DNA from: Planctomycetota bacterium
GTDB lineage: Bacteria > Planctomycetota > MHYJ01 > JACQXL01
Assembly: GCA_016208805.1 (NCBI GenBank)
Contig: JACQXL010000097.1
Span: forward strand, 2,780-35,167
DNA length: 32,388 nt
Direction of reading: 5' to 3'
Each line of letters starts with the position of its first letter. The first letter of the stretch is position 1. The notes below the pieces were generated by a model. It did not search any database and was not told the origin of the DNA. It saw nothing but the letters and a program-made list of their open reading frames with translations. Both the position numbers and the translations under genes were made by a program. Positions 1-32,388 of this stretch are shown piece after piece.

Positions 1-1001
1 ATAACGGCGGATAGTGCCAGCAGATGGAAGGGTAAAATCGCCCCGATAAACTCTTTCCCGAATAATAAGGGGACAAGCCACGGTGATAAAACCATTAACA
101 CCATTGCGCTCAAAATGGTTAAATAAAGACATATTCTACAGGACTTAGCCGCCAAACGGGCACTTTCCTCTAAATTCTTAAGTGATGCAACAGTCGGAAA
201 AAGGACTGTTACTACAGAAAGGTTAATATAGCCCAATACCCCTTGAAGAGTAGTAGCAATAGCATAAATGCCTACGGCAACCGGTCCGCTCAGATAGTTT
301 AATAATAGAATGGTTAATTGGCCAGCCGAGACCTGCATAATGTTTCCCAGATGCCCCTTCAATCCAAAAGAGAAACTTCTATACAATGCTTCTATTTTGT
401 ATGTAGCATTTAAAAGCGATATTCTTAACTTCCAGATAAAATACCCTAAGTGAATGACCAATCCCAGAAGACCTGTGGCAAGCGCTACTATAAGGGCTGT
501 TTTCACTTCAGGATATAAAAGCAGAAAAATGATATTCCCGCCTGCCATAAAGATACGGATTACGATAGTAAGCATATTAAAGGCGCCGAATCTTTGCATC
601 CCCCGCAACAGATTATTCAGGTGGCCACTGCTAAGCGAAAAGGGAATAGATAATACCCCCAGTAATATTAAATACCCGCTTATCCCCTGTAATAAAGAGG
701 GAATAAATAAATATAACACGCCGCTGATAGCAACAAGAAGAATGCTTGCCCCAAACCCCATTATTAAAGAGTTCCATATTAAGGTTGAGATATGGTAAAG
801 TTTTTGACCGGCAAAATAGACATTAGACATACCGATGCCCATTTCACCAATCAGGGAAAGCAACCCGACCAATGACATAACTACCGCCAGAATACCTCTT
901 TTTTCAGGTCCTAATAACCGCGCCAGGACAATAGCGCTTGCCATTGATAGCACAAACAGAATAATGTTAGAAACAAAAGTTATAATTGTGGCGCGAACCA
1001 T
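1..1001 (-). CDS. Polysaccharide flippase (Wzx/MATE-like), C-terminus cut by window edge
   Basis: This frame is missing from the ORF track because it has no stop inside the window. Read from the ATG at 1001 (complement of cat at 999-1001) it stays open for about 333 codons to base 3. The translation begins MVRATIITFVSNIILFVLSM and continues with repeated hydrophobic segments of about 20 residues separated by short polar loops. An early LARLLGPEKRG motif is typical of the polysaccharide transporter/O-antigen flippase family. Known members move lipid-linked oligosaccharide across the inner membrane. The start lies 2 nt after the stop of the upstream GT4 gene, so the two are probably translated from one mRNA. 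The family call is secure at fold level; the substrate cannot be read from sequence. Confidence 0.85.
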   Translation of the reverse strand, partial: MVRATIITFVSNIILFVLSMASAIVLARLLGPEKRGILAVVMSLVGLLSLIGEMGIGMSNVYFAGQKLYHISTLIWNSLIMGFGASILLVAISGVLYLFIPSLLQGISGYLILLGVLSIPFSLSSGHLNNLLRGMQRFGAFNMLTIVIRIFMAGGNIIFLLLYPEVKTALIVALATGLLGLVIHLGYFIWKLRISLLNATYKIEALYRSFSFGLKGHLGNIMQVSAGQLTILLLNYLSGPVAVGIYAIATTLQGVLGYINLSVVTVLFPTVASLKNLEESARLAAKSCRICLYLTILSAMVLMVLSPWLVPLLFGKEFIGAILPFHLLALSAV

Positions 1002-1003
1002 TT

Positions 1004-2164
1004 TTATCTTTTGACCTCTCTATATATTTTATCTAATTGCTTTCCGATAACTTCACAACTAAATCGTTCCCGGACATAGCGGGACATTTCTTGCGGTTTA
1101 TATTCCTGATAATGGTCAAGCATATAGTCAATGGCTTGGGCTAAAGCCGTAACATCCTTAGGCGGGACAAAAAGAGCCATCTCGTCAGTTAAGTGTTCTC
1201 TAAAGGCGTCTAAGTCGCTGACAATAACCGGTTTGCCAGTTGCCAATGCCTCATAAGGCACTATCCCAAATGTCTCATACAAACTGGGTTGCACCAGGAA
1301 GTCGCATTCCTGCATAAAGTTAGCCACTTCTGGTTTTGTCTTAAAGCCGTGAAATTTTACTATTTGCGAAAGGTTAAGTTGGCGGGTTAATTGTTCATAT
1401 TCAGAACGATTTGGCCCATCACCAACGATATCCAGAACAAAGTCCTTTCGCCTCTGGTAGAGCACAGACAACGCATCTAAAAGATAAGGGATTCCTTTTA
1501 TCGCTACTAATAATGCAACTAATAGTATCTTTTTCGTAGTCCTGTCAGTTTTTGAGTAACAAGAAGGTGGCCGGAATGTGGCGATATCCACAATATTCGG
1601 AATAATTCTGAATTGGGAACGGACTCCGAGTGCTCTAATGTCTTTGGCAAGGACATTACTGACCGGTAAGATGAATTTAGAGTGATTCATTACCAGGCGG
1701 GCTTTTTGCCTTTCAATATATGACATTGGCGGATAACCCGCAAAGGTAGACCACTGTTCGGTAATTATCACCGGAATCCTGTAAAACTTCCCTAAAAGCA
1801 CAGCAGGTAATCCGGAAGAATAAATATGAATATGAATGATATCCGGTTTGCCTGCATTTTTGATTAGATAGCGGAATGCCCTGAAAATACTCCAGTAATA
1901 AATAAGAAAGTTGGTCTTGGGAATAGGCGAGCGAGGAAAATGCACCCTGATAACTCTTATGCCGTCCTCTATCGTGTCCGAACATTCATAAAACCCTTCA
2001 ATGGATGTTTTAATCCCGGCGACATATATAACCATCACATCGTTATAAGGGGAAACGGCTTTAGCGTGTTCTTTAACAAAAACACCTGCCGCAGGATTTT
2101 TCTCGTTCGGATACAGATCAGTAACGAATAAAACCTTCAAACGGGAATTAATTTGTTTAGACAT
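1004..2164 (-). CDS. GT4-family glycosyltransferase
   Basis: This 386-residue protein is of usual length for a GT-B fold retaining glycosyltransferase (GT4). The N-terminal half starts with LKVLFVTDLYPNEKNPAAGV, typical of the acceptor-binding domain. The C-terminal half carries the EX7E signature ETFGIVPYE (E297 and E305), which binds the nucleotide-sugar donor. The product is expected to be a cytoplasmic-face enzyme adding a sugar to a lipid-linked glycan. It starts 3 nt after the radical SAM gene and ends 2 nt before the flippase start, so it is inside the operon. Residues from the EX7E motif onward are almost identical to the second GT4 protein (4996-6144), while the N-terminal halves are much more divergent. 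Donor and acceptor are unknown. Confidence 0.9.
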   Translation of the reverse strand: MSKQINSRLKVLFVTDLYPNEKNPAAGVFVKEHAKAVSPYNDVMVIYVAGIKTSIEGFYECSDTIEDGIRVIRVHFPRSPIPKTNFLIYYWSIFRAFRYLIKNAGKPDIIHIHIYSSGLPAVLLGKFYRIPVIITEQWSTFAGYPPMSYIERQKARLVMNHSKFILPVSNVLAKDIRALGVRSQFRIIPNIVDIATFRPPSCYSKTDRTTKKILLVALLVAIKGIPYLLDALSVLYQRRKDFVLDIVGDGPNRSEYEQLTRQLNLSQIVKFHGFKTKPEVANFMQECDFLVQPSLYETFGIVPYEALATGKPVIVSDLDAFREHLTDEMALFVPPKDVTALAQAIDYMLDHYQEYKPQEMSRYVRERFSCEVIGKQLDKIYREVKR

Positions 2165-2167
2165 CGT

Positions 2168-3241
2168 TTAATCCTTTACCAACTGATATGACTTACAATG
2201 CCGGTCATAGTGGGACCTGATTTTCCCTGTCTGTTTAGAAGAAGGAATAAACTCGGTTCGCCACACATTACATTTAGAACAAAGTATTTCAGGCCCAAAG
2301 GTATTAGTCAGTGCCGCGTATCTCAAGGAAGTAAAAGGTTTGCTTTGCCAAACTTCAATTATCTTCTGTTTGGTTATATTACCCAAAACATTAATGCCTG
2401 CAATATCATAACAGCAGGTCGTGACATCACCATTCCAGAGTATTGCAAGATAAAAAAAAGGGAAATTACAATATTTTTTCTGGTTGGTCGGCTGGTCAAA
2501 AAAAGTCATTCTGTTTATAACCTCTAAGTTTTCATTCTGGCAGGGTTCAATTACCACACAATCTACAATATTAACCCAGCGGTTTATGAATTCTGTTATC
2601 TCCACTGGTGTATGTTCTGAAACGGTTAAGTTAGTAATAATCTGTGGCTTGGTGTAAGCACCACGTTTTCTTATCAGGTTAATGATATTTCGTGCAACAA
2701 TATTATAATTAGAACCGACCCGGATTGACTGGTGTCTCTCTCGTAACCCGTCAAGACTAATCGTAATTCTATCAATTCTGTTATTCACGATTGCTTGTGC
2801 CACATCATCAGTAAGTAACATACCATTAGTATTAAAACCGATTTGGAATACTTTTTTAGATGCGGCATACTCCAGCATCTTGGCGAATTTATTGTGAAGC
2901 ATACTTTCTCCACCGAAATTCAACCCTAATTCTATCACATAATTCAGTTGGGAAAGTTCATCAATGATTTTTTTGTACAAAGCCCATTCCATAACGCCTT
3001 TCTGACGAGGTTGATATAATAATGGTCTTTGGGCATAGCAAGTTTTACAATGTAAATTGCAGAAATTGGTTGGCTCAATAGCCACAGCGAATAATCTGGG
3101 AGTGAAGATGTTCGCGATTTTAGGAACATATTCCATTGATTTTCTCATAATGCGCCGGTAGGCGCCGGATGCAAGATGAGAGAAACTCCTTCCTTTATAA
3201 GTTCTATAAATGCTCCCTATTTTACTGAAGATGTCTTTCAT
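2168..3241 (-). CDS. Radical SAM protein with SPASM-like C-terminal cysteines
   Basis: The CxxxCxxC motif CNLHCKTC (C61, C65 and C68 from this start) binds the radical SAM [4Fe-4S] cluster. A glycine-rich GGES motif follows. The C-terminal region has further cysteines (YCNFPF, TTCCYD, LCSKCNVW) in a SPASM-type arrangement for auxiliary clusters. The ORF track starts at a TTG (3259); I prefer the ATG at 3241 (MKDIFSK), which lies 2 nt after the upstream methyltransferase stop and has AGAAAG just upstream. Proteins of this kind occur in polysaccharide clusters and in peptide-modification pathways. No precursor peptide is visible nearby, so a role in modifying a sugar or lipid intermediate is inferred. 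The exact reaction is unknown. Confidence 0.85.
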   Translation of the reverse strand: MKDIFSKIGSIYRTYKGRSFSHLASGAYRRIMRKSMEYVPKIANIFTPRLFAVAIEPTNFCNLHCKTCYAQRPLLYQPRQKGVMEWALYKKIIDELSQLNYVIELGLNFGGESMLHNKFAKMLEYAASKKVFQIGFNTNGMLLTDDVAQAIVNNRIDRITISLDGLRERHQSIRVGSNYNIVARNIINLIRKRGAYTKPQIITNLTVSEHTPVEITEFINRWVNIVDCVVIEPCQNENLEVINRMTFFDQPTNQKKYCNFPFFYLAILWNGDVTTCCYDIAGINVLGNITKQKIIEVWQSKPFTSLRYAALTNTFGPEILCSKCNVWRTEFIPSSKQTGKIRSHYDRHCKSYQLVKD

Positions 3242-3243
3242 TA

Positions 3244-4044
3244 TTATACTTTCTGGCAAATTACCAATTGTGTTGATGGCTTTTTTGTCAGCATCCGGGT
3301 AAACAAAACCTCAAGGGGATAAAGAATTAGTCCTATAATATAACCGGCTAATTCATTTCGTTGTATAATATTTTCAAATCTATACCAGAGCGCTATTCTC
3401 CACCTGTGCGGTGAATTAAAGGGAATAGCCATCAGGATAAAAATGGGGGACTGACGCAGAACCCGAAACCCCATTTGCGAAAGGATGTCTTTAACCCAGC
3501 CCTCAGGACGCCAGACCTCTTGATAGGTTCGGAAAATATTCCTCTGCATAAGAGCATCCGAAAAAATAAAATAGCCGTCTGGTTTAAGTAGCCGGCTAAT
3601 ATTTTTCAGGGCGCTTTGGTAATGCTGGTCGTCCACGATATGTCCTAATACATCAAAAGCCGTTACCACATCAATGGATGCTGATTTTATGACAGAATCT
3701 GGCAGGGGAGTCCCGATATCCAGGTTATGGAAGGCAAATTCTGGATATTTTGCGGCAAGCATTTTTACTGATGTCGGTGCAATATCTATTCCACTCATTG
3801 ACTTAACGCCTAATCGTTGCCATAAATCAATATAGAAACCCGTGCCGCAACCGATGTCTAATACGCGAAGGTTGTGGTAATCTAACTTAAGGGCTTGAAT
3901 TGACCTCAGGAAAACAGTTTTTCTTAGCCGATATAACCACCTGTTATAGCATTGTCCCAGTTTCGTATGTCCGACACCCTTTAGCCCCGGATAGGTCTGT
4001 AGCCGTTTATCCCAGTATTCCCTGGAGTTAAGATGTTCCTGCAT
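3244..4044 (-). CDS. Class I SAM-dependent methyltransferase
   Basis: The Rossmann-type motif I VLDIGCGTGFYIDL appears near residue 62, followed by an acidic motif II (SGIDIAP) and a VVTAFDVLGHI segment typical of Methyltransf_11/25 enzymes. It should transfer a methyl group from S-adenosylmethionine to a small molecule or glycan intermediate. The C-terminal 60 residues are hydrophobic and arginine-rich, suggesting membrane association. The ATG at 4044 has AAGGAG about 10 nt upstream, a good ribosome-binding site, which makes sense because this gene lies downstream of the 223-nt gap holding the 4088-4215 repeat. Its length of 266 residues is normal for the family. Substrate not identifiable. 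Confidence 0.85.
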   Translation of the reverse strand: MQEHLNSREYWDKRLQTYPGLKGVGHTKLGQCYNRWLYRLRKTVFLRSIQALKLDYHNLRVLDIGCGTGFYIDLWQRLGVKSMSGIDIAPTSVKMLAAKYPEFAFHNLDIGTPLPDSVIKSASIDVVTAFDVLGHIVDDQHYQSALKNISRLLKPDGYFIFSDALMQRNIFRTYQEVWRPEGWVKDILSQMGFRVLRQSPIFILMAIPFNSPHRWRIALWYRFENIIQRNELAGYIIGLILYPLEVLFTRMLTKKPSTQLVICQKV

Positions 4045-4087
4045 TAAACAGTTTCTCCTTATAGTTCACTATCTGAACAGATAATAC

Positions 4088-4215
4088 AAGTGGTTTCATA
4101 AGGTTCGGACACCCCCCTTAATCCCCCCTTATACCCCCCTTTCTCCCCCCTTATTAAGGGGGGAATTAGGGGGGTGTTGGGGTGTTTTCCCTCTGAAGGA
4201 CTTATGAAACCACTT
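4088..4215. repeat. Hairpin-forming dispersed repeat with 15-bp terminal inverted repeats
   Basis: The ends AAGTGGTTTCATAAG (4088-4102) and CTTATGAAACCACTT (4201-4215) are perfect inverted repeats. Between them lie C-run/G-run arms (CCCCCCTTAATCCCCCCTT and AAGGGGGGAATTAGGGGGG) that fold back on each other. There is no transposase. The structure resembles a MITE or REP-like element. It sits in the gap between two methyltransferase genes of the operon and would form a strong hairpin in the mRNA. The ORF at 4059-4304 is only this repeat read in frame. Confidence 0.75.
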
Positions 4216-4267
4216 CTACTATCTACTGCATAATCCCTCTTAGCGGAATGGGTTGCGACCTTATGGA

Positions 4268-4999
4268 TTATTTTTTTACGCGGACGATATAAATTAAGCA
4301 CCAACCATGTTTGTCGCCCTTCATAAATAAATAAAAGAAAGGTAGCATTATGTTACGCCAAAGAGTAAATTTTGATATAATTCGCCAGTTCGGAAAATGT
4401 ACCAGAGGCAGTGTGCCACCCGAACCTTTATAAATTATCTCTAACTCATTTTTCTGAAATATTATCTCTAATTCCTTACCGGTCAAGGGATTAATATGAC
4501 CGTATTTTAGCGACTCATCATCCAAAAAGTGCTCAAAAACACCGCTTCTTAAAAAGACATAACGTGATAGAAATGATGTAACATTAGGCGTTGTCAGAAC
4601 TATGATACCCCCCGGTTTCACTAAGGTTACACACTGCTGTATAAATTGCCAGGGATTGTAAAGATGTTCTATAACTTCCAAAGCGATTAACCCGTCATAC
4701 TTCTTTTGGAAATTATTAGTGAAGTTTTGATGTAGGTCTATAAAGGTTATGGCTATATTCTTGGTTTTGAATTGTTTTGTATCTACATCGCAGGCATCAA
4801 CATTGTAGCCGTGGTCAATGAGTCGTAAAGAAAAAGCCCCTTCACCCGCCCCCATATCTAATACAGAAGCAGGTGGCGGTAAATATTTCTTGATTAATTC
4901 CATAACCTGTCCATGCAAACCCTCACGGTCATGAATGAGAATACCCTTATAATACTCAAGAGGAATTGTACCAAATTGAATCAATTTTAAGTTTTTCAT
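4268..4999 (-). CDS. Class I SAM-dependent methyltransferase (Methyltransf_23-like)
   Basis: Motif I VLDMGAGEGAFSLRL at about residue 45 and the DGLIALEVIEHLYNPWQF segment are typical of UbiG/Methyltransf_23-type enzymes, which methylate hydroxyl or carboxyl groups of lipid or sugar intermediates using SAM. The C-terminus (LWRNIMLPFFYLFMKGD) is hydrophobic, suggesting membrane contact. The start ATG overlaps the stop of the upstream GT4 gene as ATGA (4996-4999), indicating translational coupling. The 3' end runs up to the hairpin repeat region. The 243-residue length is normal. Substrate is unknown; a glycan-modifying role is inferred from the neighbours. Confidence 0.85.
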   Translation of the reverse strand: MKNLKLIQFGTIPLEYYKGILIHDREGLHGQVMELIKKYLPPPASVLDMGAGEGAFSLRLIDHGYNVDACDVDTKQFKTKNIAITFIDLHQNFTNNFQKKYDGLIALEVIEHLYNPWQFIQQCVTLVKPGGIIVLTTPNVTSFLSRYVFLRSGVFEHFLDDESLKYGHINPLTGKELEIIFQKNELEIIYKGSGGTLPLVHFPNWRIISKFTLWRNIMLPFFYLFMKGDKHGWCLIYIVRVKK

Positions 5000-6144
5000 A
5001 AATGGACCACTATACTTTGATAGATATTATTAAATTGTGTTCCGATTATCTCATAACTAAATTTATTCCGAACATATTGAGCAAGTTGCTCCGGATTGTA
5101 TTCCTGATAATGGTCAAGCATATAGTCAATGGCTTGGGCTAAAGCCGTAACATCCTTTGGTGGAACAAAAAGAGCCATCTCGTTAGTTAAGTGTTCTCTA
5201 AAGGCGTCTAAGTCGCTGACAATAACCGGTTTGCCAGTTGCCAATGCCTCATAAGGCGCTATCCCAAATGTTTCATACAAACTGGGCTGAACTAAAAAAT
5301 CACACTTTCTTATGAACTCCGCCACCTCGTTTTTTGGCCGTATGCCTTGGAACCGCACCATATCACCTAAACCAAGTTTGGCAGTTAACCGCTCATATTC
5401 CGCACGATAATTTCCATCTCCAACGATATCTAAAAAGAAATCATCCCTTTTATTAGCCAAGCGGTCTAATGCCCTTAAAAGATAAGGAATACCCTTAACG
5501 GCTTCTAATAGTCCCACAAATAGAATCTTTTTTGCACCCTGCATTTGTGTTGGAGTATGTGCCGGATAGAACAGTTCAGTATCTACAACATTGGGAATAA
5601 CACACTGCCGGCGAGGTTTCATTGAGCCGGCAATATATCTGCCAAGATATTCGCTGACAGGCAGGACGACTTTAGCATTTTTCATAACAAAACGTGCCGC
5701 CTGGCTATTAACACCTTTCAATGACGGGTATCCTACAAATCCCGAATAATGTTCTGTGATAACCAGTGGTATCCGATATATTTTACTTAAGATGACAGCG
5801 GGAACACCCGCAAAACATACATTTAGATGGATAATATCCGGTCTAAAGCCATCTTTGATTAACCTGCGGAATATTTTTAGCATACCCCAGCAATGGAATA
5901 TGAAATCGGTCATGGGAACCGGTGACCGGCGATAATTGAGACGAATGGTCCGGATACCATCTTCTATCCGGTCCGAATATTCGTAAAGGCATTTGATTGG
6001 TTTCTTAGCCCTTTCGGGATAAATAACCACTACATCATTATAAAGGGAAACGGCTTTAACGTGCCTCCGGATAAAGATACCGGCCGCAAGATTCTCATCG
6101 GTCGGATACCATCCGGCGATAAATAGTATTTTTAAGCGGTTCAT
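4996..6144 (-). CDS. GT4-family glycosyltransferase, paralogue of the 1004-2164 gene
   Basis: This 382-residue GT-B enzyme starts LKILFIAGWYPTDENLAAGI and has the EX7E motif ETFGIAPYE (E291 and E299). It is a paralogue of the downstream GT4 gene with the same domain order. The two proteins are nearly identical from ETFGI to DHYQEY but clearly diverged elsewhere, so a patch of recent sequence exchange is likely. The start follows the asnB fragment stop as TGAGATG (1-nt gap), with a GGGGGA ribosome-binding site. The end overlaps the methyltransferase start by 4 nt. Role: addition of a sugar to the polysaccharide or lipid-linked intermediate; linkage and donor are unknown. Confidence 0.9.
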   Translation of the reverse strand: MNRLKILFIAGWYPTDENLAAGIFIRRHVKAVSLYNDVVVIYPERAKKPIKCLYEYSDRIEDGIRTIRLNYRRSPVPMTDFIFHCWGMLKIFRRLIKDGFRPDIIHLNVCFAGVPAVILSKIYRIPLVITEHYSGFVGYPSLKGVNSQAARFVMKNAKVVLPVSEYLGRYIAGSMKPRRQCVIPNVVDTELFYPAHTPTQMQGAKKILFVGLLEAVKGIPYLLRALDRLANKRDDFFLDIVGDGNYRAEYERLTAKLGLGDMVRFQGIRPKNEVAEFIRKCDFLVQPSLYETFGIAPYEALATGKPVIVSDLDAFREHLTNEMALFVPPKDVTALAQAIDYMLDHYQEYNPEQLAQYVRNKFSYEIIGTQFNNIYQSIVVHL

Positions 6145-6145
6145 C

Positions 6146-6535
6146 TCATTTCCCCCAGAAGACCCTTAGCCACAGTTCAAGGTTTATCCATTTCCAGAGA
6201 TTGGTGATGCGCGGTAAATCGTCCGATAAGGTCGACTCTATCATATCAATAACTGATTTTGGGTTAACAAAATCATTGCTGAGAGAAGTATTGTTAAAGA
6301 GGTCGGTAATTGTCTTCTTGTTTTCTTTCAACCAGTTTACCTCCGGGGTGCCGAATCCGATTTTATCACGTCTGTTTCTGACCGCATCGGGCAGGATACC
6401 CTTCATCGCCTGTCGCAGAACCCATTTTGTTAAACCATCACTTATTTTGTAGTTTGCCGGCAGGGAGAATATAAATTCAACCAGCCGGTGGTCCAGGAAC
6501 GGAACGCGCAACAGGCCGGAGGACAGATACTGCAC
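6146..6535 (-). pseudogene. asnB: asnB 3' fragment: C-terminal part of the synthetase domain, frameshifted from 6477-7904
   Basis: The frame encodes VPFLDHRLVEFIFSLPANYK and DGLTKWVLRQAMKGILP, which are diagnostic of the C-terminal half of glutamine-hydrolysing asparagine synthetases. It continues directly from the gene at 6477-7904 but in another reading frame; the two ORFs overlap at 6477-6535. The block that normally precedes VPFLDHR in this family (consensus LLRYEDRNSMAHSIEAR) is absent from both frames. The lesion is therefore more than a one-base error: a short deletion probably accompanies the frameshift. The TGA is 1 nt before the next GT4 start, so translation of this fragment or readthrough could still matter for coupling. 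It could also be an assembly error. Confidence 0.8.
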
Positions 6536-7904
6536 GGTTAAACGGCGACTTTGAAGGTAACAGTTTATTTATAAACTGCCGGCTAATTGATTTTATAAAG
6601 GAAGGACAAGTTTTATAAATGGTATGCAGTAAAACCCATTTCTTATTAAAACTACTATTCTTAATTTCCCGATATGCCTGTGTAATTCTAAATGCATTGA
6701 TTAATTGAGCAATGAATGTTCCCTGATATGACCCATAACCTGCCATCAATTCATCACCGCCCTGCCCGTCAAGTAAGACCTTGACTCCATTGTTGGCGGT
6801 TAGTTTCATAACCGACCACTGGGCATAGATTGAGGTTGAGCCGAACGGCTCATCCTGATGCCAGATAAGACGCTCCAGGTCGGTCCAGAGACCCTGTCCG
6901 TTTGGGAAGGTCAGGTGACTTTCCGCGCCGGTCTGGTTTAACACCTCTTTGATGAACCGTCGTTCATCAACCCGTGGGTCGTCATAACAGGCAGAGAATG
7001 TCTTCTGGTGCCGGCCGATTAATTCCGGCTTGATTATCTTGTTATCGCGGATAAGGTTATTCGCCAGGCAAACAATAGAGGAAGAATCCAGCCCGCCGCT
7101 CAGGCAGGTGCCAACCGGCACATCACTCCTGAGACGGAGCCGAACAGAATCTTCTAAAAGGTTCTTGAAGCGGTCAGTGATATCTTTTCCATTCAATGAG
7201 TTATCGTTGAATCGATGATTAACAGCAATATCCCACCACTTATTAACTTCTAAACATCTGTCGGGATTGATGGTCAAGTAATGTGCCGGTCGTAATTGCT
7301 TAATCTGATGGAAAAATGTTTCTTCACTATGGTCAATCAGACCGGTGGTCAAATAATCGTAGATGATTGTTTCATCAGGTTTCCTGGGGACGGCCGGGTG
7401 AGTCAGGATTGATTTAATCTCGGAAGCGAAGACAAAGGTTTTGCCGTCCCAGAAGTAATAGAACGGTTTGATGCCGAAATGGTCCCGGGCGCAGAATAAT
7501 CGTCTCCGTTTTGAATTCCAGATGGCAAACGCCCACATTCCGTTAAAGTGCCGCAGGCAGTCTTCGCCCCATTCTTCATAGGCGTGAATAATGACCTCGG
7601 TATCCGTATCGGAACGGAAGCGGTGGCCAAGTTTCTGGAGTTCGGAGCGAAGTTCTATATAGTTATATATCTCACCGTTATAGGTAATCCAGATGGTCTG
7701 GTTCTCATTGGACATTGGCTGATGGCCAGCAGGAGAAAGGTCAATGATAGAAAGCCGTCTGTTGGCCAGGCCGACGAAAGGTGATTGCTGATTTAAGTAG
7801 ATGCCTTCGTCATCCGGGCCGCGGTGGGCCAGGGCATCGTTCATCCGTTTGACGACGTCCTTGTCAACAGGTTCGTTAGAATATATTCCACAGATTCCAC
7901 ACAT
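6477..7904 (-). CDS. asnB: Asparagine synthetase (glutamine-hydrolysing), N-terminal glutaminase plus ATP domain, disrupted at the 3' end
   Basis: MCGICGIY gives the catalytic Cys2 of the Ntn-hydrolase glutaminase domain (about residues 2-190). AHRGPDDEG and SIIDLSPAGHQPM are further glutaminase landmarks. LSGGLDSSS at about residue 268 is the PP-loop that binds ATP. Known members amidate aspartate with glutamine as ammonia donor; those in polysaccharide clusters may amidate sugar acids or lipid-linked intermediates. The last residues (VLRPVARSVPGPPAG) do not fit the family, and the proper continuation is in another frame (6146-6535). The gene is therefore broken or contains a sequencing error. 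It starts 6 nt after the GGDEF gene stop and shows no clear ribosome-binding site. Confidence 0.85.
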   Translation of the reverse strand: MCGICGIYSNEPVDKDVVKRMNDALAHRGPDDEGIYLNQQSPFVGLANRRLSIIDLSPAGHQPMSNENQTIWITYNGEIYNYIELRSELQKLGHRFRSDTDTEVIIHAYEEWGEDCLRHFNGMWAFAIWNSKRRRLFCARDHFGIKPFYYFWDGKTFVFASEIKSILTHPAVPRKPDETIIYDYLTTGLIDHSEETFFHQIKQLRPAHYLTINPDRCLEVNKWWDIAVNHRFNDNSLNGKDITDRFKNLLEDSVRLRLRSDVPVGTCLSGGLDSSSIVCLANNLIRDNKIIKPELIGRHQKTFSACYDDPRVDERRFIKEVLNQTGAESHLTFPNGQGLWTDLERLIWHQDEPFGSTSIYAQWSVMKLTANNGVKVLLDGQGGDELMAGYGSYQGTFIAQLINAFRITQAYREIKNSSFNKKWVLLHTIYKTCPSFIKSISRQFINKLLPSKSPFNRAVSVLRPVARSVPGPPAG

Positions 7905-7910
7905 AATTAG

Positions 7911-8858
7911 TCATAAGGTTGGCGAATTATTTCTGGACGATAACGCAACGCAGTTTTTGCCCTTCCGTTTTGCCTCGTAAAGGGCGGTATCAGCATAACG
8001 GATTAGTTCCGTACCGTCTTTGACCTCAGGAGAATAATAACATACGCCAAGACTGACTGTGAGATGAAATGGCTCTTTGGCGTTACAGCCGCGGAACGGG
8101 TAACTCTGAATCGCCTTGCGGATATTTTCAGCCATTTGATGCGATTCCCGGCTGTTGGTCTCCGGCAGGATAATCAGGAATTCCTCGCCGCCGTAACGGG
8201 CCGGAACGTCAACCGGGCGGATGTGATTCATAATCAGCCGGGCAATCTGCTGGAGACCTTCATCGCCGGATAAATGACCGCAGGTATCGTTGTAGTTCTT
8301 GAAGTCGTCAATATCCATCATAATTACAGACAACTGATGGTTGAACTGCCGGGCCCGGCTGATTTCCTGTTCAATGCGTTCCTTGATATACGCCTGGTTA
8401 TACAGGTCGGTTAGCCCGTCCTTCATCGCCAGCCGGACAAGTTTCTTATTGGCCTCGGCCAATTCCCGGGCATATTTATCCGCCTCTTCCATCTTGTGCT
8501 GGAGTTCCTGGAAGACGCCCGTAAAATAATGGCTGAGTTTTTCCACTTCGTTGCCGGTGACCAGTTTTATGTCATCGCGCACCACCCGGCTGTATGATTG
8601 TTCCGTCTGTTCGGCCAGTTGCACGATGGAAGAAACCGAACGGTAGAGCAACATCAGCCCGGCCAGCGACATCACAATCAGGCCGCCGCCGCCCAAGAGC
8701 AGGGTTATCCGTCCGGCAAATGACTGGTTTAATCTGGGGAGCAACGATGATAGGGAGTCATTGCTGGCCAGATAAACCATGAATAACAGCGGAATAACCG
8801 ATAATAATGTATAGGCAATCCAGATTTTGGATTTGAGGCGCTTCTGGTAGATGCTCAT
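7911..8858 (-). CDS. Membrane diguanylate cyclase (GGDEF domain)
   Basis: This 315-residue protein has two N-terminal membrane helices (about 12-28 and 50-70), a linker resembling HAMP/coiled coil (QTEQSYSRVV to EEADKYARELAEANKKL), and a C-terminal GGDEF domain from about residue 140. The active-site loop is RYGGEEF (223-227). The inhibitory I-site RPVD lies exactly five residues upstream, so product feedback is expected. It makes cyclic di-GMP from two GTP at the inner membrane. The domain includes DGLTDLYNQAYIKERIEQE, the usual start of the cyclase fold. It is the first gene of the minus-strand polysaccharide operon, suggesting that the locus is tied to c-di-GMP control of surface polysaccharide. 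That link is inferred from position only. Confidence 0.92.
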   Translation of the reverse strand: MSIYQKRLKSKIWIAYTLLSVIPLLFMVYLASNDSLSSLLPRLNQSFAGRITLLLGGGGLIVMSLAGLMLLYRSVSSIVQLAEQTEQSYSRVVRDDIKLVTGNEVEKLSHYFTGVFQELQHKMEEADKYARELAEANKKLVRLAMKDGLTDLYNQAYIKERIEQEISRARQFNHQLSVIMMDIDDFKNYNDTCGHLSGDEGLQQIARLIMNHIRPVDVPARYGGEEFLIILPETNSRESHQMAENIRKAIQSYPFRGCNAKEPFHLTVSLGVCYYSPEVKDGTELIRYADTALYEAKRKGKNCVALSSRNNSPTL

Positions 8859-8914
8859 TAGGATTTCTTAACAGGTTTTGGGCGTCCTGTAAATATTTTT
8901 AGTCCTTTTTTGTA

Positions 8915-8943
8915 TTGACAGGTAGACAGATATGAGATATGAA
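8915..8943 (+). promoter_or_regulatory. Candidate sigma70-type promoter for the HEAT/aroC/ABC genes
   Basis: TTGACA (8915-8920) and TATGAA (8938-8943) are separated by 17 nt in the divergent gap between the GGDEF gene and the plus-strand genes. Transcription would start close to 8950, immediately before the ATG at 8953, giving an almost leaderless message. This rests on consensus match alone. Confidence 0.4.
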
Positions 8944-9099
8944 ATACAGGATATGCATCGCAAATTGATAAGCATTATGGTAATTCCGGGATTGTTCTTT
9001 GCCTTGAGCACCTGCCGGAGCAAGGAGTTGATACCTACCCTGGAGAGCGGCAAGGTGCCCGGCGATAAGATAGCGCCGATTGAAACCTACAGCGAATGA
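8932..9099 (+). pseudogene. Exported-protein leader out of frame with the HEAT/TPR gene
   Basis: In this frame the sequence from the ATG at 8953 (an alternative in-frame ATG is at 8932) encodes HRKLISIMVIPGLFFALSTC and then a polar stretch ending at TGA 9097-9099. The positively charged start, hydrophobic core and Cys resemble a signal or lipoprotein leader, although the residue before Cys is Thr, which is not ideal for a lipobox. The 9080-11131 frame opens immediately after an in-frame TAG and has only a TTG start without a ribosome-binding site. A one-base shift near 9090 would join leader and HEAT protein into one exported protein. The most likely explanations are a frameshift mutation or a sequencing error. 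Confidence 0.5.
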
Positions 9100-11131
9100 T
9101 GCGGTTATCCAGGCCGTGCTTAAGGCATTGTCCGACCCTTCGGCAGTGAGCCCGATATTTGCCTCAGGGCGAACCTGTAACAAACCCGGCGCATTAAAGC
9201 CAGACCAGTTCCTGGAACAGATTATTATTGTCCTGGCCGAGCGTAATGAGTCGTTCCAGCCATACATCTTCAAGATATTCCAGCAGGCGGACAACGAGAA
9301 ACTGACCAAATTGCTGCTGGTCCAACTAAATCAGCCGGAAAAACCCGAACCGGTCCGGCAGAAACTGGTCAAAGGATTGGCCTATGCGCCCAGTAAAAAG
9401 AGCATTCCGTTTCTGATAGGGTTGCTGACCAACCGCAAGAGCGACCTTAATACCGAGATTGGCCGGACGCTTTATGCCATCGCTTACCAGAGTTTTGCCA
9501 CACGGGAAGAATGGGTAAAATGGTGGGAGAGCAACCGCAACCAGCCGCGGGAGAAATGGCTTGATGATGTCCTGGTGAGTTATCTGGAGACTATCCGGAA
9601 AAAAGACAGCAGAATCAAGCAACTTGAAGAAACAATCGCCTCGCTCAAGATAGACCTGCTGAAAATGCGGCTGGCCGAGGCCAGGCGTGTGCTGGATGCC
9701 AATGCCGAAACCGGCCTGCTTACCCAGGCGCTTGACGACGAAGCCGTCGCCATAAAGAAATATGCCCTTGAACAGATAAAACAAATGGATAAAGAACAGG
9801 CCAGGAAGTTAATGCCCAAACTGATTGAAATCACAAGCCGTTTCTATAACGGTGCATCAAGCGTCGAGGCGCCAAACCCGACGCTCGGCTTCCGAACCGG
9901 CCCGGCCGCCGAAGAAATCCAGTTAATGATTATTACACTTATTTCAGAACTGGGCGGAGAAAAAGAGGTACCAGTCCTGATAACTATATTTAATAATTCT
10001 AACTCGGCCGCCGTGCGTAACCGGATTATTCAAGCATTAGGGCGGATAGCCAGCCCGCTGGCCGTACCGCATCTGTTGACGCTTCTTAATTGGGAGACGC
10101 CCCAGGAAACAGTCCTGCTGGTGATAGAGGCACTGGGAAAAATTAAGTCCGGGGATGCGCTTCCGAAACTGCATGAATATCTCAACGCGCCGGAAACGCA
10201 GAAGAACGAGACTGTCTGCCGGGCTATCATTGACGTGCTGGGAGATTTCAAGGATATTTCCAGCAACGAAGTTATCGTGAAATTCCTTGATGACCGGCGC
10301 CAGAAATGCCGCTGGTCCGCGGCCAACTCACTCGGTAAAATCGGTACGCCGGAAACCGCGCCTCATCTGGTTAAACTGCTGCAGGATGAGTTTGCCGATA
10401 TCCGGCAGGTGGCCGTGGAGGCGCTGGGTAACCTGGGCAATAAAGCAGTTATAGCGGATTTGGCGAGAGTGCTGACGGCCGACAAAGACAGCCGCACCCG
10501 CCAACTGGCCGCCGTGGCCATCGGTAAATTCAAGGATAAGGAAACTTTAAATGCGTTGTTGCCGGCTTTGAGCGACTCTGACGAAAGTGTTGTCATTGCG
10601 GTCTGGTCAGCCATTAACGGTATCCTGGAGGCCAGCCCGGATTCGTTGCCTGAGACCGCCCAAAAACTGGAAGGGATGGGCCAGATTGCCCGCGCCGCAG
10701 AGGTCTATCAGAAGATTGTTAACCATCCTAATTTCAAGGATAAAGAGATGGAAAACCGCGGTAAATTGGGCCGCCTGTTGATTCATCTGAAGCAATATAA
10801 GGAAGCGTTGGAACACTTACAGAAAGCGGCCAATCATTTAGCCGACAAACTTGACTTCACTCTCTTATTAATTGAGTGCTATAAAAACCTGGGAATGTAT
10901 GACCAGGCCTTGCATTCCTGCGACGAACTTCTAAAGGACACCAAGGCAGAAACGCCGCTCTGGTGGAACCTAACCATAGAGCAAGTTTCCTTGCTTAGTC
11001 TGAAGAAAGATTATAATACCGCTCTGGAGAAGATAAACAAACTCCTTACGGCCAATTCACTGCCGGCAGATAAAAAAACCAGGTTGGAAGGATTAAAGAA
11101 AGATTGCGAGAAGGCATTGGCTCCGCAATAA
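9080..11131 (+). CDS. HEAT-repeat and TPR scaffold protein (5' end probably frameshifted)
   Basis: The 683-residue translation has an N-terminal alpha-helical repeat region (LLVQLNQPEKPEPVRQKLVK), a WVKWWESN segment, and a charged coiled coil at about 150-200 (IRKKDSRIKQLEETIASLK). A long block of HEAT repeats follows at about 205-510 (VLITIFNNSNSAAVRNRIIQ, TAPHLVKLLQDEFADIRQVA). TPR-like helical pairs end the protein (EALEHLQKAANHLADKLDF, DQALHSCDELLKD). Such proteins are protein-protein interaction scaffolds with no catalytic residues. The TTG start at 9080 is a computational choice. The true start is probably the leader at 8953 in another frame, which would place the protein in the envelope. 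The gene ends 3 nt before aroC, suggesting co-transcription. Confidence 0.8.
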   Translation: MKPTANDAVIQAVLKALSDPSAVSPIFASGRTCNKPGALKPDQFLEQIIIVLAERNESFQPYIFKIFQQADNEKLTKLLLVQLNQPEKPEPVRQKLVKGLAYAPSKKSIPFLIGLLTNRKSDLNTEIGRTLYAIAYQSFATREEWVKWWESNRNQPREKWLDDVLVSYLETIRKKDSRIKQLEETIASLKIDLLKMRLAEARRVLDANAETGLLTQALDDEAVAIKKYALEQIKQMDKEQARKLMPKLIEITSRFYNGASSVEAPNPTLGFRTGPAAEEIQLMIITLISELGGEKEVPVLITIFNNSNSAAVRNRIIQALGRIASPLAVPHLLTLLNWETPQETVLLVIEALGKIKSGDALPKLHEYLNAPETQKNETVCRAIIDVLGDFKDISSNEVIVKFLDDRRQKCRWSAANSLGKIGTPETAPHLVKLLQDEFADIRQVAVEALGNLGNKAVIADLARVLTADKDSRTRQLAAVAIGKFKDKETLNALLPALSDSDESVVIAVWSAINGILEASPDSLPETAQKLEGMGQIARAAEVYQKIVNHPNFKDKEMENRGKLGRLLIHLKQYKEALEHLQKAANHLADKLDFTLLLIECYKNLGMYDQALHSCDELLKDTKAETPLWWNLTIEQVSLLSLKKDYNTALEKINKLLTANSLPADKKTRLEGLKKDCEKALAPQ

Positions 11132-11134
11132 GTT

Positions 11135-12331
11135 ATGAGTTTATCATACCTAACTACCGGCGAATCACACGGTCAGGCGATTATCACGGTGGTCTCCGGC
11201 CTGCCCTGCGGCCTGGAAATAAATGCCAACCTGATAAATGCCGAGTTAAACCGCAGGCGGCTGGCGGCCGGGCGCGGACCCCGGATGAAAACCGAGACAG
11301 ATAAAATAGAAATCCTGACCGGCCTGCGGAAAGGCAAGACCATCGGTACACCGGTAACGCTGGTTATCTATAACAATAAATACAAAATAGACACGTTAAG
11401 GCCGCTGACTAAATTAAGGCCGGGTCATATTGATATGGCCGGTGCGATGAAATTATTGAGTTACGATGCCCGCCAGGCGGCTGAGCGGGCCAGCGCCCGC
11501 GAGACGGCCGGGCGCGTGGCCGCCGGCGCACTCACTAAAATATTGCTTAACCGATTTAATATCGCGGTATTGGGCTATACTACCGAGATTGCCGGCTACC
11601 CGGCCGCCTGCGCAGCCGGTTCTTATAACTTAATCAGGAAACAACGCGATTCAGCGCCGTTTTATTCCACGGATAAAACCGCTGTGGCTCAATGGATAAG
11701 ATTAATAACCAAAGCACGGGAACAGGGCGATACATTGGGTGGCGTAGTTGAAGTCGCCGCCTTTGGCGTGCCGGTCGGGCTGGGTGACCATACCCAGTGG
11801 GATAACCGGCTGGACGGCAGGATTGCCCGGGCGCTTATGGCTATCCCGGCAGTCAAGGGCGTGGAAATCGGACTGGGGTTCGGCTATAGCAGTCTTAACG
11901 GTTCACGGAGTAACGATTTATTCCGGCTAAAAGGCAGTTTGTCCTTAATGGAAGGTAATTGGCCAAACTACCTTAAGGGCAACCGACCTGTAAAAAATAC
12001 TGGTTATGGATGGCTGCACCAGACCAATTATGCCGGCGGCATAGAAGGCGGGCTGGCCAACGGCGAGACCATCGTGGCTCGCGCCGTGGTCAAGGCCATC
12101 CCGACGTTAAGCAAGCCCCTGAATAGTATTGATTTAGTTACCCGAAAGTCCTGCCGGGCGCAGGTGGAATCGGCCGACGTCTGCGCGGCGCCGGCCGCCT
12201 CGGTGATTGCCGAGAATGTGGTTGCCTTTGAATTGGCCCGGGCATTTACGGATAAATTCGGCGCTGATACGCTCCAGGAAGCACAATATAACTTTGCAAA
12301 CTACCGCAGATTATTAAGGAAACTGTATTAA
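11135..12331 (+). CDS. aroC: Chorismate synthase
   Basis: The protein begins MSLSYLTTGESHGQA, matching the FMN-binding N-terminal signature of chorismate synthase. RPGHIDMAGAMKLLSYDARQ followed by ERASARETAGRVAAGAL, then the GGIEGGLANGE loop and the C-terminal SADVCAAPAASV block, are the other conserved signatures. The enzyme converts 5-enolpyruvylshikimate-3-phosphate to chorismate in the cytoplasm, the last shared step of aromatic amino-acid synthesis. At 398 residues it is slightly longer than the common 350-390. The start ATG is 3 nt after the HEAT gene stop. No other shikimate gene is nearby, so its placement with an exporter and a HEAT protein is not obviously pathway-based. Confidence 0.95.
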   Translation: MSLSYLTTGESHGQAIITVVSGLPCGLEINANLINAELNRRRLAAGRGPRMKTETDKIEILTGLRKGKTIGTPVTLVIYNNKYKIDTLRPLTKLRPGHIDMAGAMKLLSYDARQAAERASARETAGRVAAGALTKILLNRFNIAVLGYTTEIAGYPAACAAGSYNLIRKQRDSAPFYSTDKTAVAQWIRLITKAREQGDTLGGVVEVAAFGVPVGLGDHTQWDNRLDGRIARALMAIPAVKGVEIGLGFGYSSLNGSRSNDLFRLKGSLSLMEGNWPNYLKGNRPVKNTGYGWLHQTNYAGGIEGGLANGETIVARAVVKAIPTLSKPLNSIDLVTRKSCRAQVESADVCAAPAASVIAENVVAFELARAFTDKFGADTLQEAQYNFANYRRLLRKLY

Positions 12332-12340
12332 ACTGCCACT

Positions 12341-14293
12341 ATGAACCGCTCTATTAAATTATTGAATTATTTATACGGCTTCGCCCGGCACTACTGGTTC
12401 CTGATTATTGTTGCGATTATTTCCATATTCCTGTATAGCGCGATTTCATCGGGCCGGGCGTTGTTGCTTAAACCATTCTCCGATGCCTTGGGGATTACCT
12501 TTTCGGATAAAGGAATAGGCGCGTCTTCTGCTAATCAGCCATCTCAAATCACGGTACCTTTTGAATCCTTGATTAAAGGCGATACGTCGGAGCAAACCCT
12601 TCTACGCATTGCCGTAATCTTCTTCGCAATGACTTTGTTGGTGGTTATTCTCGGATACATCAAGGAGTTTCTCCAGGAATATATCACGGCCAAAATAGTG
12701 ATTGATATCAGGAACAAGGTTTGCAGCCATCTGATGAACCTTTCTATCAGGTTTTTCCAGGATAAGAAATCCGGCGACCTGCTTTCCCGGCTGACCAACG
12801 ATATCTCTATTACCCAGGGCGCTATCCAGTTCCTTTTCGGCGATATGATTCAGCAACCGCTGATGATTCTGATGGCCTTCGGCTATATGCTGATGATTGA
12901 CTGGAAGATAACCCTGCTCATCATCGTTATTACGCCGCTTTTGGCGATGCCGATGATAATCTTCGGCAAGAAGATTAAGAAATACCGCCACAAGAGTCTG
13001 GTAAAATTAGGCGATGTGACCGAATCTATGCACCAGATATTCACCGGCATTAAGGTGGTCAAAACCTTCCAGATGGAAGATAAGGAAAAGGAAGACCTGG
13101 ACAAAGAGCACCGGGCATTCTTCCGCAAGTTCCTCGGCGTGGTTCGCGCTATTGCCCTGATAGTCAGCACCATAGAACTGGTCGGCGGTATTCTGGTGTT
13201 GGTGTTCGCCGTTGGGGCGGTGTATCTTATCAAAAACGGCCGGATAGATATGCCGACTGCGGTGACGCTTATGGGATTCTTATTCGTCGTTTCCAAACCT
13301 TTACGGATTATCGGCAAGACCTACGGCTCGCTCCAGGCATCCTTGAGCGGCGCCGACCGCGTCTTTGAACTGCTGGAATTAAAACCTGAACTGGTTGATG
13401 CGCCGGATGCCGGTGAGATGCCGGCCGGCTATAGTTCGGCTGTTAGTGAGTTACAGCCGACTATAGCCGGCAGTAATTCGCCCGCTCAAACTGCCGGCTA
13501 TAAAGAAATCATGTTTGATAAGGTCTGGTTTGCCTATGACCGGGAGCCGGTGTTGAAGAATATCAACCTTTCGGTCAAGCGGGGCGAGATTATTGCCGTG
13601 GTCGGACCGACCGGCTCGGGCAAATCAACCCTGCTTGACCTGATTGCCCGTTTCTACGACCCGACCCAGGGCGCTATCAGGATTGACGGTATTGACATAA
13701 GGAAAATCAGACTGGCATCACTGCTCAATCATATTGCCATTGTCGGGCAGGAGCCGTTTCTGTTCAATGCCAGCATCCGGGAAAATATCGGCTACGGCAG
13801 GCGTGACGCTACCGATGAAGAGATTCGGGCCGCGGCTAAAACGGCTTATATTGCGGATTTTATAGAGTCACTGCCGGAAAAATACCAGACCGTTATCGGC
13901 GAGCGGGGCGTAAAACTATCCGGTGGCGAGCGCCAGCGCATCGCCATCGCCCGGGCCATCCTCAAAAATCCGTCTATCTTGTTGCTGGACGAGGCCACCT
14001 CCGCGCTTGATACCGAGTCGGAAAAAATAGTCCAGTCCGCGCTCAATGAACTGATGATAGGTGGCAGTTTGAAGAATGAATTACTGTCACCTATAGTCGG
14101 CTGCAACTTCACAGGCAGCCGAACTAAAAGCCGGACCACCTTTGTCATCGCCCACCGGCTTTCTACGATTCAGCACGCCGACCGGATTATCGTGTTGGAT
14201 AAGGGCGAGATAGTGGAAGAAGGCAATCACCAGGCATTAGTCCAGAATAGCGGCTTGTATGCCCGGTTGCATCATCCTGACAGCACTTCGTGA
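12341..14293 (+). CDS. ABC exporter, MsbA-like half-transporter with two palindromic in-frame inserts
   Basis: The N-terminal about 340 residues form a six-helix type I exporter transmembrane domain, with helices starting at WFLIIVAIISIFLYSA and LMILMAFGYMLMI. The C-terminal nucleotide-binding domain has Walker A GPTGSGKST, signature LSGGERQRIAIARA, Walker B ILLLDEATSALD and H-loop FVIAHRLST. Members flip lipid A core, lipids or peptides out of the inner membrane; an MsbA-like role fits a diderm. Two extra segments are present. One lies in the linker between membrane and ATPase domains (around AGYSSAVSELQPTIAG). The other lies inside the ATPase domain between SALNELM and RTTFVIAHRL (IGGSLKNELLSPIVG...). 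Both are encoded by the same palindromic DNA element in opposite orientations. The reading frame stays open, so the protein may still work. Confidence 0.93.
   Translation: MNRSIKLLNYLYGFARHYWFLIIVAIISIFLYSAISSGRALLLKPFSDALGITFSDKGIGASSANQPSQITVPFESLIKGDTSEQTLLRIAVIFFAMTLLVVILGYIKEFLQEYITAKIVIDIRNKVCSHLMNLSIRFFQDKKSGDLLSRLTNDISITQGAIQFLFGDMIQQPLMILMAFGYMLMIDWKITLLIIVITPLLAMPMIIFGKKIKKYRHKSLVKLGDVTESMHQIFTGIKVVKTFQMEDKEKEDLDKEHRAFFRKFLGVVRAIALIVSTIELVGGILVLVFAVGAVYLIKNGRIDMPTAVTLMGFLFVVSKPLRIIGKTYGSLQASLSGADRVFELLELKPELVDAPDAGEMPAGYSSAVSELQPTIAGSNSPAQTAGYKEIMFDKVWFAYDREPVLKNINLSVKRGEIIAVVGPTGSGKSTLLDLIARFYDPTQGAIRIDGIDIRKIRLASLLNHIAIVGQEPFLFNASIRENIGYGRRDATDEEIRAAAKTAYIADFIESLPEKYQTVIGERGVKLSGGERQRIAIARAILKNPSILLLDEATSALDTESEKIVQSALNELMIGGSLKNELLSPIVGCNFTGSRTKSRTTFVIAHRLSTIQHADRIIVLDKGEIVEEGNHQALVQNSGLYARLHHPDSTS
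13424..13501. repeat. Double-hairpin palindromic element, copy 1, in-frame in the ABC exporter gene
   Basis: The 78-bp segment (26 codons) contains two adjacent inverted repeats. The first pairs GCCGGCTATAGTTCGGCTGT with ACAGCCGACTATAGCCGGC across a 9-nt loop. The second pairs ATAGCCGGCAGT with ACTGCCGGCTAT across a 15-nt loop. It codes for linker residues between the membrane and ATPase domains. The reverse complement of copy 2 aligns with it along most of its length. Confidence 0.85.
14057..14131. repeat. Double-hairpin palindromic element, copy 2, in-frame in the ABC ATPase domain
   Basis: ATAGGTGGCAGT pairs with ACTGTCACCTAT across a 14-nt loop, followed by a second arm pair, TAGTCGGCTG with CAGCCGAACTA. 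Order and sequence match copy 1 read on the opposite strand (for example GCAGCCGACTATAG and CAGTAATTC in reverse complement). The insert is about 75 bp, or 25 residues, between two conserved ATPase-domain blocks that are normally adjacent. Confidence 0.85.
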
Positions 14294-14306
14294 TGGCGGG
14301 ATAAAA

Positions 14307-14807
14307 TCACCTGAACCCGTCCCGCCTTGGCGGGAACGGGATTCTAACAGCCGCACTATAATCGTGTCCGATATCGGCCCGGCAGATGGACAAGAATACC
14401 AATTTTTTCCTGGAGTTATTAACGACCCGGTGTGCCTGGCCCGGGCGGGAATAAATAATTGCTCGCGGCTTTAATTGATGCGATTCAAATCGCTTGTTTC
14501 TGTCCTGAAGCAGCACCAGTCCGGTTCCCTCTATACCGACAATTACTTCTGCGGCATCAGGATTATAATGGAAGTGGCCCTTGGTGAAATAGCGTTCTTT
14601 GCCGATTTTGCCCGGATGGATAATTGTCGTGGCAAAGATGAGGTGTTCTCCTTTCTTTGGAACTTCGTATTCATAAACTTCGTAGAGAACCGGGTCGGAC
14701 TTAGATAGAATCTGCTTGACTGCTTTCCGGTCGGTGAAATAGTCCTTGAGGTCGCTCAGCCGGCGGGCGATATGTTTGCCGTAGGGCTTTCGCAAATCGG
14801 TTATCAT
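14307..14807 (-). CDS. Cupin-type glucose-6-phosphate isomerase
   Basis: This 166-residue protein contains the metal-binding cupin motif GHFHYNPDAAE and a second cupin histidine in RPGQAHRVVN. The arrangement ERYFTKGHFH...E...GTGLVLLQ matches the archaeal-type phosphoglucose isomerase family (Pfam GPI, PF06560), which interconverts glucose-6-phosphate and fructose-6-phosphate with a bound metal ion. It is unrelated to the common bacterial Pgi fold. Length is close to the family norm of about 190. The last residues (PFPPRRDGFR) are encoded by a GC palindrome at 14316-14340, so the native C-terminus may have been replaced. The gene converges on the ABC exporter with a 13-nt gap. No clear ribosome-binding site precedes the ATG. 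Confidence 0.85.
   Translation of the reverse strand: MITDLRKPYGKHIARRLSDLKDYFTDRKAVKQILSKSDPVLYEVYEYEVPKKGEHLIFATTIIHPGKIGKERYFTKGHFHYNPDAAEVIVGIEGTGLVLLQDRNKRFESHQLKPRAIIYSRPGQAHRVVNNSRKKLVFLSICRADIGHDYSAAVRIPFPPRRDGFR
14316..14340. repeat. Palindrome forming the 3' end of the cupin isomerase gene
   Basis: CCCGTCCCGCC and GGCGGGAACGGG form a near-perfect hairpin between the convergent ABC exporter and isomerase genes. It codes for the last residues of the isomerase and could act as a weak terminator for the exporter transcript, although no T-run follows. It belongs to the TCCCGCC/GGCGGGA repeat type seen in several genes of this window. Confidence 0.7.
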
Positions 14808-14860
14808 ATTGTTATTATTACTGAACTCTTGCCCTTACAGGATAAACGAAATGGGAAATA

Positions 14861-15037
14861 AACCACCCAAAAAGTGTCATTCTGAGCCCGTAGGGCGAAG
14901 AATCTCGTCCCAAACCCGCATAAAACGGAGATTCTTCACGGAGTTTACCCTGAGCGTAAGTAGATTCTTCGCTTCGCTCATAATGACAGTAAGCGAAGGG
15001 TTCAGAATGACAAAAGGGGCATTTCGCAAGAGTTCAG
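14861..15037 (+). repeat. Dispersed repeat, copy 1 (inverted relative to 23258-23400)
   Basis: The outer parts AACCACCCAAAAAGTGTCAT, then GTAGGGCGAAGAATCTCGTC, and the distal CAAAAGGGGCATTTCGCAAG are shared with the reverse complement of 23258-23400, with almost no differences. The central part (about 14940-15000) is a different palindrome-rich insert in each copy. There is no coding capacity beyond the spurious ORF 14809-15060. It occupies the first third of the 860-nt gap between the isomerase and the HTH gene. Confidence 0.85.
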
Positions 15038-15086
15038 TTATTAATGTCATATCGCAGTAGTGGTGTCAAATTTAATTTTAATTCGG

Positions 15087-15416
15087 CTTTTACCGGTGCG
15101 GGAACCATCCTGAGCCGTTGGGGGAATTACGCCGAGCCGTTGCGGGTACTACCCTGAACCGTTCCCGGACAGCCCCTGAGCCGTTCCCGGATAGCCCCTG
15201 AACCGTTGCCGGGTTATCTCGGAGCCGTTGCCGGATAACCCCTGAGCCGTTGCGGGATATTACCGCAACCATTGCTGGGGTATCCCTGAGCCGTTGGTAG
15301 ATAGCCCCGTAACCGTTGACAGGATACCCCTGAGCCGTTCAGCCCTACAGCCGCAACGGTGGACGGATAACTCCTGAACCGTTCCCGGAACTACCCCCGA
15401 CGGCTCACGGAACTAT
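15087..15416 (+). repeat. Tandem array 1: 15 units of exactly 22 bp
   Basis: Units start every 22 nt from 15087 (15109, 15131, 15153 and so on to 15395). The approximate consensus is CCTGAGCCGTTGCCGGATAG plus CC. The core GA(G/A)CCGTT is kept while individual units differ at many positions, yet no unit has gained or lost a base. Neighbouring units tend to alternate GAGCC and GAACC. There are no spacers, so it is not a CRISPR. It lies upstream of the HTH gene at 15668. Confidence 0.9.
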
Positions 15417-15667
15417 GGATGGGGGTATAGGGGAGGTAGGGATAGGGTATGGCCACCCCCTTTCCGGTTAAAAACCGCTTCCAGGGGGACGATTTGTGCG
15501 TAATTGCAGTATGTCCTAAAGGAAAATAGGCCATACTACCTTTAGGGAGGTGGAATTAAACTGGGATTTTGACGCTAAAAACTTGACTTTTGGGTGGCAA
15601 AGTTAAAATTACGGTTGACAGTCAAGCCCAAATTTAACATTGGACACAAAGGAGAGATGGTTTTTAT
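15417..15667 (+). promoter_or_regulatory. Leader of HTH gene 1: G-rich tract and conserved CTTGACTTTT element
   Basis: The region opens with a purine-rich tract (GGGTATAGGGGAGGTAGGGA) at about 15421-15452, then TTAAAAACCGCTTC. The interleaved-repeat element at 15508-15546 follows, then GAATTAAACTGGGATTTTGACGC and CTTGACTTTTGGG (from 15582). The same landmarks occur in the same order before HTH gene 2, except for the 15508-15546 element. TTGACT could serve as a -35, but no convincing -10 lies at 17 nt. AAAGGAG precedes the ATG at 15668 by about 13 nt. Confidence 0.6.
15508..15546. repeat. Interleaved inverted-repeat element, copy 1
   Basis: AGTATG (15508-15513) pairs with CATACT (15532-15537), and CCTAAAGG (15515-15522) pairs with CCTTTAGG (15539-15546), in the order a-b-a'-b'. 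The two pairings cross, so they are either a pseudoknot or two mutually exclusive hairpins. The second copy at 31217-31255 keeps b and b' identical while the a/a' pair changes on both sides. Confidence 0.75.
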
Positions 15668-16126
15668 ATGGGTAGACGAGCGGCGCTTTTTATCCGGTTG
15701 ACCACCCAGCAGTCGGTTGAGTTAGAGGTCTTTATGCGCGAGATGGCGCGTCGGGGAAATCGCCGCGCCCGCCTCAGGGGCAATGCCATATTCTTATCTT
15801 TTCAATACGGCTGGACCGCCCAAAAGATTGCCGGCCACCTGAACTGCTCAACGCCGTCCGTGGTAAGTTGGCTAAAGCATTATCAGGAAAAAGGCATTGC
15901 CGGCCTATACGACATCCCGACACCAGCGCGGCGGCTGACGCCTTTTCAGGTTGAACAGATTACCGGGGCGATGTATGATATCACCCAGGCCAAATCCAAA
16001 CGACGTTACCGCAAACGACTGAGTTACCGCGAGACCGCCAGATTAGTCAAGGAAAAATACGGCATAAATATCTCGTACGAACGCGTCCGCCAGATTGTCC
16101 GGCAAAATCTTCTGGGTGCAAGATAA
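15668..16126 (+). CDS. Stand-alone IS630-type helix-turn-helix protein, HTH gene 1
   Basis: This 152-residue basic protein has two helix-turn-helix segments. The first, at about 32-80 (GNAIFLSFQYGWTAQKIAGH then SVVSWLKHYQEKGIAGLYD), matches the homeodomain-like HTH_29/HTH_23 domain. The second, at about 95-148 (SYRETARLVKEKYGINISYE), matches the HTH_33 winged helix. This pair forms the DNA-binding half of IS630/Tc1-type transposases. The protein stops where the DDE catalytic domain would begin, and no DDE remnant follows: the convergent aminotransferase ends 6 nt downstream. The homologue at 18010-18492 ends at the same point, which argues against random decay. The upstream 22-bp array and leader are the likely binding region. 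Function as a regulator or structural DNA-binding protein is inferred. Confidence 0.82.
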   Translation: MGRRAALFIRLTTQQSVELEVFMREMARRGNRRARLRGNAIFLSFQYGWTAQKIAGHLNCSTPSVVSWLKHYQEKGIAGLYDIPTPARRLTPFQVEQITGAMYDITQAKSKRRYRKRLSYRETARLVKEKYGINISYERVRQIVRQNLLGAR

Positions 16127-16131
16127 TGCGG

Positions 16132-17202
16132 CTACGGCTGGATGCACTTCTGAACGTTCTCAATGATATAATCTGTCTGTTTGCCGGTCAGTGACGGATA
16201 AATCGGGAGCGAGAAAGCGGTGCGGTAGGTCTTTTCGGTGACCGGGAAATCCTTCGCAGACAGGCCCAGATAGTGGTGCAAGGGCTTATAGACCGGCCGT
16301 TTTGTCTCTATGCCCTTGCTGTTCATGTATTTGATTATCCGGTTGGCTTGAGGATGCCTGAGCACATAACGATAAAATATGCCGGTATCTATAGGTAATC
16401 TAACCCCCTCACCCTCCCCTCTCCCACTAGGGGAGAGGGTGAGAGAAGATAACGCCTGATTGTATCTATGAGCGGTTTGCTGTCTTTTTCTGATAAAACC
16501 CGGTAGTTTCTTTAACTGAACCAGTCCGACCGCGGCCTCAAGGTCGGTCATCTGGTAGTTATATCTTATTTTATAATCATCACATTCGTCAAAGTCCCTT
16601 AAATTCCTGATACGCAGAATAAACTTGGTATCGTTTGAGGCGACGGCGCCGCCGTGGCCGGCCGTGGTGAGCATCTTGGTGGCGTAGAAGGAAAATATAG
16701 CGGCGTGACCGAATGTGCCGACTTTCTTACCATTGTAAGTAGCGCCAATACTCTGGGCGCAGTCTTCAATGACCGGCACGCCCAACTTCATAAATTTATC
16801 TATCTGCGCCGGGATGCCAAATAGGTGCGGGACGATAATCGCTTTAGTGCGCCCGGTTATTTTACGCTGGGTTGAATCAGGGCAGAGGTTAAAACTTTCG
16901 TCAATATCAGCCAGCACGGCTTTGGCGCCGGTATAATTGACCGCATTCAAGACGGCCGGGCAGACATAAGAAGGGATGATAGCCTCATCGCCGGGTTTAA
17001 TTCCCATTCCTAAAAGGCAGAGATGGAGCGCAGATGTGCCGGAATTGGTCGCAACCGCACCAGATAGGTGATGATAGCAGGCGATGGCCTTCTCAAATGC
17101 CCTGACCCGCTCGCCCTGGGCCAGGTAGTTGGAGTGGAGTGTCCCGGCCAATGCTTTTTGTTCTTCCTGGCCTAATGTAGGCATTGAATGGGGAATAATC
17201 AT
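16132..17202 (-). CDS. DegT/DnrJ/EryC1/StrS-family aminotransferase
   Basis: The fold type I PLP domain is clear: NSGTSALHLCLLGMGIKPGD, VIEDCAQSIGA (PLP ring-binding Asp) and SFYATKMLTTAGHGGAVAS with the Schiff-base lysine in TKMLTT. Family members transaminate nucleotide-linked keto sugars in polysaccharide or antibiotic sugar synthesis. The ORF track start at 17331 adds about 43 residues of translated intergenic repeat (FPRKRESRRMDSCFRRSDK), so I place the start at the ATG 17202 (MIIPHSMPTLGQ), giving 356 residues. An in-frame palindrome at 16408-16443 inserts SPSGRGEGEG-type residues near the C-terminal domain. The gene lies between the two HTH/array units on the opposite strand; substrate unknown. 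Confidence 0.88.
   Translation of the reverse strand: MIIPHSMPTLGQEEQKALAGTLHSNYLAQGERVRAFEKAIACYHHLSGAVATNSGTSALHLCLLGMGIKPGDEAIIPSYVCPAVLNAVNYTGAKAVLADIDESFNLCPDSTQRKITGRTKAIIVPHLFGIPAQIDKFMKLGVPVIEDCAQSIGATYNGKKVGTFGHAAIFSFYATKMLTTAGHGGAVASNDTKFILRIRNLRDFDECDDYKIRYNYQMTDLEAAVGLVQLKKLPGFIRKRQQTAHRYNQALSSLTLSPSGRGEGEGVRLPIDTGIFYRYVLRHPQANRIIKYMNSKGIETKRPVYKPLHHYLGLSAKDFPVTEKTYRTAFSLPIYPSLTGKQTDYIIENVQKCIQP
16408..16443. repeat. In-frame palindrome in the aminotransferase gene
   Basis: CTCACCCTCCCCTCTCCC pairs with GGGGAGAGGGTGAG across a few bases. It codes for a Ser/Gly/Arg/Glu-rich insert (LSPSGRGEGEGV) between ordinary family sequence on both sides. The sequence is of a type commonly seen between genes; here it is inside a coding region without breaking the frame. 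Confidence 0.75.
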
Positions 17203-17255
17203 AACTATTGGTCTGTCACACCTCAAGTGATGAATAATACCCTCTCTCTGTTTGT

Positions 17256-17311
17256 CACTCCTGCGAAAGCAGGAGTCCATCCTTCTGGATTCCCGCTTTC
17301 GCGGGAATGAC
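17256..17311. repeat. Pair of intergenic hairpins upstream of the aminotransferase
   Basis: ACTCCTGCGAAAGCAGGAGT and ATTCCCGCTTTCGCGGGAAT are two perfect hairpins in tandem, flanked by GTCA and TGAC. They create the false N-terminal extension of the aminotransferase ORF. A related hairpin, ATTCCTGCGTAAGCAGGAAT, occurs at about 23203-23222. Confidence 0.8.
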
Positions 17312-17410
17312 AGGCGAGGGAAGGCATTCATTAAATTACATGTGACGAACCACTATTCCCTATTATCAAATGCCGTAACTTATATCAAGAATTTCTAACC
17401 CGGATTATTC

Positions 17411-17433
17411 ATCCCGACACATCGTGTCGGGAT
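17411..17433. repeat. Palindrome ATCCCGACAC/GTGTCGGGAT
   Basis: A short perfect-arm hairpin lies just before tandem array 2. The same arms occur at 23227-23246 (between genes) and at 27916-27936 (inside the TPR gene). Confidence 0.75.
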
Positions 17434-17451
17434 AACGGCGGGATAAAGGAC

Positions 17452-17759
17452 CCTCCATTGTCGCTATAGGTGGTATCCCTTGTGGCAATAGGAGGTGTCC
17501 CTTGTGGCAATAGGGGGTGTCCCTTGTGGCAATAGGGGGTATCCCGTGTGGCAATAGAAGGTATCCCTTGTGGCAATAGGAGGTATCCCTTGTGGCAATA
17601 GGGGGTGTCCCGTGTGGCAATAGGGGGTATCCTTTGTGGCAATAGGGGGTACCTCTTGTGGCTATAGATGGTATCCCTTGTGGCAATAAGGGGTATCCCT
17701 TGTGGCAATAGGGGGTGTCCCTTGTGGCAATAGGGGGTATCCCGTGTGGCAATAGGAGG
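17452..17759 (+). repeat. Tandem array 2: 14 units of exactly 22 bp
   Basis: Unit starts fall every 22 nt from 17452 (17474, 17496, 17518 and so on to 17738), with a partial unit at 17760. The consensus is T(A/G)TCCCTTGTGGCAATAGGG plus GG. Units are much better conserved than in array 1. Because 22 is not a multiple of three and the unit lacks stops on the minus strand, long false ORFs (17405-17842 and 17409-17708) appear. The array lies upstream of HTH gene 2 at a distance close to that of array 1 from HTH gene 1. Confidence 0.93.
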
Positions 17760-18009
17760 TATCCCGCTACCATACTCCTACCCCTCCTATACCCTACCCC
17801 CCCACTCCTTTTTATCCTTAAAATCGGTTCAAAACAGCCCAAATAGGGCAGATGTATGCTATAACAACTGATTTGGCAATAGGTTATTAAGAGTGCCAGA
17901 CGAATTTTATTTGCAGGGATTTAGCCGTATTTTCTTGACTTTTAGGGCTTAATATGAAAAAATGGTTTGCGTCGTAAGGTAAATCTCATCTTTCAGAAGG
18001 GTGTTTTTG
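17760..18009 (+). promoter_or_regulatory. Leader of HTH gene 2: C-rich tract and conserved CTTGACTTTT element
   Basis: A pyrimidine-rich tract (CTCCTACCCCTCCTATACCC, about 17771-17810) is the strand-swapped counterpart of the G-rich tract before HTH gene 1. TTAAAATCGGTTC, then GAATTTTATTTGCAGGGATT, then CTTGACTTTTAGGG (from 17934) match the leader of HTH gene 1 in order. TAATAT lies too close (9 nt) to TTGACT for a standard promoter. AGAAGGG ends 8 nt before the ATG at 18010 and fixes the start. Confidence 0.6.
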
Positions 18010-18492
18010 ATGTCCAGAAGGCATATCTTTATAAAACTAAACGAGTCAGAGTTAAAAGAACTCCAGGAGTTTGCCTCTGAGATGGCCCGCGAAAAGAAGT
18101 TAAATACCAGGCGGAGAGCCAACGCCTTGGCGTGGTCATTCCAGCAGGGTTGGTCGGTTCAACAGATTGCCCGGGATTTAAACCGCACCCCACGCACCAT
18201 CTATAACTGGTTCAAACGGTATAAACAAAAAGGTATTGCCGGATTATATGATAAGCCCAGACCTGCTAAACTCACCAACGTACAAATCATAGAGATGATG
18301 CGGACGAACCACTGGATATATACGGATGACAAGACCTATCAGATGAGATGGAGTTTTCAGAAGATGGCTAAATGGGTGAAAGAGAAATGGGGTATTGAAC
18401 TTTCCGCCGAGCGCATCAGACAGATTATCCGCCGGAAGAATGACGCCCCGTTCTTTTATTTAGAAATAATCAATAACCCGAACCCGCCTTAG
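18010..18492 (+). CDS. Stand-alone IS630-type helix-turn-helix protein, HTH gene 2
   Basis: This 160-residue protein is homologous along its length to the product of 15668-16126. The shared core includes GWSVQQIARDLNRTPRTIYN versus the GWTAQKIAGHL region, the phrase KGIAGLYD in both, and the C-terminal winged helix (KWVKEKWGIELSAERIRQII). The DDE domain of IS630 transposases is absent, as in the paralogue. The track start is a GTG at 18001. I prefer ATG 18010 because AGAAGGG is correctly spaced and MSRRH aligns with the paralogue's MGRRA. The last residues run into a proline-rich tail. A 22-bp tandem array of a different sequence lies upstream, which suggests that each protein has its own cognate array. 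That pairing is inference. Confidence 0.82.
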   Translation: MSRRHIFIKLNESELKELQEFASEMAREKKLNTRRRANALAWSFQQGWSVQQIARDLNRTPRTIYNWFKRYKQKGIAGLYDKPRPAKLTNVQIIEMMRTNHWIYTDDKTYQMRWSFQKMAKWVKEKWGIELSAERIRQIIRRKNDAPFFYLEIINNPNPP

Positions 18493-18538
18493 CCCGCATT
18501 ATTCATAAAGTTAGGTCAACGACTACTCTACGAACCCT

Positions 18539-18593
18539 CCCCGCCCCGCTCTTTGCCCCTACGGGATAAACGAGACAAAGAGCGGGGTCGGGG
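18539..18593. terminator. Large hairpin between convergent HTH gene 2 and FN3 gene
   Basis: CCCCGCTCTTTG (18544-18555) pairs with CAAAGAGCGGGG (18576-18587), extended outward by CCCG/CGGG. It lies in the 173-nt convergent gap, where a two-way terminator is expected. No clear T-run follows on either strand. A second short hairpin, CCGCCAGAGGCGG, lies at about 18619. Terminator function is inferred. Confidence 0.5.
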
Positions 18594-18665
18594 TGTGGGG
18601 AATTCAGTTGCTACTTCTCCGCCAGAGGCGGATCTGCCTCATGCATGACATTGGAAAGTATCTAA

Positions 18666-21600
18666 CTACGGGCTGTATTGTATCATGTCCACCCAGCCGC
18701 AGTCGGAGCCGCTACCGCCGGCGCCGTCCTTTACATATTTCCATTTAAGCGTCTTAGCGCCGCTAATAGAGAAAGGTCCGGCCTGTTGCCAACCAACCTC
18801 GCCACTTATGAAAGTCTGCTCGGTATTGCCTATCCAGAATTCTAAATAGTCAGTAGATGCTGACGAGACCTTCCACCAGAAGGTAACCGAGCCGCCGCTA
18901 ACGTCGGTGGTCATCTCAGAGAACTGACTATCAGCAATAGCACCGCTCTGGGCCGCATCGCCACCTGAATAGGAAGTAGTGGTCTGACCAAACCACACCG
19001 CATCACCGGAGGTATTCCAGGTCAGCGATGTGTTGTCAACGGCCTCGCCCAAAGATAAACTGGTTGGCGTGAATTCCACCTTATCCACCCAGCCGCAGTC
19101 GGAGCCGGTGCTTACAGAACCATCTTTGTCGTATTCCCATTTAACCGTATGACTGCCTGCGGTGATAGAGTAAGTCTTTTGCGCCCAGGATGTTGAGCCG
19201 CTTATTTTGCCGGATTGTTCTACACTATCTATGTAGAATTTCAGATAATCAAAACTGGATTCTGATGATACTTTCCACCAGAATGAAAGGTTACCGGGTC
19301 CGGTAACGGTAGTCTGGAGGTAGGTGGATTGGCTGTCAGCAATATCGCCGCTCTGGGCGGCATCGCCGCCAAAATAAGAAGTCCCTGTTTGTCCGAACCA
19401 GTTGGCATTACCGCCGGTTGACCAGGTCAGCGATGTATTATCCACGGCTTCATCCAGGGCCACAATCTGGAGCGGCGCGTATTCTATCAAATCCACCCAA
19501 CCGCAGTCATCATAACTGACGCCTGATGAGTTTTTAGTATATGTCCATCTGACCGTGTGACTGCCGGAGGCGATGTTATAAGTCTTCTGCGCCCAGGCCG
19601 AACTGCCGGAGATACTGTTTTGAGAGACGCCATCTATGTAAAAATAGAGATAGTCGCTGGACGATGACGATACCTTCCACCAGAAGGTCAGGGTGCCCGG
19701 CCCGGTAAAGGTGGTCTCAAAATAAGAGGACTGTGAGTGGTTGATATAGCCGCTCCGGGCGGCATCGCCGCCGGAGTAAGAAGTCAGGGCCTGGCCAAAC
19801 CAGTTGGCGCTGCCGCCGCTGGTCCAGGTCGGGGTGATATTATCCACGGCCTCGGCGATGGTTATATCCGCCACCGGCGTAAATTCCACCTTGTCCACCC
19901 AGCCGCAGTCAGAACCGGTGGTGGATGATGAATCCTTTGCGTATTCCCATTTAACCGTATGACTGCCGGCCGGGATGGGATAGATTTTCTGGACCCAGCC
20001 ACCGCCGGTGCCGTATATCTGTGCGACTTGCCCGCCATCTACATAAAAACTTAAATAATCACCAGACAGCGATGATACTTGCCAATAGTAAGAGAGCGTG
20101 CCCGGACCGGTAACGGTGGTCTGGAGATAGGTGCTCTGGCTATCAAGAATACCGCCGCTCCGGGCCGCATCGTTATCATAAGCGCCAGCGGTGCCCGTCT
20201 CCTTGAACCAGTTAGCACTGCCGCCGGTGGAGAAAGTTAAATTGAAGTTGTCCACCGCTTCCTGTAGAGGGCTTGATTGCGGCACGGCTGAAACCTCGTT
20301 AGAATAGTCGCTATTCCCCAAGACGCTATCATAAGCCCTGACACGCCAGGAATAGGTTGTGCCGCTGATCAGGTCGTAATTAGTAAAAGAGATGGTATCT
20401 GGAGTAGGGATATCCGCTATTTCAGAATAAGTTCCAGTGGTCTTGCGTTCTATCTTATAGCCGTCTTCAACACCGGAGTTATCGGTCCAGTTTAACGTTA
20501 CGGCCGTAGACGAAATAACATTGGCGATTAAAGAGGTCGGTGTTTTGGGGAATGTAATAGTTGATTCCGCATTGGAATACAAGGAATAAGAAGTGCCGTC
20601 ATATGCCCGGACTCTGTAATAATATGTGGTCTCGCCTGTCAGGCCGGTATTGGCATAGGTCGCGGTGGGGGTGATGACCGTGGCAATCTCGGCATAGCTG
20701 CCGGTGGTCTTGCGTTCTATCTTAACACTGGTCGCATTAGTAGAAATATTGGTCCAGGTTAGGGTCGCCTGTGATGAGGCAATCGCCGTAGCCGTCAACG
20801 AAGTCGGCGCATTTAGTATTACGGCTGATACCTCGTTGGAATAAAGCGAGTTAGCCGTGCCTTTATACGCCCTGACCCGGTAAGAATAAGGCGTCTCGGC
20901 GGCGACATCGGTATCGGTATAAACGGTAATCCCGGCCAGGGTTGTCCCGAGTTCTCCACCATTACGTTCTACCCGGAAGCCGTCTTCCGTAGATGATTTA
21001 TCAGCCCAGTTGATGGTGATATAGGTGGTAGAGATAACGCTGACGGCTAAAGAAACCGGTGCGCCGGGTAATGTGGTATCCGACGCCTCGGTTGACCAGG
21101 GGCTTTGAACCGTGGCGTTGTACGCCAGGACCCGGTAATAATAAACCGTTCCCTCGTTTAATCCGTACGTGTCTGCATATGATTGGCTATTGGCTGAAAG
21201 TATCGCAATCATCCCATAGGCGCCTGTGTCTTTGCGTTCTAACCGGAAATAGGTCTCGTAATTAGTATTGTCAACCCAGGTCAGATTAACCGTGCTGGAC
21301 GAAACCGCCGTGGCGCTTAATGAAGACGGGGCGCCAAGTAACGTTATCGTTGAAACCTCATCGGAATAAGCCGAGTTATTATTGGTATTATAGGCGCAGA
21401 CGCGATAGTAATAAGTGGTGTATTCTAACAGCCCTGAGGTGTTGGAATATGAGACGCTGTTGCCGTCCGCCAGGTCAACAATCTGGCTCCATACCCCAGC
21501 CGTCCCTTGTTTCCGTTCTATTCTATAGCCGGTTGCAACAGGGGAATTATCAAGCCAGGTCAGGTTAACCTGCGTTGGGGATATTGCCGTGGCGCTTAAA

Positions 21601-23141
21601 GAGGATGGCGTATTGATAGTTGTGACCGTAATCGGCGCGGAATAATTACTATTACCCCAGACGCTATTATAAGCCATCATACGATAGGAATAAGTTGCCT
21701 CTGCTGTTAAACCGCTATCATTGTATACGACCGTATTAGCCGGGACCGTATTAGTCAGCACACCATCACGTTCTATCTTGAATAACTCTTCTGCGCCGGA
21801 GGTATCTACCCAGCCAAGGTTAATCTGGGTGGGCGAAACTACCGTGGCGGTCAACGATGCCGGCGCATTAAGCGGTGTGGTAATTACGGTTGATTCCGGC
21901 GAATACGAACTGTTGCCGCTGGCATTAGACGCCCTGACCCGATAATAATATGCAGTTCCGTCAGTAACACCGGTATTAGAAGTAGTTGTAATATTAGCGC
22001 CAATTAGTAGAACCTGCGCATAACTACCACCTGCTCCTGCTTTACGTTCTATCTTGAAACCAGTCTCAAGATTGGAATTATCATCCCATTCAAGGTCTAT
22101 CTGGGATGACGAGATAACCGTGGTCGTGATGGCCGTGGGCGGATTGAGCGTGGTGACTGGAACCTCATTAGAATAGGTGCTGTCGCCTAACCCGGCATTA
22201 TACGCCCTGACCTGATAATAATAAGTGGTTTCCGTGGTTAATCCTGTATTGGCATACGAAGTAATATCAGCGCCGGTCGTATCAATCTGGGCGTAGGCGC
22301 CGCTGTCTTTGCGCTCTATCTTGAATCCGGCCTCGTTGGATGAGTTATCCGTCCAGGCCAGATTGGTCTGGGTGGATGAGACCGTGCTGGCTATCAGGCC
22401 GGTCGGCGCATTGACCGCGATTGACAGCGATGCCTCGTTGGAATAATTGCTGTCACCGGTAGCATTATACGCCCGCACCTGATAGTAATAGGTCATACCG
22501 TCTATGACCGTGGTATCGGAATAGGTGACGGTATTGTCGGTGGAGATCCCGCCACTTATGGCGGGAGTCGGGACAATGGTAATCTGGGCGTAAGCAGGGT
22601 TCTCATTGGACTTGCGTTCTATCTTATAACCGTCTTCTGAATTAGAGTTATCGGTCCAGCCCAGGTCAAGCCGGAAGGATGAAACCGGCAAGATATTCAG
22701 CGCGGACGGCGCATTAAATACTGTGGTAGCCGATGCCTCGCCTGAATAGACGACCTTATTAGTGTCATTATAGGCGTATATCCGGTAATAATAAACCGTG
22801 CCGTCGGTCAGGCCGGTATCGGAATAATAGGCGGTATCAGACGGAACCGTGGCCAGATACTGGTAACTGCCGGTGCCGGTTTTACGTTCTATATTAAACC
22901 CTTTTTCCACCCGGGAATTATCGGTCCAGGACAGGTCAACCTGTGATGCAGAAACCGTAGTGGCGCTCAGACCGGTCGGCGCAATCGGCACACCGCTGCT
23001 ACCGCTGGTAGATTTCGAGGTCAGCCCGTAATCAGCGCAGAGCCCGCCATAACCAAGCGCAATCATACCCGCAAACAGAATGAAGACGCTGAGTTTTATC
23101 CATCTTGCAGTGAGCGAAGCGAACCTGTTATAACGGCGCAT
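18666..23141 (-). CDS. Secreted multidomain protein: ten FN3 domains and four beta-sandwich repeats
   Basis: An N-terminal signal peptide (KLSVFILFAGMIALGYGG core) is followed by ten fibronectin type III domains of about 90 residues. Each is marked by a phrase such as APTGLSATTVSASQVDLSWT and a closing YYYRVRAYN strand. From about residue 1040 come four repeats of about 105 residues beginning EAVDN, with W-T-GG-A-WFGQ, the phrase GPGTLSFWWKVSS, a HTVKWEY strand and DCGWVDKVEF. This beta-sandwich repeat is familiar from large surface proteins of several phyla, but I cannot give it a firm Pfam name. No sortase or outer-membrane anchor is seen at the C-terminus. GGGAGG precedes the ATG by 8 nt. 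An in-frame palindrome (22547-22566) adds residues to FN3 domain 2. Likely role: adhesion or carbohydrate contact outside the cell. Confidence 0.88.
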   Translation of the reverse strand: MRRYNRFASLTARWIKLSVFILFAGMIALGYGGLCADYGLTSKSTSGSSGVPIAPTGLSATTVSASQVDLSWTDNSRVEKGFNIERKTGTGSYQYLATVPSDTAYYSDTGLTDGTVYYYRIYAYNDTNKVVYSGEASATTVFNAPSALNILPVSSFRLDLGWTDNSNSEDGYKIERKSNENPAYAQITIVPTPAISGGISTDNTVTYSDTTVIDGMTYYYQVRAYNATGDSNYSNEASLSIAVNAPTGLIASTVSSTQTNLAWTDNSSNEAGFKIERKDSGAYAQIDTTGADITSYANTGLTTETTYYYQVRAYNAGLGDSTYSNEVPVTTLNPPTAITTTVISSSQIDLEWDDNSNLETGFKIERKAGAGGSYAQVLLIGANITTTSNTGVTDGTAYYYRVRASNASGNSSYSPESTVITTPLNAPASLTATVVSPTQINLGWVDTSGAEELFKIERDGVLTNTVPANTVVYNDSGLTAEATYSYRMMAYNSVWGNSNYSAPITVTTINTPSSLSATAISPTQVNLTWLDNSPVATGYRIERKQGTAGVWSQIVDLADGNSVSYSNTSGLLEYTTYYYRVCAYNTNNNSAYSDEVSTITLLGAPSSLSATAVSSSTVNLTWVDNTNYETYFRLERKDTGAYGMIAILSANSQSYADTYGLNEGTVYYYRVLAYNATVQSPWSTEASDTTLPGAPVSLAVSVISTTYITINWADKSSTEDGFRVERNGGELGTTLAGITVYTDTDVAAETPYSYRVRAYKGTANSLYSNEVSAVILNAPTSLTATAIASSQATLTWTNISTNATSVKIERKTTGSYAEIATVITPTATYANTGLTGETTYYYRVRAYDGTSYSLYSNAESTITFPKTPTSLIANVISSTAVTLNWTDNSGVEDGYKIERKTTGTYSEIADIPTPDTISFTNYDLISGTTYSWRVRAYDSVLGNSDYSNEVSAVPQSSPLQEAVDNFNLTFSTGGSANWFKETGTAGAYDNDAARSGGILDSQSTYLQTTVTGPGTLSYYWQVSSLSGDYLSFYVDGGQVAQIYGTGGGWVQKIYPIPAGSHTVKWEYAKDSSSTTGSDCGWVDKVEFTPVADITIAEAVDNITPTWTSGGSANWFGQALTSYSGGDAARSGYINHSQSSYFETTFTGPGTLTFWWKVSSSSSDYLYFYIDGVSQNSISGSSAWAQKTYNIASGSHTVRWTYTKNSSGVSYDDCGWVDLIEYAPLQIVALDEAVDNTSLTWSTGGNANWFGQTGTSYFGGDAAQSGDIADSQSTYLQTTVTGPGNLSFWWKVSSESSFDYLKFYIDSVEQSGKISGSTSWAQKTYSITAGSHTVKWEYDKDGSVSTGSDCGWVDKVEFTPTSLSLGEAVDNTSLTWNTSGDAVWFGQTTTSYSGGDAAQSGAIADSQFSEMTTDVSGGSVTFWWKVSSASTDYLEFWIGNTEQTFISGEVGWQQAGPFSISGAKTLKWKYVKDGAGGSGSDCGWVDMIQYSP
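22547..22566. repeat. In-frame palindrome in an FN3 domain
   Basis: TCCCGCC and GGCGGGA flank ACTTAT. It codes for TPAISGGIS, an insertion in the loop where the other FN3 repeats of the same protein run directly into the next strand. Because the nine sister domains serve as an internal comparison, the extra residues are well supported as an insertion. Confidence 0.8.
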
Positions 23142-23257
23142 AATAATTCCTCCCTTTACACTCCCTCATATTAATTATAGTTACGAGTTACGCACTCCCT
23201 GTCATTCCTGCGTAAGCAGGAATCCATCCCGACACTTCGTGTCGGGGTTCGTAATTG

Positions 23258-23400
23258 CTGAACTCTTGCGAAATGCCCCTTTTGTCATTCTGAACGAAGT
23301 CCGCCATAGGCGGACGGAGTGAAGAATCTCCGTTTTATGCGGATTTGGGACGAGATTCTTCGCCCTACGGGCTCAGAATGACACTTTTTGGGTGGTTTTA
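23258..23400 (-). repeat. Dispersed repeat, copy 2 (inverted relative to 14861-15037)
   Basis: The reverse complement begins AACCACCCAAAAAGTGTCAT and ends CGCAAGAGTTCAG, exactly as copy 1 does. Its centre holds GTCCGCCTATGGCGGAC instead of the longer palindrome set in copy 1. Upstream (about 23200-23250) are two further hairpins, ATTCCTGCGTAAGCAGGAAT and TCCCGACACTTCGTGTCGGG. Together these repeats fill most of the 288-nt gap between the FN3 gene start and the caspase gene end. Confidence 0.85.
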
Positions 23401-23429
23401 TTCTACTTGTCAAGTCAAAAGTCCAAAAT

Positions 23430-26381
23430 TTATTTGGTCAGGTAAATCTCGTTCGGTGTTTTAATCTTGATGACCGGTGTCTGTTCTTTCTCCATTTCGG
23501 CCGCCTTTTCGGGCACTCTTTTCTCTATATATTTGGCGATTTCTGATGCGCTGACCTTACCGTTCAAATCTGTATCGGCCTGTCCCTGGAGTCCATCAAG
23601 AAGGAAGGTAGTAAACAGGTCGTATTGCGATTCCGGGATTTCCACGACCGGCTGGCCTTTGGCGGATGCCAGAATGACCACACTCCCGTCATCCAGCCCT
23701 TCTTCAAGCCCTGCCGTCATTTCGTCTTTCAATTCCGTCAATTCGGCTGAGTGGCAACAGTCAACCATAAATACTTTATATTTAGAATTAATCCGTTTCC
23801 AGAGCACCCGGAAATCCTGGCATCCGATGGCCGTGCCGGGCAAATTATCCTTGGCTGTATCATACGGGATTAGATAGTAAGCGGTCTTCCCTGTAGGGGT
23901 CTCCGCTGATTTGTCCTGCTCTTCGCCAGACACACCCACATCGCAGTGGCCGGCATAATAACAGATAACAATATCGTGTTCCTTGGCCTTCTCGGCCAGT
24001 TGGTTGACGGCATCTTCTACGCGTTTGCCGGTTGCATCTTTGCCCAACAGCAGAGTAACATTCTCCGGCCTGGCCGGCGTATCCGGGTTACCCGTATAGA
24101 ATTTATAAATCCCCTCTGCATCGGCCTCGGCCCGGGTTAATTCTTTGATATTGATATCCTGGTATTTGCCGATGCCGATTATCAGGACATAAACCTCCTG
24201 TTTTAATCTGGTGACGATTAGCGCCCTGGTCGCCACCAGCCCTTCGTTATCCGTGGCGCTGATTTTTATCTCGTTGTCGCCTGTCTCAAGTGAAATCAGG
24301 CAGGAAAACCTGGCCGCGCCCGTCCGGGCGGTCATTTTAACCTCTATCGGTTTATTGTTAACCAGCACCTGAATATCCTTTATTTCGCCGTCATCCGCGA
24401 CCAGTCCGCTCAGGGTAATCATTTCTTCAGTAGTTTGTTCCATCGTGGTCGTCGGCTGGAGGATGGCGATATCAGGCGGTGCCTTGTGGAAAATCTTTAG
24501 AGTTGATGCGGTTGCAGACGTGCCGGCGGATGATACATCATCCTTCACTGCCGTTGTCTCAATCCAGCCGGATTCATCTTCGGAAATCTTAACTTTATAC
24601 CAAGCACCCTGCCCGACTGCGCCGTTCAGGCGGGCCGCCTGACCGACGGCCTTCAATACTGCGCCTTCCGGTGATTGCGCCAGGGTGGGCATATCGTTTC
24701 CGCACCCGGTCTTGATTGTCGCAGTTTGTCCGGTGATAACAATATCCTTGGACGCCGCGGTTACCTGAAAGTCGGCGCTTGAGTCTATCGGCCATTTTTC
24801 CTGCCAGCCCAGTTTTGCCTTGCCTGCACCGTCTGTTATATTAACGGATAGCTCTAATTCCTGGATTAAAGCATCATCTTTAACCTTGATGGTAAATCTG
24901 GCCGGTTTGGTTGAATCCGGCGCAATATCGCCTACCTCAACCGATTTGCCTGCCTGTGCCCCGTACGGGGCAGACAGGGTCTGCAATTCTATCCCGGCCG
25001 ATGGGTTAACTGAAGTCGTTATTGAGACTTTAGATGCATCTTCATTACCGATGTTCTTTACCGTTACCAGTAAATCAACCGTCTCGCCCTTCTGGATACG
25101 GCCATCGCCGTTACCGGCAGATTTGTCCCGCATAAGTACGGGACTGTCTGCGGACTTGCCTGTGCCGTCGTCAATCATCTGGCAAGAATAGGCAAAGGCC
25201 GGGCCGCCGGTTCCTTTCATCCATAATCGTGCCTCTACGGTGTCGGGTGGATTGTTGTTAAGTTCATCAAAGCCGATAGTTATCGGTATTAACCGGTTAA
25301 GACTGGTTCTGGAAATCGCAAATGATTCCTGGAAGGCGGTCTCTTCGCCGCTCTTGAGTTTCCCGATAAGCACGCGTCTGTTAAATGTCGGTTCATCGCT
25401 TTTGATATTGGCCATCAACCGATAACAATCGCCTTTGCCCCACTTGTTGGAGATGCTCAGTTTCAGTATGGCCGGTTTGTCTTCCTCAGAAGCCCTGCCC
25501 GCCCCGACGGCCGTCGGGACGTAGGCGGGGCCGCTAATCTCCGCCCGGGCCTGCGGGTAGGGCATCAGCCGCGAGATGCCCTTTGACCAATCAACCTTGC
25601 CGTGGGTGATTAAGGCAATGGTTTCTTCCAGGGTCCATTGCGTGGTATACTTTTCGCCGGTGGTTAATTTTATATCCAGGGCAACATTATCGGGGAATTT
25701 CTCCAATCCCAGAATATTACGCGATAGCGCCGCATCTACAGGGATAACACCTTCGGCCTTATCGTTGGTGGCGTCCGGCATCACGGATTTTGGGTCGTCA
25801 TTGACGGTGACGGTAAAGTTGGTTTTACCGACCTTGGGTTCCTGCGGGATTTTGTCCTCCCATATTCCGGCCGGCCGCTCGCCGATAATGGTTTGCGGTT
25901 GGGTAACTGTTCCGGTCACGCCGGCCGCTCCGCCGCCCATCATCAGCGTGAACCCCAGCAGCCGTCCCTGGAGTTTTTTATCGCTCACGGAGGCATATTC
26001 GGTCTCGCCATAGGCGGCGGGGTCCGGCGCCGGGTTGCTCAGGAAATACAGAAGCCCGATGGCGCCGGTTATCCAGCCGCTGTTAGCCAGTGGTTTATAA
26101 CTCTTCACCTGCGAAGTCTTTTCCAGTTTCTCGTATTCACGGATAATATAGGTTATGTTGGGGTCGCGGACCTTAAATTTCAACTGGGGCGTTTCCGGCG
26201 TGGGCTTGAGAGTCGTCTCAATGACAAATGGCTTCTTATCAGACGGCTTCATCGTCCATTGACGGACAAATCCGCCTTTGGTGTAGTCATTCAGCCCCTG
26301 GGGCGGCGAGACGCACGAGGCCAGGCATAACACCGATAAAATCAGGGTCAGCCCTATTGCGGTGGTTCTGGTTCCCATCAT
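23430..26381 (-). CDS. Caspase-family (C14) lipoprotein with SH3-like and Ig-like domains
   Basis: The signal ends in a lipobox LASC with C23, so the protein should be lipid-anchored. Middle regions include a CARDB-like beta domain (LLVTVKNIGNEDASKVSITT), an SH3b-like stretch (about 570-630, with GAWYKVKISEDESGWIE) and an Ig-like domain (MITLSGLVADDGEIKDIQV). The C-terminal caspase/metacaspase fold starts at YVLIIGIGKYQD. The catalytic dyad is H812 in YYAGHCD and probably C876 in VDCCHS. DTDLNGKVSASE near the end resembles a calcium-binding loop. Family members cleave after Arg/Lys or Asp; target unknown. Two in-frame palindromes (24957-24972 and 25498-25530) add PYGAQ-type and PTAVGAG-type inserts. 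The gene follows the TPR gene across the 21-bp array, suggesting co-expression. Confidence 0.9.
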   Translation of the reverse strand: MMGTRTTAIGLTLILSVLCLASCVSPPQGLNDYTKGGFVRQWTMKPSDKKPFVIETTLKPTPETPQLKFKVRDPNITYIIREYEKLEKTSQVKSYKPLANSGWITGAIGLLYFLSNPAPDPAAYGETEYASVSDKKLQGRLLGFTLMMGGGAAGVTGTVTQPQTIIGERPAGIWEDKIPQEPKVGKTNFTVTVNDDPKSVMPDATNDKAEGVIPVDAALSRNILGLEKFPDNVALDIKLTTGEKYTTQWTLEETIALITHGKVDWSKGISRLMPYPQARAEISGPAYVPTAVGAGRASEEDKPAILKLSISNKWGKGDCYRLMANIKSDEPTFNRRVLIGKLKSGEETAFQESFAISRTSLNRLIPITIGFDELNNNPPDTVEARLWMKGTGGPAFAYSCQMIDDGTGKSADSPVLMRDKSAGNGDGRIQKGETVDLLVTVKNIGNEDASKVSITTSVNPSAGIELQTLSAPYGAQAGKSVEVGDIAPDSTKPARFTIKVKDDALIQELELSVNITDGAGKAKLGWQEKWPIDSSADFQVTAASKDIVITGQTATIKTGCGNDMPTLAQSPEGAVLKAVGQAARLNGAVGQGAWYKVKISEDESGWIETTAVKDDVSSAGTSATASTLKIFHKAPPDIAILQPTTTMEQTTEEMITLSGLVADDGEIKDIQVLVNNKPIEVKMTARTGAARFSCLISLETGDNEIKISATDNEGLVATRALIVTRLKQEVYVLIIGIGKYQDINIKELTRAEADAEGIYKFYTGNPDTPARPENVTLLLGKDATGKRVEDAVNQLAEKAKEHDIVICYYAGHCDVGVSGEEQDKSAETPTGKTAYYLIPYDTAKDNLPGTAIGCQDFRVLWKRINSKYKVFMVDCCHSAELTELKDEMTAGLEEGLDDGSVVILASAKGQPVVEIPESQYDLFTTFLLDGLQGQADTDLNGKVSASEIAKYIEKRVPEKAAEMEKEQTPVIKIKTPNEIYLTK
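24957..24972. repeat. In-frame palindrome in the caspase gene (CARDB-like region)
   Basis: TGCCCCGTACGGGGCA is a perfect 16-bp palindrome, with further partial pairing of the flanking CTGT and CAGACAG. It codes for the PYGAQAG segment between LSA and KSVEVGD. Confidence 0.7.
25498..25530. repeat. In-frame nested palindrome in the caspase gene
   Basis: CCCCGACGGCCGTCGGG lies within outer arms GCCCGCC and GGCGGGGC. It codes for PAYVPTAVGAG near the middle of the N-terminal half. Confidence 0.7.
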
Positions 26382-26415
26382 AATATCATCTCATTCCGCC
26401 TCGGTGGGATAACTT

Positions 26416-26625
26416 GTGTACGCTCGTCCATAACCCGTGGTCTCAAGACCATAACTCGTGGTCTCAAGACCATAACTCGTGGTCTCAAGACCATAACTCG
26501 TGGTCTCAAGACCATAATCCGTGGTCTCAAGACCACAACCCGTGGTATCAAGACCGTAACCCGTAGTCGCAAGACCATAACCCGTAGTCTCAAGACCAGA
26601 ACTCGTGGGCAAGTCCCTATATCAT
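26416..26625 (-). repeat. Tandem array 3: 21-bp units between the TPR and caspase genes
   Basis: Eight clear units start every 21 nt from 26437 (26458, 26479 and so on to 26584), with degenerate units at both ends. The unit is GTGGTCTCAAGACCATAACT plus C and contains the inverted repeat GGTCT/AGACC. As 21 bp is seven codons, the minus strand reads as a heptapeptide repeat (GLETTSY) in one frame and MVLRPRV in another. The ORF at 26391-26612 fits exactly between the TPR stop and the caspase start, but it has only a TTG start. I annotate the DNA repeat and leave coding open. Confidence 0.9.
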
Positions 26626-28934
26626 TTAATCCGCGCCTTCCATTCCTGGACCAATTCCGCCATCATCTGGTCGTCCGGCGCCAACTTAAGACACATCTCG
26701 CCGTCGGACACGGCGGCCTGGTAATCGCCCTTTTTCTTATAGGCGATGCCGCGGTTGTAGTATAAACGTCCGTCTTTCGGATTTAATTTAACGGCCTCGT
26801 TGAAATCGGCAATGGCATCATCCAACTTATTGGCGGACTGCAAATAAATATTACCCCGGCTGAAATATGCCTCAACCATCTTCGGGTTAATTTTGATTGC
26901 CTCGGTGTAATCGGCCAGGGCCGGTTCCAGGGCGAACTGGTCGTAATATATGTCGCCCCGGCTCAAATATGCCCTGCTATTCTGGGCATCAAGATTGATG
27001 GCTTCGGTGTAATCGGCGATGGCTTTATCGGGTTTGCCGGTTTCCTTATAAAGCATACCGCGGTTAAAATAGCCGTCAGCCAGTTTGGGGTTCAGTTTGA
27101 GCGCCTCGCTGTAATCCGCAATGGCGCGTTCCGGGTCGCCTTTATCTTTATAGGCCAGCCCGCGGGCATTATAGTAGGCCCCGCCCCGATGGGCATCGGG
27201 GGGGGTTAACCTGATGGCCTCGCCGTAATCCGCAATGGCCCAGCCGTAATCCTTTTTGGTGTGGTAAGTCAGCCCCCGGTTATAATAAGTTTCCGCATCC
27301 TGCGGGTTCAGCCGGATGGCCTCGTGATAGTCCCTGAGCGCCTGCTCCAGATCGCCCTTGTAATAATATATCTTGCCGCGGTTGGAATATACACCGTAAT
27401 GTTTGGGATTAAGTTTAAGCGCCTCGGTAAAGTCAGCCAGCGCTGAGTCCAAATCATTCCTGTCGCCATAAGCCCGGCCCCGGGCGTTATACGTATCGGC
27501 TATGCCCTCAAGCCGCGGGGCAAGCCGGATGGCCTCGGAATAATCCGCAATGGCCTTATCCACATCCTTCTGGGCATAATAGACCAGCCCCCGCGAGCCG
27601 TAGGCCGTCGCATCCTTGGGGTTTAACCGAATGGCCTCGTTGAAGTCTCGCAGCGCCTTATCAAAATCTTCTTTCTTGTAGTATGTAATGCCGCGGTTGG
27701 TATAGGCCTCGCTGAATTCAGGGTTCAACCGGAGCGCTTCGGTGTAATCCTCTATGGCCCGTTTCAGGTCGCCTTTGTTGTAATTGACAATCCCGCGGGC
27801 ATTATAGGGCTCGGCCAGTTTGGGATTCAGTTTGATGGCCTCGGAAAAATCTGCCAGTGCGCGCTCCAAATCGCCTTTTTTATGGTAGGCCAGCCCGCGG
27901 GCCGTGTAGGCCAGTTCCCGACACTTCGTGTCGGGATTCAAGTTAAGCGCCCGGCTAAAATCGGTAATGGCCTTGTCAAAATCGTTCTTCCCGGAATATG
28001 CAATGCCGCGGTTGCGGTATGCCTCGGTGAACGCCGGGTTCAACTTGAGCACCTCGGAATAATCCGCAATGGCCTGCTCAAGTTCGCCCCGGGCCGCATA
28101 AAGCATTGCCCGGTTATTGTATGCCTCCAGATATTTAGGATTAAGTTTGACGGCCTCGGTGTAATCCGGGAGCGCCTTGTCAACCGCGCCCTTTTTGTCG
28201 TAAGCCAGCCCGCGTTTATAGTAGGCCCGGGTGAGTTTATCTTTGCTTAACGACGGGATGGCCGCAGTATATGACTCTATCGCCTTATCCCAGTCACCTT
28301 TCTTGCTGTGCGCATCGCCGGTGTTGAACAATACATCCGCCTCGGACAGCGAACTGGACTTGATTACTTTCGGTTTGGGCCGCCACTTGGGGATTTTACC
28401 GCCTGATTTCTCCAGCAACAACTTGGCCTCTTTGTTAGCCGAATCCACATCCAGAATATAGCCGACTACATAACAGGCAAACTTGGGGTATTTCTTGCGG
28501 GCGCAGTCATTGGCCAGTGCCATCAAATCTGTAACGTGCTTGCCCTTTATCTTGGCCAGTTGCTTGGTATTAAGGTCCACCCGTTCCAGGGCCCGGCCGA
28601 CCTGTGTAAGCATCTCCTTTTCATCATTGGATAGTTTCAACCGCTTGCGCAGGATGGCCTGACAGCGCCGGTAGTAAATGACGGCCTGGTCGTTATCCTT
28701 TAACTTTTCCCAACACTCGCCTAACTTGAACAAGACATCGGCAAAATCCGGATAATAAGTTAGCGCCTTCTTAAACTTCTCAACCGCCTCCTGATAATTA
28801 TTCTGCTTGAGTTGTTTCAGCCCGCTCTGGTAATAAACGTCTGCTAATTCCCGGTCTTCAACGGCTCCCGAAAGCATTCGGGACTGGCTCGTTAATAACA
28901 GCAGAATTGCGACCAATAGAATCTTATTACCCAT
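26622..28934 (-). CDS. Exported TPR-repeat protein
   Basis: The product is almost entirely 34-residue tetratricopeptide repeats, about 18, of the type EAIRLNPKDATAYGSRGLVY. Near the start is a signal peptide, GNKILLVAILLLLTSQSRML. The track starts at a TTG (28958); I place the start at ATG 28934, which removes eight residues and puts the hydrophobic core in the normal position, with GGGAG upstream. TPR arrays bind partner proteins; no catalytic domain is present. The gene precedes the caspase lipoprotein on the same strand with only array 3 between, so it may scaffold the protease or its substrate in the envelope. Three in-frame palindromes (27184-27201, 27916-27936, 28866-28883) lengthen single repeats or the leader region. 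Confidence 0.9.
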   Translation of the reverse strand: MGNKILLVAILLLLTSQSRMLSGAVEDRELADVYYQSGLKQLKQNNYQEAVEKFKKALTYYPDFADVLFKLGECWEKLKDNDQAVIYYRRCQAILRKRLKLSNDEKEMLTQVGRALERVDLNTKQLAKIKGKHVTDLMALANDCARKKYPKFACYVVGYILDVDSANKEAKLLLEKSGGKIPKWRPKPKVIKSSSLSEADVLFNTGDAHSKKGDWDKAIESYTAAIPSLSKDKLTRAYYKRGLAYDKKGAVDKALPDYTEAVKLNPKYLEAYNNRAMLYAARGELEQAIADYSEVLKLNPAFTEAYRNRGIAYSGKNDFDKAITDFSRALNLNPDTKCRELAYTARGLAYHKKGDLERALADFSEAIKLNPKLAEPYNARGIVNYNKGDLKRAIEDYTEALRLNPEFSEAYTNRGITYYKKEDFDKALRDFNEAIRLNPKDATAYGSRGLVYYAQKDVDKAIADYSEAIRLAPRLEGIADTYNARGRAYGDRNDLDSALADFTEALKLNPKHYGVYSNRGKIYYYKGDLEQALRDYHEAIRLNPQDAETYYNRGLTYHTKKDYGWAIADYGEAIRLTPPDAHRGGAYYNARGLAYKDKGDPERAIADYSEALKLNPKLADGYFNRGMLYKETGKPDKAIADYTEAINLDAQNSRAYLSRGDIYYDQFALEPALADYTEAIKINPKMVEAYFSRGNIYLQSANKLDDAIADFNEAVKLNPKDGRLYYNRGIAYKKKGDYQAAVSDGEMCLKLAPDDQMMAELVQEWKARIK
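27184..27201. repeat. In-frame palindrome in the TPR gene
   Basis: CCCCGATG and CATCGGGG flank two bases. One TPR reads AIRLTPPDAHRGGAYYNARG, about four residues longer than its sister repeats at this loop, which marks the insertion. Confidence 0.75.
27916..27936. repeat. In-frame palindrome in the TPR gene, same type as 17411-17433
   Basis: TCCCGACAC and GTGTCGGGA flank TTC. It produces NPDTKCRELAYTARG, about three residues longer than other repeats in the array. The same hairpin is intergenic at 17411 and 23227. Confidence 0.75.
28866..28883. repeat. In-frame palindrome next to the TPR protein signal peptide
   Basis: TCCCGAA and TTCGGGA flank AGCA. It codes for SRMLSGA directly after the hydrophobic core of the signal peptide, the likely cleavage region. 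Confidence 0.65.
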
Positions 28935-28971
28935 TGTAACCGCCACTCCCTTAACCAATCAGTTGTGAATA

Positions 28972-29002
28972 TTTATACAAACATATAATCATAACAAGTC
29001 AA
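28972..29002 (-). promoter_or_regulatory. Candidate promoter for the TPR/caspase genes
   Basis: On the minus strand TTGACT (29002-28997) is followed after 17 nt by TGTATA (28979-28974), or after 19 nt by TATAAA, in the AT-rich 88-nt gap between the PIG-L and TPR genes. A start about 30 nt upstream of the TPR ATG would result. Consensus match only. Confidence 0.4.
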
Positions 29003-29022
29003 GATTAATTATCAAGTATTAA

Positions 29023-29847
29023 TTACCAGACGAATCGGTAGCACATATACGCCTCGGCGACTTCAACCGAGATTTCCTTGCCCCGTAGACGCACCAGCGT
29101 TTCCAGCGTCTCCATACTGCAATGGTGCAGCCGGTCCTTCAGTTGCGATTTATGGAATGACAGGGCTTTCAGTTTGACATTAACATAATCCGAGATATCC
29201 ACATAGAAATTCGGATGAAACTTGTCATTATGGACATTCCAGAATAAAGTCGGGTTGTCGTAGGTCAGGACAATCGGCGGGAAATGTTTGATATGATGCA
29301 GATGCGGCCGGCAGGCCGTGAAGCCGGCGTTGAACACCGCGCAGTGGTCCTGGTTATAGGATATGGCCGGCAGCGCCACAATCGTCGGTTTGACCCGGTC
29401 AATCGCCACCTTGCTCTCGCGTTCAATTACGGCAATCAGGTCCCGTTGCGGTATCGCATCAAGCCGGAGATGTTTGGCCGGCTCGGTAAAAACAACATCA
29501 TAGCCGTCCACCTTGAGGAACTCTGCCGTTCTGGTGAACTCATCCTGTCGGGTCTTGCCCTTGACAATGGCATTCCTGCCGTCGTAATGTTTCAGGTCGC
29601 CCACCGACATAATCATTATGTATGCCTTGCCGCCCAGCGCCTTAATCTTGGCAATCGTGCCGGCGCAACCGAACGCCTCGTCATCCGCATGCGGCGAGAT
29701 TACCAGCATCGTCTGCTTGCTCAGGAACTCGTCACCGGCTGTCAAGACCGCAGTTAGTCCCGTCACACCATGTCCCACGCGATGCCGCATGGCTGTCGGG
29801 TATGACGTGGCGCTTATGCGGGGAATGTAAGGGTTCAATTTCTTCAT
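29023..29847 (-). CDS. PIG-L/LmbE-family deacetylase
   Basis: The metal-binding motif PHADDEAFGCAGT sits near the start of the domain, and YNQDHCAVFNAGF supplies the second histidine region. Family members are zinc-dependent enzymes that remove acetyl groups from GlcNAc-containing lipids or thiol glycosides. The track ORF begins at 29922; I place the start at ATG 29847 (MKKLNPYIPRI) because GGGAGG lies 6 nt upstream. A quasi-palindromic insert (about 29758-29800) encodes the TAMRHRVGHGVTG segment before the domain. The gene lies 88 nt downstream of the GH99-like gene on the same strand, so both may act on the same glycan. Substrate unknown. Confidence 0.87.
   Translation of the reverse strand: MKKLNPYIPRISATSYPTAMRHRVGHGVTGLTAVLTAGDEFLSKQTMLVISPHADDEAFGCAGTIAKIKALGGKAYIMIMSVGDLKHYDGRNAIVKGKTRQDEFTRTAEFLKVDGYDVVFTEPAKHLRLDAIPQRDLIAVIERESKVAIDRVKPTIVALPAISYNQDHCAVFNAGFTACRPHLHHIKHFPPIVLTYDNPTLFWNVHNDKFHPNFYVDISDYVNVKLKALSFHKSQLKDRLHHCSMETLETLVRLRGKEISVEVAEAYMCYRFVW
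29758..29800. repeat. In-frame quasi-palindrome in the PIG-L gene
   Basis: TCCCGTCACACCATG and CATGGCTGTCGGG are imperfect inverted arms. The 19 nt at its left edge (29744-29762, AAGACCGCAGTTAGTCCCG) match 31671-31689 in the ROK gene with one difference, so a shared element longer than the palindrome is present in both genes. Confidence 0.65.
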
Positions 29848-29935
29848 ATTATCCTCCCTGCCTTTACCACGAAGGCACGAAATAACGGAAACACGAATAG
29901 CACGAATAAACGAATTGCACAAATAATATTCGTGT

Positions 29936-31147
29936 TCATCTGTTACTTTCGGCTTCCTCCTTGGTAATCTTCAGATACAAATCATTATACGGATAATAAT
30001 TATACCCGCCGGTTAAATCGGCCGGGTGCTTGGCCGGCGTGGTAAAACTGCTGGCCACCGGCTCAATCTGGGTATCCTCATACCACTCGTTCCAGGAGGT
30101 GATAATGGCCATATTGAGCGCCGGGTCAAGGAGTTTCTTGGCGGTTCTGAAATATAAGCGGTAGGTCGTGCCCTGGTTTTCCATATCCAGCGCCGCATCG
30201 CGCGGCAATATCGGGTGCTTGACATCCGGCCTGAAACCACGGTCGTTGAACCCGGGCATTATATTCGGGATAAACCCTACATTCATACCGCTGGCCGCGG
30301 TTTTGTACTCGTTGAATTTAGATTCAAGGTCAATGAAGAAATTGGTCAATATCGGCAGCCCGTCGTATTTATACGTGCCCTGCATATCGTGCGTGGTGAT
30401 GGCGTCAAACAGTCCGATGCGTTTGGGCTCCGGCGCGGTCCAGTAAACCTCGTCGCCCACCAGGAACAGGTTCAGCCCGGTGCGCTGGTTGATGATGGCC
30501 CGCACGCGGGTGAGCGCCGTATAATCGCCGCTGAACAGCCGCGAGAGCGCCATAATCACCACTGGCTTATCGTTGACCTTCAGATAATTAGGGTGCTTAA
30601 AATACTTATCCGCTAAATAACTGAAATCGTTCAAGAGCGTTTCGGCGCTTTCCCGGTTCAGCAATACCCGTTCGTCCTTGAGCGGCAGGATATAGATAGA
30701 TTGGTAAACGATACAGAATTTTAACGGTTGTCCCGACATTACGGCGGGATGTTCCCGATTGGGTCGGGACTCCGCTGTCGCTGCGCGCTGCGGCTCCACC
30801 AGCGCTGGGAGCAAGGAATCTCGCACCGTCACGTCCGTCCAGGAAGATGCCCCGAACCAGTTGACCGCAAAGAAATCTATGCCGCAATCCTTGGCCCATT
30901 CAATATGTTTCTTGACCAGCGCATTCTGGCGGCAACTGTATTCGCCCACCGGCGGCGTCTGGGGGATGGCCAGTTTCTTGCGCAGGTAGTTCTTCCAGCC
31001 CAGGATGGTCGCATCATCGCCGAACCAGGGATGATAATACGCGCCCAGGATTAATTCCGGCTTAGATTCCTCCGGTTTGCCCCGGCAGGAAAATAAAATC
31101 ACCGCAGAGACACAGAGGGCACAGAGAAGCGAATATGATTTACTCAT
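29936..31147 (-). CDS. Glycoside hydrolase family 99-like (WbsX-type) lipoprotein
   Basis: LILGAYYHPWFGDDATILGW followed by KKHIEWAKDCGIDFFAVNWF is the beginning of the (beta/alpha)8 domain of GH99/GH71-like proteins. ITSWNEWYEDTQIEP near the C-terminus is the strongly conserved end motif of the same group. Known relatives are endo-mannosidases or polysaccharide-cluster proteins of unsettled activity. I start at ATG 31147 rather than TTG 31189, giving MSKSYSLLCALCVSAVILFS plus Cys21, a plausible lipoprotein signal. That signal is encoded by a commonly dispersed repeat (31100-31128). A palindrome-rich insert (30730-30770) encodes the TAESRPNREHPAVMSG segment, which looks foreign to the fold. 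Confidence 0.82.
   Translation of the reverse strand: MSKSYSLLCALCVSAVILFSCRGKPEESKPELILGAYYHPWFGDDATILGWKNYLRKKLAIPQTPPVGEYSCRQNALVKKHIEWAKDCGIDFFAVNWFGASSWTDVTVRDSLLPALVEPQRAATAESRPNREHPAVMSGQPLKFCIVYQSIYILPLKDERVLLNRESAETLLNDFSYLADKYFKHPNYLKVNDKPVVIMALSRLFSGDYTALTRVRAIINQRTGLNLFLVGDEVYWTAPEPKRIGLFDAITTHDMQGTYKYDGLPILTNFFIDLESKFNEYKTAASGMNVGFIPNIMPGFNDRGFRPDVKHPILPRDAALDMENQGTTYRLYFRTAKKLLDPALNMAIITSWNEWYEDTQIEPVASSFTTPAKHPADLTGGYNYYPYNDLYLKITKEEAESNR
30730..30770. repeat. In-frame nested palindromes in the GH99-like gene
   Basis: Outer arms TGTCCCGAC and GTCGGGAC enclose further TCCCG/CGGGA pairs. With the adjacent CGCTGTCGCTGCGCGCTGCGG stretch it codes for a polar, arginine-rich insert between LLPALVEP and QPLKFCIVYQ. 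Confidence 0.75.
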
Positions 31148-31216
31148 ACTTGATTTTATTATATCTAAAACTTCCTTTCTGTCTATCAAAATGTTATTAT
31201 TTCACCGCAGAGGCGT

Positions 31217-31255
31217 GGTACATCCTAAAGGAGAATCGGCTGTACCACCTTTAGG
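31217..31255. repeat. Interleaved inverted-repeat element, copy 2
   Basis: GGTACA (31217-31222) pairs with TGTACC (31241-31246); CCTAAAGG (31224-31231) pairs with CCTTTAGG (31248-31255). The 9-nt middle (AGAATCGGC) resembles copy 1 (AAAATAGGC). It interrupts the CACCGCAGAGGC / CAGAGAACGCAGAGG repeat phrase upstream of the ROK gene. Confidence 0.75.
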
Positions 31256-31286
31256 GCAGAGAACGCAGAGGAATCTGTGATAATCA

Positions 31287-32291
31287 GTGAAATCTGTGGT
31301 TGAATACGCATTAGGCATAGACATCGGCGGCACTAATATCTCGGCCGGGCTGATAGACCTCCAGGGTCGGATACACCTAAAGAAATCAATCCCGTCTTAT
31401 GCCCAAAAAGGCGGACCTGCCGTCCTGCGTAAGGCCAACCAATTAGCCCAAACTATATTGGCACGTTCCGATAATGTGCTCGGAGTCGGGGTTGGCGTGC
31501 CCGGCCAGATAGACCCGGGCCGCGGGATGCCCCTGTCGCCTACGCCCAATATCCCCAAATGGTCGCACCTGCCGGTAAAGTCCGTTATTGCCCGGTCAAC
31601 CGGGTTACCGGTCTTTATAGAGAACGATGCCAATGTCGCCGCCCTGGGCGAGATGTATTTCGGCGCGGGCAAGACCGCAGTCAGTCCCGCACTTATGCGG
31701 GATAAAGGCGTTAAAAATCTCGTCTGCCTGACCCTGGGCACGGGCATCGGCGGTGGGATTATCATTGACGGCAAAATCTATTCCGGCAGTTTCTATTATG
31801 CGGGCGAAATCGGGCATATCACCATCCTGCCTACGCCGAGGCTTCGGCAGACAAGTGACCCGAATGTCGTCAGATGCAAATGCGGCAACTACGGCTGTCT
31901 GGAGACCATTGCCTCGGCCAGCGGAGTGGTCAGACGTTTCCTCTCCGCCTGTCATTCCCGCGCAGGCGGGAATCCAGTTACCGCCAAGCAGATATTTGAT
32001 AATGCCAAAAAGGGTATCCAGCCCTATAAAGATATCGCACTTGAAACCGGCTTTTATTTAGGTATTGCCTGTGCCTCTATTATCAACATCCTTGACCTGG
32101 ATCTGGTGGTCATCGGCGGCAAGATGTCCGAGGCCGGGCCGATACTATTCAACCAAATCCGCAAGACATTCCGGAAGCGGATAATGCAATCCGCGGCCAA
32201 ACAACCTAATGTGGTGCCGGCCAAACTTGGGGGCGATGCCGGGCTAATCGGCGCCGGCGTATTGGTCTTCCAGAAACTGGGGTACCTCTAA
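31287..32291 (+). CDS. ROK-family sugar kinase (glucokinase-like) with three palindromic inserts
   Basis: GIDIGGTNISAGLIDLQGRI is the phosphate-binding start of ROK proteins. LTLGTGIGGGIIIDGKIYSG and the zinc motif CKCGNYGCLE confirm the family. GEIGHITI contains the conserved catalytic-zone glutamate and histidine. No N-terminal DNA-binding domain is present, so it is a kinase rather than a repressor; glucose or another hexose is the likely substrate. The start is a GTG (31287), with a second GTG at 31296 as alternative. Three palindromes insert SPALMRDK-, PTPRLRQTS- and CHSRAGGNP-type residues between family-conserved blocks. GHITI followed directly by the zinc loop is the usual arrangement. 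The frame stays open throughout. Confidence 0.9.
   Translation: MKSVVEYALGIDIGGTNISAGLIDLQGRIHLKKSIPSYAQKGGPAVLRKANQLAQTILARSDNVLGVGVGVPGQIDPGRGMPLSPTPNIPKWSHLPVKSVIARSTGLPVFIENDANVAALGEMYFGAGKTAVSPALMRDKGVKNLVCLTLGTGIGGGIIIDGKIYSGSFYYAGEIGHITILPTPRLRQTSDPNVVRCKCGNYGCLETIASASGVVRRFLSACHSRAGGNPVTAKQIFDNAKKGIQPYKDIALETGFYLGIACASIINILDLDLVVIGGKMSEAGPILFNQIRKTFRKRIMQSAAKQPNVVPAKLGGDAGLIGAGVLVFQKLGYL
31685..31702. repeat. In-frame palindrome 1 in the ROK gene
   Basis: TCCCGC and GCGGGA flank ACTTAT, the same loop as in the FN3 gene copy at 22547. It adds VSPALMRDKG between GAGKTA and VKNLVCLTLGTG. Confidence 0.8.
31829..31853. repeat. In-frame palindrome 2 in the ROK gene
   Basis: TGCCTACGCCGA and TTCGGCAGACA are imperfect arms around GGC. 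It adds LPTPRLRQTS between GHITI and the zinc-binding CKCGNYGC loop. Confidence 0.75.
31954..31973. repeat. In-frame palindrome 3 in the ROK gene
   Basis: ATTCCCGC and GCGGGAAT flank GCAG. It is the repeat type whose translation reads CHSRAGGNP, placed here between RRFLSA and VTAKQIF. Confidence 0.8.
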
Positions 32292-32305
32292 CCACAAAGA
32301 CACTA

Positions 32306-32388
32306 AGAGCTTATCCTAAAACCCCTTCTGAGCCGATAAAAGATATGGCAATAATGCCATATAGGAGGAACTCAGATGGGGAAAATAT
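32306..32388 (+). mobile_element. Possible left end of an insertion sequence, truncated by window edge
   Basis: The intergenic phrase ACCACAAAGACACTAA stops abruptly at GAGCTTATCCTAAAACCCC, an end that resembles IS5-type terminal repeats, with CTAA as a possible target site. A hairpin (ATATGGCA/TGCCATAT) and an ATG with a strong ribosome-binding site follow. The other end and the transposase are outside the window, so this is tentative. Confidence 0.3.
32376..32388 (+). CDS. Start of an unidentified gene, truncated by window edge
   Basis: ATGGGGAAAATAT begins 7 nt after a perfect AGGAGG (32363-32368), the best ribosome-binding site in the window. Only four codons (MGKI) are visible, so no family can be assigned; a transposase is one possibility given the context. 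Confidence 0.45.

What the first reader, a model, noticed from the sequence alone, without database searches (positions are those of the whole stretch)
26391..26625. 21-bp array fills exactly the gap between TPR and caspase genes and could encode a heptapeptide-repeat peptide
The minus-strand frame 26612-26391 reads GLETTSY repeats and fits between the TPR stop and the caspase start with about 9 nt on each side, like an operon gene. Each unit also holds a GGTCT/AGACC hairpin. It could be a small repetitive protein, an RNA spacer with serial hairpins controlling the downstream caspase, or a plain minisatellite. The only start is TTG with a poor ribosome-binding site.
Basis: partly seen in the sequence, partly recalled or inferred. 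Interest (0 to 1): 0.5.

Follow-up and report, generated by a model that had tools for sequence, protein, structure and literature searches.

The report
Palindromic DNA array before caspase gene
The repeat between the two genes is most likely not a small protein gene but one of a lineage-specific class of 21-base palindromic DNA arrays that sit just in front of certain genes; what the arrays do is not yet known.

Summary
The array is real: 26428-26608, 21 bp x 8.6 copies, no indels. The minus-strand GLETTSY frame is open with 9 nt on each side. Coding is unlikely. Substitutions between units are as often synonymous as chance predicts. Four of six frames through the unit are open. Related arrays in two sister genera keep the dyad but change the peptide, and in one genus that frame is antisense to its neighbours.
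The array belongs to a larger set. In the sampled parts of this genome and two order relatives, 75 of 88 tandem arrays have a unit of 21 or 22 bp (or a multiple), with many unrelated sequences. The 21-bp arrays carry a dyad in the unit; the 22-bp arrays do not.
The 21-bp arrays lie directly upstream of the start codon of an unnamed protein family ("X") in 6 of 6 testable cases. X occurs in all three array-bearing genomes and in neither order relative whose sample lacked them. The window array has the same layout in front of the caspase gene.
Dyad mismatches show no strand bias (G.U 18, A.C 16), so a DNA-level element fits at least as well as an RNA hairpin. Function is inferred, not shown.

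The parts
26428..26608 (.). 21-bp tandem array, 8.6 copies; minus-strand unit GGTCTTGAGACC+ACGRGTTAT with dyad GGTCT/AGACC
26402..26427 (.). decayed edge unit(s) of the array (GGACGAGCGTACACAAGTTAT and non-repeat tail)
26391..26612 (-). open frame reading GLETT(S/G)Y heptads; judged non-coding
26622..28958 (-). TPR-repeat protein with N-terminal signal-like segment, upstream neighbour on the same strand; stop lies 13 bp from the array
23430..26381 (-). caspase-domain (Peptidase_C14) protein with lipoprotein-type N terminus; start codon 47 bp from the array

Best explanation
The feature is a non-coding array of 21-bp palindromic units, a member of a lineage-specific class of 21-bp dyad arrays placed in the leader of a downstream gene, here the caspase gene. 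SHOWN: the array, the dyad, dyad conservation with changed stem letters in two sister genera, the class-wide dyad enrichment, the position just upstream of start codons, and the close link of the class to protein family X. INFERRED: the dyad acts at the level of double-stranded DNA, as a row of protein-binding sites spaced two helical turns apart (all on one face of the helix) that modulates expression of the gene behind it. Unit number would then change by slippage. The caspase gene would have acquired such a leader array although it is not itself an X gene.
For: Period strictness: 19 of 23, 38 of 45 and 18 of 20 arrays in samples of the own genome, G002 and G005 have a 21/22-bp base unit. 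Samples of G004, G006, G013, G015 and G045 have none, and G055 has two, one inside a large ORF and one near a stretch end (samples 28-100 kb). Dyad: 21-bp arrays outside clear genes, 9 of 19 with p<0.05, combined p 2e-7; 22-bp arrays 0 of 42, p 0.92. Same unit with different stems in three genera: GGT/ACC, AAT/ATT, GCC/GGC; 90% of stem cells paired against 71.5% shuffled, 26 cells with double changes against 10.8, next-best slid register 57%. Position: upstream of X in L025, L051, L052, L069, L107 and L162, 38 to about 175 bp from the start codon, usually with a Shine-Dalgarno between. X occurs in G000, G002, G005 and G007 only among 59 near genomes. G.U and A.C mismatches are equal on the sense strand (18 against 16), as expected for a DNA dyad, not an RNA stem.
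Against: The window array is upstream of a caspase gene, not X. Array L151 of the same subfamily lies between convergent genes and so leads no gene; L064, L065 and L072 likewise. No binding protein is identified. Dyads can arise without selection, through hairpin-mediated slippage or quasi-palindrome correction. The link to X rests on six loci, and caspase homologues in G002 and G008 have no array upstream.
Confidence: 0.4

Rival explanations
1. Neutral or selfish minisatellite: 21-bp units expand by slippage, and the dyad is a by-product because self-complementary units slip and self-correct more easily. It is tolerated in gaps between genes and has no function.
For: Arrays are enriched in convergent gaps (15 of 42 array regions against 38 of 286 gaps) and avoid divergent, promoter-bearing gaps. 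Unit sequences differ at nearly every locus. Some 21-bp arrays lead no gene.
Against: Does not predict 6 of 6 X genes having an array just upstream (chance about 5e-13), co-occurrence of X and arrays, or dyads only in the 21-bp and not the 22-bp class.
Confidence: 0.33
2. RNA leader with serial hairpins: transcribed with the TPR-caspase message, the array folds into one long or many short hairpins and controls translation or decay of the caspase part.
For: Sense strand folds at -100.1 kcal/mol, z -5.9; sister array L151 z -12. Arrays lie before Shine-Dalgarno sites.
Against: The antisense strand folds as strongly relative to shuffles (z -7.3), and so does the unrelated 22-bp array (z -9.0), so folding energy does not discriminate. 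No G.U excess over A.C on the sense strand. G005 array L052 only z -1.7. No Rfam match.
Confidence: 0.2
3. A small gene encoding a heptapeptide-repeat protein (GLETT(S/G)Y)n in an operon with TPR and caspase.
For: Open frame of 73 codons that fits the gap with 9 nt each side; period is a multiple of three without indels; best codon score of the six frames (0.10 per codon).
Against: Synonymous fraction equals the neutral expectation in all arrays. Codon score is at the 1st percentile of genes. The homologous frame is antisense to neighbours in G005. Stem codons change together (GGT/ACC to AAT/ATT to GCC/GGC), keeping complementarity and not residues. TTG start without usable ribosome-binding site; no Pfam hit.
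Confidence: 0.05
4. REP/BIME-type palindromes spread by a Y1 (RAYT) transposase.
For: Short palindromes between genes; Y1 transposase genes exist in the genome.
Against: Y1 genes occur equally in relatives whose samples have no arrays (G004, G006). No constant tag next to the palindrome across arrays, and a strict tandem period.
Confidence: 0.02

Closest known systems
Bacterial minisatellites / VNTR loci
   Same: Head-to-tail units of about 20 bp in a gap between genes.
   Different: Unit length fixed at 21 or 22 bp over many unrelated sequences in three genera; 21-bp units are dyads and precede one gene family.
REP / BIME / REPIN palindromes
   Same: Short intergenic palindromes.
   Different: Strict tandem period, locus-specific sequence, no constant tag, no link to Y1 transposase numbers.
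Operator or iteron arrays (protein-binding direct repeats about two helical turns apart)
   Same: Repeats of about two turns, dyad unit, upstream of a gene; proposed mode of action.
   Different: No binding protein known here; unit sequence differs at each locus; many loci per genome.
CRISPR arrays
   Same: Repeats with dyad.
   Different: No spacers; units are contiguous.

Membership tests
Small protein gene (heptapeptide repeat) | Purifying selection on the encoded residues | tested here: not met
   Synonymous fraction 2/7, 2/6, 3/12 against expected 0.26-0.31
Small protein gene (heptapeptide repeat) | Conserved orientation and context of the frame | tested here: not met
   Sense to neighbours in the window, antisense in G005, convergent gap in G002
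Small protein gene (heptapeptide repeat) | Translation | not testable with these tools
   Needs ribosome profiling or proteomics
Minisatellite / VNTR | Head-to-tail copies | tested here: met
Minisatellite / VNTR | Copy number varies between strains | not testable with these tools
   No second strain held; paralogous arrays L043 and L052 in G005 differ in unit number (about 9 and 15)
21-bp dyad leader arrays (this study) | Unit dyad above column-permuted control | tested here: met
   stem 0.91 against 0.70, p 0.025
21-bp dyad leader arrays (this study) | Array just upstream of a codirectional start codon | tested here: met
   47 bp before the caspase ATG
21-bp dyad leader arrays (this study) | Downstream gene is family X | tested here: not met
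   Downstream gene is Peptidase_C14
CRISPR | Unique spacers between repeats | tested here: not met
   Contiguous units
REP/REPIN | Association with a Y1 transposase | tested here: inconclusive
   Y1 genes present with and without arrays
Intrinsic terminator | GC stem followed by T run | tested here: not met
   None of the hits lies in the array
Known structured RNA | Rfam gathering score | tested here: not met
   No match in the window

The most novel reading that the evidence does not exclude
Each copy of an unnamed protein family (X), and a few other genes such as this caspase, carries its own locus-specific array of 21-bp DNA dyads in its leader. The unit length is set by a protein or enzyme footprint of two helical turns rather than by shared sequence, making a previously undescribed gene-plus-array module; orphan HTH proteins with 22-bp arrays would be a parallel module.
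Probability: 0.3. Interest if true: 0.75.

Novelty: new variant of a known kind. Interest (0 to 1): 0.52.

Why it matters
Tandem repeats usually take any unit length. Three related genomes in which nearly all arrays have units of exactly 21 or 22 bp, with two classes that differ in symmetry and in the genes they accompany, point to a mechanism that counts helical turns. If the arrays regulate the genes behind them, this caspase gene and about 8 to 10 X genes per genome would share a mode of control that can be tested with a reporter.

Tried and rejected
Peptide gene: rejected on substitution pattern, orientation and stem covariation. Rfam families: none. Terminator or sigma-70 promoter in the array: none. 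Y1/RAYT origin: not supported. Naming the organism through a scan with the caspase protein found nothing; the pattern scans of genome contigs and viral contigs gave one unrelated 21-bp array (L088) and one chance match in a tail-protein gene (L089). Family X in phages, plasmids, viral contigs, PDB, PHROGs, Pfam and NCBIfam: no match. Literature searches for 21/22-bp bacterial arrays found no description; the library is partial. TPR-caspase adjacency could not be followed through the TPR protein because TPR hits are everywhere.

Full report
OBSERVATION. The array is present as described: 26428-26608, period 21, 8.6 copies, no indels. The minus-strand frame 26612-26391 reads GLETT(S/G)Y heptads, with 9 nt to the TPR stop and 9 nt to the caspase start. 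The neighbours are a 778-residue TPR protein and a 983-residue caspase-domain protein with a lipoprotein-type N terminus.

NOT A GENE. Four of the six frames through the unit are open, so openness carries little weight. Across the window array and the sister arrays found later, changes between units in the GLETTSY frame are synonymous in 2/7, 2/6 and 3/12 cases, against 0.26-0.31 expected with no selection. The codon score of the frame is at the first percentile of genes in this genome, though it is the best of the six frames. The start is TTG without a usable ribosome-binding site.

A SISTER-ARRAY FAMILY WITH CHANGING STEMS. A pattern that fixes the non-stem letters and leaves the stem letters free matched only three of 392 genomes of the phylum: this one, G002 (same family, another genus) and G005 (same order), with zero control matches. 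In the window-minus orientation the units are GGT CTTGAG ACC, AAT CTTGAG ATT and GCC CTTGAG GGC, each followed by ACGRGTTAT or a close variant. The stem letters differ but stay complementary. 90% of stem cells are paired (71.5% after shuffling), 26 cells have double changes (10.8 after shuffling), and sliding the partner by one column drops pairing to 57% or less. Identical rows were counted once, but units within an array are related, so these shuffles are not independent probabilities. The homologous peptides would be GLETTSY, NLEITSY and ALEGTSS. In G005 that frame is antisense to both neighbours.

THE GENOME-WIDE SET. Of tandem arrays of at least 55 bp in samples of the own genome (329 kb), G002 (642 kb) and G005 (382 kb), 19/23, 38/45 and 18/20 have a base unit of 21 or 22 bp. 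Smaller samples of five other relatives had none, and G055 had two with multiples of 21 bp, one inside a large ORF and one near the end of a fetched stretch. An independent autocorrelation scan over periods 10-60 shows excess only at 21, 22, 42 and 44, apart from single regions at 14, 24, 27 and 54, once the constant background (taken to come from masked N runs) is set aside. Unit sequences differ between nearly all loci.

TWO CLASSES. On actual units, with the same column permutation applied to all units as control, 21-bp arrays outside clear genes show a 5-bp dyad above control in 9 of 19 cases (combined p 2e-7). 22-bp arrays show it in 0 of 42 (combined p 0.92). Some of the 19 share a locus or are paralogous, so the combined value overstates independence. 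Taken together the arrays are over-represented in convergent gaps.

LINK TO A GENE FAMILY. Genes just downstream of several 21-bp arrays turned out to be one unnamed family, X, about 190-235 residues, without Pfam, NCBIfam, PHROG or PDB match. Of seven members in the samples, six have upstream sequence held, and all six have a 21-bp array directly upstream: L025, L051, L052, L069, L107 and L162, whose array was missed by the TRF settings and was read by eye, with some units of 20 bp. The distances from array to start codon are 38 to 85 bp, and about 175 bp for L107. The family was first noticed because its genes follow arrays, so the four seed loci are not an unbiased draw; L107 and L162 came from the profile search and are the independent confirmations. 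X occurs in G000 (8), G002 (9), G005 (10) and G007 (7) and in no other of 59 near relatives, including G004 and G006, whose samples lack arrays. A phylum-wide draw finds seven further scattered genomes with weaker X matches; their arrays could not be looked at. Several X genes of the own genome begin within 25-250 bp of a contig end, as expected if assemblies break in upstream arrays.

THE WINDOW ARRAY. It has the layout of the X arrays: 13 bp after the upstream stop, 47 bp before a start codon, same strand throughout. Its sister subfamily in G005 (L052) precedes an X gene; another copy (L043) precedes or overlaps the start of a PD40 beta-propeller gene. But its own downstream gene is a caspase, and L151, the G002 sister, leads no gene. 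So it is a member of the array class and not of an X module.

DNA OR RNA. The sense strand folds well (z -5.9), but so do the antisense strand (z -7.3) and the dyad-poor 22-bp array (z -9.0), so folding energy does not discriminate. Over sense-oriented arrays, G.U mismatches (18) and A.C mismatches (16) are equal; an RNA stem should favour G.U. This leans towards a DNA-level dyad, weakly.

MECHANISM. Best supported: a row of dyad DNA sites two helical turns apart in a gene leader, bound by an unidentified protein and modulating the gene behind it. The binding, the protein and the effect are inferred. A neutral minisatellite whose dyads come from slippage and quasi-palindrome correction (general knowledge) is nearly as likely for this single locus; the X link argues against it for the class.

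LIMITS. Gene calls are my own ORF scoring. No second strain was available, so copy-number variation was not tested.

Noticed in passing
window 15092-15396 with 15668-16126 (+), and 17454-17765 with 18001-18492 (+): Both 22-bp arrays of the window lie upstream of small stand-alone HTH_23/HTH_32 proteins resembling an IS630-type DNA-binding domain without the DDE part. In the samples of the three array genomes 5 of 7 such genes or fragments are within 350 bp of a 22-bp array (binomial p about 2e-6).
   Followed up: partly
L025:14780-15487, L051:496-1056, L052:4602-5294, L069:~903-1577, L107:~258-910, L162:12604-13254: Unnamed paralogous protein family X with motif (L)GITVxDxxPTP, 7-10 copies in each of four genomes of the order, patchy elsewhere in the phylum.
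   Followed up: partly
window 14860-15035 and 23230-23400: Two inverted copies of an interspersed element (GTCATTCTGAGCCCGTAGGGCGAAGAATCTCGTCCCAAA...), seen by eye.
   Followed up: no
L151:1217-1451 and 1621-1819; L072:12503-13275; L081:12192-13294: In G002, 22-bp and 21-bp arrays occur side by side in the same gap, with runs of different unit sequence next to each other.
   Followed up: no
L043, L052, L051 (G005): Genes upstream of three 21-bp arrays share a C-terminal domain ending YLEFENAT(C/A)IGVP, a repeated surface-protein-like module.
   Followed up: no
window 23430-26381, residues 255-725: The caspase protein's middle part matches TIGR03900 (MXAN_5808 family serine peptidase) at E 2e-51, below that model's cut-off.
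   Followed up: no
L088:2516-2749: An unrelated 21-bp array (TGACTATGCAGGTTCTGGTAT) 164 bp upstream of a 312-residue ORF in a bin of another organism.
   Followed up: no
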